From assembly GCF_030851345.1 (NCBI RefSeq), contig NZ_JALPNU010000025.1, positions 1-58,493 on the forward strand: 58,493 bases of DNA, written 5' to 3'. The notes under the pieces were generated by a model. The model saw only the letters and a program-made list of their open reading frames with translations. It searched no databases and was not told the DNA's origin. This document shows, one piece after another, positions 1 through 58,493 of the stretch. The DNA is from Marinifilum sp. D714. GTDB taxonomy: Bacteria; Bacteroidota; Bacteroidia; Bacteroidales; Marinifilaceae. A program made the translations under genes and the position numbers. Numbering within the stretch: the first letter of the stretch is position 1; the number at the start of each line of letters is the position of its first letter.

Positions 1-666
1 GCAGGAGCAGAAGTAATTTTGGATAATGAGGCAAAAACTACTGATGCATCAGGAAATGTAAGCTATACCAAAAAGGTCGGCGATTATGACTATACAGTAT
101 CAGCCGCGGGTCACGATTCTGAATCAGGCTCAGTAAGCATTACCAATGCTGATGTTAAAAAAGAGGTTGTTCTAACCAAAAACGAGTTCAATATTACTTT
201 CACAATTCTTGATAGAAGTGGAAGTATCGCAGGTGCAGAAGTAATTTTGGATAATAAGGCAAAAATTACTGATGAATCTGGCAAAGTAAGCTATACCAAA
301 AAGGTCGGCGATTATGACTATACCGTATCAGCAGATGGACATAATTCTGAATCAGGCTCTGTTAGCATTACCAATGATGATATAAGTAAGGAGATAGTTT
401 TAAGTATAGTTACATCAATATCTGAGATTGAAGATAATTTGTTTAAAGTGTATCCTAACCCTACAAACGGATTGGTAAAGATTGAAGGCAAGCTACTGAA
501 TAAAGCTCGTATTACTTTGATTGATATTAATGGTAAGGTTTGGAAGGTTAAAACCTCAGATAGTATTTCTTGTGAATTAGATTTATCATCATATCCAAGT
601 GGTATGTATATTCTAAGAATAGAGAAGGAGAATGAAGTTTATAAAAAGCGTCTAATTAAGCAGTAA
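1..666 (+). CDS. C-terminal part of a T9SS-secreted repeat protein (5' end outside window)
   Basis: The reading frame is open from base 1, so this is the end of a longer gene. Two copies of a beta-sandwich-like module are visible (motifs GAEVILDN, VSYTKKVGDYDYTVSA, SESGSVSITN), resembling carboxypeptidase-regulatory/PEGA-like domains. The copies are 228 bp (76 codons) apart in frame and share a stretch of about 37 identical bases, which suggests recent tandem duplication. The last ~73 residues (VYPNPTNG...GMYILRI...KKRLIKQ) are a typical type A T9SS C-terminal sorting domain, so the protein is expected to cross the outer membrane and be anchored or released. The internal TTG at base 19 is not a real start. 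The ligand or enzyme activity, if any, lies upstream and is unknown. Confidence 0.88.
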   Translation, partial: AGAEVILDNEAKTTDASGNVSYTKKVGDYDYTVSAAGHDSESGSVSITNADVKKEVVLTKNEFNITFTILDRSGSIAGAEVILDNKAKITDESGKVSYTKKVGDYDYTVSADGHNSESGSVSITNDDISKEIVLSIVTSISEIEDNLFKVYPNPTNGLVKIEGKLLNKARITLIDINGKVWKVKTSDSISCELDLSSYPSGMYILRIEKENEVYKKRLIKQ

Positions 667-678
667 ATTTTTAATACA

Positions 679-1758
679 ATGAGGAAATTTATTTTGATAT
701 CAGGCCTTTTATTGGTCATAGTAAGCTTTTTTGCTTTAGAAATTAAAGCTCAGGAATTAGATTCGTTCGAAGCCTACAAGAAGGCTGAGAAAGCCCGATT
801 TCAAAAATACAAGGAAGAATACAAACGACAATTTGAGGCTTTTAAAAAGAATGAGCTCGATTGGAACAAGGAGATATTAGGAATTGAGGTTGAAACCCCA
901 GTGTCGGAAAAGGTAGAGGCAAAAGACAAGGATTTGATTGCCAAGCCGCCAGTTCCAAGCTATGTAAATCTAACGGCAAGCTTAGATGACGAGATCAAGC
1001 AAATTAAGCGTAAGGTAGAAAAAATCGCAATTGAGGAAGTGCCTGCAGAGCCAATGAAATCTGCCGAAGTACAAACAGGGCCTAAGCAGGAAGCAAAGGT
1101 GAAAGCAGAAGAGGAGCAGCCACAAGCAATGACCAATCCTACATTGGCGGCCAAGCAAAGTGCCAACTCTAATCAGATGACAAACCCGGTAGCAAATCAA
1201 ACAGCTGCAAAGGCCAAAGTCAATCATACACCAAGTCAGAAAATGGCTGATCCTGGTGTGAAGGGCAAGGGAAATGAGATGGCAAACAGCAAAACAAGTA
1301 CTCCTGCCCCAAAAGCAGTAGCAATTGACAGCCATAAGGCAAGCTTGATAGAGGTTGAAAAAAGAAGTATTCCTTCTACAAAACCGATCTACGACAAATA
1401 TCGCTTGAGCTCCAAGTTTGGGAATCGCTTTCATCCAACCTTGTATCGTTGGCGATTCCATGGAGGAGTTGATATGGCTTGTCCGAAGGGCACCGATATT
1501 CATATTCCTGCCGATGGTGTAATTGTAAAATCGGGATGGAATGGCGGATATGGCAATTACATTAAGGTGAAGCATGGCAATGGCTACGAGACCATTTATG
1601 GGCACTTGTCGAAAGTGAGTGTGAAGAAAGGCCAGAAGGTGAATAAAGGAGATGTAATTGGCAAGGTAGGCAGTACGGGTCGTTCTACCGGACCGCATTT
1701 GCATTACGAAATTATTAAAAACAAAAAACGTGTGAATCCTGAGCGATTCTTCGGATAG
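679..1758 (+). CDS. Secreted M23 (LytM-type) metallo-endopeptidase with coiled-coil N-terminus
   Basis: 359 aa. Residues ~1-24 are a signal peptide or signal anchor, ~28-65 are highly charged and probably coiled-coil, ~100-220 are a low-complexity Lys/Ala/Gln/Pro linker, and ~250-359 are a peptidase M23 domain. The zinc-site signatures are present: HGGVD (His and Asp ligands), YGHLS and HLHYE (HxH). Family members cut peptidoglycan cross-bridges or, if inactive, activate amidases; the full ligand set suggests an active endopeptidase in the periplasm. It starts 12 bp after the T9SS gene, so it may be co-transcribed. A decayed paralogue lies 2 kb downstream (3714-4250). Confidence in the family is high; the substrate bond is not deducible. 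Confidence 0.92.
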   Translation: MRKFILISGLLLVIVSFFALEIKAQELDSFEAYKKAEKARFQKYKEEYKRQFEAFKKNELDWNKEILGIEVETPVSEKVEAKDKDLIAKPPVPSYVNLTASLDDEIKQIKRKVEKIAIEEVPAEPMKSAEVQTGPKQEAKVKAEEEQPQAMTNPTLAAKQSANSNQMTNPVANQTAAKAKVNHTPSQKMADPGVKGKGNEMANSKTSTPAPKAVAIDSHKASLIEVEKRSIPSTKPIYDKYRLSSKFGNRFHPTLYRWRFHGGVDMACPKGTDIHIPADGVIVKSGWNGGYGNYIKVKHGNGYETIYGHLSKVSVKKGQKVNKGDVIGKVGSTGRSTGPHLHYEIIKNKKRVNPERFFG

Positions 1759-1773
1759 AAAAAGTAATTATGA

Positions 1774-1791
1774 TCCCGATGGCTATCGGGA
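1774..1791. repeat. CCCGAT/ATCGGG palindrome (REP-like)
   Basis: TCCCGAT-ggct-ATCGGGA is a perfect 7-bp stem with a 4-nt loop between the M23 gene and the membrane gene at 1856. A degenerate copy occurs at 55580-55597. It may be a dispersed palindromic repeat or a weak transcription stop; no U-run follows. Confidence 0.6.
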
Positions 1792-1855
1792 ATAGATGAT
1801 GAGTTATGAATGTTGCTTCCTAATTCATTATCCCTAACTCACAATTTTAATACTC

Positions 1856-2524
1856 ATGATAACCAAATTATTTAAAATACTAACTCCTCTGCTGATTTAC
1901 GCTTTCGGACGTGAACTTATTGCTACGCTTCAGATGGTATCATTTGCAGATTTGTATCAAAAAATATTTTTAATAGCCTTGGGAGGTGGATTTTTACTTA
2001 CAACAATATTTGTTAAAGCTCATGGTTATTTAGCCATATTGGCTCACGAGCTAACACATAACATACTTGGTGTTTTAACTTTTAATAAGCCTATAGCTTT
2101 AAATGTTGAAGCCAACAGCGGTGGGTACTTTGCTTATCAGGGAAAGCAGAATATTTTATCGGTACTTGCTCCTTATTTCTTTCCTGTGCTTACAGTTTTC
2201 ATTTTTCCAATCTATTTTATTTTGGCCAGTTCGGGAGCCGAGGTGTATTTCGGACTTCTGGGATCAACCCTTGGCTTTTCATTTTCTATAGCTATTCGTC
2301 AGGGCAAACCTCACCAACCCGATTTGCATGTATTTGGTGTGGCATGGTCCTATCTGATCATCCTGTTTTTTCAAATCTTGATATGGGGATTGCTCATCTC
2401 CTTCGTTATTGGAAGAATACCAATGCTGGTAAGCTTTGTAAAAATGAGTACCGACCATATTATTGAGCTTTACGAAATCGCAAAGGTCTTGGTGATGACG
2501 GGATTGGATATGATTAAAGGGTAG
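1856..2524 (+). CDS. M50-like membrane metalloprotease homologue
   Basis: 222 aa, about five to six hydrophobic segments. A zinc-binding HExxH motif (HELTH, residues 64-68) sits at the end of a transmembrane segment, and a later QPDLH around residue 145 could supply a third ligand. The sequence after the motif (GGYFAY, LAPYFFP) follows the pattern of M50B-like integral membrane peptidases. Site-2-type proteases cleave within membranes, but the target here is unknown. It lies between the M23 gene and another multi-pass protein on the same strand, so a cell-envelope role is plausible. The family assignment rests on the HExxH and topology only; a non-proteolytic membrane protein cannot be excluded. 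Confidence 0.6.
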   Translation: MITKLFKILTPLLIYAFGRELIATLQMVSFADLYQKIFLIALGGGFLLTTIFVKAHGYLAILAHELTHNILGVLTFNKPIALNVEANSGGYFAYQGKQNILSVLAPYFFPVLTVFIFPIYFILASSGAEVYFGLLGSTLGFSFSIAIRQGKPHQPDLHVFGVAWSYLIILFFQILIWGLLISFVIGRIPMLVSFVKMSTDHIIELYEIAKVLVMTGLDMIKG

Positions 2525-2561
2525 ATTAAGAAATAAATTGATAATACTAAATACATAAATC

Positions 2562-3677
2562 ATGGAACACAATAACAAAGCCGTAAAAGCCATTGGTTTT
2601 ATCATTGCAGCTAGCATATTAAATGCATTATCATTTGCATTATCCAATTGGCAGGAGTCTATATTTGGAGCATTTGCATTAATCTTTTTTTTCATTGGAA
2701 TTTTTCAATTATCAAATGCTTTTCAAGGAAGGATACGTACTTATTTGAAAATAATGTTTTGGGTGGTTTTAATAGGAATACCAACCAATAAAATTGTAGG
2801 CTCAATACTTCATATTATTGACCCATCGCTTTTTTCTATCTTACTTTTCATGTTAGATCCTTCGTTCTATATCCCTTTAGTGGTTCAACTATTAGTATTT
2901 ACTATTTGGATAATTAATACCCGGAATGTAAATGTTAAAATTGGCTTAAGTATTTGTTCAATAGATGTTCTATCTAATTTATGCCTTGAGTTACTACGAC
3001 TCTTTGATGTGATTGTTTATGATGATTATATTAGGATATTGAATTATAGACAATATATTTTTTCAGCAACTAACTTTATTGGTTTAATCATTCTAATAAG
3101 AGCATACTCATCAGTAAAACAAATTAGTACAGCTATTCTTTTAGGAATGACTGGTGCCACATTGGGAATTTTTATAGTATTAGGCGATGGCTTCTTTCCC
3201 GAATTCGCATCATTTGTAGGATACATCATTTTATTAGTCAGTTTAGGGCAATTGGGTAAGTATACCAATGAGGCAGTTGATGTAAAACGCTTACGAATTG
3301 CAGCAATTATTGCAAGTGTGGGGATGTTGATTAATATGATTCCTGTAATGGAATGGTTAGGAACAATGATAGAATTTGTGGCCTATATCGTTGCCATTAG
3401 TGGTTACACAAAATTAAATAAAAGCAGGGGCATAGAAACTTCCCTATCGGGATTTGGAAACGGCGTTTGGGCAATGGTTTTATTGATATTGGCAACCATC
3501 ATTCATGCCATTCCATCCTTTGGTGTAGGGGAAACCCTTGCGGCCATGATAGGTTTGGTGATTGTACTAATCCTATCAACCGGCTGGATCAAATCATTAG
3601 CAGCTGTTAAAACAGGGGCCCAATTGGGTGAAGAGCCTGAACTTGCTGAAAGCGTGCAGCAATCAGTAGTAGTGTAA
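2562..3677 (+). CDS. Multi-pass integral membrane protein of unknown function
   Basis: 371 aa, almost entirely hydrophobic with roughly ten predicted transmembrane segments and no recognisable enzymatic or transporter motif. The N-terminus (MEHNNKAVKAIGF) is cytoplasmic-like and has no cleavable signal peptide. Gly/Ile-rich helices such as GMTGATLGIF suggest helix packing, but no family is recognised. It starts 37 bp after the M50-like gene on the same strand and is probably co-expressed with it. The C-terminal ~20 residues are acidic and polar. Its being real is supported by length, codon use like the neighbours and a tight position in the run of plus-strand genes. Confidence 0.7.
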   Translation: MEHNNKAVKAIGFIIAASILNALSFALSNWQESIFGAFALIFFFIGIFQLSNAFQGRIRTYLKIMFWVVLIGIPTNKIVGSILHIIDPSLFSILLFMLDPSFYIPLVVQLLVFTIWIINTRNVNVKIGLSICSIDVLSNLCLELLRLFDVIVYDDYIRILNYRQYIFSATNFIGLIILIRAYSSVKQISTAILLGMTGATLGIFIVLGDGFFPEFASFVGYIILLVSLGQLGKYTNEAVDVKRLRIAAIIASVGMLINMIPVMEWLGTMIEFVAYIVAISGYTKLNKSRGIETSLSGFGNGVWAMVLLILATIIHAIPSFGVGETLAAMIGLVIVLILSTGWIKSLAAVKTGAQLGEEPELAESVQQSVVV

Positions 3678-3713
3678 TTAATATATACTAAAGAAATTAA
3701 TTAAAATCATAAT

Positions 3714-4250
3714 ATGATCTAGGGAAAAAAGAAATTCGAAGCTTTTAAGAAAAATGAGGCCGACTGGAATAAGGAAATTTTAGGGTGTAAAGCTGAAGCA
3801 GCCGTTTCTAAAGTTGTAGATCCCAATAAGAAGGAAACGGCAATAAAGCCTTTAACGCCTAAGTATGTCAACTTAAAAGCTTCTTTAAAATAAGATTCCT
3901 TCCCTTAATCCAATTGCTGGCAGTTTCATTCCGGAATTGATTTGACCTGTGTAAGAGGTACAGGTGTATATACTCCGGCCAATGGTATTGTTGTTAAATC
4001 GGGATGGAATGGTGGATATGGCAATTACATTAAAGTGAAACATGGCAATGGTTTCGAAACGGTATATACTCACCTGTCGAAAGTAAGTGTAAAAAAAGGA
4101 CAAAAGGTTAAAAAAGGTGATGTAATTGGTAAAGTGGGAAGTACGGGGCAATCGACCGGATCGCATTTGCATTACGAAATATTAAAGAATAAAAAGCGGG
4201 TTGACCCTCAGCTTTACTTTTCAGACCAAGAATTTAGTCAACTAAAATAA
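3714..4250 (+). pseudogene. Decayed M23 endopeptidase paralogue
   Basis: Translation recovers pieces of the 679-1758 protein in order. An N-terminal part from about 3726 reads KKFEAFKKNEADWNKEIL, preceded in frame by ATG-ATC-TAG, and ends at a TAA near 3891. An M23 domain in another frame then reads FHSGID...HLHYE. The signal peptide, the long linker and the segment before the domain are lost. The metal-ligand positions (H, D, HLH) survive in the second piece, and a 103-aa frame from TTG 3942 stays open. It could still be made as a small cytosolic protein, but without a signal it would be mislocalised. Frame breaks plus an internal deletion make a pseudogene the best reading. Confidence 0.8.
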
Positions 4251-4283
4251 AAAATGAGTGATAATTTATAAAACTGCCATAGT

Positions 4284-5423
4284 ATGAAAAATAAAGAAAT
4301 ATTATCAAAGTATAAAAAGCAGATTATTAGCGTAATAGGTTTTGTTTTTCTATTGTTTTTGGCAAATGGTCTATTTGCTGAAAAATATGAGGTTAATGCT
4401 TCGGCATTAAATATTCGGGCGCAACCTAGAAGCTCTTCTTTAATAATGGGGAAACTTAAAAAAGGCGATGTGGTAAACCTAAGGTCGCAGCAGAATGGTT
4501 GGGGGGAAATTCTGAATAAAAGAGATGTAGGCTATGTTAGACTCGAGTACCTTAATAAAGTTCCTGTAACACCTCCCATAAAACAGACTAAGGAAGTGAA
4601 GAAAGTAGCAGTAAGTGAATTTGACATGATGGCTAAAGCGATTGGAATTATGGTAGTACTTCTTGGCTTGTTATTGTTTTTACCAGACAAAAAACAGATT
4701 GTAATGACCAGGTATTGTTTGCTTTTATTGGTATTCATATTGGAAATAATTTATAGCTTTTTTGTAGATGGAGCATTCTCATTTTTAAAATACAGTTTCT
4801 TTAATGATGGTCTAAATCGTTTGTTTGTTGTTTTGTTCCGTTTGATTGGTTTAGTAATCATATTGGGAGTCCAATTGTTTACCTATATAAAACTAATCCA
4901 ATATTGCCAAAGTAAAACCGGGAGGGTTAATTATGAATTGTACGTTCGATCGTGTCAGTTCTTGATCCCGGCAACCATTATTTTGTACTTAATTAATGCA
5001 GATGTACTGATTTGGTTTTTCTATGCAGGTATAGGCTATGTCCTTTTTAAGCATGTTTCAGGAATTTTTGTAGTATCTAAAAACAATATAACAATTGGTT
5101 GGTTACATCTTGTTCTGGTAATAGTAGGAACAGTAGGTTTATTTACCATGATGTTCGAAATAGTGAGAGCTGCAATTGTAGTTGCTCTTGCTCTAATCGT
5201 TATTTATGGGATGTTGGCAGCAGGCGCTTCAACAGCTACATCAGGTAATTTTGACTCGAACAACGATAGTTATGACAACGGTAACTATGAGGATGAAAAA
5301 CTTGTTGTAAATGAAAATGGAAGTGAAAGAGTGTTGGAAGACACCGGATTTGGCACCTATAGGGACGACCGGGGAGATGATTGGGAAGATGCAGGATTTG
5401 GAAACGTTAGGAGGAGTGATTAG
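4284..5423 (+). CDS. SH3-domain membrane protein
   Basis: 379 aa. Order: an N-terminal hydrophobic segment (~15-33, signal peptide or anchor), a bacterial SH3 domain at ~34-95 (motifs ALNIRAQPRSSS, GDVVNLRSQQNGWGEI, GYVRLEYL), about six transmembrane helices at ~110-315, and an acidic Asp/Asn-rich tail (~320-379). Extracytoplasmic SH3 domains of this type usually bind cell-wall peptides, which fits the neighbouring M23 genes. The tail has two similar motifs, DTGFGTYRDD and DAGFGNVRRS. It follows the M23 pseudogene by 33 bp. The function of the membrane part is unknown. Confidence 0.75.
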   Translation: MKNKEILSKYKKQIISVIGFVFLLFLANGLFAEKYEVNASALNIRAQPRSSSLIMGKLKKGDVVNLRSQQNGWGEILNKRDVGYVRLEYLNKVPVTPPIKQTKEVKKVAVSEFDMMAKAIGIMVVLLGLLLFLPDKKQIVMTRYCLLLLVFILEIIYSFFVDGAFSFLKYSFFNDGLNRLFVVLFRLIGLVIILGVQLFTYIKLIQYCQSKTGRVNYELYVRSCQFLIPATIILYLINADVLIWFFYAGIGYVLFKHVSGIFVVSKNNITIGWLHLVLVIVGTVGLFTMMFEIVRAAIVVALALIVIYGMLAAGASTATSGNFDSNNDSYDNGNYEDEKLVVNENGSERVLEDTGFGTYRDDRGDDWEDAGFGNVRRSD

Positions 5424-5585
5424 ATAAATTTTCTTAATTATACACCCTTAATAAAGAAATAAACATAGAAAGGAATCAACCAATTTGGCGATGTGATTTA
5501 GTAGATAAAGATTTGGTTGTTACCATTTTGGTTGATCCTTACCAAAACAGATTGAATAGATTTTAAAAGTAAAAAATAGGAATTG
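5424..5585. other. Intergenic leader with long inverted repeat
   Basis: No gene. GGAATCAACCAA (5472-5483) pairs with TTGGTTGATCC (5528-5538) across a 44-base loop, and ATTTGGTTG / ATTTTGGTTG repeats lie within it. This stem-loop immediately precedes the 41-bp repeat array. Confidence 0.5.
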
Positions 5586-5915
5586 AAGCTTTCTGAAGGT
5601 CTTTGTCAAGTTGTTTGAACGAACGGCAAGATTTACTGAGGACATTTCAGAATTGAAACAAGCAAAGTAAAGCTTGAGTTCACGCCCTGCAATTTGTAGG
5701 AGGTAAAATAAAGTGTGGGTAGGAGTCCTGCAAGTTGCAGGGCCAAAATTGAAGCTTGAATCGGTGTCCTGCAAACTGTTTTGGTGTTTTCGAAGCTTAA
5801 ATGGGCTTTATACAAATTGCAGGGCATCAATTAAAGTGTAAGTGGGCTTCCAACAAGTTGGGAAAGCCCCAAAGAAGAGATGGATTAGTCGGGATGTGAA
5901 TAGAATTGAACAAAC
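5586..5915. repeat. 41/42-bp degenerate tandem palindromic array, about 8 units
   Basis: Units begin at 5586, 5628, 5670, 5711, 5752, 5793, 5834 and 5875, a period of 42, 42, then 41 bp throughout. Units 3-7 align without gaps. They share an AAGCTTGA/AAGTGTAA start, a GGG/GGnnTCC stretch and a central inverted repeat. The best copy of that core is the perfect palindrome CCTGCAAGTTGCAGG at 5727-5741; other copies are variants such as CCCTGCAATTTGTAGG and ACAAATTGCAGGGC. 41 is not a multiple of three, all six frames are broken, and the units are too diverged to be a CRISPR. The array ends about 85 bp before the DUF6261-like gene at 6002. Confidence 0.85.
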
Positions 5916-6001
5916 TACTGCTTGAATGAGGATCAATTCATACAGAAATGATCCAAATGAAACATCAGGTGGTTCATTAATAATTCAAAAACTATTAGAT
6001 C

Positions 6002-6739
6002 ATGATTGAAAACATGTCGTTTCATTCCCTTCAAAGGGACGAGTTCTATACATTCGGTAAGCGCATTATTGGCGTGTTTACCGGGTACGATCTGGAAACT
6101 CTAAATTTAAAAAAGCCTTACGATAAGCTGCCTCCGGCGGTGAATATGCTCGATGAGGCAATGATAAAGAACAGCACTGCTGCCTTAACCACCGATGTGG
6201 TGAATAAGGACACTCGCCGTGATGATGGTTTTGTAGCGCTTCGTAATTATTTGCGAGCTTGCGAAAAACGCTTAAAGCCTGAATGGCGACAAGCTGCACG
6301 TTTGATATTAAATGCCATAAAAGTGTATGGTGTAAACTTGCATCGTGAGGCTTATTCTTCGGAAAGTGCACGATTGAACAACCTAATTGCTGATTTGGAA
6401 AACAAGCCAGAGCTAAAAGCAGCAATTACTCTCTTGTTATTAACTGAATGGGTAGCGGAACTAAAGCAGGCCCAAGCCGATTTTGAAATTGCTGAAAAGG
6501 CCAGGGTTGATGCCAAAGCCAGTACCAGCGAAATTAAAACCGACGATGCTTGCCTGGAAGTTCGCAAGGCCTGTGAATTCCTTTTTCAATTTTTGGAATT
6601 GAACAATCAACTGGATCCAAAAGATGAATACAAGGAAATTATGCGCAAAATAAACGAGGTAATTGCTGAGTTTATGAGTACCATTAAAGCTCGTAAAACC
6701 CGCAACGAAAAAGAGGAAGAAGAAAATGTAGAGGCTTAG
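6002..6739 (+). CDS. DUF6261-like protein
   Basis: 245 aa, soluble, predicted almost wholly alpha-helical, with no signal peptide or membrane segment. The N-terminus (FHSLQRDEFYTFGKRI) and the helical pattern resemble the Bacteroidota family DUF6261; this is recognition by eye. The C-terminal ~25 residues are a charged Lys/Glu tail. No catalytic motif is evident. It stands alone between the 41-bp repeat array upstream and a strong bidirectional terminator downstream, so it is probably a single-gene unit. An alternative start at Met5 (MSFHSLQ) is possible. Function unknown. Confidence 0.75.
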   Translation: MIENMSFHSLQRDEFYTFGKRIIGVFTGYDLETLNLKKPYDKLPPAVNMLDEAMIKNSTAALTTDVVNKDTRRDDGFVALRNYLRACEKRLKPEWRQAARLILNAIKVYGVNLHREAYSSESARLNNLIADLENKPELKAAITLLLLTEWVAELKQAQADFEIAEKARVDAKASTSEIKTDDACLEVRKACEFLFQFLELNNQLDPKDEYKEIMRKINEVIAEFMSTIKARKTRNEKEEEENVEA

Positions 6740-6774
6740 AAATATAGGTTTTACATATTTATAGTTGCTAATGA

Positions 6775-6815
6775 AAAGCGCCACTTCTGTGAGGGAGTGG
6801 CGCTTTGATTTTTTT
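6775..6815. terminator. Bidirectional rho-independent terminator
   Basis: AAAGCGCCACT (6775-6785) pairs perfectly with AGTGGCGCTTT (6796-6806), followed by a T-run on the plus strand and a weaker one on the minus strand. It separates the convergent genes ending at 6739 and 6818. Confidence 0.9.
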
Positions 6816-6817
6816 AT

Positions 6818-9046
6818 TTACGATTTGGAATGGATACTATTTTTCAAATGAAGAATTGAATTTTCGTCTAAATGAAATCCCCAAAAAATACTGGTAAGTT
6901 CCTGTATAAATGTAATAGGATACTTTTTTTTATTGGTCAGCCAGAAATATAAGGCTGATAGATATAGATCAGATATTAAATGGAAATTCGCATTTCGAGT
7001 ATTTAAATATTTAAGGTGTTGCTCTTGTTTTAATTTATAATTCCTGATATAGTCATTAATCAATTCGTTTTGTTCTTTTAGGCTATCTTGAGATTTATTT
7101 TCCGGGTTAATCTCTTTTAAAATTTCTAACCTCAGTAAACTGGAATGAATTTCAATAGGCTTATAAGATTGCAGAAGATCTGAAAGATCGTTTTGATGCT
7201 GACTAATGAATGCTGAAGTGATGTCAATTAATTTTTTGTAAGAAGTTAGTTTTACTCCACAAATGGCATTGGTTACAATACTAACTTGCCTGTCAGAATC
7301 AAGCCCAAAGTAATTAGAATCAACAGGATTAAAATTTTTGTCAATCTTGTTTTTAATCAGTTCGTTTATAAAATCGCTTACCCTCAACTTAAACTTGTAA
7401 TCGTTAAAACTTTCTGCTTTTATGGCTTTAAAACCATTTCTAATTTGTGATACAGAGTATTTTCCACTGGTTTTATTACTTAAGGCTTGTGCAGTACTTT
7501 CGTTTACATCTAAATATAGCTTTTTATTCAGCAATAGTTTCTGATTAATGATTTTATCGAACTTAAGGTAGGTTGAACTAAGATTCTGAACAGAATAATC
7601 TTCTTTAAAAATGTGTAAATGATGCATAGAAAATGGAGATGCTTGATGGATTGTTTCATTCATATTTACTTGTTTCTTTCTGCGAGTAATTGAATAATAT
7701 CCTATTGATATGAATGCCGGAAAAAGCAATAAGTACCAATAATTGTCATTTTTTTCAGATTGAGTATTTTCTTGTTTTCTTCCACTTTTACCTGCTTGAT
7801 TAAGATCGGCAACCTGATAAGCGAATGGAATAAGTGCCAATTTATTATCCAATTGTTTAATACTGTCTAAATAATGATTCGCATTAGGATATAATTCTTG
7901 AAATGTTTTTTCTCCTATTTCTTTTTGTAAGCTTTTGTACGTTTCTGAACAATTGTAATAAGGGATTTTAAGCCCCTTTTGAAGTGATTTTTTTAGATAT
8001 TCTTTTGCCAGTTCATGTTGCTTTTTAAGAGAATAAAGCTTCCCATAGTTAAGATGTAAATAAGCTAATGATTCAGTTTCTCCATCTTTTAATGCTAAAT
8101 TTTCGGCCCTTCTCAAAAGTTCTTCAGCATGCTGATACTGATTTTGGATCATGTTTAGCTTGGCCAATTCGATTAGCGCAAGAATTTTGAATTGTGGTTT
8201 CCCTAAGTTAATGGATAAGTCGATAGCACGTTGATAATAATTTGTTGCCAAATCATAATTTTTCCTTAATTGGGCAAGTCCACCCAATTTTACATTCATA
8301 TCGGTAACAGTAGAGTTATCATTTGATTTTTTAGCCAATTCCAAAATGTGCATGTAGTATTTTTCAGCTGTATGATATTCTTTTTTGGCTTTGGCAATAT
8401 TACCCAATACATTTAATGGTTGATTTAAAAAGTTGGGGTAATTGTGTTTTTGCAGTATTTGAATGGATTTATTGGCACATTTAATGGCTTCGTTAAAGTT
8501 TGATAACTTGTAATTTAACAAGGATAATGTGCCATAACTCATTCCAGTCATATCTTCCTCTCCCAATATTTTGAATAGTTCTATGGCTTGTTCATAACCA
8601 ATTTTTGCATCCTCGAATTTATTCAAGGATTGAAGACAAACAGATTTATCATTTATTGCAGATGCTGCTGCAATAGAGTCTTTAGCAGCCAAAGCTGTTT
8701 TTACTGCTTGATCATATGTTGTTAGTGCAGAATTATATTCTCCCATAGTTTTCAGAATTCCTGCTTTTGCAAGAAGCATTCTACCTTCAAGCATTCCATA
8801 GTTTATAGCTTGGGCATATTTTATTCCCTCATTTGCAAACATGTGGGCCGAATCTACATCTAGATACAAATAAGTAAGCGAAAGTTGAAAATAAAGATTG
8901 CCTTTTTTCTCTTTTGTAGCATCATTATCCAAACTCAAGAAATCCCTTTTTAAGGAATCAATTCTTTTTCTGTAATCAATTAATTGTGCTTGGCTTGTTT
9001 GAATGAGAAGTAATAGAGAAAATAGTAAGATCAGTTGTTTGTTCAT
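6818..9046 (-). CDS. TPR / transmembrane protein with AraC-like HTH domain
   Basis: 742 aa. Signal peptide ~1-20, TPR-type helical repeats ~30-400, one transmembrane helix ~434-453 followed by TRRKKQ, then a cytoplasmic part. Residues ~495-605 follow the AraC/XylS HTH pattern (NKKLYLDVNESTAQALSN...YSVSQIRNGFKAI...SFNDYKFKLRVSDFINEL...TSYKKL), with a divergent second helix-turn-helix. An extra ~135-residue helical C-terminal domain is unrecognised. The layout resembles Bacteroidota one-component membrane regulators in which periplasmic TPRs sense and a membrane-tethered AraC domain binds DNA. It begins one base after the stop of the upstream TPR gene (TAA-A-ATG), so the two are translationally coupled. 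Confidence 0.72.
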   Translation of the reverse strand: MNKQLILLFSLLLLIQTSQAQLIDYRKRIDSLKRDFLSLDNDATKEKKGNLYFQLSLTYLYLDVDSAHMFANEGIKYAQAINYGMLEGRMLLAKAGILKTMGEYNSALTTYDQAVKTALAAKDSIAAASAINDKSVCLQSLNKFEDAKIGYEQAIELFKILGEEDMTGMSYGTLSLLNYKLSNFNEAIKCANKSIQILQKHNYPNFLNQPLNVLGNIAKAKKEYHTAEKYYMHILELAKKSNDNSTVTDMNVKLGGLAQLRKNYDLATNYYQRAIDLSINLGKPQFKILALIELAKLNMIQNQYQHAEELLRRAENLALKDGETESLAYLHLNYGKLYSLKKQHELAKEYLKKSLQKGLKIPYYNCSETYKSLQKEIGEKTFQELYPNANHYLDSIKQLDNKLALIPFAYQVADLNQAGKSGRKQENTQSEKNDNYWYLLLFPAFISIGYYSITRRKKQVNMNETIHQASPFSMHHLHIFKEDYSVQNLSSTYLKFDKIINQKLLLNKKLYLDVNESTAQALSNKTSGKYSVSQIRNGFKAIKAESFNDYKFKLRVSDFINELIKNKIDKNFNPVDSNYFGLDSDRQVSIVTNAICGVKLTSYKKLIDITSAFISQHQNDLSDLLQSYKPIEIHSSLLRLEILKEINPENKSQDSLKEQNELINDYIRNYKLKQEQHLKYLNTRNANFHLISDLYLSALYFWLTNKKKYPITFIQELTSIFWGFHLDENSILHLKNSIHSKS

Positions 9047-9047
9047 T

Positions 9048-10778
9048 TTAGTTGCTGTTTAAAAGAATGTTTCTAAGTTCTTTGGGAGATAGCTTGGCAA
9101 TGTTATTGCACAAATAATAAATGTCGTATTTCGAATTGCTTTGTATTTCAGAAATTTTAAAATTCGAGTTTTTCAAATTAATACACAGATTAAAAAAGCT
9201 AGAATATTTGCTTATTATTTTATCATTAATTCCTGCTTCATCTAATTCACGTTTTGTGTAATGAATTAGCTTGTAATTATTTTTTAGGTTTGAATTTCCT
9301 GATTCTCGAATTGCAAATTGTAGGTATTCTATTGCATTGGGCGATAGTTGAATATCAGAGTTTAATTTGTCAAATATCCCTAAGTTAAAATCCATGATAA
9401 TTGACGGGATACCCAATAAGCTTTGTATCTTATCCAAGGCCTGATTCTTCTTCTGCAGTTCTTTCTCTAAATTGGTTTTAATGTATTGTTGTGTTTTAGC
9501 TGTTTTCTGGTGAGTGGTCTCAAATTTTTGTTGCAAGTTTTGAAACTCTTCTGTTAGATTTTCTTTCTTTTCCATGAGCAAAGAATACTTTTTTTTCCAC
9601 CTTTTATGTAAAAGAAATGCTGATAGAGTACCAAAAGCAAACAAGCCTATTATTAGAGATAAAGACAAAGTTTTTCTATGATTAAATTCAGACATAAGTT
9701 GTTCTTTTTCTATGGTAAGACTGCCTATTTTGGAAAGTAAATTCAATTCCTCATCCTTTTTCGGTATTGAGTTTGACTTTTGATAATACTGATATTTTTT
9801 AAAGAAATCATATATTCTTTCATTGCCAGATACTGTAGAATACAGCTCTATACCAGTGGTATATAAATCAATTTGATGTTGTATATAGGAAACATTTTCG
9901 CTGTATTTTAATGCGAGCTCAAAGTATTTACTTGCCTTCTCGTACTTTTTTAGTTGCATGTAATAACGAACAAATAGTAAGGTACCCATTGCCGGAGCTC
10001 TGGGAGTAATGCATTTGGCAAAATATCTTTCTGCAGCCAACAAGTATGAATGGGCCGTTTTCATATCATTCCTATCCAAATTAATTCTTGCAATATTTAA
10101 AGAGTTATCTATGAATTTATCCCACCTCTGTTCTTTTTTCGATTCTAACATTCCTGTTTTGTAATAGTTAACGGCAATATTGATACTATCAATACTTTCG
10201 TAGTACATCCCCATCATGTTTGCCGCAAAGGCTTTATTGTATGGATTCCCATTTTCCTGAATCAGCTGATAACCTCTTTTGTAGCTTTTTTCTTGTAGCT
10301 TGAATTCATTTAATTTTCCATAAAAATGTCCAAGATTGAAATAGGCCAAACCATCATTGGCAGATGATGTGTCATTGGATATTGCTTTCAAAATTAAATT
10401 GATTGCTTCTTTATAATTTCCTTTGTCACCTGCTATTATGCTCCAAACCCTGTAATGTTCAGAATAAGGGCTTTTTCTCGATTTAGCAATTGAATCAATT
10501 TGCTTAATCAATTGTAGCGATTCTTCTTTTTTTCCTGACCTACTTAAAATGGTGCTTTTGGTAGATAAGTAGTCCAGACTATCCTTCAAATTTAATAGGG
10601 AATCTTTCGATTTTTCCAACAAAATAAGCGCATCATACTTGTTACTGTATGCCATTTTTTTTGCTTCTAATAACAGCTTGTTCTTTCCCTTGTTAAAATC
10701 AGTATTGGCAAATGATAGATAAGGGACAACAATGATGAATACAATTATTAGAAAGAGCTGATTATAGTTTCTTATCAT
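9048..10778 (-). CDS. TPR / transmembrane / coiled-coil protein, probable signalling partner
   Basis: 576 aa. Signal peptide ~1-24, TPR-like repeats ~30-340, transmembrane helix ~371-391, basic stop-transfer (HKRWKKK), coiled coil ~398-450, and a ~120-residue C-terminal domain with no motif I recognise. Topology matches Bacteroidota TPR signalling proteins, but there is no histidine-kinase H-box or ATP-binding motif and no clear DNA-binding domain, so the output is unknown. It is the first gene of a two-gene minus-strand unit with the AraC-like protein, one base apart. A plausible reading is a sensor or co-receptor working with the downstream regulator. Confidence 0.7.
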   Translation of the reverse strand: MIRNYNQLFLIIVFIIVVPYLSFANTDFNKGKNKLLLEAKKMAYSNKYDALILLEKSKDSLLNLKDSLDYLSTKSTILSRSGKKEESLQLIKQIDSIAKSRKSPYSEHYRVWSIIAGDKGNYKEAINLILKAISNDTSSANDGLAYFNLGHFYGKLNEFKLQEKSYKRGYQLIQENGNPYNKAFAANMMGMYYESIDSINIAVNYYKTGMLESKKEQRWDKFIDNSLNIARINLDRNDMKTAHSYLLAAERYFAKCITPRAPAMGTLLFVRYYMQLKKYEKASKYFELALKYSENVSYIQHQIDLYTTGIELYSTVSGNERIYDFFKKYQYYQKSNSIPKKDEELNLLSKIGSLTIEKEQLMSEFNHRKTLSLSLIIGLFAFGTLSAFLLHKRWKKKYSLLMEKKENLTEEFQNLQQKFETTHQKTAKTQQYIKTNLEKELQKKNQALDKIQSLLGIPSIIMDFNLGIFDKLNSDIQLSPNAIEYLQFAIRESGNSNLKNNYKLIHYTKRELDEAGINDKIISKYSSFFNLCINLKNSNFKISEIQSNSKYDIYYLCNNIAKLSPKELRNILLNSN

Positions 10779-11239
10779 ATAGGAGGATTGAATAGAGAAT
10801 AGAGTTCTGCATTAGTTGGGTATCTAAAAATAACAAATGTTGAATATAATAAAATTGATTTGATGTTCAAATTGTTAATGCTACATGTGTTTTTTTTAAG
10901 ATTGAGGAATAATTTACCTGTGTTATTTCTATGTTTTAGGTAAATATGATAATTATAATTGCTATCCCATAATTCTTATAAAATGATTGATTGAAAAAAA
11001 TACTTGGGTTTTCGATGCAGTAAATCAGTGTGGTATGGAATTTTGTTTGAGTTAAAAATTGGAGAAAAATGAAACAATACTTCATTTGGTAGGTTAAACT
11101 TGATTCTAATAATAGTTTAGCGGTGTAATTCATTATCAATTGTACATATAGTGATGGATTACAATTAAGAAATTTCAATAGAAATATTTTAAATCTTGTT
11201 CGAACTTGGTTAGCTACCAGAGATGAAAAATATTTCGCC
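10779..11239. other. AT-rich intergenic region
   Basis: 460 bp of very AT-rich sequence between divergent units. An 80-codon minus-strand frame at 10936-11178 has low-complexity composition and no initiation context, and I do not call it a gene. The region presumably holds the promoter of the TPR pair, but I see no clear -33/-7 match. Confidence 0.5.
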
Positions 11240-11373
11240 TGTGCCTAATAGCTTGCCTTCGAATGGCGAAAGGACATTCAACAAGCTATTGGCACAATTC
11301 CTTTCAGAATTAAGATTTCATTAAAAAAATCTGGCTTGCAATTAAACGCACAACAATGCGTAATGGGCGAGCC
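11240..11373 (+). promoter_or_regulatory. Structured leader: two nested hairpins upstream of a small lipoprotein
   Basis: First element: TGTGCCTAATAGCTTG (11240-11255) pairs with CAAGCTATTGGCACA (11282-11296), a 15-bp stem with a single bulged T. Its loop contains a smaller CCTTCG/CGAAAGG hairpin. Second element: GGCTTGC (11333-11339) pairs with GCGAGCC (11367-11373) with one G-U pair, enclosing ACGCA-caacaa-TGCGT. The start codon at 11400 follows 26 bases later. The geometry suggests a cis-regulatory RNA or small RNA; no known riboswitch core is recognised. An inert palindromic repeat is the main alternative. Confidence 0.55.
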
Positions 11374-11399
11374 ATGTCAAAACTTTAAAACGAAACAAG

Positions 11400-11774
11400 A
11401 TGAAAACAAATACATTTTTTTATTCGCTATTAATCGCCCTATTTACAATTTGTCTTTATAGCTGCGATGACTCATCTGAGGATTTTGGACAGGAAGAAGC
11501 ACAAAGTTCCATTTCAATCAAGATCATTAAAACAAACTTAAAATATGGAGATGATGATAATACGATACCAGATTGGCCAATAACCATTGAAGGGAAAACA
11601 AAGAGCAGCTCGGATGTCACATTAGAATCTGTACCTGAGTTTGAAACAATGGATGAAACTACATCAAACACGGATGGAGTTTTTTATTTAAAGGTTGAAG
11701 AACCAGGGGAATATTTGATCACAGCTAATCATCAGGATGGTTTTACTGAAGCGCTTACGATTACTCTGAAATAA
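11400..11774 (+). CDS. Small secreted lipoprotein with CarboxypepD_reg-like fold
   Basis: 124 aa. A lipoprotein signal peptide ends in a lipobox (LYSC, Cys ~22), followed by Asp/Ser/Glu residues, so outer-membrane or surface sorting is likely. Residues ~40-124 read as a beta-sandwich: TIEG..., SNTDGVFYLKVEEPGEYLITA, which is the usual 'S-T-D-G-x-F-x-L-x-V-x-x-P-G-x-Y' pattern of carboxypeptidase-regulatory-like domains. It is a single-gene unit bounded by the structured leader and a terminator at 11807. The TPR histidine kinase follows on the same strand. Function unknown. Confidence 0.75.
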   Translation: MKTNTFFYSLLIALFTICLYSCDDSSEDFGQEEAQSSISIKIIKTNLKYGDDDNTIPDWPITIEGKTKSSSDVTLESVPEFETMDETTSNTDGVFYLKVEEPGEYLITANHQDGFTEALTITLK

Positions 11775-11806
11775 ATTAATATATTCAATTAATTTTAATA
11801 AATTAC

Positions 11807-11834
11807 GAGGGCCATGAAAATGGCTCTCTTTTTT
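11807..11834 (+). terminator. Rho-independent terminator
   Basis: GAGGGCCAT-gaaa-ATGGCTCTC followed by TTTTTT, 33 bp after the lipoprotein stop and 18 bp before the kinase gene. Confidence 0.88.
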
Positions 11835-11851
11835 AATTTCAGCTAAATCCA

Positions 11852-13681
11852 ATGAAACTATATTTACTACCCAAATTTTTGTTTTGCAAGTTGATTGTGT
11901 GTGTATTTACTCTAATCTTATCAAAAACACTTGTAGCAGAAAACAAACCGGATCGTGAGGAGATTATCAAACTAATTACTTCTGGGATTAATCACTGGAA
12001 ACAACATGCTTACGATAGTGCATATGTATATCTCTTAGAATCGGAAAGAAGAGCTGTTCAGGCCAAGGACACTCAATTAATCGTCGTTAGTTTAAATAAT
12101 TTGGGTGGACTTGAAAGTTCAAGAGCGAATTATAAGAATGGTATTGAATGTTTCCAGAAATCTTTGAAATACAATTTGAATACCAATAGCTCAAAACTAA
12201 ATACGTTTTTAAATATAAGTAAAGCTTATCGCAAGATGGGAGATTACGAATCAGCATTGAGTTATTTGTACAAAACCAAAGATATTGCCGAAAGGCTACA
12301 ACAAAATAAAGAACTTGCTGAAAGCTACAATGAATTTGGAATTATAAAAAAATTGCAAAGGAATTATGAAGAGGCTCTTTCTTATTATAAAGAATCGTTA
12401 AAGATTGCTAGAGCATTAGATTATAAAAAAGGAATTGTTGGGGCTTTAAATAATATTGGAAATGTATACAAGGAGCAAAAGAATTATTCAAAATCACTAC
12501 TGTACTTTAATGAGGCCTTAAATCTTAAACTGGAATTGGGAGATAAAAAGTACTTAGCTTCGGCTTTCCTTAATGTGGGCGAAGTTCAAATGAAATTGAA
12601 TGATTTTATAAATGCCGAAAGAAGTTTAAAGAAAGCATTGAATTTCAGTAAGGATTCTAACAATAAAGAATTGGAAATTACCAGTAGCTTTTTATTGGGA
12701 GAGATGTTCATTTACAAAAAGAACTTTTCGCAATCCAAATTGTTTTTGCACCAGGCATATGAAAAGGCCGAGCTGATAGGAGCCTTGGATTTGCAAAAAG
12801 AGGCCCTATTGCGATTGAAAAATCTCTACGCCGCTCAAAACAAAGGCAAAGAAGCCTTGGCATACTACGACAAGTACATCAGTATTAAGGATAGCATTTT
12901 CAATACCGAAATTATGCAGCACATGCAGGAGATGGAAACCCGTTACCAAACCCGCGAAAAGGAGCAGCAAATAGAAGTTTTGAATATCGAGAAGGAAGCC
13001 AAGGCAAATGAAAGTTTCTATATGAAAATTGTACTTGGGGTATTTCTATTTTCGCTTTTACCTATTGGTTTCTTTGTAAAGCAGCGCCAAAAGACGAGAA
13101 TTTTAAAGGAAAGAGTAGCGGCATCGAACAGAGAGTGTACCAAATTGGGAATGGAATTGCACGATTCTATCTCTGGCAGCCTTACTTATTTGTGCCGAAG
13201 CATGGAAAAAGAAAGTGTGGGGGAGAGTTTTGTAGATCAGCTGCGACAAGTAAGTGATGAGGTGAGAGGGATTTCCCACCAACTGAATATGACCGCCATT
13301 GCCAACCAGGAATTCCGCGATGCCTTGTCGGATTCCTTGCAATTGGATCATTTCCCGGAAGATATCGACCTGAAAATATATGTTCCTGATGGCTTCGAAA
13401 TTGATGACTATGAGAAAAAAATAAACCTGATTCGCATTGTTCAGGAATTAAAAACCAACAGTTTAAAACACGGCAATGCATCTTCTATTGTAATCAGCTT
13501 TTCACGATTGCAAAACAAAGTAGGATTGGAGTACACCGACAATGGCATTGGCTTCGATCTAAAAGAAGCCAAAAAAGGAAATGGCCTAATCAATATTCAG
13601 GAGCGGGTAGAGCTGCTCTCAGGAAAACTGGATTGGCAAACTTCTCCTGGCAATGGAGTTTCTTTTCATTTGACGGTGTAG
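11852..13681 (+). CDS. TPR-containing sensor histidine kinase (HisKA_3 / HPK7 type)
   Basis: 609 aa. Signal peptide ~1-29, seven to eight TPR repeats ~55-360 in the periplasm, a transmembrane helix ~391-411, then a kinase of the LuxR-partner class. The H-box is MELHDSISGSL (His phospho-acceptor), the N-box QELKTNSLKHG, the G1 box DNGIGFD and the G2 region GNGLINIQERV. All ATP-binding and phosphotransfer signatures appear intact. The convergent LuxR-type response regulator at 13981-14643 is the likely partner, since HPK7 kinases pair with NarL/LuxR-family regulators. The periplasmic ligand of the TPR domain is unknown. Confidence 0.9.
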   Translation: MKLYLLPKFLFCKLIVCVFTLILSKTLVAENKPDREEIIKLITSGINHWKQHAYDSAYVYLLESERRAVQAKDTQLIVVSLNNLGGLESSRANYKNGIECFQKSLKYNLNTNSSKLNTFLNISKAYRKMGDYESALSYLYKTKDIAERLQQNKELAESYNEFGIIKKLQRNYEEALSYYKESLKIARALDYKKGIVGALNNIGNVYKEQKNYSKSLLYFNEALNLKLELGDKKYLASAFLNVGEVQMKLNDFINAERSLKKALNFSKDSNNKELEITSSFLLGEMFIYKKNFSQSKLFLHQAYEKAELIGALDLQKEALLRLKNLYAAQNKGKEALAYYDKYISIKDSIFNTEIMQHMQEMETRYQTREKEQQIEVLNIEKEAKANESFYMKIVLGVFLFSLLPIGFFVKQRQKTRILKERVAASNRECTKLGMELHDSISGSLTYLCRSMEKESVGESFVDQLRQVSDEVRGISHQLNMTAIANQEFRDALSDSLQLDHFPEDIDLKIYVPDGFEIDDYEKKINLIRIVQELKTNSLKHGNASSIVISFSRLQNKVGLEYTDNGIGFDLKEAKKGNGLINIQERVELLSGKLDWQTSPGNGVSFHLTV

Positions 13682-13980
13682 TTAAGAACATACTAAACAT
13701 TTCTACTCCTGCTCTAGCCGCAGGGGATCTTACTTTTTTCATTGATAAAAAAGTAAGCAAAAAATCTAGGGCGTGTAAGATCAAACTGCTATTACTTGAA
13801 AACTTTAAGTGCGGCGGGGTGATTTTCGAACAAGTTCTCAACTTCCCCGTCTTACTAGAAAGTTTTCTGCTTATGAGCAGCTTGCCCTTCCAATGCCCAG
13901 AAACTCAGCTTAAGGAGAATAGCTTTCAAAAAAGTTAAGATAACCCCTCTGTCTTCCTTGGTGTGCTCTGTGGTGATTTG
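13682..13980. repeat. Convergent intergenic region with palindromic repeat (possible bidirectional terminator)
   Basis: No gene. CTTACTTTTTT (13729-13739) and AAAAAAGTAAG (13747-13757) form a perfect 11-bp stem with a 7-nt loop, followed by CAAAAAATCTAG. The same type of element occurs between many Bacteroidota genes (from memory) and could stop transcription from both the kinase and the facing regulator. A 101-codon plus-strand frame running through the region (13633-13938) begins inside the kinase gene and is judged spurious. Confidence 0.6.
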
Positions 13981-14643
13981 TTAGTTCTCCTTCACTCTAT
14001 CATGAAAATGTTTTAAACCATCTTTGCTTTTGATATCCAATTTGCGATAGATATTGCTAAGGTGTTTTTTTAAGGTATTGAGTGTAATTCCCAGTTTGCT
14101 TGCCAATTGTTCGTTACTATCGCTACTGTTTTCCGATGTAGCTTTAGTTACCTTTAATTCGGTTTTGGTAAGCGATTTTTGTTTTTCGAAATCAGAAATG
14201 AAGAATTTCTGTTTTTCTTCTTCAACGGTCTGTTTGTATTTCAAGTAGGATGGAGACTCATAAAAATCATCCGAATCTTGATTCATCACGGCTTCAATAG
14301 TCGAAACAATGTTCTCAATTTTCGCATCCTTGTTTAGATAAGAATTGAACTTGGCTTTATGAAGGTCTTTTAAAATCACTTTTAATTTGTGATTGGTATA
14401 AGCAATACATTTCAGGTCTTTTCTGTTTTGCTTAAGCTCTGCTACAAAGGAAACAATATCTTCATTGACACTATTGTAATCAAAATCAACCAACATCAAA
14501 TGGATTTCACGATTTTGAATATAGGCTGTGGCTTTCGACGGATAAGTAAAGCTTTCGATATTTGCATCGGGATACATATCGGATAAAAGTTCGGCACTCG
14601 CTTTTTTTAGTAAATGATGATCTTCGATAACGACAATATTCAT
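13981..14643 (-). CDS. LuxR/NarL-family response regulator
   Basis: 220 aa. The N-terminal receiver has the acidic pair E7/D8, a probable phospho-acceptor D53 (LMLVDFD), a Thr in CIAYTNH and the conserved Lys in YLNKDA. A linker with a Lys/Glu-rich helix follows, then a LuxR-type HTH at ~155-215 (LTKTELKV...NEQLASKLGITLNTLKKHLSNIYRKLDI). It converges on the TPR histidine kinase, the natural partner, and is divergent from the LytTR gene at 14896. The receiver is complete, so phosphorylation control is expected. Its regulon is unknown; the divergent gene or neighbouring lipoproteins are candidates by position only. Confidence 0.9.
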   Translation of the reverse strand: MNIVVIEDHHLLKKASAELLSDMYPDANIESFTYPSKATAYIQNREIHLMLVDFDYNSVNEDIVSFVAELKQNRKDLKCIAYTNHKLKVILKDLHKAKFNSYLNKDAKIENIVSTIEAVMNQDSDDFYESPSYLKYKQTVEEEKQKFFISDFEKQKSLTKTELKVTKATSENSSDSNEQLASKLGITLNTLKKHLSNIYRKLDIKSKDGLKHFHDRVKEN

Positions 14644-14895
14644 ATCAAAAGGTAATGGCTTAGTGATTATAATTCTTGAAAATATAAATTATTTGTTACG
14701 CTTTACTCTTTTACATTGATATTTTTATGAAAAGACAGAACTTGTACTTTAATCACTTAAATTGGGTGTTGGATATCTAAAAATCGGGCTAGGATCATTT
14801 CATAAGTGCAAAACCTACTACTTCGGGTTATTTTTTTTGCTTAAACAAATGCGGAATTTTGTTTCAATAGAAAATCAAACTAAAAAGTCCCGACC

Positions 14896-15636
14896 ATGAA
14901 TGTTTATTTAATCGTAGATCACTGCAAAAAGGAAATTGCAGATTTAAAATCGAAACTAAGTAAAATTGAACCGGAATGCAAGGTTTACCATTCTACTACC
15001 GTTGAAGATGCTTTATTGCTTTACGTATTGCACAAACCACAATTGGTTTTTTTAGAGGTAAATCTGAAAAACGAAAATGGTTTTGAGTTGATTCATGGAT
15101 TGTTGGAATTGGGAGAGCGCCCAAACTTTGCCATTACAACTAAAAACGAAAATTTTGCCATTAAAGCCATCCGATCTTCGGCAGTTGATTATTTGCTAAA
15201 GCCAATTGCCATTGAAGATTTGCAGTTTTGTTTGAATCGTGTTCAGACCATGGAATACGAAGAAATGGAGAAACAACGCATGACAGAATTGTTTTTGAAA
15301 TTGCAAATACAGAAGAGAGTCACCATTAAAAATCGTGTTGGTTTCGAGGTAATTAAACCAGAGGAAATACTTTTTTGCAAAGCAGATAGAAATTATACCG
15401 ATATCAAATTGGTTGATGGCACAAGCTTAACCACTTCCACAACTTTGGGAAGCGTGGTGCAACAATTAACAAGCAAAGTGTTTTTCAGAATTGGCCGATC
15501 GGCGGTAATTAACCTGGATTACTTAAAATCGGTGAACCGAAAAGACAAGCAATGTTTGCTTTCGTGCAATAGTGAAATATATAAACTTCCGATGTCTCCT
15601 AATCGGGTTCAGGAATTATCGAAAGTTTTGAATTGA
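14896..15636 (+). CDS. LytTR-family regulator with Glu-substituted (pseudo)receiver
   Basis: 246 aa. The N-terminal CheY-like domain (~1-120) keeps the fold and the conserved Lys (DYLLKPI). The residue aligned with the phospho-acceptor Asp is Glu54 (FLEVNL), and the N-terminal acidic pair is reduced to one Asp (IVDHC). The C-terminal LytTR DNA-binding domain (~145-243) is intact: EEILFCKADRNYTDIKLVDG, FFRIGRSAVINLDYL, LPMSPNR. Asp-to-Glu at this site often mimics phosphorylation, so the protein may be constitutively active or respond to another input. No LytS/histidine-kinase partner is adjacent. The lipoprotein at 15713 follows on the same strand. Confidence 0.88.
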   Translation: MNVYLIVDHCKKEIADLKSKLSKIEPECKVYHSTTVEDALLLYVLHKPQLVFLEVNLKNENGFELIHGLLELGERPNFAITTKNENFAIKAIRSSAVDYLLKPIAIEDLQFCLNRVQTMEYEEMEKQRMTELFLKLQIQKRVTIKNRVGFEVIKPEEILFCKADRNYTDIKLVDGTSLTTSTTLGSVVQQLTSKVFFRIGRSAVINLDYLKSVNRKDKQCLLSCNSEIYKLPMSPNRVQELSKVLN

Positions 15637-15712
15637 CTGATTCATTACTAATATAACGAATTGTAGTATAAATAATTTCAGACACTTTTGAATTATATAA
15701 TAAATTAAACAA

Positions 15713-16600
15713 ATGAAGAAAAATCTTTACTTACTAATCTTTATTGGCTTATTTTCATATGCATGTAGCGATTCCGATGATGAGTCAATAGAGGAATCTC
15801 TGCCAGAATTTGAAGCTCCAAATGTAGCCATTGCAAGTGATATTGCTAAGCGTTTTACAGATGTAGAAATATTGAGTTGGGAAGAACAGGGCGATTATCA
15901 TTTAGGGAAATTCTTTGCCAATCAAAAAACAAAATCTACCACAAAAGATTCCATTATTGTATGGTATGAAACAGATGGATATTGTGAATTGATGAACGTT
16001 AAGTTTGATGAGGTACCTCAAAATATTCTTGAGATTGCAAAAACAGCAACTCTTTATGTAGATGAAGAGTTCTTGAGTGCAAGTTATTGCGAAAGACCAT
16101 ATGGGATTTGTTATAAATTCCTTTTTATAGATAAGCAATATAACGATGTGATAACTGTTTTTTGCTCAGAAGAGAAAGTGATTGGGCAAACACTGCAAAT
16201 GGATATGGATGACGATTTTAGTGGTTTTGAAGAAATTGCTCCCAATGCCAGTTTGAAAGATTATATTGACAACAGATACTCTGACGAATTAATACTACAA
16301 ATGTATGTGTATGATTCTTATCATTTTTGCGACTGTTTGGTAGATGATGACTATATAGTTTCTATAGAATATGATGAGGATGCGAATGAGTTTATGGAAT
16401 ACGCCACTTTAAAACTTTCGCAACTGCCTGAAGCATTAAGACAAGTTGTATTGGCACAAGATGATAGTTTAAATGATGACAATTGTGAATCAGAAAGAGT
16501 TTTTAATTATCAAACTGACGAAACTATATATTATATTGACACAGAAGATGCTAGTCCTGCAACTGGAAAATATGATGCAGAAGGAAACAGGCTAAATTAA
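15713..16600 (+). CDS. Lipoprotein with two PepSY-like repeats
   Basis: 295 aa. A signal peptide with lipobox (SYACSD, Cys ~18) is followed by Asp/Glu residues. Two related halves can be seen: ~38-125 (ASDIAKRFTDVEILSWEEQGDYHLGKF...VWYETDG...VPQNILEIAK) and ~180-265 (LKDYIDNRY...YIVSIEYDEDANE...LPEALRQVVL). The pattern 'helix, D-V-x-I-x-x-W, strands, W/Y-E-x-D-G' resembles the PepSY-like family of secreted Bacteroidota proteins (DUF2874). Several cysteines (CERPYGIC, CDC) could form disulfides. It lies 76 bp after the LytTR regulator, so co-regulation is possible. Family assignment is tentative. Confidence 0.65.
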   Translation: MKKNLYLLIFIGLFSYACSDSDDESIEESLPEFEAPNVAIASDIAKRFTDVEILSWEEQGDYHLGKFFANQKTKSTTKDSIIVWYETDGYCELMNVKFDEVPQNILEIAKTATLYVDEEFLSASYCERPYGICYKFLFIDKQYNDVITVFCSEEKVIGQTLQMDMDDDFSGFEEIAPNASLKDYIDNRYSDELILQMYVYDSYHFCDCLVDDDYIVSIEYDEDANEFMEYATLKLSQLPEALRQVVLAQDDSLNDDNCESERVFNYQTDETIYYIDTEDASPATGKYDAEGNRLN

Positions 16601-16666
16601 AGAATAAGAATTTTAATAATTGCTTAACTTTTGAAAGAGAGTGGCATTACACACTACCACTACAAA

Positions 16667-16704
16667 AACAGCGCATGAATGATTATCCATGCGCTGTTAT
16701 ATTT
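16667..16704. terminator. Bidirectional rho-independent terminator
   Basis: AACAGCGCATG (16667-16677) pairs with CATGCGCTGTT (16688-16698). T-rich sequence follows on both strands. It sits between convergent genes ending at 16600 and 16743. Confidence 0.88.
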
Positions 16705-16742
16705 TGTGCTTAAAGCGATTAAACTTTACACATTAATCATTA

Positions 16743-17339
16743 TTAAAAACCTCTTTGCTGAGTTTGTAATTTTTGCATTTCTTCTTCGAAAGTTTTCTTG
16801 AACTTTTCGTAATCGTAATCAACTTTCAATTTGTCGTCTTGCGATAATTTTTGGTTGATTGCTTCTTCCAAATCTTTTGCACTCATTTCAAGAGCAATGT
16901 AGGTTTTGTATTTGTTTTGTGCAGTTCTGGTTTGCTTTTCGCAGATCACCTTAATGTTGTTCAATTGTTGGTTGATCACTTCGCGAGTTAAGCCTTCAAA
17001 ACGTTCTTCAACTTGTTCAACATTGTTCAATTCAGTTGAGTTTACGTAGTTGTCGATTGTTCCTTGAACAGTAGATTGAATTAAAGTTGCCAATTCGGCA
17101 CGTGCATTGGTTCCAGCTTTTTTCTTGGCAACCATTTGATCTAAACTCTCACCAATTGCAGAAGCTCTAAAGTGGTTTTTGTCGCTTTGGTAATCAGGAC
17201 CGGTACAATAAACTTCGATAAGCTCTTCGCCCTGAGATTTTGTAGAAACTGCTTTTTCAGCAGATCCACATGAACTTAAGCCGGCAGCTAATAAAACTCC
17301 TAAACCAAGGAATAATGATTGTAATTTTCTTGTTTTCAT
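16743..17339 (-). CDS. LPP20-like lipoprotein
   Basis: 198 aa. Lipobox LSSCGS (Cys ~24) after a short hydrophobic signal. Residues ~45-150 match the LPP20 family pattern: a conserved Ala-rich helix around KKKAGTNARAELATLIQ and a later strand KYKTYIALEMSAKDLEEAI. The C-terminus is a charged helix (YEKFKKTFEEEMQKLQTQQ). LPP20-like proteins are outer-membrane lipoproteins of unclear function. It is 63 bp downstream of a second, larger LPP20-like gene on the same strand, so the two probably form an operon and may assemble together. Confidence 0.75.
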   Translation of the reverse strand: MKTRKLQSLFLGLGVLLAAGLSSCGSAEKAVSTKSQGEELIEVYCTGPDYQSDKNHFRASAIGESLDQMVAKKKAGTNARAELATLIQSTVQGTIDNYVNSTELNNVEQVEERFEGLTREVINQQLNNIKVICEKQTRTAQNKYKTYIALEMSAKDLEEAINQKLSQDDKLKVDYDYEKFKKTFEEEMQKLQTQQRGF

Positions 17340-17402
17340 CTTTTCTTGTTTTGAGGTAATAAGGCAATTGATTACCCATTACCAATTGTTCATTATTAAT
17401 TA

Positions 17403-18812
17403 TTATAAGTCCAGTTGATTCAATTTTGGAATAATGGTGTTGTGAATTTCTTCAACAGCTTGTTCGTATGCTTCTTTTACGGCATAATCGTAGCTGATTG
17501 GTTTCATTCCTTTCACTTCATATATCGCATCATTGAATATTTCCATGCCACTGTTGACATCAGTAAGAGAGAAGAAACAATCAAGATATACGATATATAC
17601 TTTGTAGTTTCTACCTTCCTTTATTTCTCCTTTGGTAACATTGGTGTTGATTTTAAGAAAGACTTTGGCCTTCTCTTTATCGTTTGTAAACGAGAAGAAA
17701 TTCTCCGATAGTTCTTTCTTCATGTTGTTCTTCAGAATCTCACGGTTTGAATCTTTACCAAAAATCTTTTCGCTAAAATTCAAATAAGCCTTTAAGCGCT
17801 CAACATTGATAATGATTTTGCTTTTTGGCGCCGATTCTGGCGTAAAGAACAATTTGTTTAGCTGATAATTTTCCGATTCTTCATCCAAAATAGAACTTAG
17901 GTCCAGGCCAATTTCAATTTCCTGTAATTTCATTTTCGAAGTTACTTTGGAAAGTTTCGAAGCCGCATAACCAAACACATCGGTGCTAACTTTGTTGTTT
18001 AAAACCCCTTTTCCTTTCGAGAACTCGATAGACAGAGGAAGGTTAGGAATTAAACTATTTTCACTTTCTCCCAACCATTCAGCTTTCACCAAAATCGGTT
18101 CTTTTTGCGATGTTGAAATTTCAATTTTGATTGCTTTTCTATCTGGAGTTAGTTGCGTTCTTTTAAAAATGTTCTGAATGGAGTTATAGATATCGGTACC
18201 CAGGTTGATTCTTCCTTTAAAAGTCATTACCGACAGGTCTTCATCCAAATGCTTCTTGATGGCATCAAGAGCTTTTGCATAGTAATTCAAAGCCTGGAAG
18301 ATATCAAGTTTTTCTTCGCTAATTTTTCCTTGTTCAAAGAAGTTTTGAGCCAGTTTTTTTGCTATGTTTAGTTTCAATCGTTTCTGTAGTTCGTATTGCG
18401 ATTTCGATAAACGATAGTAAACCCAATATTCATTTCCTTTTTTGTTGTCCCAAGACCCAACCATTTCATAGCCTTCCAGTTCTTGCATTAATGAAGTTTG
18501 AATTTCCGATTGAAAATCCTCGCGAAAGGCGGTTTCATCTTCGAACTGTTGAAGCACTGAGTTTGCTGAAATGTTTACTGATATTTCGGAGCACAAATCG
18601 TGTAAAGCCTGATTTTTGGCTAGTTGTATGTAGTTGGTTTTTGAATCATCTTTTTTCACAACCGAAATACCCACATAGTAATCAGGAGTAATCGGTCTCT
18701 CTTTAACCCACTTTGGAGGTCTTCTTTTTGCCATACCTTGTTGTGCTGAGCAACCAATAAGCAAGAATATTATCAATGTTAAACTGAGAGTCGTGCGTAA
18801 AGCTTTTATCAT
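17403..18812 (-). CDS. Larger LPP20-like lipoprotein
   Basis: 469 aa from the ATG at 18812. This start places the signal peptide and lipobox (LLIGCSAQ, Cys ~20) at the N-terminus; the frame extends upstream to 18860, but the extra 16 residues would disrupt the signal. Residues ~30-140 match the LPP20 pattern: PPKWVKERP...YYVGISVV...AKNQALHDLCSEISVNISANS...YWVYYRLSKSQYE. The remaining ~300 residues are mixed helix and strand with a TPR-like segment near ~165-200 (FEQGKISEEKLDIFQALNYYAKAL), and are unrecognised. It is probably co-transcribed with the smaller LPP20-like gene. Role in the outer membrane unknown. Confidence 0.75.
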   Translation of the reverse strand: MIKALRTTLSLTLIIFLLIGCSAQQGMAKRRPPKWVKERPITPDYYVGISVVKKDDSKTNYIQLAKNQALHDLCSEISVNISANSVLQQFEDETAFREDFQSEIQTSLMQELEGYEMVGSWDNKKGNEYWVYYRLSKSQYELQKRLKLNIAKKLAQNFFEQGKISEEKLDIFQALNYYAKALDAIKKHLDEDLSVMTFKGRINLGTDIYNSIQNIFKRTQLTPDRKAIKIEISTSQKEPILVKAEWLGESENSLIPNLPLSIEFSKGKGVLNNKVSTDVFGYAASKLSKVTSKMKLQEIEIGLDLSSILDEESENYQLNKLFFTPESAPKSKIIINVERLKAYLNFSEKIFGKDSNREILKNNMKKELSENFFSFTNDKEKAKVFLKINTNVTKGEIKEGRNYKVYIVYLDCFFSLTDVNSGMEIFNDAIYEVKGMKPISYDYAVKEAYEQAVEEIHNTIIPKLNQLDL

Positions 18813-18898
18813 TTGTATAGGTTTAGTGTATGATTCGATAGCAAAATTAAAGATAATCATTCCTTAACAATAAGCCTGCCAAAGCTAAATTTAAAGTT

Positions 18899-19387
18899 TT
18901 ATTTTATTTCTGACAGGAGGTCATCAATTAGATTTAAAGATAATTGCGACTCAAATCCCCTGCTTTGCGCAAAGCGATATAATTTTGTCTTTAACTGATA
19001 CGGATCATCATCTTTTAAGCTTCGCAGTTTCGATTGTAAAATATCCTGAAGGTTTTCTTTATATTCCGAATCATTAATTTGTTCCAGAGCTTCATTTATT
19101 ATTCCTTCTGGAATTTGCTTGTGCTTCAAATGGTACGATATTTTTATTCTTCCCCATTTGTTGAAACGATACTTATCGCGCACATAAAAGTTCGTAAATC
19201 GACTTTCATCAATAAACTTGTCTTCGATTAATGATGTTATGATTTCATCCTGATCATCCGCCGAGATGTTCCAATTTTGTAGTTTTTTTCGAATATCGCT
19301 ACAACATTTTTCTTGCTTGCTACAAATAAATTGCACTTTCGAAAGAGCGGCTTTGGCACTTATGTTGGAGTTTTTTTTCTGATACAT
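18899..19387 (-). CDS. recX: Regulatory protein RecX
   Basis: 162 aa, a usual RecX length. The helical triple-repeat pattern is visible: ICSKQEKCCSDIRKKLQNWNIS...IITSLIEDKFIDESRFTNFYVRDKYRFNKWGRIKISYHLKHKQIPEGII, including the family hallmark F-I-D-E-x-R-F. RecX binds and modulates RecA filaments during recombinational repair and the SOS response. It starts 3 bp after the prmC stop, so the two form an operon; recA is not adjacent. Atypically Cys-rich near the N-terminus (CSKQEKCC). Confidence 0.9.
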   Translation of the reverse strand: MYQKKNSNISAKAALSKVQFICSKQEKCCSDIRKKLQNWNISADDQDEIITSLIEDKFIDESRFTNFYVRDKYRFNKWGRIKISYHLKHKQIPEGIINEALEQINDSEYKENLQDILQSKLRSLKDDDPYQLKTKLYRFAQSRGFESQLSLNLIDDLLSEIK

Positions 19388-19390
19388 TGG

Positions 19391-20251
19391 TTACTGTTTT
19401 ATCGCTGACATCATTCTGTCTTTGCCATTAATGTCTTTTCGAACTTGTATGCTGGAAAATCCTTTTTGCTCCAACAATTCTGACATTTCTTTTCCCAAAC
19501 TTTCGTTGATTTCAAAGTAAAGTTTTCCTCCCTCTTTCAGATATTCCTGAGCCAATTCTGCAATTCTTCGGTAAAAAATTAAAGGATCAAAATCGCTCAC
19601 AAAAAGAGCTGTATGCGGCTCAAAGTCCAATACATTTTTCTCCATTTTTTCTTTTTCAGCATTGGTTACATATGGCGGATTACTTACGATGATATCCAAT
19701 TGTTCCCACTCATAAGCTTCCCAATTTAAAATATCTCTTTCTTCAAATGTAACTTGAACTGAATTAAGTTTTGCATTTTCTGTTGCAGTTTTAATTGCGC
19801 CAGGTGAGATGTCAACACTTGTTACATTAGCATTTATAAGATGTTTGGCCAGACAAATGGGAATACATCCACTGCCGGTTCCAATATCCAATACATGCAA
19901 GTTTGCATCTTTATTTTCATTTATGATGGCATGAACCAACTCTTCTGTTTCGGGTCTTGGAATTAATGTGTGCTGATTTACTTTGAATTTTAGTTCATAA
20001 AAATCCGCTTCGCCTGAAATATATTGAATTGGTTTGTTCTCTTTTAAATCAGCAATGTATTTTTTGACTTGAATGAATTGCTTATCAGGAATAGGCTCAT
20101 TTTTATTTAGTTGTATTTGAGTGCGTGAATAATTCAGAAGTTCTTCAAGCAGAATGTAGGCAATGCTTTCACTTTCTCGCGAACTATAAATGCTTTCAAG
20201 TTCTTTTTTTATGTAATTTATTGTAGATTGTATGTTGTTTAATTGACTCAT
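19391..20251 (-). CDS. prmC: Release factor glutamine methyltransferase PrmC (HemK)
   Basis: 286 aa, standard length. The N-terminal helical domain (~1-75) is followed by the PRETEE-type loop (TLIPRPETEEL), SAM-binding motif I (VLDIGTGSGCIPI), VDISPGAI and the catalytic NPPY motif (IVSNPPYV), all canonical. It methylates the Gln of the GGQ motif in RF1 and RF2 using SAM, in the cytoplasm. First gene of the prmC-recX pair. A TATCTTTG -7 box (minus strand, 20319-20326) lies ~70 bp upstream. Confidence 0.95.
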   Translation of the reverse strand: MSQLNNIQSTINYIKKELESIYSSRESESIAYILLEELLNYSRTQIQLNKNEPIPDKQFIQVKKYIADLKENKPIQYISGEADFYELKFKVNQHTLIPRPETEELVHAIINENKDANLHVLDIGTGSGCIPICLAKHLINANVTSVDISPGAIKTATENAKLNSVQVTFEERDILNWEAYEWEQLDIIVSNPPYVTNAEKEKMEKNVLDFEPHTALFVSDFDPLIFYRRIAELAQEYLKEGGKLYFEINESLGKEMSELLEQKGFSSIQVRKDINGKDRMMSAIKQ

Positions 20252-20318
20252 TTGTTTTTATATGATTTTTACTTTGTCTTGCTGAATTTAATCAGATATT
20301 GCAAAGCGAATTTAAAAA

Positions 20319-20326
20319 CAAAGATA
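20319..20326 (-). promoter_or_regulatory. Putative -7 box for prmC-recX
   Basis: TATCTTTG on the minus strand matches the Bacteroidota TAnnTTTG consensus. No convincing -33 TTTG is seen, so this is a candidate only. It overlaps the upstream region of the divergent cls gene. Confidence 0.5.
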
Positions 20327-20350
20327 CAAATCTTCTATTTTCATAAATTT

Positions 20351-21823
20351 ATGTTTCTATCAATTAATTGGTCGGATTTTTGGATACAGTTGTTTGGAGC
20401 TTTGAGTATTCTTTATGCTCTAACCATTATTGCTACCATTATAATTGTTCTGCTTGAAAATAGAAGTCCGTTAAAAACCATATCATGGATTTTGGTTTTG
20501 ATATTCCTCCCGGTTTTTGGTTTTGTGGTTTATCTGGTTTTTGGACAAAGTTTCCGTAAGCGAAAGATGTTCAACATGAAAGGATTAGGGGATTTAAAAT
20601 GGATTCAGGTAATGAGTCAGGATCAGAAACTTCGTTTGAATAAAAGCCGTTTCTTGAAGGATGAGCGCATCCATGAGAAGAAAAATATCATGACATTGCT
20701 GTTGAATAACTCCAAAGCTTTGTTGAGTGGTTACAACAAGGTGAATGTTTTGAATGATGGCAAGGAAACTTTTACAGAAATTTTTAAGTCCTTGCGAAAA
20801 GCCAAAGATCACATTCATTTGGAATATTATATTATTGAAGATGGTGAGTTGACTTCGCAATTGCTGGAGATTTTGGAGGAAAAAGCAAGAAGTGGAGTGG
20901 AGGTGCGAGTGATTTACGATGATGTAGGCAGTTGGAAATTGAGTAAACACTTTGTTGAAACATTGGAAGCAGCTGGTGCAACAGTTCAGGCATTTTTACC
21001 GGTTCGTTTTCCGATACTAACCAGCAGGGTAAACTACCGCAATCACCGAAAAATTATTGTGATTGATGGAACCACAGCTTTTGTAGGAGGTTTGAATTTT
21101 GCCGATCGTTATCTGCATGGAATTCCTGAAATTGGCATTTGGCGCGATACGCACCTCAAGGTAAAAGGAGAAGGGGCCACAAGTTTACAAATTGTGTTTT
21201 TGATCGATTGGTATTTTGTGCGTCAGGAAGTGTTGATTAACGAAAAGTACCTGCCCAATAAAAAGGCCAAGGAGAAGTGTTTGCTACAAATCACAGCTTC
21301 AGGTGCCGATTCCGATTGGGCGAGTATTATGCAGGCTTACTTTTCGGCAATTACTTCGGCAAAACGAAATGTTTATATTTCATCGCCTTACTTTATGCCC
21401 AACAGTAGCATTTTAATGGCTTTAAAAACATCAGCCATGAGTGGTGTTGATGTTCGGGTTTTGATTCCAAATAAATCGGATTCATTCATGACTTATTGGG
21501 GAACTTTATCTTACATCGAAGAACTATTGGAAGCTGGTGTGAGAATTTATTTTTACAAAGCAGGTTTTAATCACAGCAAAATCATGACCGTTGATGGAAT
21601 TTTGTCAACCGTAGGAACTGCCAATATGGATGTAAGAAGTTTTGAACAGAACTTTGAGGTAAATGCTTTGGTTTATGATGAAAGAATAACTTTGGAATTG
21701 AGAGAACGATTTTTAGAAGATTTGCAGCAAAGCGAAGAAGTGATTCTTGAGAAATGGATTCAGCGATCGAAGATGCAAAAAGTGAAGGAATCCATTATTC
21801 GTTTGTTTACTCCTTTGCTTTAG
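20351..21823 (+). CDS. cls: Cardiolipin synthase (phospholipase D family)
   Basis: 490 aa from the ATG at 20351. The frame is open from 20243, inside prmC, but MFLSINWSDFWIQ gives the usual cls start. Two N-terminal transmembrane helices (~8-65) are followed by two PLD HKD motifs: HRKIIVID (first) and HSKIMTVD (second), each followed by the expected GG-N or GTAN-D sequences. It condenses two phosphatidylglycerols, or PG and CDP-diacylglycerol, to cardiolipin in the inner membrane. It is divergent from prmC. Its last 17 bases overlap the convergent gene ending at 21807. Confidence 0.94.
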   Translation: MFLSINWSDFWIQLFGALSILYALTIIATIIIVLLENRSPLKTISWILVLIFLPVFGFVVYLVFGQSFRKRKMFNMKGLGDLKWIQVMSQDQKLRLNKSRFLKDERIHEKKNIMTLLLNNSKALLSGYNKVNVLNDGKETFTEIFKSLRKAKDHIHLEYYIIEDGELTSQLLEILEEKARSGVEVRVIYDDVGSWKLSKHFVETLEAAGATVQAFLPVRFPILTSRVNYRNHRKIIVIDGTTAFVGGLNFADRYLHGIPEIGIWRDTHLKVKGEGATSLQIVFLIDWYFVRQEVLINEKYLPNKKAKEKCLLQITASGADSDWASIMQAYFSAITSAKRNVYISSPYFMPNSSILMALKTSAMSGVDVRVLIPNKSDSFMTYWGTLSYIEELLEAGVRIYFYKAGFNHSKIMTVDGILSTVGTANMDVRSFEQNFEVNALVYDERITLELRERFLEDLQQSEEVILEKWIQRSKMQKVKESIIRLFTPLL

Positions 21824-22628
21824 TGTACTCTTTATACAGATCTAAAATTTGTTTCATCACATCATAATCACGAGAATTTTCGGTTACATGAATTTTCTTT
21901 CCACAAAACTCCATAAATGCAACCAACTCATCGCCTTTTAATCCGGTAGCATCCGATACAATTTGGGCATTGTATTTTTTACTAATCTTCTTGTTTTTTC
22001 CTTCCTCCTTAATTCTTTTAGAAAGTTTCTTTTTTATTTTTTCCTTTTTACTAAGCTTGTTATGAAGAAAATCCGTCGGCCTGAAAATGGCATCGACAAT
22101 TCCCATTTTTTTATCTATTTTAGGTCGATATTGAGCAGGAACGGGATCAGGTTTTTTGGTATTGTATGGAGCCAATTGTTTTCCAATGTCCTTATTAATT
22201 GGATTTTTCTCTTTCACTTTGGCTTTTACAAACTCCTCTTTAAATTCGTCCCAGGTTCCCAAAGCGTAAATGTCAACTTCTTTAAGCATGTAGGATATAT
22301 CTTGCAATTTTATTCGAAAGAATGGTGGAAAATTAGGGTTTAAAATAACAGGAACAGGCCATTCCTTCATTTCATAACCTAAGGCACTAATCACCAATGT
22401 ATCTTGTTCTTGAATCTGCAAATGGAAAACTCCCGTACTGTCGCATATAACTCCTTTTCTTGATCGTTTAATGGTTATGGTAGCATTAGGAATTGCTTCA
22501 TTGGTTTTCGAAGAATAGATCAAACCAGATATACTAACAGTTGAATCTTGCAGAAAAGATTGTGCATTGTTGTGAAAAACCACAGCAGAGAGAAAAAGAA
22601 TGAGTATGATTTTTAAAAAGATCTTCAT
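21807..22628 (-). CDS. CarboxypepD_reg-like envelope protein (paralogue 1)
   Basis: 273 aa. Signal peptide ~1-22; CarboxypepD_reg-like domain ~30-110 (ISGLIYSSKTNEAIPNATITIKRSRKGVICDSTGVFHLQIQEQDTLVISALGY split here only by its strands), then a conserved signature ALGTWDEFKEEFVKAK and a basic Lys-rich region (~150-220). The C-terminal helix contains DATGLKGDELVAFMEFC. Such N-terminal domains occur in SusC-like receptors and in secreted proteins, but no barrel is present here. It is the third of three tandem paralogues on the minus strand (7 bp gap) and its 3' end overlaps cls by 17 bp. Function unknown. Confidence 0.8.
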   Translation of the reverse strand: MKIFLKIILILFLSAVVFHNNAQSFLQDSTVSISGLIYSSKTNEAIPNATITIKRSRKGVICDSTGVFHLQIQEQDTLVISALGYEMKEWPVPVILNPNFPPFFRIKLQDISYMLKEVDIYALGTWDEFKEEFVKAKVKEKNPINKDIGKQLAPYNTKKPDPVPAQYRPKIDKKMGIVDAIFRPTDFLHNKLSKKEKIKKKLSKRIKEEGKNKKISKKYNAQIVSDATGLKGDELVAFMEFCGKKIHVTENSRDYDVMKQILDLYKEYTKAKE

Positions 22629-22635
22629 ATTTAGA

Positions 22636-23490
22636 TTATGGTCGCAGGTGATTTGGTATTTTGTCTTCCTTTTTAAGTTGTAATAAACTAGAATTTGCCT
22701 TTTCAGGATCTAGTTTATATTCTTTGTAAAGTTCTAAAATTTTTGTTTGTATATCCAAATCACTGTCTTGGTAGGTAAAATCCGAATTCTTGCATATGAA
22801 AGCATAAAGTTGTTCCAATGTTTTTCCGGATTCGCCAGTTAAATCGGAAACAATTTCCCTGTTAAACTTTTCTTGAAGCATTTGCTGATGTAGGTAGTTT
22901 ATCTCATTCGAGAATACAGGTTGAGGCTTCTTTTTCTTTTTAAATAATTTACTGCCAAGACCAATTAAACCAGCAACTACATTGGGCGGAGTTCTTGCCT
23001 GTTCCTTTAGCTTAATCTCAAACATTTGTGCTTCACTGAGCTTAAAGCCTTCTCCTTTCTTTTTCTTTGGTGGAAGTTTTTTCTTCACGAACTCTTCCTT
23101 AAAATCATCATAAGTTCCCAGGGCATATACATTTACTTCTTTTAAAGGAACTGCCTGATCTTTTAAGTAAATTTTGAAAAATGGCGGAAAATTAGGATCT
23201 GTTACGGCTGGAACAGGCCATTGTATCATTTCAAAACCCATAGAACTAATTACCAAAGTATCTTTTGGCAGAATTTGCAAATGAAAAACTCCGGAACTGT
23301 CGCTAATAACGCCTCTTCTTGTTCGCTTTATAGTAATAATTGCATCCTCAATGGGTTCTTTCTCTTTATCTGATAAAATCAAACCAGAGATGCTGATCGT
23401 GGAATCTTGAGAAAACTCTTGGGCTACACTGTTTAGTGTTAGAAGAATAAAGCAAATAAAAATAAGAGATTTAGGGATTGGTTTCATCAT
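22636..23490 (-). CDS. CarboxypepD_reg-like envelope protein (paralogue 2)
   Basis: 284 aa. Same architecture as its neighbours: signal peptide ~1-23, CarboxypepD_reg-like domain ~30-110 (TRRGVISDSSGVFHLQI), the ALGTYDDFKEEFVKKK signature, a Lys-rich middle and a C-terminal helix with DLTGESGKTLEQLYAFI. It is clearly closest to paralogue 1 (shared DSTISISGLI and PVPAVTDPNFPPFF). It ends IPNHLRP, like paralogue 3 (IENHLRP). The adjacent genes lie 7 and 16 bp away, so one operon is likely. Confidence 0.8.
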   Translation of the reverse strand: MMKPIPKSLIFICFILLTLNSVAQEFSQDSTISISGLILSDKEKEPIEDAIITIKRTRRGVISDSSGVFHLQILPKDTLVISSMGFEMIQWPVPAVTDPNFPPFFKIYLKDQAVPLKEVNVYALGTYDDFKEEFVKKKLPPKKKKGEGFKLSEAQMFEIKLKEQARTPPNVVAGLIGLGSKLFKKKKKPQPVFSNEINYLHQQMLQEKFNREIVSDLTGESGKTLEQLYAFICKNSDFTYQDSDLDIQTKILELYKEYKLDPEKANSSLLQLKKEDKIPNHLRP

Positions 23491-23506
23491 TAGTGGGTTG
23501 GGATGC

Positions 23507-24367
23507 TCAAGGTCTTAAATGGTTCTCAATTGTACCAAGAGTATCTGTAAAGCTTAGGTTGTTTTGAAAATCTGTATCTTCCTGAAGAAATTTCTTATGC
23601 AATTCTTTTATTCTTCTTACAATGTACATATCGCTACTTTGATAAGAAAAGCTGGTTCTGGAGTTGATGTATTTCATCAGAATATCCAAGCGATTGCCAT
23701 TTTCTTTTGTGATTTCGGCAACTAAATTACGGTTGAATTTTTCGGACAATAGAGTCGCGTGAATTTCCTCCAACTTGGTAGGAATTTTCATGCCTTTGAA
23801 TTTCTTTTTCCTGTTACCGAAACCCAAACTGATACCAGCACCTTGTCTCCTCATGGCTCTTCCGGTGTATTCGTCCATGGTGAAATCTCCAAAACTTATG
23901 GCCAAGAATGCATCGGGATCTGCTGGTGCTTTTGCTTTTACAAATTGTTCTTTAAAGTCATTCCAGCTACCAAAAGAGTGCACCTGTACTTCTTTTAACA
24001 TGTAGCTTTCTTGCTCCATAATTATTTCCTGGAATAGCTCGTTTTCAACGCTGGGAGTTTGAACATCTACCAATTGTGCTTTATATCCTAAGGCAGTAAC
24101 TTTCAATTTCTGATCGGGATTCACTCTTATTCTAAAAAAACCTAAGCTATCACAAATAACTCCCCAATAAGTGTCATCCAAATTTACGTGAGCGAATGAA
24201 ATTCCTTCCTTTGTTTCAGAATTAATCACCTTACCTGAAACAACAAAAGTTTGGTCTTTATGGTCCTGAGAAAACGAATTGCTAATGGTTAAAAGCAATA
24301 AAAATATGGTGCTAATTGTAGTTTTCAAGATTTTTAGATTAAATAATGAATGATAAATATAGCTCAC
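23507..24367 (-). CDS. CarboxypepD_reg-like envelope protein (paralogue 3)
   Basis: 286 aa, first gene of the tandem trio. The apparent signal peptide is preceded by about 12 residues; an internal Met or an ATG nearer the hydrophobic core (~ILKTTISTIFLLLLTIS) may be the real start. CarboxypepD_reg-like domain ~40-120 (GVICDSLGFFRIRV), signature HSFGSWNDFKEQFVKAK, Lys-rich middle, and C-terminal NHLRP. It is the most diverged of the three. No enzymatic motif. The conserved [W/Y]-[D/N]-[E/D]-F-K-E-[E/Q]-F-V-K segment defines this small family. Confidence 0.78.
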   Translation of the reverse strand: MSYIYHSLFNLKILKTTISTIFLLLLTISNSFSQDHKDQTFVVSGKVINSETKEGISFAHVNLDDTYWGVICDSLGFFRIRVNPDQKLKVTALGYKAQLVDVQTPSVENELFQEIIMEQESYMLKEVQVHSFGSWNDFKEQFVKAKAPADPDAFLAISFGDFTMDEYTGRAMRRQGAGISLGFGNRKKKFKGMKIPTKLEEIHATLLSEKFNRNLVAEITKENGNRLDILMKYINSRTSFSYQSSDMYIVRRIKELHKKFLQEDTDFQNNLSFTDTLGTIENHLRP

Positions 24368-24434
24368 TCATTTATCTTAAAACCCGATTGTTACATTTTT
24401 TAACACACTTTAACCGATTTTAAGCGCTTCGGCT

Positions 24435-25181
24435 TTAGTTAATCCCTAACCAATTTACTTTGTTTTTTGTTTCGTTAAATGGATTCACTTTGCCAAACAA
24501 TATGTCATTATCTCTTTGATAGCACATCATTGGGTGCGAGGTTTCTATTTTATTCGCAATTTGAATGTCAGCAACAATTTTTTGAGCATTGTTTCCCCAA
24601 AGGAACCAAACTGCATCTTTGTTCTGGTCGGCAATATGACTCAATAATTTTTGAGTGAATTTTGACCAGATTTTGGTATGGGAATTTGGATTGCCAATTT
24701 CACAGGTAAATGCAGTATTTAATAGAAGTACATTTTCTTTTTCCCACCAGTAACGAAACAATTGGTTTGGAGGCAGAACCTTAAAATCACCTTCCATTGG
24801 CAAACGATCTCCTTCATTTAGTTTTTTTAAGATCTCAGAATACTTCAACTCCTCGGCAGTATAAGCCTTGTAAATGCTTCTAAGAATATTTTTTAAGGAT
24901 ACATTCCTAAATTTATCGAACCACGAATTCAATCCATTCACTTCAAACGATCGACCAGTTGCAACCCCTTCTTGTGGATAAGGATCTTGTCCTAAAATCA
25001 CCACGGGAATAGCGTGTAAATCCATCTCCAAAAACCTTAAAACCAATTCTTTTTTTGGTGTAGCACTTTCTATTTGAATGGATGATTCGATACTCTTAAT
25101 TAAATCAATAATTTCATCAGTAAGAAAAGAATTCCACGATTTGTGAATGTTTAAGCTGGACAGGAAGATTGAATTTTGCAT
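24435..25181 (-). CDS. ung: Uracil-DNA glycosylase, family 1-like (variant motif B)
   Basis: 248 aa. The catalytic water-activating loop is GQDPYP, the LLLN motif is present (VLLLNTAFT) and the LWG segment (VWFLWGNNAQK) fits family 1 uracil-DNA glycosylase. The usual HPSP DNA-intercalation loop is replaced by SHPMMCYQ, keeping the catalytic His but not the SP, and the helix after it is also changed (LFGKVNPFNETK). The protein removes uracil from DNA in base-excision repair if active. The N-terminal ~50 residues are less conserved. The variant may belong to a lineage-specific Ung group. Confidence 0.85.
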   Translation of the reverse strand: MQNSIFLSSLNIHKSWNSFLTDEIIDLIKSIESSIQIESATPKKELVLRFLEMDLHAIPVVILGQDPYPQEGVATGRSFEVNGLNSWFDKFRNVSLKNILRSIYKAYTAEELKYSEILKKLNEGDRLPMEGDFKVLPPNQLFRYWWEKENVLLLNTAFTCEIGNPNSHTKIWSKFTQKLLSHIADQNKDAVWFLWGNNAQKIVADIQIANKIETSHPMMCYQRDNDILFGKVNPFNETKNKVNWLGIN

Positions 25182-25357
25182 GTTCTGATTATTTGTTTGC
25201 CCAAAAGTAAAAAATGGATTGGTAAATTACGAATTAGCAATTGCGAATTACGAAGGAAGAATTACCAATATCAGCTTCAAAATAACTTATTAACTCATTC
25301 ACTCATTTGTACTTTCATTTTTTTACATTTTCACTTTTTCACTATTCTACTTTTAAT

Positions 25358-25365
25358 TAGTTTTG
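25358..25365 (+). promoter_or_regulatory. Putative -7 box for dapD
   Basis: TAGTTTTG matches TAnnTTTG exactly, 36 bp before the dapD ATG. T-rich sequence (CTTTTTC) lies about 20 bp upstream where a -33 TTTG is expected. Confidence 0.5.
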
Positions 25366-25401
25366 TGAGCATTAACCAAAATTTTAGAAGTAAATAAGAA
25401 T

Positions 25402-26220
25402 ATGTACGAAAATCTTAAACAAAGCATTGAGTCTGCCTGGGAGGATAGATCTTTATTGAGTTCACCTGAAGTGCAGAAAAATATAGAAGAAGTAATTGAA
25501 CTTCTTGATAAAGGAGAATTACGCACCGCAGAACCAATTGAAGGTGGGTGGCAGGTAAACGAGTGGGTTAAAAAGGCCGTGATTCTTTATTTCCCAATTC
25601 GTAAAATGGAAACCATAGAAGTGGGTCCATTCGAGTTCCACGATAAAATGGCATTGAAAACCAACTATGCTGAATTGGGAGTTCGTGTTGTACCTCATGC
25701 GGTTTCTCGTTACGGTGCCTTCCTGGCAAAAGATGTGGTAATGATGCCATCATATGTAAATATTGGAGCATACGTTGATGAGGGAACCATGGTTGATACT
25801 TGGGCAACTGTTGGATCGTGTGCTCAAATTGGAAAACATGTTCATTTGAGTGGAGGTGTTGGTATTGGAGGTGTATTGGAACCAATTCAAGCTTCTCCGG
25901 TAATTGTGGAAGACAACTGTTTTATCGGATCTCGTTGTATCGTGGTAGAAGGTGTTCATCTTGAAAGAGAAGTTGTGCTTGGAGCCAATGTAGTGCTTAC
26001 AAAATCAACTAAAATTATTGATGTAACCGGAGATGAACCAGTTGAATATACTGGTTTTGTGCCAGCCAGATCGGTAGTGATTCCAGGAACCAGAACTAAA
26101 AAATTCCCTGCAGGAGAGTATCAAGTTCCTTGTGCACTTATCATTGGTAAGCGTAAACCATCAACCGACTTGAAAACATCTTTGAATGATGCACTGCGTG
26201 AATACAATGTAGCAGTATAG
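25402..26220 (+). CDS. dapD: 2,3,4,5-tetrahydropyridine-2,6-dicarboxylate N-succinyltransferase
   Basis: 272 aa, the standard DapD length. The N-terminal helical domain (~1-95) is followed by a left-handed beta-helix of hexapeptide repeats (~100-215: VNIGAYVDEGTMVDTWATVGSCAQIGK in short repeats), with the active-site GSRCIVVEG and a C-terminal beta segment. It transfers succinyl from succinyl-CoA to tetrahydrodipicolinate in the lysine and meso-diaminopimelate pathway, feeding peptidoglycan synthesis. Solitary; a palindromic repeat and the tsaC-like gene follow. Confidence 0.96.
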   Translation: MYENLKQSIESAWEDRSLLSSPEVQKNIEEVIELLDKGELRTAEPIEGGWQVNEWVKKAVILYFPIRKMETIEVGPFEFHDKMALKTNYAELGVRVVPHAVSRYGAFLAKDVVMMPSYVNIGAYVDEGTMVDTWATVGSCAQIGKHVHLSGGVGIGGVLEPIQASPVIVEDNCFIGSRCIVVEGVHLEREVVLGANVVLTKSTKIIDVTGDEPVEYTGFVPARSVVIPGTRTKKFPAGEYQVPCALIIGKRKPSTDLKTSLNDALREYNVAV

Positions 26221-26238
26221 TAAATTTATTGATGATAT

Positions 26239-26267
26239 GTAGAGGCGTAGCATTCCTACGCCTCTAC
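26239..26267. repeat. GTAGAGGCGTAG palindrome (REP-like copy 1)
   Basis: GTAGAGGCGTAG (26239-26250) and CTACGCCTCTAC (26256-26267) form a perfect 12-bp stem with loop CATTC, between dapD and the tsaC-like gene. A second, slightly degenerate copy is at 27732-27760. This is a familiar class of dispersed palindrome in Bacteroidota intergenes (from memory). Confidence 0.75.
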
Positions 26268-26281
26268 CACATACAAATAAT

Positions 26282-26845
26282 ATGAACAACGACATTAACA
26301 AAGCACTAGAGGTTTTAAAATCAGGGGGAGTAATTCTTTATCCTACCGATACCATTTGGGGAATTGGCTGTGATGCTACAAATGCTGATGCAGTAAAAAG
26401 AGTTTATGAAATTAAACAACGTGAGGATTGCAAGGCAATGTTGGTGTTAATGGAAAATCCTAACAGACTGAATTCATATGTTGATGAGGTTCCTGAAATT
26501 GCATGGGATTTGATTGATGTAAACGACAAACCTATGACATTGATTTACCCGGGAGCTAAGAACCTGGCACCTAACTTGATTAATTCAGATGGAACCATTG
26601 GTATTCGTATTACAAATGAGGAGTTTACTCAAAATTTGATTCAAAGATTTAAGAAGCCAATTGTTTCCACTTCAGCTAATATTAGTGGAGACCCATCACC
26701 TGCAAATTTCGATGAAATCAATGAAACCTTAAAAGAACTTGTTGATTACATTGTTGAATACAGACAAGACGATTTAGAGAAAGCGAGTGCTTCAAGTATC
26801 ATCAAGATTGGAGTAGGAGGGGAAATCCAAATCTTACGCAAATAG
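26282..26845 (+). CDS. tsaC: Threonylcarbamoyl-AMP synthase (TsaC/Sua5/YrdC family)
   Basis: 187 aa. The YrdC fold motifs are complete: GGVILYPTDTIWGIGCDA at the N-terminus (threonine/ATP site), KPMTLIYPG, and the SxN-type motif KPIVSTSANISGDPSP near residue 135. It makes threonylcarbamoyl-adenylate from Thr, bicarbonate and ATP for tRNA t6A37 modification. Length matches the YrdC-only form without a Sua5 C-terminal domain. Followed by a strong terminator. Confidence 0.9.
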   Translation: MNNDINKALEVLKSGGVILYPTDTIWGIGCDATNADAVKRVYEIKQREDCKAMLVLMENPNRLNSYVDEVPEIAWDLIDVNDKPMTLIYPGAKNLAPNLINSDGTIGIRITNEEFTQNLIQRFKKPIVSTSANISGDPSPANFDEINETLKELVDYIVEYRQDDLEKASASSIIKIGVGGEIQILRK

Positions 26846-26873
26846 AATGGAAACTTTATCTGTAAGAAATAAA

Positions 26874-26912
26874 AAACCTCTCAGAAATGTAAACTGAGAG
26901 GTTTATTTTATG
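26874..26912. terminator. Rho-independent terminator
   Basis: AAACCTCTCAG (26874-26884) pairs with CTGAGAGGTTT (26894-26904) followed by ATTTTAT. It lies between the convergent ends at 26845 and 26925, and A/T runs on both sides suggest bidirectional use. Confidence 0.87.
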
Positions 26913-26924
26913 TGTTAAACTTAC

Positions 26925-27647
26925 TTATTCTCTAACAGATTTAATAGAACCCGATCCCGCTGATTTACTATTAACATACTCAGGATTACCTCGGTAGTAA
27001 ATATCACCACTACCCGCAACGCGTGCGTCTATTCTTTCCGATGCATAAACCTTGCAATCGCCAGAACCCGAAACTCGAATCTCTACTGATTTTGCTTCGA
27101 AATATCCCGCTTCAACATCGCCAGATCCACTAATGTGAATCTCAAATTCATCCTTACATTCTCCTTTTAAACGGATATCACCTGAACCTGAAATGTGACA
27201 CTCAACATTATCAGCTTTTAACTTATCGACAATAATGTTACCGCTTCCGCTGATTGCATAATCAACGCTACCCGATTCAATAGGAGTTTTGGCAATAATA
27301 TTTCCTGATCCTGAAATTCTAAGATTCTCAACATTAGGAGTTGAAATATAAACTTCAACTTTTTTGAAAGAACGATTGTTCCAGTTCCAGCCTTTGTTCT
27401 TTTTGCGCTTGATCTTTAAAGTTGAACCATCTACTTCAGTTACGATTTCATCCAAATCATCGGCATAAGCTTTAATTTTTACAGATGTTTTTTCGTTTTG
27501 GCTCACATAAACTTTGGCAGCAATCGAGAGGCTGATTGATTGAAATGAACTCACTTTTCGATCTTCGGTTTTTTGAGCAAATGCAATAGTACTGCTTAAT
27601 ATCAAAGCGAAAATTGCAATAAGGGAAGTAATACGTTTTGATTTCAT
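26925..27647 (-). CDS. Head GIN domain (DUF2807) periplasmic beta-helix protein
   Basis: 240 aa. Signal peptide ~1-25 (AFA-QK cleavage), then a repetitive right-handed beta-solenoid typical of DUF2807. The repeat has a GSG-D/N motif about every 19-22 residues (ISGSGNI, ISGSGDIRL, VSGSGDCKV, VAGSGDIYY, SAGSGSI), at least seven times. The N-terminal VSSFQSISLSIAAKVYVSQ is the family's opening. Proteins of this family are abundant in Bacteroidota and their role is not established. Codon use and length are ordinary. Confidence 0.9.
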   Translation of the reverse strand: MKSKRITSLIAIFALILSSTIAFAQKTEDRKVSSFQSISLSIAAKVYVSQNEKTSVKIKAYADDLDEIVTEVDGSTLKIKRKKNKGWNWNNRSFKKVEVYISTPNVENLRISGSGNIIAKTPIESGSVDYAISGSGNIIVDKLKADNVECHISGSGDIRLKGECKDEFEIHISGSGDVEAGYFEAKSVEIRVSGSGDCKVYASERIDARVAGSGDIYYRGNPEYVNSKSAGSGSIKSVRE

Positions 27648-27731
27648 ATGTTATGGTTTTAGGTAAATAATCATTTCGTACTTTTTAAAGGACGAACAAG
27701 TCCATGAAAAGTTGCATTTGATTGAAATTTT

Positions 27732-27760
27732 GTAGAGATGTAGCATTGCTACGTCTTTAC
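27732..27760. repeat. GTAGAGATGTAGC palindrome (REP-like copy 2)
   Basis: GTAGAGATGTAGC-att-GCTACGTCTTTAC folds as a 13-bp stem with two G-U pairs. It is the second copy of the 26239 element, in the divergent region upstream of the thioesterase gene. Confidence 0.7.
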
Positions 27761-27812
27761 TTGATTGTAGATATTTATTCATTATTTCTTAAATTCGCCA
27801 AAAAAAATTACA

Positions 27813-28232
27813 ATGGAATTCAATCACATCAAGAAAATACAAATCCGATTTGGCGATATCGATTTAATGGGACATGCCAATAATGGCGTGCAGTTAAGTT
27901 ATTTAGATCTGGCAAGAATGGATTATTTTCAGCAAGTATACGGTCAGGTTATCGATTGGAACGATTCTGCTCTTATTGTGGCACATCTCGAAATTGATTA
28001 CTTGTCGTCAATTACTTTGCACGATAAAATTGAAGTGCATACCAGAATTCACAAGCTAGGAAATAAAAGTGTTGGCCTTTATCAGAATATTGTTGATTCT
28101 GTTACTGGCGAAATCAAAACCAAAACCTCGCAGGTAATGGTGGGCTATAGCCAAAAATTGGGAGAAAGTATACCTGTACCGGAAACTTTAAAAATCAGAA
28201 TTCGTGAATTTGAAAAAGAAGTAGTGGGGTAA
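27813..28232 (+). CDS. Hotdog-fold acyl-CoA thioesterase (4HBT/YbgC-like)
   Basis: 139 aa, one hotdog domain. The active-site signature RFGDIDLMGHANNG (Asp before the GHxNN) and the helix YLDLARMDYF match the 4HBT family. EIDYLSSITLHDKIEVHTRI is the second half. These enzymes hydrolyse acyl-CoA thioesters; the substrate is not deducible. It lies between divergent and convergent units with no obvious partner. Confidence 0.88.
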   Translation: MEFNHIKKIQIRFGDIDLMGHANNGVQLSYLDLARMDYFQQVYGQVIDWNDSALIVAHLEIDYLSSITLHDKIEVHTRIHKLGNKSVGLYQNIVDSVTGEIKTKTSQVMVGYSQKLGESIPVPETLKIRIREFEKEVVG

Positions 28233-28299
28233 CAGTTGGCAGTAATCAGGCAACCGTTTTCTATTTTAGAGTTAAACATTAAACCCTAATCATTAATAA

Positions 28300-28839
28300 T
28301 TATTCAAGGTAAAGGTCAAGCAAACCATCAGGAGTTTCCATTACAATGGTTTTGTTTTCTTCATCAAGCTCAATGAAGTTTTCGTCGGCAAAAGGAATCA
28401 TCACTTCCTCGCCACTGATCTCTACAACCAATACTATATTGCCGGAAAAATCCTGAATGTCTAAAATCTCACCCAATTCACCTTTTTCTTCATCTTCATA
28501 GGTGAAACCGATTAAAACATTAGGATCCAATTCGTCTTGCTCTTCAATATAGTCCGGTACATCTTTCATTGGAACATAGATATCACAACCAATAAACCTT
28601 TTGGCTTTTTCTTCGGTTGACATATCCTCCAATAAAATTCTTACACTCGAATGATTTCTCGAGTTCATTCCATTTTTAGGAATAAAAAAAGGAACCAATC
28701 CTCCATCGATATCGACAAGGATTGACTCCAATTTATTTCTTTCAAGAAGATCACCGTTTGTTTTGGCAACCAATTCACCTTTAACTCCATGAGTTTTAGT
28801 AAAGGTTCCAGCTAAATAACAATCTTCTTTTCTAAGCAT
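28300..28839 (-). CDS. rimM: Ribosome maturation factor RimM
   Basis: 179 aa from ATG 28839 (MLRKEDCYLAGTFTKTHG). The frame is open far upstream because the repetitive tail of rpsP leaves another frame free of stops, but the sequence before Met28839 is Leu/Lys-rich noise. The RimM N-domain (GTFTKTHGVKGELVAKT) and PRC-barrel (LIGFTYEDEEKGELGEILD...MIPFADENFIELDEENKTIVME) are complete and it ends GLLDLYLE. It binds S19 and assists 30S head assembly and 16S processing. It starts 10 bp after the rpsP stop. Confidence 0.95.
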   Translation of the reverse strand: MLRKEDCYLAGTFTKTHGVKGELVAKTNGDLLERNKLESILVDIDGGLVPFFIPKNGMNSRNHSSVRILLEDMSTEEKAKRFIGCDIYVPMKDVPDYIEEQDELDPNVLIGFTYEDEEKGELGEILDIQDFSGNIVLVVEISGEEVMIPFADENFIELDEENKTIVMETPDGLLDLYLE

Positions 28840-28849
28840 GCAATTCAAA

Positions 28850-29392
28850 TTAAGCTTCAGTTTCTTCAGCTCCTTCTTCATTTGCAGCTTCAGCATCGTC
28901 ACCAGCTTCTTCAGCTTTAGCAGCAGCTTCAGCTTCAGCAGCTTTCTTAGCGATAGCTTCTGCTCTGTCAGCGCTAATTTTAGCTTCTGCTTCCAAACGT
29001 GCAGCTTTAGCTTCATCAGCAGCTTTCGAAAGACCATCTTTCTTAGCGTTGATTTTAGCTTCTTTTTCCTGCTTCCAAGCCTGGAATTTTTCTTCAGCAG
29101 TTGCTTCATCAAAAGCACCTTTCTTAACACCATCTAATAAGTGCTTTTTCATCATTACACCTTCGTAAGATAAAATTGCTCTTGCAGTGTCGGTAGGCTG
29201 AGCACCATTACCAAGCCATGTTAAGGCTTTGTCAAAATTTAGGTCAATTGTAGCAGGATTGGTGTTTGGATTGTATGATCCAATACGCTCAATGTATCTA
29301 CCATCACGTGGCGCTCTGCTATCTGCTACCACAATGTGGTAGAATGCACGTCTTTTACGACCGTGTCTTGCTAGTCTAATTTTTACTGGCAT
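28850..29392 (-). CDS. rpsP: 30S ribosomal protein S16 with Ala/Glu-rich C-terminal extension
   Basis: 180 aa. Residues 1-~80 are canonical S16 ([31 protein letters not shown], in pieces; [19 protein letters not shown]). The remaining ~100 residues are a charged Ala/Glu/Lys helix ending EEGAEETEA, an extension typical of Bacteroidota S16. S16 is an early 30S assembly protein. It heads the rpsP-rimM operon. A TATCTTTG -7 box and a perfect palindrome sit upstream. Confidence 0.95.
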
Positions 29393-29435
29393 AACTCTTT
29401 TAAAATAAGATTAATAATTTGCCTACATTATAGTT

Positions 29436-29451
29436 GTGGTATGCATACCAC
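29436..29451. promoter_or_regulatory. Perfect 16-bp palindrome in the rpsP leader
   Basis: GTGGTATGCATACCAC is fully self-complementary. It lies between the predicted -7 box (29467-29474) and the rpsP ATG, so it would be transcribed about 10-25 nt from the 5' end. It could be an RNA hairpin (GTGGTA-TGCA-TACCAC) or a dimeric-protein operator. Confidence 0.6.
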
Positions 29452-29466
29452 GGTTTATAAGCGCGA

Positions 29467-29474
29467 CAAAGATA
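29467..29474 (-). promoter_or_regulatory. Putative promoter of rpsP-rimM
   Basis: TATCTTTG on the minus strand is an exact Bacteroidota -7 box. TTTC (plus strand GAAA, 29493-29496) is near the -33 position, spacing about 18. Predicted start ~29460 gives a ~65-nt leader. Confidence 0.65.
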
Positions 29475-29616
29475 CAACTTATTTTCTGAATAGAAATAAC
29501 TTCTTCTTAAATAATTTAATGTCTGAAAATCATGCTAATAGAACGATCATTTATTTAGTCTAGATTGTTGGCTCATATTTACTAATTTTACTCTACTGAA
29601 TCACTTTATTATTGCT

Positions 29617-29624
29617 TATCTTCG
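29617..29624 (+). promoter_or_regulatory. Candidate -7 box for dnaE
   Basis: TATCTTCG, seven of eight positions to TAnnTTTG-like boxes, 51 bp before the dnaE ATG. No clear -33 box. Confidence 0.35.
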
Positions 29625-29674
29625 CATTTCGGCTCCATCTGTGAGCTTAAAAATATAAAATTCCTGATACTGAG

Positions 29675-32600
29675 ATGTTTTTAATATTTGATACCGAAAC
29701 TACAGGCTTACCAAAAAAATGGAAAGCACCTTTAGATGATTTTGACAACTGGCCAAGAATGGTTCAGCTTGCTTGGCAATGTCATGATATTGAAGGGAAC
29801 TTTCTATTTGCCAAAAATCATGTAATTACACCTGATGGATATACCATTCCTGATGATGTTGTTGCAGTACATGGTATCTCTACAGAAATCGCTCACGAAA
29901 AAGGTATTCCTCTTCAAGATGCTCTTCTTGATTTCATGGAGGATGTAAGAAACTCCACATTTATTATTGGGCACAATGTTTCTTTTGACATTAACATTGT
30001 TGGTTGCGAGCTGTTGCGTTGCGAAATGGGAGAGCAGGATCTTGTAAGAGCCCCAATGATAGATACCATGACCGGTAGCAAGGAGTTTTGTGATTTAAAA
30101 AGACGAGGACAACTTAAAAATCCTACTCTTACCGAACTGCACACCAAATTATTTGGAGTTCCATTTGCCGAAGCACACAATGCAGCAGCCGATGTTGAGG
30201 CAACTTCTCGTTGTTTTCTGGAATTAATAAGAGTTGATGGATTAGGTCAGGAAATTCATCGAATGTCTCCTGAGCAAGTTCAGGCTTTTAAAATCAATAA
30301 TCCGGATACCATTGAATTGGTTGGAATCGAGTATGAATCTTTCAAGGTAAATACTGCATTCGATGAAATATCAATTGAGAAGGAAGAGCGAAAAAGAAAA
30401 GAAGCAGCAAAAAATATTACACCTCAGCCTTTTGTGCACTTGCATGTTCACTCGCAATATTCCATACTCGATGGAGCAGCAAAAACAGCGGCAATTGCCA
30501 ATAAAGCAAAGGAAGATGGAATGCCTGCCGTTGCCTTAACCGATCATGGTAGTATGTTTGGGATCAAAGAATTTCATGTAGCATGTAGCAAGGCTGGGAT
30601 TAAACCTATTATTGGAGTGGAAGCTTATGTTGCGAAACGTGGGCATTTAATTAAGGAAAATAAGGTCGATGCATCTGGGAATCATCTCATTTTGCTGGCC
30701 AAAAACTATAAGGGCTACCAAAGTCTATTAAAATTAACCTCGATTGCACATACCGACGGTATGTACTACAAACCACGTATCGATAAGGAACTACTTGAAG
30801 AATATAGCGAGGGCTTGATTGTAAGTAGTGCTTGTCTTGGAGGAGAAGTTTCCCAGCATATCATGGCAGGGAGCATCGATAAGGCAAAAGAAACAATACT
30901 TTGGTACAAGGATGTATTTGGAGAAGATTATTATCTGGAAATCCAACGTCATCCAAACGATGATCCTAGATTGAAGGGAGATGTCTGGGAAAATCAGGTA
31001 AGAGTAAATAAAGTAATTCGAGAGTTGGCAGCAGAATTGGGAGTTAAAGTGATTGCAACCAATGATTCTCATTTTATAAATGCAGAAGATGCAGCTGCTC
31101 ATGACGTTTTGGTTTGTTTGAGTACAGGACGTGATTACGATGATCCGACTCGTATGCGTTACACCAAACAGGAGTGGTTCAAAACCACAGAAGAGATGAA
31201 TGAGCTCTTTGCCGATGTACCCGAAGCACTTGCCAATACTTTGGAGATCGCAGAAAAAGTAGAAGCTTATGAATTGAATGCGAATCCTATTATGCCTCCT
31301 TTTAATATTCCAGAAGAGTTTGGAACTATAGAAAAGTATAAGGAAAAATACGACGAAGCTGCATTAATAGAAGAGTTCGAAGAAGAGCGTTACGAAAAAT
31401 TAGGAGGTTACGATAAGGTACTTCCGATAAAACTAGAGGCTGATTACCTGGAGCATCTTGCTTTTGAAGGTGCCAAAAAGCGCTATGGTGAAGAGTTGGA
31501 AGACAGTATTGTTGAACGTCTGAATTTTGAGTTGAACACCATTAAAACAATGGGTTTTCCTGGGTATTTCTTGATTACACAGGATTTTATCAACTGGGCT
31601 AAAGACAATGGCGTAATTGTAGGTCCAGGCCGTGGTTCGGCTGCAGGTTCAGCTGTTGCGTACTGTATTTCCATTACCGATGTGGATCCAATTAGATATG
31701 ATTTGCTGTTTGAGCGTTTTCTGAATCCTGATCGTATCTCGATGCCCGATGTAGATATCGACTTTGATGATGATGGACGTCAGCAAGTATTAGACTATGT
31801 AACCGATAAATACGGACATGATAAAGTAGCGCATATATGTACTTTTGGTACAATGGCTACCAAGAGTTCCATTAAGGATGTGGCGCGTGTGCTTCGTTTG
31901 GATTTGGCTGAGGCGAATCGACTTGCCAAATTGGTTCCTGAAGCACCAAAAATGAGTTTTAAGAAGGCTTATGAAGAAGAGCCTGCACTTCTGGAAGAAA
32001 AAGATTCACCAAATCCGTTGATTGCAAGAACCATTAAGTTTGCAGAAGCATTGGAAGGTTCGGTAAGGCAGACTGGTGTGCATGCCTGTGGGGTTTTAAT
32101 AGGAAAAAATCCGCTTGACGAGCATCTTCCCGTAATGCCAACAAAAGGAGAGGAGCTGTTGACAACCCAGTACGATGGTCGTTTTGTTGAAGATATCGGA
32201 TTGCTTAAAATGGACTTCCTGGGTTTGAAAACCTTATCCATTATTAAGGAGGTACTTTCCAATGTAAAGCTTTCCAAAGGAATTGATGTTGATATCAACA
32301 ATGTTGACCTTGAAAACGAAAAGACTTTTCAGCTATTCAGTCGTGGAGAAACTACTGCGATATTCCAGTTTGAATCCCCTGGAATGAAGAAGCACTTGCG
32401 AGCTTTGAAACCAAATCGTTTTGAAGATTTGGTTGCCATGAATGCCTTGTATCGTCCGGGACCAATGGAATACATCCCTTCTTTTATCCGAAGAAAAAAT
32501 GGGGAAGAGGAGATTGAATATGATCATCCAATTATGGAGGATTATTTGAAGGATACCTATGGAATTACAGTCTATCAGGAGCAGGTGATGCTCCAGTCGA

Positions 32601-34051
32601 GAGCATTGGGGCAATTTACACGTGGTATGTCCGATTCCTTGCGTAAAGCGATGGGTAAAAAGATCATTGCCATGATGGATAAATTAAAGGTTGAGTTTAT
32701 CAATGGATGTCATGATAATCCAAAATTCATGGAAGGTGTTGGAGGCGATAATGCCAAAGCCGACAAGCTAATTGAGAAAATTTGGTCAGACTGGGAGGCC
32801 TTTGCCAAGTATGCATTTAACAAATCGCACTCGGTTTGTTATGCTTACATTGCTTATCAAACAGGTTTCCTTAAAGCTCATTATCCAGCTGAATTTATGG
32901 CAGCCGTTCTGTCTCGTAACTTATCCGATATCACGAAAGTGACCATTTTTATGGATGAGTGTAAACGTATGGGATTGCCAGTACTTGGGCCAGATGTGAA
33001 TGAATCTTATTCAACATTTACTGTAAATAAAAATGGTGAGATTCGTTTTGGTATGGCCGGTATTAAAGGAGTTGGAGAACAGGCTGTACATGATATTATT
33101 GAAGAACGTAAGAATGGACCGTTCAAGGATATTTTTGATTTTGTAGAGCGTGTAAATTTAAGATCAGTAAATAAACGAACACTAGAGAATCTTGCCATGT
33201 CGGGAGGATTTGACAGTTTTGGATTAAAACGAAGTCAATATTTCCAAATAGATGAAACCGATGTTACCTTTATGGAACACTTGGTGAAGTATGGCAATAA
33301 ACTTCAGGCAGAAAAGATCAATAACCAACAAACTCTGTTTGGTGGGGTGGAGGATTATGTGGTTACTCCTCCCAAAGCACCGGAATGTGCGGAATGGGGA
33401 AAATTGGAACGCTTAAATAAAGAGAAAGAATTAATTGGGATTTATTTGTCTGCTCATCCTTTGGATGATTTTAAGACAACCATTAATAACTTTTGTAATG
33501 CCAGCTTATCGGAGTTGTCATCTGAATTTGAAAGCTTTGCCAATAAGGATGTTAATATTGCGGGAATGATTACGGCAATTAGAAGGGGAACAACTAAAAA
33601 TGGAAACCCTTTTGCCATTGTTGGAATAGAAGATTTTTCGGATTCATACGAATTGGCATTTTTTGGTAAAGATTTTATTGAGTTTGGGAATTATTTTGTT
33701 GAAGGTCTTTCCATTTACATTAGTGGTAGAGTTCAAACACGATCTTGGCCTAAAGATTCTACAGAGTTAGAATTTAAAGTGAAAAATATTATGATGCTTT
33801 CCGAAGTTCTTGAAAAGAAAGCAAAGGAGTTTACATTGGAAATCCCTATATCGGCATTGACTGATGAGTTGGTTACTGAGATTGTAAATTGCATTGATGA
33901 GAACAAGGGAAGTATGAAACTCAACTTTGAGATTTTTGACAAGGGAAAGAAAGCATTAAAAATGTTTTCGAGGAGTTACAGAGTTGAGTTAACCAATGAA
34001 TTAATTGAATATTTTGAAAATAATTCGGAAATTAAATTCAAAATTAACTAA
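29675..34051 (+). CDS. dnaE: DNA polymerase III alpha subunit with fused N-terminal DnaQ-like exonuclease
   Basis: 1458 aa. Residues 1-~190 are a DEDDh proofreading exonuclease with all signature residues: D6/E8 in FDTETTG, HNVSFD (D105), and H168/D173 in AHNAAADVEAT. The PHP domain begins at ~252 (FVHLHVHSQYS, TDHGSMFG), the polymerase palm at ~650-700 (GPGRGSAAGS; PDVDIDFDDDGR with catalytic Asp residues), then fingers, a helix-hairpin-helix region and a C-terminal OB domain (~1290-1370). It is the replicative polymerase. Most DnaE proteins lack the exonuclease and use a separate epsilon subunit; the fusion would provide proofreading in cis. Confidence 0.95.
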   Translation: MFLIFDTETTGLPKKWKAPLDDFDNWPRMVQLAWQCHDIEGNFLFAKNHVITPDGYTIPDDVVAVHGISTEIAHEKGIPLQDALLDFMEDVRNSTFIIGHNVSFDINIVGCELLRCEMGEQDLVRAPMIDTMTGSKEFCDLKRRGQLKNPTLTELHTKLFGVPFAEAHNAAADVEATSRCFLELIRVDGLGQEIHRMSPEQVQAFKINNPDTIELVGIEYESFKVNTAFDEISIEKEERKRKEAAKNITPQPFVHLHVHSQYSILDGAAKTAAIANKAKEDGMPAVALTDHGSMFGIKEFHVACSKAGIKPIIGVEAYVAKRGHLIKENKVDASGNHLILLAKNYKGYQSLLKLTSIAHTDGMYYKPRIDKELLEEYSEGLIVSSACLGGEVSQHIMAGSIDKAKETILWYKDVFGEDYYLEIQRHPNDDPRLKGDVWENQVRVNKVIRELAAELGVKVIATNDSHFINAEDAAAHDVLVCLSTGRDYDDPTRMRYTKQEWFKTTEEMNELFADVPEALANTLEIAEKVEAYELNANPIMPPFNIPEEFGTIEKYKEKYDEAALIEEFEEERYEKLGGYDKVLPIKLEADYLEHLAFEGAKKRYGEELEDSIVERLNFELNTIKTMGFPGYFLITQDFINWAKDNGVIVGPGRGSAAGSAVAYCISITDVDPIRYDLLFERFLNPDRISMPDVDIDFDDDGRQQVLDYVTDKYGHDKVAHICTFGTMATKSSIKDVARVLRLDLAEANRLAKLVPEAPKMSFKKAYEEEPALLEEKDSPNPLIARTIKFAEALEGSVRQTGVHACGVLIGKNPLDEHLPVMPTKGEELLTTQYDGRFVEDIGLLKMDFLGLKTLSIIKEVLSNVKLSKGIDVDINNVDLENEKTFQLFSRGETTAIFQFESPGMKKHLRALKPNRFEDLVAMNALYRPGPMEYIPSFIRRKNGEEEIEYDHPIMEDYLKDTYGITVYQEQVMLQSRALGQFTRGMSDSLRKAMGKKIIAMMDKLKVEFINGCHDNPKFMEGVGGDNAKADKLIEKIWSDWEAFAKYAFNKSHSVCYAYIAYQTGFLKAHYPAEFMAAVLSRNLSDITKVTIFMDECKRMGLPVLGPDVNESYSTFTVNKNGEIRFGMAGIKGVGEQAVHDIIEERKNGPFKDIFDFVERVNLRSVNKRTLENLAMSGGFDSFGLKRSQYFQIDETDVTFMEHLVKYGNKLQAEKINNQQTLFGGVEDYVVTPPKAPECAEWGKLERLNKEKELIGIYLSAHPLDDFKTTINNFCNASLSELSSEFESFANKDVNIAGMITAIRRGTTKNGNPFAIVGIEDFSDSYELAFFGKDFIEFGNYFVEGLSIYISGRVQTRSWPKDSTELEFKVKNIMMLSEVLEKKAKEFTLEIPISALTDELVTEIVNCIDENKGSMKLNFEIFDKGKKALKMFSRSYRVELTNELIEYFENNSEIKFKIN

Positions 34052-34100
34052 ATTGCACTAGTTTTAAATAAAATACATAAACGCTAAAAAATAGATTACC

Positions 34101-34418
34101 ATGACAATTGAAGTAAACGATTCTAATTTTGAAGAAGTTGTTTTGAAATCAGATAAGCCAGTATTGGTGGACTTTTGGGCAGAATGGTGTGGTCCATGTA
34201 GAATGGTTGGTCCAATTGTAGACGAATTGGCAACTGATTACGATGGAAAAATCGTAGTAACCAAATTGGATGTTGACAGCAGCCCTGCAACTTCAGCTAA
34301 ATTTGGAATCCGTAATATTCCTACAGTTCTTTTCTTTAAAGGAGGAGAAGTTGTTGATAAGCAAGTTGGAGCAGTTCCAAAATCAAGCTTGGCAGAAAAA
34401 ATTGATGCTCTATTGTAA
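34101..34418 (+). CDS. trxA: Thioredoxin
   Basis: 105 aa, standard size, cytoplasmic with no signal peptide. The active site is WCGPC (residues ~29-33) in VDFWAEWCGPCRMVGP, and the cis-Pro loop is IPTVLFF. It reduces protein disulfides using thioredoxin reductase and NADPH. It follows dnaE by 49 bp on the same strand and is closed by a strong terminator. Confidence 0.97.
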   Translation: MTIEVNDSNFEEVVLKSDKPVLVDFWAEWCGPCRMVGPIVDELATDYDGKIVVTKLDVDSSPATSAKFGIRNIPTVLFFKGGEVVDKQVGAVPKSSLAEKIDALL

Positions 34419-34438
34419 TAAGAGTATAAAAATATTTA

Positions 34439-34470
34439 GGGCATAGAGGTTTATTCTATGCCCTTTTTTT
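34439..34470 (+). terminator. Rho-independent terminator of trxA
   Basis: GGGCATAGA (34439-34447) pairs with TCTATGCCC (34455-34463), followed directly by seven T residues. Confidence 0.93.
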
Positions 34471-34486
34471 ATCCGAAAAAATTAAA

Positions 34487-35410
34487 ATGGTAAAGCAATT
34501 ATCCGACCTGATACAGTTCGAGCAATTCGATAATTTGGAATTACTTGCACATCAAATTGTGGAGGGATTTCTTATTGGTTTACATCGTAGTCCATACCAT
34601 GGTTTTTCGGTTGAATTTGCCGAACATCGTTTGTACAACAAAGGAGAATCTACCAAGCATATTGATTGGAAACTATATGCTCGTAGCGACAAAATGTTCG
34701 TTAAACAATTCGAAGAGGAAACCAATCTTCGAGCTTATATTGTTATCGATACATCTTCATCAATGTTGTTTCCTTATCAATCCAAGCATCAAACTAAATT
34801 GGGTTATTCCGTTTTGTGTGCTGCAGCCTTAATTCACTTGTTACGCAAGCAACGCGATGCTGTAGGGCTTTGTACATTTTCGAATAAGATAGATCTTTTA
34901 ACACGATCTAAACTATCTCTTACCCATGCTCAATTATTATATTCTCACTTGCACAAGCTTTACAATGCCGAGGAAATAGGCAAGGATAGAGAAACCAAAA
35001 TTGCCGATACTTTGCATCGTTTGGCAGAAGGTTTACACAAGCGATCGCTGGTGATTGTTTTTTCTGATTTTACGGGAGCAGAATCACCAAAAGAAATTAT
35101 GGAGTCCTTGCAGCACTTGCGATTCAATAAGCACGAGGTAATTCTATTTGCAGTACGGGATCATGAGTTGGAATTGAATTTCAACTTTGAGAATCGTCCC
35201 AGTCAATTTGTTGATTTGGAAACAGGTGAAAGCTTAAAACTCAACCCAACTGATATTAAGGAAATATATCAGAAAGAACAGCAAAAGTTTTTTACCGAAT
35301 TGGAATTGTTGTGCAGTCAATTTTCTATTGATTTAATTGAGGCCGACATTCGAAAAGAGTTTAGTAATGTACTGCAATCGTATCTTTTAAAGAGAAAGAA
35401 GTTTATGTAG
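34487..35410 (+). CDS. DUF58 domain protein
   Basis: 307 aa with no membrane segment. The DUF58 core motifs are present: SPYHGFSVEFAEHRLYNKGE, IDWKLYARSDKMFVKQFEEET and the following vWA-like start YIVIDTSSSMLFP, with the Asp and Ser pattern of a MIDAS-like site (DTSSS). DUF58 proteins usually accompany MoxR ATPases as substrate or partner proteins; no MoxR or BatA gene is in the window. It starts 17 bp after a terminator and precedes a MORN lipoprotein. Confidence 0.85.
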   Translation: MVKQLSDLIQFEQFDNLELLAHQIVEGFLIGLHRSPYHGFSVEFAEHRLYNKGESTKHIDWKLYARSDKMFVKQFEEETNLRAYIVIDTSSSMLFPYQSKHQTKLGYSVLCAAALIHLLRKQRDAVGLCTFSNKIDLLTRSKLSLTHAQLLYSHLHKLYNAEEIGKDRETKIADTLHRLAEGLHKRSLVIVFSDFTGAESPKEIMESLQHLRFNKHEVILFAVRDHELELNFNFENRPSQFVDLETGESLKLNPTDIKEIYQKEQQKFFTELELLCSQFSIDLIEADIRKEFSNVLQSYLLKRKKFM

Positions 35411-35511
35411 CTTATTTGTTACGGAATAATTTTTAAGTTTTCAATGTTTAATATATTTTTATTGGGTATAACTCATATCCTTTTTGGACAGCACTAATTA
35501 ATAGTCTCCTG

Positions 35512-36231
35512 ATGAAATATAAATTTGTATTCCTTTTTGCTTTAGTTTTGTTTGCCTGTAAGCAAAAAACTGATCGTAGTTCGACTAAAGATCAGAGTTT
35601 TGTGGAAAATGGTGTGGTGAAGAAGTACGATGAGCAAAATAGATTGTCAGCTGAGATTACCTACCAAAATGGAGTTCGTAATGGAGTTACCCGGTATTAC
35701 TATTCTTCAGGAGCATTGAGCGATGAAATCATGTATGTTGATGATGAAAAGAGTGGTGTTGCAAAAAAATATCACAAGAATGGGAACATCTACAGCTTAA
35801 CACCATACCTCAAAGATGAAAAAGATGGGATTCAGAAAAAGTATTATGCCAATGGTAAAATTTGGGCAGAAACACCTTATATGAGAGGTCAACCAGGAAT
35901 TGGGCTAAAGGAGTATAAGCGTGATGGTAGTTTGCGTGAAAATTATCCTGATATTGAGGTTCAAATGCTGGAGAAATCAGATCGTATAATACTTAAGTTA
36001 TTTTTAAGTAATTATTCGAAAAATGTGGTGTTCTACATTACAGAATTAATGAAGAATAAATACATTCCACCTGCTGCCAAACCTATTTACGCTGAAGGAG
36101 GAGTGGGGCGTTATGAATTCATGTTGGATTCACAATCAAATTTGGATACAACTCTGAATATTGTTGCTAAATATCAAACCAAGGATTATAATATTAACGT
36201 TTCTACACGCGAGTTGGTTCTAAAGAATTAG
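35512..36231 (+). CDS. MORN-repeat lipoprotein (YwqK-like)
   Basis: 239 aa. Lipobox LFACKQ (Cys ~16). About four MORN_2 repeats follow (~33-145), each of the form 'G-V/I-x-K-x-Y-x-x-N/S-G': NGVVKKYDEQNRLSAEITYQNG, SGVAKKYHKNGN, DGIQKKYYANGKIWAETPYMRG, GLKEYKRDGSL. The C-terminal ~85 residues are a beta-rich domain I do not recognise. YwqK-family proteins are sometimes annotated as antitoxins; nothing here supports a toxin partner. It ends one base from the convergent gene at 36233. Confidence 0.8.
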   Translation: MKYKFVFLFALVLFACKQKTDRSSTKDQSFVENGVVKKYDEQNRLSAEITYQNGVRNGVTRYYYSSGALSDEIMYVDDEKSGVAKKYHKNGNIYSLTPYLKDEKDGIQKKYYANGKIWAETPYMRGQPGIGLKEYKRDGSLRENYPDIEVQMLEKSDRIILKLFLSNYSKNVVFYITELMKNKYIPPAAKPIYAEGGVGRYEFMLDSQSNLDTTLNIVAKYQTKDYNINVSTRELVLKN

Positions 36232-36232
36232 T

Positions 36233-37306
36233 TTATTTTTCTACAAAACTAAGTTCTGTAAATATTGGAAAGTGATCGGAATACTTCTTTTTGATTCGCT
36301 TGTAATTGTGACATACGGTATTGTTATCATGCAAAACAAAATCAATTCTAAAAGAAGGAAAATCTCCAGAATAGGTTGTTCCAATCCCTAGTCCTTTTTC
36401 CCTAAAACAGTCGATTAATCCATCTTTAATTTTGTGGTAGGTATAAGATTGGGCCGTATCATTAAAATCACCACAAACAATTTTTGGATGAGGAGACTTG
36501 GCTACATGCCCTCTGATGATTTCGGCCTGTTTGGCTCTGCGAATAAATGCATGTCGCAATCGGAATGAGATGTCTTTAATTTCTTTTAATTCCTCTTCGT
36601 CAGCCTTAAATTCTTTCTTGTTGATGAAAGCATAATTTCTACCTCCCAATCGGTTCGATTCCAGATGAAGGTTATATACTCTTACAATTTTACCATTCTT
36701 TTTTATATCAGCATAAATGGCATTGCACCAATTGCCTTTTTCGAATTTAATTTCTCCTTTTTGCACAATTGGATACTTGGAAAATATGGCAACCCCATTG
36801 GCCTTTTTACCCAAAAACAAATATTTACAAGCTGTGCTTTTTTTCAGATTATATAGACTTAGTAATCCTTTTCGTGTATTGTGAAATTCCTGAAAACAAT
36901 AGACATCAGCTTTATTTTGTTTTAAAAGCTCCACCATTTTGTTTGGTGTCTTCTTGTCTTTGCTCCACTCATATTTATCGAAAGCTCTTACATTGTAAGT
37001 CATTATTTTAATGGATGGCGACTCACTTTTATTCTTATTCGGCCTGTTGATTTGAACAAAATCTTGTAGGTGGCTATATCCTATTAATATTACAATTAAT
37101 GGAATTAAGAAGCTCCAACGTCTTCGTAGCATCCAGTAAATCGTGAAAATTACATTTGCTAAAAGCAAATATGGATATGCCAAACCCCAAAAGGCTGGCA
37201 ACCAAAATTCCTCAGGGCTAACATGTGGAGCAATGTAAGAAATAAGCAATGAGCCTGAAAAAATCAGACTAAATGCAACCAGAGCTTTATGGAGGAAATT
37301 TTTCAA
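36233..37306 (-). CDS. Endonuclease/exonuclease/phosphatase (EEP) family membrane protein
   Basis: 357 aa. About three transmembrane segments (~8-85) precede an EEP domain at ~98-357: MTYNVRAFD, CFQEFHN (Glu ligand), YNLHLES, CGDFNDTAQS (catalytic Asp/Asn) and SDHFPIFTEL (C-terminal Asp-His), a full active site. Members hydrolyse phosphodiesters or phosphoesters of nucleic acids or lipids, here on the outer face of the inner membrane; the substrate is unknown. Last gene of the minus-strand mutL-rhomboid cluster, 8 bp after the rhomboid gene. Confidence 0.88.
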   Translation of the reverse strand: MKNFLHKALVAFSLIFSGSLLISYIAPHVSPEEFWLPAFWGLAYPYLLLANVIFTIYWMLRRRWSFLIPLIVILIGYSHLQDFVQINRPNKNKSESPSIKIMTYNVRAFDKYEWSKDKKTPNKMVELLKQNKADVYCFQEFHNTRKGLLSLYNLKKSTACKYLFLGKKANGVAIFSKYPIVQKGEIKFEKGNWCNAIYADIKKNGKIVRVYNLHLESNRLGGRNYAFINKKEFKADEEELKEIKDISFRLRHAFIRRAKQAEIIRGHVAKSPHPKIVCGDFNDTAQSYTYHKIKDGLIDCFREKGLGIGTTYSGDFPSFRIDFVLHDNNTVCHNYKRIKKKYSDHFPIFTELSFVEK

Positions 37307-37314
37307 GGTAGATT

Positions 37315-38253
37315 TTACTTTTGATTGCTTGATTTAAATAGAATTTCTTTCTCCTCTTTACTTAAACTGTCGTATCCCGATTTTGCAATTTTATCTAAGA
37401 TTCGGTTCAATTCTTCCTGATTTACCTTCTTGGATTTATTGTATTCTTCATCAGACATGTTGCGAGTATTTTTATAACTCACTTTCATTTTCTTTTTACG
37501 CTTGAACAGACCAAAAAATGAATCCATCATGGAATTAAATCCACTTGAAATATCTTTCCCTTTACGCAATTGAGAAATAAATAGCCAACCATAAAAGGCT
37601 CCACCCAAATGGGCAATATGTCCGCCAATATTTACACTTTCCGATAGATAAAGTAAATCCATCGCAATAAAGAACAGGGCGATGAACTTTATTTTTACTG
37701 GTCCAATAAAAATCAAATGAATAATATGATTTGGCGCATACACAACAACTGCAAAAACAACTGCCATAACGGACGCTGATGCACCTAGTGCATAGGCAAT
37801 GAATTTAGCCTCGTGAAGTGCCGGAAAAATATTATAGGAGAATAAATAGATTGCTGCTCCAGTCAATCCACCAATTAAATAAACGCTTAATAATTTTTTC
37901 TGATCAAGATAGGTCAAGAATATTCTACCAAACCAGAAAAACCAAAGCATATTCATTAGAATGTGCATGAATTCGGTATGCAAAAACATATAGGTGAATA
38001 CCGACCATGGTTGTCTGATTAAAGTTTCAGGATAAGCAGGAACCATTAATTGGCGAACAATCACATCATCGATATTAGAGCCCGTTAGCATGCCAACGAT
38101 CTGCAAAAGTTTTATTACAAGAAATAAGCCCAGGTTAATGTAAATCAACTTGGTAAGATTACTTCCTTCTTTAAAGGAACTTTTTATTCCTTCCCAAATG
38201 TTCTGATTGGAATAGCTCTGATATGGATTGTTAAAGTTCATGTTCATAATCAA
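37315..38253 (-). CDS. Rhomboid-family intramembrane serine protease
   Basis: 312 aa, about six transmembrane helices. The catalytic Ser is in LGASASVMAV (GxSx), and the His is in HIAHLGGAFYG, the family's C-terminal helix. The conserved MFLHTEFMHILMNMLWFFWFG (in parts) carries the usual HxxxN-type cluster. A soluble C-terminal tail (~245-312) is Lys/Ser-rich. Rhomboids cut transmembrane helices to release domains. Met3 or Met5 (MNMNF, MNFNNPY) are equally possible starts. It lies 49 bp downstream of a second rhomboid. Confidence 0.9.
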   Translation of the reverse strand: MIMNMNFNNPYQSYSNQNIWEGIKSSFKEGSNLTKLIYINLGLFLVIKLLQIVGMLTGSNIDDVIVRQLMVPAYPETLIRQPWSVFTYMFLHTEFMHILMNMLWFFWFGRIFLTYLDQKKLLSVYLIGGLTGAAIYLFSYNIFPALHEAKFIAYALGASASVMAVVFAVVVYAPNHIIHLIFIGPVKIKFIALFFIAMDLLYLSESVNIGGHIAHLGGAFYGWLFISQLRKGKDISSGFNSMMDSFFGLFKRKKKMKVSYKNTRNMSDEEYNKSKKVNQEELNRILDKIAKSGYDSLSKEEKEILFKSSNQK

Positions 38254-38302
38254 GCTTCATTATCGATATAAACTTCCTTACTAAATTTTTATTGTATGTA
38301 AT

Positions 38303-39124
38303 TTAATAAAAGCGGTTCGAATTCTTTTGCCAATACTTTATTAGAATAAAGCCGAATATCATACCACCTAAATGGGCAAAGTGAGCGACATTGTCAACTG
38401 CTGAATTTTGAATGCCAAGGAATAATTCTAATACACCATAACCAATTACAAAATACTTTGCTTTAATAGGAATAGGAAAGAACAGCAGCATCAATTCAGT
38501 ATTTGGAAATAGCATACCAAAGGCCAATAAAATTCCAAAAACAGCACCTGAAGCACCAACTGTAGGAGTATTTATGCTTCCTTCTAACATTCTGTTTGCA
38601 AGCTCTATTGCTTGACTGGTAGTATTCGCATTATTAGGATGTTCAGCCCATTGGTTAATAAAATCATGAACCCACGGTCTTACTGGTCCAACATGTTCAC
38701 GTACAAATTGTGAAAGTAAATCAGGTGAAGGTGTATTTACAAATGCATCTAATGCATTTTTCATCGACATGTAATCAAACCAATTTACCAGAGTGTGAAT
38801 CAATGCAGCACCAATACCTGTGATCAGGTAATACATTAAAAATCTTTTTGGCCCCCATACACTTTCCAATACACGTCCGAACATGAATAAGGCAAACATG
38901 TTAAAAAAGATATGCCCGATTCCTCCATGCATAAACATGTGTGTGATGAATTGATGAGGTCTGAAGTATTCTGATTTGAAAAAGTGTAAGGCCAAAAGAC
39001 GATCTATGTCAAAGCCAAATTTGCTGCCAACTACCGAAGCACCAAGAAATACGATTACATTTATTATCAAAAGGTTTTTAACCACCGGAGGTAAATTCAA
39101 CAGTGGAGGTCTGTATTGTGTCAT
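38303..39124 (-). CDS. Rhomboid-family intramembrane serine protease
   Basis: 273 aa. GASGAVFGILLAFG holds the catalytic Ser and HFAHLGGMIFGFIL the His. FITHMFMHGGIGHIFFNMFALFMFG is the L1/TM2 region (H and N positions). A ~55-residue insertion at ~115-165 lies between the helices, in a loop, and is more hydrophilic than usual. The paralogue next door suggests an old tandem duplication with divergence. It is downstream of mutL by 126 bp, and the order mutL-rhomboid-rhomboid-EEP is common in Bacteroidota (from memory). Confidence 0.92.
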   Translation of the reverse strand: MTQYRPPLLNLPPVVKNLLIINVIVFLGASVVGSKFGFDIDRLLALHFFKSEYFRPHQFITHMFMHGGIGHIFFNMFALFMFGRVLESVWGPKRFLMYYLITGIGAALIHTLVNWFDYMSMKNALDAFVNTPSPDLLSQFVREHVGPVRPWVHDFINQWAEHPNNANTTSQAIELANRMLEGSINTPTVGASGAVFGILLAFGMLFPNTELMLLFFPIPIKAKYFVIGYGVLELFLGIQNSAVDNVAHFAHLGGMIFGFILIKYWQKNSNRFY

Positions 39125-39249
39125 TCGTTATGAGTTTAAAATTCAGTTGAAGTCTAACAATAGTCAGACCAATTTAAAATTACAGGCTTCGGCTCATAAT
39201 TGCAAGACAGTTTGTCAGGATAAAAGCCTTGTTTGTAGAATTTATGCTC

Positions 39250-41229
39250 TTATTTAAAGCGATTTTCCAATTCTTGTGATTCTAAAACTGAAATTACAGG
39301 TTTTCCATCAGGTGTATAGTTGGGAACATTGCAAGCAAAAAGTTGATCGATAATTGAACTCATTTCTTCGTTGGTAAGCGATTTTCCATAGTTTACTGCA
39401 GAAGCTTTTGCCAACGATTTTGCCAAATTCTCTCTTACTTTTAGTTTTACATCGAGCTGATTGGTTTTATAGTTTGCCAACAGATTTTCCAATAATTCTT
39501 TTGGATCACAATTCTGAATATCGGCAGGAGTTCCGTTGATCACGAAAGTTTTCTTTCCAAATTCTCTAATGTCAAAACCTAAAGCTTTTACATCTTCTAA
39601 AATTACTTGTAAAAGCGTATAATCAGAAGCGTTTAACTCAATGGTTTGTGGAAACAAAGTCTGTTGGGCAATTCCCTGTTGATTTTCCAAAGAACTCATA
39701 AATTTCTCAAACAAAATTCTCTCATGCGCCTTTCTCTGATCGATAATCATTAGACCTGATCGGATAGGCGTTAGAATATATTTGTTCTTCAGTTGGAAAA
39801 AATTCTTGGTTTTTCTGGGTTGATCTACAGCTTGAAGTTTAGATTGTTGAGGCATTGGTTTTTCAGGAGCCTGGAAATAATCGGGAATATTTTCTCTGTC
39901 GATTACCGGCTGCTTTTCAACAACTTCCTTTTTAGGAGTCTGATCTTCGTACAATTTTTCCCAATCGTCAGGGACTTCCTTTTTAGAAGCTCTGCTTACA
40001 GAAGGCTCAGGACTTTTGGCTTTGAATTCCTGGAAAAATGGATTTGACTCGATTGAACTTGCCGATTGTTCGAAAGGATTATAGCTCTTTTCTGAATCAA
40101 AAGGATTATAGTTCGATTCTGCTTCAAATGGATTAAATTCAGGATTAACCTTGATCATTGGAGCTTCCACTTCAGTTTTGTCGTCAGCAACAGGAATCTC
40201 TAAACTTGTATCTTCATCAAAATCGATAGAAGGAACAATATTGAATTTTCCCAATGCTTCACGAATTGAAGCTTGAATGATTTGATATATAGCTCTTTCA
40301 TCCTCAAACTTTATTTCCGTTTTGGTTGGATGAATATTGATATCGATAATTTTAGGATCTACCTCGAAAAATATAAAATACGGAGGAATGGTTTCCGGAG
40401 GCAAAATTTTGTCGTATGCCTGAATAACAGCCTTGTAAAAATAAGGATGTCGCATGAAACGATTGTTCACGAAAAAGAACTGTTCTCCGGTATTTTTCTT
40501 AGCATTTTTTGGTTTACCGATAAATCCGGTAAGGTTTACAATACTTGTATCGGTATTAATGCTGATTAAGCGGGAATTCATACTTTTCCCAAAAACATTA
40601 ATAATTCGTTGACGAATATGCGATGCGGGAAGATTGTAAACTTCACTTTCGTTGTGAATCAATGTAAATGCAATATCAGGATGTGATAAAACGATCCTGT
40701 GGAACTCTGTAATGATATTTCGAAGCTCTGTAGAATTTGCTTTCAGGAATTTACGACGAGCAGGAACATTGAAAAACAAGTTTTTCACAATAAAGTTACT
40801 ACCATCGCTACAAGCTGAGGCTTCTTGCGAAACCAATTCAGAGCCATCAATTACAATATGAGTACCCAGCTCGTCTTCGGTTCGTTTGGTTTTTAGTTCT
40901 ACATTGGCAATAGCCGCAATGGAAGCCAGAGCTTCCCCACGAAATCCCATGGTACGAATACCAAACAAATCGCCCGCTTTGCGAATTTTAGAGGTTGCAT
41001 GTCTTTCAAATGCCAATCGAGCATCAGTAACCGACATACCACACCCATTATCAATAACCTGAATTAGGGTTTTACCTGCGTCTTTTAAATTAATTTTTAT
41101 GGAACCAGCACCGGCATCTATCGCATTTTCAACAAGCTCTTTTACCACCGAAGCCGGTCTTTGTACTACCTCGCCTGCTGCAATTTGATTGGCAACATTG
41201 TCTGGTAGTATCTGTATCAAATCTGACAT
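39250..41229 (-). CDS. mutL: DNA mismatch repair protein MutL
   Basis: 659 aa. GHKL ATPase motifs: VENAIDAGAGS, DNGCGM and GFRGEALASI at the N-terminus; the transducer domain follows (to ~330). A long linker (~335-450) has four NPF motifs at roughly 11-18-residue spacing (NPFEAE, NPFDSE, NPFEQS, NPFFQE). The C-terminal domain (~465-659) reads IDQRKAHERILFEKF, a DQHA(X)2E(X)4E-like endonuclease motif with Arg-Lys in place of His-Ala, and ACNVPNYTPDGKPVI. It couples MutS to strand nicking or removal. It follows a small membrane gene by 21 bp. Confidence 0.95.
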   Translation of the reverse strand: MSDLIQILPDNVANQIAAGEVVQRPASVVKELVENAIDAGAGSIKINLKDAGKTLIQVIDNGCGMSVTDARLAFERHATSKIRKAGDLFGIRTMGFRGEALASIAAIANVELKTKRTEDELGTHIVIDGSELVSQEASACSDGSNFIVKNLFFNVPARRKFLKANSTELRNIITEFHRIVLSHPDIAFTLIHNESEVYNLPASHIRQRIINVFGKSMNSRLISINTDTSIVNLTGFIGKPKNAKKNTGEQFFFVNNRFMRHPYFYKAVIQAYDKILPPETIPPYFIFFEVDPKIIDINIHPTKTEIKFEDERAIYQIIQASIREALGKFNIVPSIDFDEDTSLEIPVADDKTEVEAPMIKVNPEFNPFEAESNYNPFDSEKSYNPFEQSASSIESNPFFQEFKAKSPEPSVSRASKKEVPDDWEKLYEDQTPKKEVVEKQPVIDRENIPDYFQAPEKPMPQQSKLQAVDQPRKTKNFFQLKNKYILTPIRSGLMIIDQRKAHERILFEKFMSSLENQQGIAQQTLFPQTIELNASDYTLLQVILEDVKALGFDIREFGKKTFVINGTPADIQNCDPKELLENLLANYKTNQLDVKLKVRENLAKSLAKASAVNYGKSLTNEEMSSIIDQLFACNVPNYTPDGKPVISVLESQELENRFK

Positions 41230-41250
41230 ATATAGGTTTGAAATTTGATG

Positions 41251-41601
41251 TTAGCGATTAGATTTTAAACTCTCCATACCACCAATAATCCTTTCTATCA
41301 ACTCATCCCAACCAAAAACATATACATAGGCTGCAACGGCAAGAATCACAAAGATGATAATTAATCGAAAATTTGATTTTTGTCTTGTACCTCTTGCATC
41401 TGAATATTTATGGCGCAACTCGCTTTTCATTCTCCCTTTTATATTGGGAATGTACTGTCCATTTTCATCCTTAATTCCAAGTTCCGATTTAACTCTTCGT
41501 TCACGCTCTTCTCTTTCCTCCTTGGCAGGATCCCAATAACGAGGCTGTAAATTAAATCTCTTATGTTGAGGTCTTTTAAAGAAACCGCTAGTAAATCCCA
41601 T
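41251..41601 (-). CDS. Small conserved single-pass membrane protein upstream of mutL
   Basis: 116 aa. N-terminal charged, Arg/Glu-rich region (RYWDPAKEEREERERRVKSELG, split at the helix), a central KGRMKSELRHKYSDAR segment, and one transmembrane helix at ~78-97 (LIIIFVILAVAAYVYVFGW). No named family is recognised, but a gene of this kind sits directly upstream of mutL in related genomes as far as I recall. It is co-transcribed with mutL (21 bp gap). Function unknown. Confidence 0.75.
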   Translation of the reverse strand: MGFTSGFFKRPQHKRFNLQPRYWDPAKEEREERERRVKSELGIKDENGQYIPNIKGRMKSELRHKYSDARGTRQKSNFRLIIIFVILAVAAYVYVFGWDELIERIIGGMESLKSNR

Positions 41602-41786
41602 AATAAGTTTTTTTATACCTTGTTGCTAATAAGTGGTATAGGTGATTGCTATTCTTCTCTCAACAAAATAAGTTCCCTTATTCATTGTTGTTTAATGAGA
41701 CCTACAAATATACCTATAAAATCTGAATTTGCTTCGATAATTCACAAGGATCGATAGGTTAAAAATTGTAAAAATTCGGTTCTGAA

Positions 41787-42590
41787 TTAATTCAGTTTGG
41801 CTCCGCACTCGCTGCAATATTTTGCATCATGATTATGTCCTTCCGACAAACATTCAGGACAAACCTGGGTCGAGGTTTCTTTGGCACTGTGCTTGGTAAG
41901 CTCGGCTGTTACAATCCCTGTTGGAACCGCAATAATTGCGTAACCAATAATCATTACCATACTGGCTAAAAACTGTCCTAGTGAAGTAACGGGCGAGATA
42001 TCACCATAGCCAACTGTGGTTAAGGTTACCACTGCCCAGTAAATTCCACGAGGAATACTTGTGAAGCCATGTTCAGCTCCTTCTACCAAATACATTACTG
42101 TACCAATAATGATGACCAATGTCAATACACCAAATAGGAATACTGATATTTTATAGCGACTTTCTCTTAAAGCACGAATGATAACTGCACTTTCTTTCAA
42201 ATATCTATTTAGCTTTAAAATTCTGAAAATTCTAAGTAGTCGAAGAGCTCTAATTACCATTAAACCTTGCGTACCGGCAAAGAAAAGGGCCAAATAACTT
42301 GGTAGTACGGCTAATAGATCAATAACTCCATAAAAGCTAAAAATATATTTTCGCGGATGTCTTACAATCCAAATTCTTAGAATATACTCCAAACTAAAAA
42401 TAATTGTAATGATCCATTCTGCGATTTTTAAAAAATCATGATACTTGTTTTCGATGGAAGGAACACTCTCCAACATTACGAACAGAATGCTAAGAAGAAT
42501 AACAATGAGCAAGGCAAGATCAAAAAACTTTCCTATTCTGGTATCGGCCTCAAAAATTACTTCGTAAAGTCTCTGTTTTATTGGTAGCAT
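41787..42590 (-). CDS. Voltage-gated K+ channel (Kv-type, 6TM) with C-terminal zinc ribbon
   Basis: 267 aa. Six transmembrane helices and a re-entrant loop with the selectivity filter TVGYGDIS. S4 has regularly spaced basic residues (RALRLLRIFRILKLNRYL), so the channel is likely voltage-sensing. The N-terminus is short. The C-terminal ~20 residues hold CPEC...CSEC, two CxxC knuckles of a zinc-ribbon-like module after the S6 helix. It moves K+ through the inner membrane. Met at 42590 is used as start. Confidence 0.92.
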   Translation of the reverse strand: MLPIKQRLYEVIFEADTRIGKFFDLALLIVILLSILFVMLESVPSIENKYHDFLKIAEWIITIIFSLEYILRIWIVRHPRKYIFSFYGVIDLLAVLPSYLALFFAGTQGLMVIRALRLLRIFRILKLNRYLKESAVIIRALRESRYKISVFLFGVLTLVIIIGTVMYLVEGAEHGFTSIPRGIYWAVVTLTTVGYGDISPVTSLGQFLASMVMIIGYAIIAVPTGIVTAELTKHSAKETSTQVCPECLSEGHNHDAKYCSECGAKLN

Positions 42591-42687
42591 GTATTAAACT
42601 TTGATTAATTAGTAAACTTAGAAATAAAACTGGAAAAGTCCATTTTTAATTTATAACGCATTATTCTTAATTATTCGTTGCGTTTCG

Positions 42688-42695
42688 TATTTTTG
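42688..42695 (+). promoter_or_regulatory. Candidate -7 box for gmhA
   Basis: TATTTTTG matches TAnnTTTG exactly, 17 bp before the gmhA start; the -33 match is weak. Confidence 0.4.
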
Positions 42696-42711
42696 ATAAA
42701 AATTTAAAAAC

Positions 42712-43287
42712 ATGATCATAAACGATATAAAACAAAGTTTTCTTGATGCTCAAGCCGTTTTAAATGAGTTTTTGGCAAACGAAGAGAACTTTAAAGCCAT
42801 CGAAAAAGCTGGAGAAGCGATGGCCGAATCAATTAAAAATGGAGGAAAAGTAATTTCTTGCGGAAATGGTGGATCAATGTGTGATGCCATGCATTTTGCT
42901 GAAGAATTAACTGGTCGATTTCGTGATAATCGTCCGGGAATGGCAGCTGTTGCAATCTCCGATCCTAGCCATATTACCTGTGTTGGTAACGATTATGGTT
43001 TCGATTACATTTTTTCCAGATATGTTGAAGGCATGGGACAAAAAGGGGATGTTTTTCTTGGAATTAGCACATCAGGAAATTCCGCTAATGTGATGAATGC
43101 GATTAAATCCGCCAAAGCAAAAGGGATGACTGTAGTTGGATTAACAGGAAAAACAGGAGGCCAAATGGCTGAAATGTGTGATGTAGAAATTCGAGTTCCC
43201 TGGAAAGCATACTCTGATAGAGTACAGGAAATTCACATCAAAGTAATTCATTGTTTGATTCAGTACATTGAAGCAAAGATGAAGTAA
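42712..43287 (+). CDS. gmhA: D-sedoheptulose-7-phosphate isomerase GmhA
   Basis: 191 aa, the usual GmhA size. SIS-domain motifs: [57 protein letters not shown] and the C-terminal [16 protein letters not shown] (metal-linked His and helix). It converts sedoheptulose-7-P to D-glycero-D-manno-heptose-7-P, the first step of ADP-heptose synthesis for the LPS inner core. Terminator follows. Confidence 0.95.
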
Positions 43288-43309
43288 AGAGTAAAATCAA
43301 ATAATATTT

Positions 43310-43343
43310 AAAGCTGTATCAGATTTCTGTTGCAGCTTTTTTT
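43310..43343 (+). terminator. Rho-independent terminator of gmhA
   Basis: AAAGCTG (43310-43316) and CAGCTTT (43333-43339) form a stem followed by a T-run. Confidence 0.75.
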
Positions 43344-43474
43344 GTTGAAATAATTTAGACAAAGATATTATATGATATTTACAGATTAAGATATTAATTA
43401 GGATTATGTTTTGATGACTTGCGGTTTATTGTTATATTCATAGAATCATTCTGTTTGTATAAGAATATAGACCT

Positions 43475-45013
43475 ATGCTTGTTAAGACTTATGGAAGTGC
43501 CGTATATGGCATTCATGCAACGACTATTACAATTGAAGTAAATGTTTTCCCAGGTGTGCGATTTTCTTTGGTTGGTTTACCTGATAATGCTGTTAAAGAA
43601 AGTCAGCAGCGAATTGATTCAGCTTTGCGCGAAGTAGGCTACAAAATTCCAGGAAAAAAAATTATTATCAATATGGCTCCTGCCGATATTCGTAAAGAAG
43701 GATCGGCTTACGATTTACCCCTTGCCATTGGAATTTTAACGGCAACCGAGCAGATAGCCTGTGACAAGTTGGAAAAGTTTGTGATTATGGGCGAATTGTC
43801 GCTCGATGGAAGCTTGGTACCCATAAAAGGTGTGCTACCTATGGCAATTCAGGCGAGAGAGGAAGGATTCGAAGGCTTAATTCTCCCAAAAGCAAATGCT
43901 AGAGAAGCGGCCGTTGTAAACAAGTTGAAAATATACGGAGCCGATAACATCAGCGAAGTCATTGGATTTTTAAAAGGAGATACAGAAATTCAACCTACCC
44001 AGGTAGATACTAGAGCAGAGTTTTACGCCCACCTGAATAAGTTTCCTCACGATTTTGCCGATGTAAAAGGGCAGGAGAATGTGAAAAGAGCTTTGGAGAT
44101 TGCAGCAGCAGGAGGTCACAACATCATCATGATTGGCCCGCCGGGAGCAGGAAAAACCATGCTGGCAAAACGAATTCCAGGCATTCTCCCTCCGCTTAGT
44201 TTGCAGGAAGCCTTGGAAACAACCAAGATACATTCTGTAGCAGGAACTTTAGAGAAAGACAGCTCCTTAATGACACAGCGTCCGTTCCGGGCTCCTCACC
44301 ACACAATCTCGGATGTTGCGCTTGTAGGTGGTGGAACTTATCCGCAACCCGGAGAAATTTCTTTATCTCACAATGGCGTGTTGTTTTTAGATGAGTTGCC
44401 CGAGTTTAAGCGAACCGTTTTAGAGGTAATGCGTCAACCTTTAGAGGATAGAACCATAACCATATCCCGAGCCAAGTTCACGGTAGATTACCCGGCAAGC
44501 ACCATGTTGATTTCTTCCATGAATCCATGTCCTTGTGGATATTACAATCATCCGGAGAAGGATTGTTTGTGTGCACCTGGAATGGTACAAAAATACCTGA
44601 GTAAAATTAGTGGCCCATTGTTGGATAGGATTGATATTCACATCGAAGTAGTGCCTGTTACTTTCGACAAGATATCGGATACCCAATTATCGGAAAAAAG
44701 TGAGGTGGTAAGAGCAAGGGTAGAGCAAGCCCGACAAATTCAGGAAGAGAGATTTAAAGAAGAGGAGGGGATGCACTGCAATGCGCAAATGAGTTCCAAA
44801 CTGCTGCGTAAATATTGCCAGCCTGATGAGGCAGGTAATCAATTGCTAAAAACCGCCATGGAAAAAGTAGGACTATCCGCCCGTGCTTACGACAGAATCC
44901 TGAAAGTTTCGAGAACCATAGCCGACTTGGCAGGCTCGGAAAACATAGAAAGCGACCATTTGGCCGAGGCTATTCAGTACCGAAGTTTAGACCGAGATGG
45001 TTGGGGTGGGTGA
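43475..45013 (+). CDS. yifB: YifB/ComM-family AAA+ ATPase (Mg-chelatase-like)
   Basis: 512 aa. Lon-protease-like S5 domain ~1-170 (FPGVRFSLVGLPDNAVKESQQRI, in parts). Walker A at ~225 (GPPGAGKTMLAKRI), Walker B GVLFLDELPEF, sensor with ISSMNPCPCGYY, a zinc-type Cys motif CPCG...CLC, and Arg finger DRIDIH. ComM helicases of this family help branch migration during natural transformation and homologous recombination. Standard length. No dprA gene adjacent. Confidence 0.93.
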   Translation: MLVKTYGSAVYGIHATTITIEVNVFPGVRFSLVGLPDNAVKESQQRIDSALREVGYKIPGKKIIINMAPADIRKEGSAYDLPLAIGILTATEQIACDKLEKFVIMGELSLDGSLVPIKGVLPMAIQAREEGFEGLILPKANAREAAVVNKLKIYGADNISEVIGFLKGDTEIQPTQVDTRAEFYAHLNKFPHDFADVKGQENVKRALEIAAAGGHNIIMIGPPGAGKTMLAKRIPGILPPLSLQEALETTKIHSVAGTLEKDSSLMTQRPFRAPHHTISDVALVGGGTYPQPGEISLSHNGVLFLDELPEFKRTVLEVMRQPLEDRTITISRAKFTVDYPASTMLISSMNPCPCGYYNHPEKDCLCAPGMVQKYLSKISGPLLDRIDIHIEVVPVTFDKISDTQLSEKSEVVRARVEQARQIQEERFKEEEGMHCNAQMSSKLLRKYCQPDEAGNQLLKTAMEKVGLSARAYDRILKVSRTIADLAGSENIESDHLAEAIQYRSLDRDGWGG

Positions 45014-45643
45014 CAATTGGCAATTTACAATTAGTAATGAATAATGAGGGTCTCATTTTTGTATTCGGCAATTTGCAAAACGTCTCAAGATGCTAAGCGA
45101 GTAAGCTACAATATGGAGTTTTCCCTTCTAGGGAAAATGTCTACAGACAAAAGGGTGAAGAAAAGATAAAATTAGTATAAAGCACCTCTCAGGATGTAGC
45201 CATCCCCCCTAAAAAGGAAGAATTTTGAGATTAGACTATTACATATTTTATACGGCTCTTATTATTTTCTTAATCAAAGTGTTTAGATATAACAAAACCA
45301 TTGAGACCTCCACTTAAAGTGGAAGCCTCAAAACTTTAATTTATCCTGAGGGGCTCACTTCATGTGAGGCTCTCATTGGTCCATAGTAGAAAATAAGTTT
45401 AGTATTTTGATGATGATTGGAGAGTAAATTTCCAAATGCTTGGTTGCAGAAAAATTTAAAAGACTCTGAAGTACTTTGACACAAATGGCAACACAACTTT
45501 TGACGGAAAACACTCAATTTTCATGATTTAACAGAAAAGAAAAAGACTTCTGGGTAGATTTTTATATGGTTTTACTACATTTGTTTATACCAAATGAATA
45601 AAGTTCGTTGTGCCAAAACGAAACTTACAAAGAAACACTTACT
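45014..45643. other. Intergenic region rich in palindromic debris
   Basis: No gene is seen. It holds the hairpin TTTTCCC-ttcta-GGGAAAA (45119-45137), the palindrome TCCACTT-a-AAGTGGA (45309-45323) and an imperfect GGCTCAC/GTGAGGC hairpin (45352-45370). These look like decayed intergenic repeats. The ppa promoter lies at the end. Confidence 0.6.
45576..45583 (+). promoter_or_regulatory. Putative -7 box for ppa
   Basis: TACATTTG is an exact TAnnTTTG match, 61 bp before the ATG at 45644. Confidence 0.5.
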
Positions 45644-46315
45644 ATGGGAAACAAATTAAACGATCCGATTGCAAGACTAATGGGCTTGCGATACAAATCA
45701 CATCCATGGCATGGATTGGATATCGGAGATAATGCACCAGAATCGGTAATGGCATTTATCGAGATGGTTCCAACTGATACAGTTAAATATGAGGTAGATA
45801 AGGTAAGCGGATATCTTAAAATTGATCGTCCACAGAAGTACTCGAATGTAATTCCTGCCTTATACGGATTTTTACCACAAACCTATTGTGGCGATTCTGT
45901 TGGAGAATATTGTAGCGAACAGTCGGGAAAGCCTGGAATTAAAGGGGATGCCGATCCGTTAGATATTTGTATTTTGACAGAGAAATCGATCTCGCACGGA
46001 GATATTATTGCAGAAGTTCGTCCGATTGGTGGATTTAGAATGATTGATGGCAACGAGGCGGATGATAAAATTATTGCGGTTTTGATTAACGATGCTACTT
46101 ATGGCGAATTTACTGATATCAAGTGCATGCCCGATGTAATTGTTGACCGTTTGAAACACTACTTTTTAACCTATAAGGATATGCCAGGTTTGGATCGTCA
46201 GGCAGAAATTACACATACTTATGGTGTGGATGAGGCTCACGAGGTAATCAGTAGATCAATGAACGATTACAAAACCAAGTTCGAGAATTTGGAAGACATT
46301 TTGAAACACGTTTGA
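45644..46315 (+). CDS. ppa: Inorganic pyrophosphatase
   Basis: 223 aa from ATG 45644 (MGNKLNDPIARLM); a TTG-started frame 12 codons longer is not supported by the promoter position or by family length. The family-I active-site signature DADPLDI is clear, with flanking PRPQ-type (IDRPQKYSNVIPALYGF) and YCGDSVGEY. It hydrolyses PPi to two Pi and drives nucleotide and polymer synthesis in the cytosol. Solitary. It is somewhat longer than the E. coli enzyme (~175 aa), as in the plant/Bacteroidota group. Terminator follows. Confidence 0.94.
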   Translation: MGNKLNDPIARLMGLRYKSHPWHGLDIGDNAPESVMAFIEMVPTDTVKYEVDKVSGYLKIDRPQKYSNVIPALYGFLPQTYCGDSVGEYCSEQSGKPGIKGDADPLDICILTEKSISHGDIIAEVRPIGGFRMIDGNEADDKIIAVLINDATYGEFTDIKCMPDVIVDRLKHYFLTYKDMPGLDRQAEITHTYGVDEAHEVISRSMNDYKTKFENLEDILKHV

Positions 46316-46359
46316 TCAGTGAATAGTTAGCAGTTAACAGTGATCAATTAATGATATTG

Positions 46360-46396
46360 AAGCGATAGCCTTTGGGTTGTCGCTTTTTTATTTTTC
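46360..46396 (+). terminator. Rho-independent terminator of ppa
   Basis: AAGCGATAGCC pairs with GGGTTGTCGCTT (one mismatch/bulge), followed by TTTTTTATTTTT. Confidence 0.8.
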
Positions 46397-46602
46397 GTAC
46401 TCTGATTGCATATGATACTGATGATTTAGTATGTCATTCTTAGCATTTTTTGTCTCTATTTTTATAATCTGTGAAGTTCGTGCTTAGAAGAATGTTTTAG
46501 GTTCTAAATTAGAATCATTATAGAGAAAAACTTGCACAACTCGCAGAATTGTACGAGATTAAATATTCAATTAAATCTTCAATTAAATCTTAAAATAAAG
46601 AA

Positions 46603-47124
46603 ATGAATATTATACTTGAAACCGACCGACTTTACCTACGCGAAATACTTCCTGAAGACGATGAAAGAATGTTTGAAATGGATTCCGATCCTGAAGTTTA
46701 TAAGTTTTTGGGAAGAAAACCGATTAGAGACATCAACCAAAGCAGAAAGATGATTGAAAATATCATTCGCCAATACAAAGAAAATGGTATTGGTCGTTGG
46801 GCAATTATCGATAAGAAAACGCATGATTTTATGGGCTGGACAGGTTTTAAACTCGAAAAAGAAGAGTTGAACGGATACAGCAATTATTACGATTTGCGAT
46901 TTCGTTTGCTGCGCAAATATTGGGGCAAAGGCTACATTACCGAAGCAAGCAGGGCTGCCATTGAATATGCTTTCGAAAAGCTGGATATCAAAGAAATTTG
47001 CAGCATGACTTTGGTAAGCAACGAAAAATCCCAAAAAGTACTTGACAAATTAGGATTGAAATTGATAGATAAGTTCATGTATCAAGGCGATGAGATTACT
47101 TGGTACAAACGCATTAAACAATGA
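46603..47124 (+). CDS. GNAT-family N-acetyltransferase (RimJ/RimL-like)
   Basis: 173 aa. The N-terminal ETDRLYLREILPEDDERMFEMDSDPEVYKFLG (in parts) and the acetyl-CoA loop in the core (RKYWGKGYITEASRAAIEYAF; SMTLVSNEKSQKVLDKLGLK) are the RimJ/RimL pattern. It likely acetylates a small molecule or a protein N-terminus using acetyl-CoA; substrate unknown. No partner genes. Confidence 0.9.
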   Translation: MNIILETDRLYLREILPEDDERMFEMDSDPEVYKFLGRKPIRDINQSRKMIENIIRQYKENGIGRWAIIDKKTHDFMGWTGFKLEKEELNGYSNYYDLRFRLLRKYWGKGYITEASRAAIEYAFEKLDIKEICSMTLVSNEKSQKVLDKLGLKLIDKFMYQGDEITWYKRIKQ

Positions 47125-47161
47125 ACAAATAACAATGATCAATGTATAATGAAGAATTAGA

Positions 47162-47323
47162 ATGACTCAAAAGAAGTATCAGAATATTGTTGTTGAGAAA
47201 TCGTATCAATTTGCAATTAGAATTGTTAAACTTTGTCAGTATTTGAATAAAGATAATCAGGAGCTATTAAAGATACTGTATTCCATCATTAATAGCTCCA
47301 GACTTGTAAGTTCAACCAATTGA
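47162..47323 (+). pseudogene. Truncated four-helix-bundle (S23/IVS-type) gene
   Basis: A 53-codon frame begins MTQKKYQNIVVEKSYQFAIRIVKLCQYLNKD, which matches the N-terminal half of Bacteroidota four-helix-bundle proteins of about 115-120 aa (TIGR02436 type, from memory), with the usual EKSxxFAxRIVxLxxYL pattern. After KDNQELL the expected lasting helix (S-K-Q-L-L-R-S-G-T-S-I-G-A-N) is replaced and a TGA stop follows. It is most likely a relic. Confidence 0.65.
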
Positions 47324-47357
47324 TAATTCTTAATTAATCATTGTTAATTGAATAGGT

Positions 47358-49766
47358 TTATTCATAGCGAAGCGATTCCACAGGATTCCTTTTGGCTGCT
47401 CTCCACGATTGCCACGTGACTGTTATTAAGGCAATTCCCACGGTAATGATTCCTGCTAAAACAAAGATCCACCAGCTAATATCCGTTTTGTAAGCAAAGT
47501 TATTCAGCCATTTGTTCAAGATATAATAGGTAATGGGGCAGGCAATAACAAAAGCAAATGCAACCCATTTTATAAACTCACCATTCAACATATTTAAGAT
47601 TTCCTTTGTCTTAGCTCCATTAACTTTGCGTATCCCTATTTCTTTAATTCGCTTGTTAATGATTAAAATGGTTAAGCCAAATAGTCCTAAGGATGAAATG
47701 ATAATGGCTATAATCGCTGAGTAGGTTATAATTAAACTCCATCTTTCTTCGTTTTGATATCTTGCGTTTAACTGTTCATTCCAGAATTTGTAATCCAGTT
47801 CCTTGTTAGGCGCAACTTTATCCCATGTGTTTTTTATAAATTGAATGGTCTCAGCCTTCTTATCTGCTTTGTATTTTAGGAAAGCAAATTTACTTCTCTT
47901 GCCAAAATCAGCTCTTAAAATTAAAGCAAGAGGTTTAATTGTCTCTTTGGTAGAATCGAAATGAAAATCGTTAATAACTCCTATAATTCTACGTTGTTGT
48001 CCGTCTATAGAGATGGTTTTATTTACGATTTCACCTTCCGGATTGATGAAAGATGCTAGTTTTTGATTCACTATCACCGATTCAAAATTTGGAAGTTCGG
48101 GTTTAAAGTTTTCTCCTTGTATAATTTTAAGATTTAATGTTGAGATATAATTGTGATCCACATATAACAATCGAGCTTCAACATTTTCATCGTTAGAATT
48201 TTGAACATATCCCATTGATCTGCCACTCACATAATTTCGATCTGAAAAAGAATGAGAAGTAATTCCCGGATAAGCAAATATGTAATCACTTAAGGTTCGC
48301 TTTTCTTTTTCACTCAAATGATATACTCTAAGGTTAATTACATTATCAGAAGAAAATCCCAATTTTTTATTTTTCATGAATTGGGTTTGTTTTATTATTC
48401 CAATGCTTAATGCAATAAGAATAATAGACAAAGTGTATTGTAGCATGACAAAAGATTGAACCGGGCCAATTTTTTTATTTTGAATATCCCCTTTGGAGAT
48501 TGTTTGTTGTTTGTATTTTTTCTGTAGTTTAATTACTTGAATTAGACTAGTGATTAAAGTAATAAAAAGAATTGTTGTTACTAAAAACAAAAGGAAACCA
48601 GGTATGTTAATAAGTTCAAGATAGACCTCGTTTTGAGTTAATATTTTCATTACAGGCAATAACTCATACGTCAAAAGTATACCAAATGCAAAGGCAATAA
48701 GAGTAAGTATAATATTCTCGGTAAAGAATTGAGCAAATATATGCTTTGGTTTAGCACCCAGAGTCATTCTAATGCTAATATTGCTCACATTTCTTAAAGT
48801 TTGCCCCAAAGTGAGCATTATGAAATTACTACATGCAACAAATAATATAAAGAAGCCTACAGCAGATAAGATGTACAGGCTATTTTTATTGTTGTTTTTT
48901 TCGTAATCACTCTTCTTATCGTTTAGGTATATTTTTTTTAGTGGTAATGAAAATGGAACAAAACAATCACTGGTTTCAGCAAGGTATTTTTTCGATTGAT
49001 ATAATTTAATTGATTCCTGATAAAAGTCTACCACTGTTTTGTTTACCAATTCTTCAGCTATTTTTGCATTTTCGGTTCTGTCTATTTTATAGAATACTGA
49101 AGATTTTCCGAAGAAAGTATTTGACCATGGAAGTTTATCGTTGGCGTATTTATAAGGTATTAAACCAGTAAACTGAATACTTGAATTTTTTGGAGGATCC
49201 TCCATGATTCCTGAAATAACAAACGACTGATTTTCAATTTTTGGAAATTGAACCTGTAATCCAATTAATGAATCAATACGGCAAGAATGAATTGCTTGAA
49301 ATTTATTTGCCAGGCTTTGGGTAATCACAATCTCATTCGGATTTTGGAACAATCGATCACGATCTCCCAGGATTAATTTGAAGGTAAAAATCCTAAAAAA
49401 ATCTGGTTCGGTAAGGTAAATATTTTCTTCTAAATTGTGATTTTGAAATGTGATAGAAGGTCCGTGCGCCCCCCTAATTGCGGTGCACTTATCTATCTGA
49501 GGAATATTCTCTTTTATAATTTTTGATAACTGGTAATCGAGTAGCGAATCATCTTCTTTAATTCCATTTTCAAAGGTAAGTGTATAGTTAAGTTTGAAAA
49601 TTTTATTTCCCTCTACATGAAAATTATTGTAGTGAAATTCTTGCGTTAAATACAAGTATATTAGGAGAAGACAGGTAGATGCAACAGTAAAACCTACTAT
49701 CGAAATAATAGAATTTAATTTGTTCTTTAGAATATTTCGAAATGCATAATGTATGTTACTTTTCAT
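47358..49766 (-). CDS. FtsX/MacB-type ABC transporter permease (third of three)
   Basis: 802 aa. N-terminal transmembrane helix (~15-38), a large periplasmic MacB_PCD-like domain, FtsX helices at ~290-400, a second periplasmic segment (~430-680) and FtsX helices at ~680-800: eight transmembrane segments in total. It ends in TVTWQSWRAAKRNPVESLRYE, nearly identical to the other two permeases. Together with the ATPase at 54670 it should form an exporter or mechanotransmission complex acting on periplasmic or envelope substrates. It is last in the operon, 42 bp after the middle permease. Confidence 0.9.
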   Translation of the reverse strand: MKSNIHYAFRNILKNKLNSIISIVGFTVASTCLLLIYLYLTQEFHYNNFHVEGNKIFKLNYTLTFENGIKEDDSLLDYQLSKIIKENIPQIDKCTAIRGAHGPSITFQNHNLEENIYLTEPDFFRIFTFKLILGDRDRLFQNPNEIVITQSLANKFQAIHSCRIDSLIGLQVQFPKIENQSFVISGIMEDPPKNSSIQFTGLIPYKYANDKLPWSNTFFGKSSVFYKIDRTENAKIAEELVNKTVVDFYQESIKLYQSKKYLAETSDCFVPFSLPLKKIYLNDKKSDYEKNNNKNSLYILSAVGFFILFVACSNFIMLTLGQTLRNVSNISIRMTLGAKPKHIFAQFFTENIILTLIAFAFGILLTYELLPVMKILTQNEVYLELINIPGFLLFLVTTILFITLITSLIQVIKLQKKYKQQTISKGDIQNKKIGPVQSFVMLQYTLSIILIALSIGIIKQTQFMKNKKLGFSSDNVINLRVYHLSEKEKRTLSDYIFAYPGITSHSFSDRNYVSGRSMGYVQNSNDENVEARLLYVDHNYISTLNLKIIQGENFKPELPNFESVIVNQKLASFINPEGEIVNKTISIDGQQRRIIGVINDFHFDSTKETIKPLALILRADFGKRSKFAFLKYKADKKAETIQFIKNTWDKVAPNKELDYKFWNEQLNARYQNEERWSLIITYSAIIAIIISSLGLFGLTILIINKRIKEIGIRKVNGAKTKEILNMLNGEFIKWVAFAFVIACPITYYILNKWLNNFAYKTDISWWIFVLAGIITVGIALITVTWQSWRAAKRNPVESLRYE

Positions 49767-49808
49767 ATTCGAGGGATTTTTAAATGATTAATTAATAGTG
49801 AGTTTCCG

Positions 49809-52196
49809 TTACTCATATCTCAAACTTTCCACAGGATTTCTCTTTGCCGCTCTCCACGATTGCCATGTAACGGTTAACAATGCAATACCCATTGCCATTA
49901 CTCCCGACAATCCAAATACCCACCAACTCATTTCTGTTTTATAGGCAAAGTTTTCAAGCCATTTGTTCATGGCAAACCAGGCAATCGGACAAGCCAAAAT
50001 AAAGGCAATAATTACCCATTTTAGGAAATCCTTGTTTAACATTCTGATGATTTCATAAGTTTTGGCTCCATTGGTTTTGCGAATCCCAATTTCTTTGGTG
50101 CGCTGTTCCGATGAAAAGTAGGAGAGAGCACTAATGCCAATAATTCCAAAGATAACGGCGAGAATCGAAAAGCTTAGTAAGATTTTTCGAAGTATATTTT
50201 CGGATTTATATTGCTGTGTAATGTTATCGTTCATAAAAAAATACTCCATTTTCTGATCTGGATAATGCTTATCCCACTCCGATTGGATGAAATCCATAGC
50301 TGGCCTGATATCTCCGGAAGCAATCTTTATATGAGTAAATCTGGCATTACTTGAAGATTCGTTTATGTAAAAAATGTAATCTCCAATTTGTTGATGTGCT
50401 GAATTGTAGTTAAAATCGTCAACTACCCCAATGATATCCATTCTTCTTTGATCTGCTTCCAATGGCTGTCCCGATCGAAAAGAATTTAGATTTTCGATAT
50501 TGTTGTGTTTCTCCATTAGTCGATCATACAGATGCTTATTAATGATAAACCCTTCAATGGTATCTTTAGATCTGTTGATGTAATCATAAAGTAGAGGAAT
50601 ATTCATGGTTTGCAAAAAATCCAGATTTGAGAATGACACCTCGGCTGTTCCTTCAATTCCAAATCCTTCAAGAGCAAATGTCTGCGTTGGATATCCAAAA
50701 TATTGTCTTGTAAAACCAACACATTCTATTTGGGAGTTCTTTCTCAATTCGTTGGCAAAAACATTTGGATCTTTTCTAAAATCCTTTTGTCGAAGAACAA
50801 CAACATTCTCTTTGGTAAAGCCCAGAGGTTTATCCAGAATGAAGTTAATCTGTTTGTTTACAAAAATTGTGGAGGATATTAGAACAATTACAATTAAGAT
50901 TTGAAAGATCATTAATGGTTGCAAAAGCTTCTTTCCTGTTAAAGGAAGGAATCCTTTTATGATTTCACTAATCGAATTTCTTCTCAGAATGAAGAATCGT
51001 ACAAAAAATATCGATAGTGTTCCACTGCAAAATAGAATGATGAATATGGCCCAATAGATGATTGGTTCGTTGTAAAAAATATCAAACTGAATTTCGTAAA
51101 ACTGGCCAATAATAGGTTTTATCAACTCTATTACAAATAAGGAAATAAAAATAGCAACTGAACAAAGCAGCAATACTTCAATTAGTATCTGGTACAACAA
51201 ATGTTTTTTATGAGCTCCAATGGAGGATTTTAAACCAAACTCTTTTGCCCTTTTGAAAAGATTGACCGTGATTAAGCTGATGAAATTAACCAGTGATACA
51301 AACAAAATCACAAAAGCAACAATTGTGAACAAGTAGATGTTTAATTTGGTATTGCTTTCTTTAAGTTCGAACCTATGATTCGATTTTAAATGAATATCCG
51401 TAAGTTTCTCTAATTGGAACTTGTAATCCTTCGGCCCTCTGGTTTGCCTGAAACTACTCTTGTTAAAATCATTCAATATTTTATCAGCGATAAAGCTTGG
51501 AGAGCTTCCTTTTTTAAGCTTGAGATAATTGTACACCCATTGTATTTTTCTTGTGCTTAAAATCTTAAACCGTTCTTCCAGGTTTCCTTTTTGAGAGAGT
51601 AGTATCTCACAATTAAAGTGCGTTTTTATTGGTGTGTTTTTAAATATTCCTGCAATTTCAAATCTTCCTGAACCATCTCTAGCTCGCAAACTTTCGGTTT
51701 CAATGGTTTGACCCATTGGGTTCTCATTCTTAAAATACTTTTGGGCAAATCTTTCTGATACAAATGCGACATTGGGATTTGATATTTCAGACAAATCTCC
51801 GACTATACTCTCAATACCAAACATGCTAATAAAATTGGTATCTACTGATAAAACATCATTTTGCGAAATGGTATTTTGGTTGTGTATTGTAATGTTTTCA
51901 AGTTTAGCATGTGAAAATTGGCATGCATTTTCAACTTCAGGAAAGTTTAAGGAGGTTTCCTTAATAAATCCTAAACTTCTAGCCCAAGAATCATCAATGT
52001 GTGATGGAGTTGAGATTACTCTGTAAATTTCCTGATGATCATTGATGTGTTTGTCGTAGCTTTTTTCATTTTGAACATGAACAAACAGCACAAAAAATGA
52101 TGCCAGCCCTACACTTAGACCCAATATGTTTGTCACAGAAAAGGCCTTGCTATTAAGAAGACGTAAAACAGATAATTTAAAATGATACCAAAGCAT
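49809..52196 (-). CDS. FtsX/MacB-type ABC transporter permease (second)
   Basis: 795 aa, same eight-helix layout: N-terminal helix ~18-42, periplasmic MacB_PCD-like core to ~285, FtsX helices ~285-400, second periplasmic part ~430-670, helices ~675-790, and C-terminal GIALLTVTWQSWRAAKRNPVESLRYE (in two parts). Motif EFGLKSSIGAHKKHL and EIGIRKTNGAKTYEI in cytoplasmic loops are the coupling helices that touch the ATPase. It lies 17 bp after the first permease. Confidence 0.9.
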   Translation of the reverse strand: MLWYHFKLSVLRLLNSKAFSVTNILGLSVGLASFFVLFVHVQNEKSYDKHINDHQEIYRVISTPSHIDDSWARSLGFIKETSLNFPEVENACQFSHAKLENITIHNQNTISQNDVLSVDTNFISMFGIESIVGDLSEISNPNVAFVSERFAQKYFKNENPMGQTIETESLRARDGSGRFEIAGIFKNTPIKTHFNCEILLSQKGNLEERFKILSTRKIQWVYNYLKLKKGSSPSFIADKILNDFNKSSFRQTRGPKDYKFQLEKLTDIHLKSNHRFELKESNTKLNIYLFTIVAFVILFVSLVNFISLITVNLFKRAKEFGLKSSIGAHKKHLLYQILIEVLLLCSVAIFISLFVIELIKPIIGQFYEIQFDIFYNEPIIYWAIFIILFCSGTLSIFFVRFFILRRNSISEIIKGFLPLTGKKLLQPLMIFQILIVIVLISSTIFVNKQINFILDKPLGFTKENVVVLRQKDFRKDPNVFANELRKNSQIECVGFTRQYFGYPTQTFALEGFGIEGTAEVSFSNLDFLQTMNIPLLYDYINRSKDTIEGFIINKHLYDRLMEKHNNIENLNSFRSGQPLEADQRRMDIIGVVDDFNYNSAHQQIGDYIFYINESSSNARFTHIKIASGDIRPAMDFIQSEWDKHYPDQKMEYFFMNDNITQQYKSENILRKILLSFSILAVIFGIIGISALSYFSSEQRTKEIGIRKTNGAKTYEIIRMLNKDFLKWVIIAFILACPIAWFAMNKWLENFAYKTEMSWWVFGLSGVMAMGIALLTVTWQSWRAAKRNPVESLRYE

Positions 52197-52213
52197 GTTG
52201 CTAATTTTTAGGA

Positions 52214-54580
52214 TTATTCATATCGTAAACTTTCCACCGGATTCCTTTTTGCTGCCCTCCACGATTGCCAGGAAACAGTTAGCAAAGCAATTCCCATGGC
52301 AATGATTCCTGCCAATGCAAAAATCCACCAGCTGAGTTCAGTTTTGTAGGCAAAACCACTAAGCCATGTGTGCAAAGCATACCAGGCAATAGGGCAGGCA
52401 ATTAGGCAAGCAATAAACACCCACTTTACCAAATCGGTATTCAGCATTTTTACAATCTCGAAAGTTTTAGCACCATTGGTTTTTCGTATCCCAATCTCCT
52501 TGGTGTGAGTTTCAACAATAAAATAGGTTAGGCTGATTAATCCCAAGCAGGATAGGAGTATGGAAATTATGGTGGCATAATTTAGAATGCGCTGAAACTG
52601 TTTTTCCTTCTTGTACAAGGCTTCCCAGCTTGCATCAAGATATTTGATTTCCAAAGGGAAATTTGGAGAAATATTTTCCCAAACCTTGTTGATAGAACGA
52701 ATACACCTTTGAGTACTGGCAACACTGGATTGATTGATTTTGAAATAAATATACCTTGCAGTTTCACCACAACTTCTAAAGGCAATTGGTCTAATTGCTG
52801 AATGCATGGATTCGTGATTAAAATCTTCTACTTCAGCAATTACTTTTCCAACTTTGCCATTGTATCGAATTGTTGCATCTTGTGGTTTTTCAATATTGAA
52901 TTGTTTAAAAGCCGTAGCATTAAAGATCCAATCTGCATTTTCCTCTGAATAACTATTAAACTGTTTGCCCTGAATCAATTTGATTCCAAAAAATTCAAAG
53001 AAGTTTGGGCTTACGAAAAGATTAGCAAAACCAATTTCCTGTTTTTCTCCTTTGTTGATCATGCTTAGTCCCCAATTTGATTGATTATAACCAATTGGAG
53101 CAGATGTGTAAGTATGGTCAGAAATTTCAGGGATTCTTTTGATTTCAGAATTAAAGGCACTACTGCTTTTCTCGATTTGCGGATTGGTAGCAGCATAAAG
53201 AATTTGTTCTTTATTAAAGCCAGGATCCAACTCACTCATGTAATTGTTTTGCTTGTTGATCAAGAGGATTCCACACAGTAAAACGATTGTAATGCTAAAC
53301 TGAAAAATAAGCAAGGCATTTCTAAAATGGTTTTGAGAGCGGTTATTTACTGTGTTTTTTAATAATGCTGTAGTTTGGGTCCTACTAAATCTTATTCCGG
53401 GAATAATTCCGGTTAGTACAAAAGTAAAAGCAAGTAGAGCAATAAAGATGATCAGGTTTGATCCTGAAAAAATCTCAGCCAAAGTAAATTCCGAATTGGT
53501 AATCTGATTTAATCCGATCAGTAAGAAATTACACAATACAATTACCAGTATACATGTAATGAATAGGACCAAAGCGGATTCAGCGGCGATTAACTCAACT
53601 ACTTTGGCCTTTTTACTTCCCATTACTTTAAGGATGCCAATATTTTTAAGGCGCTTAATTTTTTGTGCAGTAACCAGGTTTATGTAATTGATACATGCAA
53701 GCAGTAGAATTAAAAATCCTATGATTTGTATAATGTTTAAGGTAAGTTGATTGCCATGTTTTAAAATCTCAATTTCGGGTAAATCATTATAAGCTTTGGC
53801 AAATGGCTGAATCTCAAATTTGGTCTCTTCTCTATATCCTTCCGGGATGTTGTCGGTTGAGATATTGGCAAGTTTCCGATTGATAATTCCAGCATCAATA
53901 TTTGATGGTAATTTTGCAAAAGCACTGTAGTTTTGAGTGCCCCAATATTCTTCGCTACTTTTAAACCACGAGATTTTATAATTGGTTTCTAGTGAAAGTA
54001 CAGCATCAAATTCCCATGAGCAATGATGAGAAAGATCTTTAATAACTGCTCCTACCTCAACAATTACATTTTGCAAGTTGGTAGCATTGTATAGCAACTC
54101 TTTCCCAATAGGATTTTCATTGCCAAATATCTTTTTAGCCACCGATTGGGTCAACACAATTTTATCGGCAGTATTTAAAGCTTTTTTAGGATCACCGTAA
54201 ATTGTTTCAAACTGAAAGACCTTAAAGAAACACGAATCAGCTATTAGCAGATTTTTCAGCTTATAAGCCGTATTCTCTTTTTTCAGAAAATCCTGTGGCG
54301 ACCAAGTATACCTTGCAAATGTTATTGCCTCTATTTCCGGAACTTCAGACCTGACATGTCTAACCATGGCGCTAGAAATATCAGGGTCTTTTTCGTTTAA
54401 AAGCGTATAGGTGTATTCGATATCAGCAATTTCCTGATCCATATTTTTCTCCTTATTCACATAGGCGAAAACAAGCAGACTAATTGTAATTCCTATAACC
54501 AAGCCACTAATATTAATCGATGAAACCAGCTTATTCTTCAATAAGTTTTTGAATGATATTTTAATGTTGTAGAAATTCAT
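52214..54580 (-). CDS. FtsX/MacB-type ABC transporter permease (first)
   Basis: 788 aa, same architecture, with coupling motifs NIGILKVMGSKKAKV and EIGIRKTNGAKTFEI and C-terminal WQSWRAAKRNPVESLRYE. The periplasmic cores of the three permeases differ more than their C-termini, suggesting different substrate or partner specificity with a shared coupling to the ATPase. It starts 89 bp after the ATPase stop, a gap that holds the hairpin GCTTA-gacag-TAAGC (54604-54618). Confidence 0.9.
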   Translation of the reverse strand: MNFYNIKISFKNLLKNKLVSSINISGLVIGITISLLVFAYVNKEKNMDQEIADIEYTYTLLNEKDPDISSAMVRHVRSEVPEIEAITFARYTWSPQDFLKKENTAYKLKNLLIADSCFFKVFQFETIYGDPKKALNTADKIVLTQSVAKKIFGNENPIGKELLYNATNLQNVIVEVGAVIKDLSHHCSWEFDAVLSLETNYKISWFKSSEEYWGTQNYSAFAKLPSNIDAGIINRKLANISTDNIPEGYREETKFEIQPFAKAYNDLPEIEILKHGNQLTLNIIQIIGFLILLLACINYINLVTAQKIKRLKNIGILKVMGSKKAKVVELIAAESALVLFITCILVIVLCNFLLIGLNQITNSEFTLAEIFSGSNLIIFIALLAFTFVLTGIIPGIRFSRTQTTALLKNTVNNRSQNHFRNALLIFQFSITIVLLCGILLINKQNNYMSELDPGFNKEQILYAATNPQIEKSSSAFNSEIKRIPEISDHTYTSAPIGYNQSNWGLSMINKGEKQEIGFANLFVSPNFFEFFGIKLIQGKQFNSYSEENADWIFNATAFKQFNIEKPQDATIRYNGKVGKVIAEVEDFNHESMHSAIRPIAFRSCGETARYIYFKINQSSVASTQRCIRSINKVWENISPNFPLEIKYLDASWEALYKKEKQFQRILNYATIISILLSCLGLISLTYFIVETHTKEIGIRKTNGAKTFEIVKMLNTDLVKWVFIACLIACPIAWYALHTWLSGFAYKTELSWWIFALAGIIAMGIALLTVSWQSWRAAKRNPVESLRYE

Positions 54581-54669
54581 AATTCAGTTTAGAAATGGTA
54601 ATGGCTTAGACAGTAAGCTTTAAAAGATATGATGTGTAAATTGTTAAGGCAGTAGCGGTATTTCGATGC

Positions 54670-55362
54670 TTAAAATACCTGCTCCGCTACCAAGCTTTCT
54701 TCAGTTACAACTTTACCATCAAACAGGTTGATAATTCGGTGAGCATATCCTGCATCTTTCATAGAGTGAGTCACCATGATAATGGTAGTTCCTTCGCGGT
54801 TTAATTCGGTAAGCAATTCCATAACTTCCTGACCGTTTTTCGAATCCAGATTACCCGTAGGCTCATCGGCAAGAATTAACCCTGGGTTAGATACTACTGC
54901 GCGAGCAATGGCAACACGTTGTTGCTGACCACCTGATAATTGCTGAGGGTAATGTTTTGCACGATGACTCATGTTCATTCTATCAAGCACCTGGCTCACC
55001 ATTTCTTTTCGTTTTTTGGAGCTGATGCGCTGATAAACCAAAGGCATTTCAACATTTTCGAAAACATTTAATTCATCTATCAAGTTGAACGACTGAAATA
55101 CAAAACCAATATTTCCTTTTCTTAAATCGGTGCGCTGTCCCTCTTTTAAATTCGCAACTTCGGTTTTGTTAAAATTGTATTCACCTCCCGATGGATTATC
55201 CAATAAACCCAGGATGTTTAAAAGAGTAGATTTACCACAACCCGAAGGTCCCATAATGGCTACAAATTCTCCTTCTTTAATGTTTAGGTTTACATCGTTT
55301 AAGGCTAAAGTTTCAATTTCATCCGTTCTGAAAACTTTCGATAAATTTTTAATAGAAATCAT
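54670..55362 (-). CDS. ABC transporter ATPase (MacB/LolD type)
   Basis: 230 aa from ATG 55362 ([24 protein letters not shown], in parts). The frame starts at 55398, but that ATG falls at the predicted sigma-54 transcription start, so the 55362 ATG is preferred. Walker [17 protein letters not shown]-loop, signature [14 protein letters not shown], Walker [14 protein letters not shown] and H-loop VTHS are complete. It powers the three FtsX permeases. First gene of the operon, divergent from the sigma-54 regulator. Confidence 0.93.
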
Positions 55363-55408
55363 ATTCTTCGTTTTTAAATAATACACATGTAAAATCATGG
55401 CTTACCAT

Positions 55409-55424
55409 TGCGAACTTTGTGCCG
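55409..55424 (-). promoter_or_regulatory. Predicted sigma-54 (RpoN) promoter of the ABC operon
   Basis: On the minus strand CGGCACAAAGTTCGCA matches the -24/-12 consensus TGGCAC-N5-TTGCA at all but two positions and keeps the required GG-N10-GC spacing. Predicted start ~55398, leaving a ~36-nt leader to the ATPase ATG at 55362. The adjacent regulator is a sigma-54 activator, and the enhancer-like repeat lies upstream. Confidence 0.75.
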
Positions 55425-55488
55425 AAATTTGTAAGTATCTAAATATAAACACAAAAAGAAGGATCGGACTTTAGGGCGTGTAAAATTT

Positions 55489-55507
55489 TTAGACAGTGTA
55501 TGTCTAA
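55489..55507. promoter_or_regulatory. Enhancer-like inverted repeat for the NtrC-type regulator
   Basis: TTAGACA-gtgta-TGTCTAA is a perfect 7+7 bp dyad in AT-rich flanks. Its centre is ~100 bp upstream of the predicted sigma-54 start, the usual place of an upstream activating sequence, and 132 bp before the regulator ATG. Confidence 0.65.
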
Positions 55508-55579
55508 TATTTTGAAAAGCTGATTAATTTAGAGGAGCAAAGCTTATTTTAAACACTAAGACGGAAAGTCACATTGCTC

Positions 55580-55597
55580 TCCCGATAGTTATCAGGA
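55580..55597. repeat. Degenerate CCCGATAG palindrome
   Basis: TCCCGATAGTTATCAGGA, a diverged relative of the 1774-1791 element, just before the sigma-54 regulator gene. Confidence 0.5.
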
Positions 55598-55629
55598 CAA
55601 ACATAAACTCATCACTCATTCGCCCAAAT

Positions 55630-56991
55630 ATGAAAAAATCAAACATTCTTATTGTTGACGACAACCGAAGTGTTTTAAGTGCATTGGATCTGTTGTTATC
55701 GCCATACTGTGCCAAACTAAAGTGTTTATCCTCTCCCAAAACCTTATTTGCCGAGCTGCAAAGCCAAGATTACGATGTTGTTTTGCTGGACATGAACTTT
55801 ACCACTGGTATCAACAATGGCAATGAGGGCATCTATTGGTTAAACCAGATCTTGGAGCAATACCCTGGTGTGAGTGTTGTGATGATTACGGCCTATGGCG
55901 ATGTTGAATTGGCGGTAAAAGCAGTCCGTTCCGGGGCTACCGATTTTGTTCTGAAACCTTGGGACAACGAAAAAATGATTGCAACCGTTGATACAGCCTG
56001 TAAGCTAAGTCAGTCGAAGAGAGAGCTGAAAAAGATGCAGCTGAAAGAAAAGCAGTTCATTGAGGAGATCAACGGATCGAATAAAGATTTAATTGGTTCA
56101 TCGGCTACCTGGGAGCGTGCCATGAAAATGGTTCGTAAAGTGGCCGATACCAATGCCAATGTGCTGATCACCGGTGAGAATGGAACAGGGAAGGAGCTGA
56201 TTGCAAGAGAAATTCACCGACTTTCGAAACGATCGAACAAAGTAATGGTGAGTGTGGACATGGGAGCCATTGCTGAAAATCTGTTCGAAAGCGAATTGTT
56301 CGGGCATAAGAAAGGCGCCTTTACCGATGCACATTCCGATAGAATGGGGAAAATAGAAGCTGCCAATAAGGGAACACTCTTTCTCGACGAAATTGGAAAT
56401 CTGACCATGCCCATGCAGGCCAAATTGTTGTCGGTGCTTCAAAATAGGATACTTACCAAGGTGGGTGACAATTCACAAACCAAGCTTGACTTACGCCTGA
56501 TATGTGCCACCAATGGAAATCTGCAGCAAATGGTATCCGATGGCAATTTTAGAGAGGATCTTCTGTATAGAATCAATACCATACACATCGAAGTACCGCC
56601 ATTGCGCGATCGTAGAGACGATATCCCCGAACTGGCAGAATTTTTTGTGAACAAGTATGCCGATAAGTATGGGAAGAATTTAAAAATAAGCAGTCAGGCC
56701 ATAGCCAAGTTAAGCGATTACGCCTGGCCGGGAAATGTTAGAGAGTTACAGCATTCGGTTGAGAAAGCGGTAATCCTTTCGGATTCTCAGCAGCTAACCG
56801 CAGGCGATTTTGTTTTCAAGAACGACGATATGAACAATGTATCCAACTTTGGCGGAACCCTGGAAGATATGGAAGCACAACTGATTGCTTCGGCCATTGA
56901 AAAACATGCTGGAAATCTTTCTGCCGTATCAACACAATTGGGCATTTCTCGTCAGACGCTCTACAATAAAATCAAGAAGTATGGGCTATAA
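55630..56991 (+). CDS. Sigma-54-dependent NtrC-family response regulator
   Basis: 453 aa. Receiver ~1-125 (IVDDN acidic pair, phospho-acceptor LLDMNF, ITAYGD, LKPWD), AAA+ domain ~150-385 (Walker A GENGTGKE, GAFTDA loop, LFLDEIGN, R-finger region), and a Fis-type HTH at ~415-453 ([15 protein letters not shown]). The GAFTGA sigma-54 contact loop reads GAFTDA, which I have seen as the normal form in many Bacteroidota. It should activate a sigma-54 promoter; one is found in the divergent region. It overlaps the kinase gene by 11 bp. Confidence 0.93.
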   Translation: MKKSNILIVDDNRSVLSALDLLLSPYCAKLKCLSSPKTLFAELQSQDYDVVLLDMNFTTGINNGNEGIYWLNQILEQYPGVSVVMITAYGDVELAVKAVRSGATDFVLKPWDNEKMIATVDTACKLSQSKRELKKMQLKEKQFIEEINGSNKDLIGSSATWERAMKMVRKVADTNANVLITGENGTGKELIAREIHRLSKRSNKVMVSVDMGAIAENLFESELFGHKKGAFTDAHSDRMGKIEAANKGTLFLDEIGNLTMPMQAKLLSVLQNRILTKVGDNSQTKLDLRLICATNGNLQQMVSDGNFREDLLYRINTIHIEVPPLRDRRDDIPELAEFFVNKYADKYGKNLKISSQAIAKLSDYAWPGNVRELQHSVEKAVILSDSQQLTAGDFVFKNDDMNNVSNFGGTLEDMEAQLIASAIEKHAGNLSAVSTQLGISRQTLYNKIKKYGL

Positions 56992-58324
56992 GAATTACAA
57001 TTTTGCATTATGGGTTAGAATGCTAATCCTTTTGGCTACCGCTATTTCATGCGGTTATGCCATTGCCACAGCATCCTATATGGCCCTTACTTTTTTTGGT
57101 TTGTTTATGCTCGTAGAGGTTTGGGAGCTCATTCGATTCCTAAACAAAACGCACAAACAAATCGACTTTTTTATCAAGGCCATTAAGAACGAGGATACAA
57201 CACTTCGTTTCCCCGAAAAATCAGGCAATAGCATTATTAACGAACTGCATCATAGTTTAAACGATCTGAATGGCATTTTGCAGCAAGTGCAAACCAAATC
57301 GAGAATCAGGGAAAAGTATTTTGGTGAAATTCTGCAGAACATATCCACCGGAGTGATCGTCTTATCGGAAAATAAGCACATTACCGATGTAAATTCAGCC
57401 GCACTTGAATTGTTGGGCCTGCCTGCACTTACACACATTAGTCAGCTGAATAGAATCGATACCCGATTTACCAATTCGCTGCTCGAAATCTCGAACAGGC
57501 AGAAGCAGGTTTTGGAACTCTCAACGCCTAAGGAGAGGGTTCAGATCAATACCGCCTGTTCGGTAATCCGAATCGATCAAGAAGACATTAAGCTCATCAC
57601 CCTGCAGGATATTCGTGGAGAACTGGAGCGAAAAGAGGTAGATGCCTGGATCAAACTGATACGTGTGTTGAGTCACGAAATCATGAATTCCCTGGCTCCG
57701 GTAACTTCCATTGCACAATCGCTGAAGCGGATTTGGGAAGAGAAATCAGAAATGATTGTAGATGAAAATCTGGAAACAGAAGTGGGGAAAACCGTGAACG
57801 GATTGGGCGTGATTACCGAAATGAGCGAGGCGTTGATCCATTTCGTGAAATCCTACCGCATGTTGTCCAAGCCACCAAAGCCAATCTTGGGCAGTGTAAA
57901 CTCCATCGAGTTTTTCGATCGACTAAGCATTCTGCTTTCACCAATAAAGGAGGAGTTTGCTGGTGAATTGCAGATTCAAACCCCAAAACGATCCTTCGAT
58001 TTTGTAGCCGACGAACAGATGATTGTTCAGGTGATCATCAATTTGGTGAAGAATGCCAAGGAGGCATTTAACGGAGAAGCCGAGCATGGAAAGATCAGTG
58101 TGAGTTGTAACAAGAAAGGACCAATTTGTGAGATCAATGTAATTGATAACGGCCCGGGAATTCCTGCCGAAATTGCCGACGAGATTTTTATTCCATTCTT
58201 CACCACCAAAACAAATGGTAGTGGTGTTGGCCTAAGCCATTCCCGACAAATTATTCGCGCCCATGGCGGTAGTTTGTATTGCACCTCCAAACCAAATCAA
58301 ACCGTGTTTAAATTGAGGTGGTGA
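56981..58324 (+). CDS. PAS-domain sensor histidine kinase of the NtrB/NtrY type
   Basis: 447 aa from ATG 56981, which overlaps the regulator stop; the longer frame from 56885 reads through the regulator's HTH and is not chosen. Two transmembrane helices ~9-50, PAS ~105-190 ([23 protein letters not shown], in parts), H-box [16 protein letters not shown]-box [11 protein letters not shown]1 DNGPGIP, G2 [18 protein letters not shown]. With only a short loop between its helices it probably senses membrane or cytosolic state. Translationally coupled with the regulator. Confidence 0.93.
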
Positions 58325-58338
58325 TTATCTAATAATTC

Positions 58339-58469
58339 TACCCTGCAAGGGTAAGAGCAGTAACATAGGGCATCGCCCTATGATTATCAAAAACAATATG
58401 AAACCAAGCCCTGCAAGGGCGCTAGCACAAAATGAAATAATTGGAATTCCGCTCACGCCCCTTCAGGGC
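58339..58469. repeat. Cluster of CCCTGCAAGGG-type REP palindromes
   Basis: Four short palindromes in about 130 bp: TACCCTGCAAGGGTA (58339-58353), CATAGGGC-atc-GCCCTATG (58364-58382), GCCCTGCAAGGGC (58408-58420) and GCCCCTTCAGGGC (58457-58469). They share GCCCT/AGGGC arms. Clusters of this sort often flank REP-associated tyrosine transposases (TnpA-REP/RAYT), so one could lie beyond the window end. Confidence 0.7.
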
Positions 58470-58493
58470 TAATTGTGTTGGATTTGGATTCAC

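Follow-up and report, generated by a model that had tools for sequence, protein, structure and literature searches.

A predicted sigma-54 circuit with paired operators between an FtsX/MacB-type ABC operon and its divergent NtrC-type regulator in Marinifilum

The 58,493-nucleotide stretch of Marinifilum sp. D714 DNA analysed here (the window) carries a four-gene ABC transporter operon back to back with a response regulator and a sensor kinase, which raises the question of how this operon is switched on. A preliminary description had proposed that a sigma-54 promoter and an enhancer dyad lie between them and that the regulator activates the operon. Comparison with related loci points to a dedicated sigma-54 circuit, in which the divergent NtrC-type regulator, two operators and a sigma-54 promoter would drive the ABC operon (probability about 0.85). 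The operators, the promoter, their fixed spacing and the gene neighbourhood all emerge from this comparison of sequences. The locus comprises the following features.

47358..49766, minus strand: FtsX/MacB_PCD permease 3, last gene of the operon (ORF list; Pfam FtsX and MacB_PCD)
49809..52196, minus strand: FtsX/MacB_PCD permease 2 (ORF list; Pfam)
52214..54580, minus strand: FtsX/MacB_PCD permease 1 (ORF list; Pfam)
54670..55362, minus strand: ABC transporter ATPase, first gene of the operon (Pfam ABC_tran; start common to relatives)
55409..55424, minus strand: predicted sigma-54 -24/-12 promoter, CGGCACAAAGTTCGCA (same-genus conservation; fixed distance to the dyad in 12/12 orthologs)
55479..55495, no strand assigned: proximal operator, TGTCTAAAAATTTTACA in minus-strand reading, centre 64 bp upstream of the -24 GG (gap scan, spacing)
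55489..55507, no strand assigned: dyad of the preliminary description, the facing halves of both operators (sequence, ortholog comparison)
55501..55517, no strand assigned: distal operator, TTTCAAAATATTAGACA in minus-strand reading, centre 86 bp upstream of the -24 GG (block conserved in 12 orthologs)
55630..56991, plus strand: NtrC-type response regulator with receiver, Sigma54_activat (GAFTDA loop) and HTH_8 (Pfam, alignment)
56984..58324, plus strand: sensor kinase with N-terminal hydrophobic hairpin, PAS, H-box SHEIMNS and HATPase_c (Pfam, hydropathy scan)

Reading frames and Pfam matches agree with the preliminary description on a four-gene operon divergent from the regulator and kinase; its genes, all in one orientation, encode an ABC ATPase and three FtsX/MacB_PCD permeases. 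The longest reading frame of the ATPase begins at the ATG at 55398; relatives share the ATG at 55362, the start assumed previously. The top NCBIfam score of the ATPase is below the cut-off, and the labels darobactin exporter (DarD, 296.3 bits versus a cut-off of 375; DarB, 82–103 bits versus 700), MacB and PEP-CTERM regulator were all rejected because their scores fall below the curated NCBIfam cut-offs. The operon resembles MacAB-TolC-type efflux systems in its MacB_PCD/FtsX permeases, and related loci often encode further components of this kind (MFP and/or TolC-like genes in 49 of 80, with examples checked against Pfam). It differs in having a separate ATPase and three permeases with no MFP or TolC-like gene, and the absence of these partners from the four-gene operon led us to reject such an identity for the operon itself. 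The same locus is found in Marinifilum flexuosum DSM 21950, where the regulator is 98% identical (L109) and both promoter and operators are retained (L014), and the intergenic region used as a query against plasmids gave no match. The permease genes (47358–54580) are 72–81% identical over their last 100 bp and 30–39% identical 600–700 bp further in (ungapped), and the permease set is not constant between Marinifilum species. Since the gene ends are alike, the inner stretches are not and the sets differ between species, there is a hint of recombination among the permease genes. At the end of the window (58340–58493), CCCTGCAAGGG and CCCTTCAGGG-like stretches occur repeatedly and might represent a short interspersed repeat.

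The regulator has the receiver, the AAA+ domain (Sigma54_activat) and the Fis-type HTH that characterize the NtrC family. Its loop motif is GAFTDA, where the sigma-54-contacting loop of this family typically reads GAFTGA; in 80 regulators the GAFTDA form occurs 51 times, GSFTDA 28 times and GSFTGA once. Excerpts of one study count GAFTDA among the variants able to activate (PMC4641369), and the motif therefore need not argue against sigma-54 activation; in NorR the same Gly-to-Asp change results in constitutive activity, according to excerpts of another (PMC2941729). The window kinase has no HisKA among its Pfam matches listed. The kinases retrieved (61 of 81) begin with hydrophobic segments and have no sizeable outer domain in a simple, rough hydropathy scan, and 46 of the 61 carry the H-box SHEIMNS or a close form. 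Bce-type sensing modules combine a hairpin kinase, which has neither an outer nor a cytoplasmic sensor domain, with an OmpR-type regulator. The window kinase is similar in its membrane hairpin and in having no outer sensor domain (rough hydropathy scan), but it carries a PAS domain and its partner is of the NtrC type instead of the OmpR type, so that the pair was not classified as a Bce-type module. Elsewhere in this genome, the region upstream of a sigma-54-like site in a paralogous module (L080, ~10267–10480) contains a palindrome, TGTTGGAAATTCCAACA, that is likewise perfect but differs in sequence.

Two features expected of a sigma-54 promoter are present: a GG/GC element (YGGCAY-N5-TNG) lies in the correct orientation ahead of the operon, and a Pfam profile search of the 4.77-Mb draft genome matched PF04552 (sigma-54, rpoN) once. 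Re-reading of the sequence confirmed CGGCACAAAGTTCGCA at 55409–55424 of the minus strand with the GG-N10-GC spacing reported earlier, which would put the start site at ~55398. By itself the -24/-12 string is weak evidence, near chance, because YGGCACN5TNGCW occurs 11 times genome-wide versus 5 times for the reversed control; the significance of promoter and dyad lies in their sequence conservation and fixed spacing. The short TTACA-like sequence directly preceding the -24 element (55425–55435) is seen again in several of the 12 orthologs described below.

The preliminary description had suggested searching related genomes for the promoter together with the dyad. At 12 ortholog loci (G000, G001, G002, G003, G004, G011, G012, G015, G020, G023, G025 and G030), which represent five genera of one family and have regulators 70–100% identical, both elements are conserved, and the dyad centre is exactly 75 bp from the first G of the -24 GG in 12/12. 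The distance from regulator to dyad ranges from 71 to 213 bp and that from promoter to ATG from 55 to 183 bp, the latter excluding G004, where the end of the upstream region was placed by hand inside the ATPase frame and the value of 103 is unusable. Mean pairwise identity among seven representatives is 0.75 in the operator block, 0.67 in the promoter and 0.44 in the spacer, with 0.30 expected by composition. As spacer identity is low and the distance constant, the spacer drifts in sequence and keeps its length. The outer flanks beyond the dyad, parts of both operators, are also conserved, whereas the spacer and the farther distances vary. The pattern common to the 12 promoters is YGGCAY-N5-TNG, with G at the -12 element in all 12, followed by C in six, A in four and T in two. 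Comparison supports a sigma-54 promoter before the ABC operon; the GC at -12, which the preliminary description held to be required, is dispensable in this group, being kept in only 6 of 12 orthologs.

The dyad, TTAGACA-N5-TGTCTAA, is indeed perfect at 55489–55507. No other genomic site comes within 1 mismatch of it, all further matches listed having 2, and when as many as 2 are allowed, the pattern occurs less often than its reversed control (13 per strand versus 45). The unit that recurs, as judged from a wider discovery set, is a different one. This set comprised 81 loci (80 among the matches listed in a contig scan, plus the window) and includes near-copies, e.g. L110 and L111. When the gap of TGT-Nx-ACA was varied over the 81 loci, x=11 was enriched, with 115 sites versus 15.2 in shuffles (runner-up x=13, 24 versus 16.1), and the dyad was dropped as the operator in favour of TGT-N11-ACA. 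The dyad is made up of the right half of the distal unit, whose left half is degenerate (TTT instead of TGT), and the left half of the proximal unit. In line with the original proposal, comparison supports an enhancer ~90–110 bp upstream of the predicted start; its unit is the 17-bp TGT-N11-ACA, present twice. Conserved paired operators upstream of the promoter, as expected of a sigma-54 enhancer, are found in the 12 orthologs and at part of the loci in the sets of 81 and 57. The TTAGACA half-site that had been noticed in the ATPase-permease gap does occur there (54606–54612), being a 7-mer with seven copies in the window on both strands, two of them the dyad itself. It has no support of its own and a role for it was rejected, for the gap, similar in G003 and G002, is different in G001 and G011. 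The same gap holds an operator-like TGCCTTAACAATTTACA at 54635–54651, where G003 has TGTCTTAACAATTGACA, a full TGT-N11-ACA.

Within 600 bp, YGGCAYN5TNG is present on the divergent strand at 55 of the 81 loci and on the opposite strand at none (100 shuffles: mean 1.9, maximum 7). Among the 26 loci without it, L114, L118 and L141 have a TGGTAY form, and L132 and L171 a promoter beyond 600 bp, in each case at the expected spacing; the 21 others are unexplained. The first divergent gene recognised at 80 loci is TolC-like in 30, an MFP gene in 15, an ATPase in 11, a permease in 8 and another regulator in one (none in 15), i.e. 64 of 80 have an ABC, MFP or TolC-like gene in first place. Seventy-seven of the 80 encode a kinase, and 47 an ATPase >50% identical plus a permease. 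Seven loci labelled Cyclobacteriaceae, Flammeovirgaceae, Fulvivirga or Bacteroidetes OLB12 (L162, L169, L170, L175 and L177–L179) combine a strong TGGCAC-type promoter with no TGT-N11-ACA at the expected distances and likely use another operator. A Bacteroidota-wide search at E 1e-150, which was too strict, gave matches in 9 of 296 genomes, the host genome included.

The operators keep to a narrow set of positions. Out of 85 operator-promoter distances <250 bp, 76 are within 62–66, 72–75, 84–88 or 94–98 bp of the -24 GG; over the 81 loci there are none at 67–71 or 76–83 and a single one at 89–93 (90, L181). At least one operator is located in these windows at 45 of the 55 promoter-bearing loci, the remaining 10 having none. 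The distances thus cluster around ~64/86 or 74/95 bp, two classes that differ by one turn of the helix, with a Rayleigh R of 0.75–0.76 at periods of 10.5–11 bp (83 distances, kinship ignored). Because the windows had been drawn from the discovery data, we tested them on 57 other loci, leaving out relatives inspected earlier, the window's own and same-genus paralogs, matches of <45% identity, one partial match (G047) and one short-flank locus (L038). Here, the promoter was present on the divergent strand in 33 loci and on the other strand in 4, with 24 lacking it; an operator stood in a window in 15 and in none in 42, and 22 of 23 operator distances fell inside the predicted windows, the exception being 76. 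Promoter-bearing loci of this set that have no TGT-N11-ACA site probably use another operator. Eleven of the 57 had been viewed previously for promoter-like strings, not for operators, and L035 is identical to L182 of the discovery set (both without the promoter pattern), which leaves 56 distinct loci, several others being close kin. Since the loci are related, the spacing statistics overstate independence. In a tree of regulators from 47 of 48 labelled loci, with the window left out, the near class (~64/86) has 20 rows and the far class (~74/95) 27; the switch between them takes at least 3 changes (bootstrap 3–5), and the starred branches alone force 1.

A search of 295 genomes of the class for an operator (beginning with TGTC or TGTA) and a promoter separated by a free gap of 45–74 bp did not retrieve the window, because its promoter begins with C. 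In one genome, G444, it returned nine matches (eight in the TGTC run and one in the TGTA run) and zero control matches. Each of the nine promoters has a second operator, at distances of 65/86 in eight and 66/87 in one. Seven precede FtsX permeases, an ATPase or a TolC-like gene, and the other two a 419-aa and a 134-aa frame with no match to the queries. For eight of the nine, the surrounding sequence that was retrieved showed no regulator gene. These scattered promoters (L249–L254) look like a many-operon regulon that a single regulator might control. Outside G444, matches were near background (8 versus 9 in the control, and 14 versus 5); among them, those in G472 and G578 directly adjoin a regulator gene.

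The evidence can be read in other ways. The dyad itself might be the enhancer, with one dimer on TTAGACA-N5-TGTCTAA and the flanking TTTTCAAAA and TTTTACAC incidental; it is the most symmetric intergenic element, perfect here, and its position is fixed in 12/12 orthologs. However, it is TGT-N11-ACA that is enriched over the 81 loci (115 versus 15.2), and the flanks beyond the dyad are conserved in orthologs. Moreover, the interval between neighbouring operators is 22 bp for 28 pairs, 23 bp for four and 21 bp for one, and therefore the inner gap of the dyad varies and N11 does not, making a dyad enhancer quite unlikely. The location of the block between two divergent genes would also suit a role at the regulator gene (autoregulation or repression, on the plus strand), with the operon transcribed from an ordinary sigma-A promoter. 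This is very improbable, given that the distance is fixed to the operon promoter and variable to the regulator start (71–213 bp), and that for eight of nine G444 promoters the stretch around them showed no regulator gene.

It is just as improbable, in our judgement, that the sigma-54 promoter is real and the operators are bound by another sigma-54 activator of the host. Candidates do exist, as the genome has 15 Sigma54_activat matches above the Pfam cut-off, ten of them >220 bits, and five regulator-kinase pairs adjoining ABC genes, this pair included. Yet the block accompanies the orthologs of this regulator, adjacent to it in the 12 ortholog loci, and the upstream regions of the four further modules have different sites and lack the block.

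Activation of the ABC operon by its divergent NtrC-type regulator, as proposed in the preliminary description, is supported by sequence comparison. In such a circuit, the membrane kinase would phosphorylate the regulator, dimers of which would fill the two side-by-side 17-bp operators ~89 and 111 bp upstream of the predicted start site and assemble an AAA+ ring. The ring would then touch the sigma-54 RNA polymerase waiting at -24/-12 through a short loop of fixed helical phase, leading to transcription of the ATPase-permease operon. The product may function in export; that the signal is envelope or antimicrobial stress is our guess from the transporter type.

The predicted arrangement has parallels in known systems. 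In NtrC/glnA circuits, as covered in part of a review (PMC7408454), a phosphorylated NtrC-family activator also acts from paired sites ~90–140 bp upstream by looping to sigma-54 polymerase; the glnA distance can be changed widely without loss, whereas here it takes one of two values. The same excerpts cite a helix-face-dependent sigma-54 system with two sites. Clostridiales sigma-54 regulons (PMC6615313, excerpts) share the Fis-type HTH, TGT/ACA inverted repeats with a 10–12-bp spacer, often several sites per target and a target that usually adjoins the activator gene, but most of their sites are spread broadly 100–250 bp upstream of the promoter, in contrast to the narrow windows 62–98 bp from the -24 GG. 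Bacteroidia FtsX-type (COG0577) permeases were placed under predicted sigma-54 control in 2025 (PMC12316311), with the same promoter, permease and bacterial class; its passages considered here give promoter enrichment only, and the strings 'UAS' and 'upstream activat' are absent from that text. A selected table of Flavobacterium psychrophilum sigma-54 starts (PMC9723704, excerpt) contains no ABC operon. The predicted sigma-54 link to FtsX-type permeases in Bacteroidia (PMC12316311), TGT-N10..12-ACA sites (PMC6615313) and helix-face dependence (PMC7408454) are already known. No earlier account of the enhancer layout was found in the open-licence PMC papers searched, and the paired operator, the two fixed distances and their tie to a two-component transporter module in Bacteroidota are new as far as these searches show.

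A more far-reaching generalization is that throughout Bacteroidota the FtsX/MacB-linked NtrC-type regulators work exclusively through a pair of neighbouring operators that share one face of the helix and sit at either of two distances differing by a single turn, with no bending protein involved, and that the kinase, having no outer domain, senses the transporter's state within the membrane; taken jointly, these propositions are improbable. The fixed layout would offer a simple search rule for the targets of many uncharacterised Bacteroidota two-component systems and tie a large FtsX-type transporter family to a defined switch. Furthermore, the natural variants one helical turn apart may serve for testing short sigma-54 loops.
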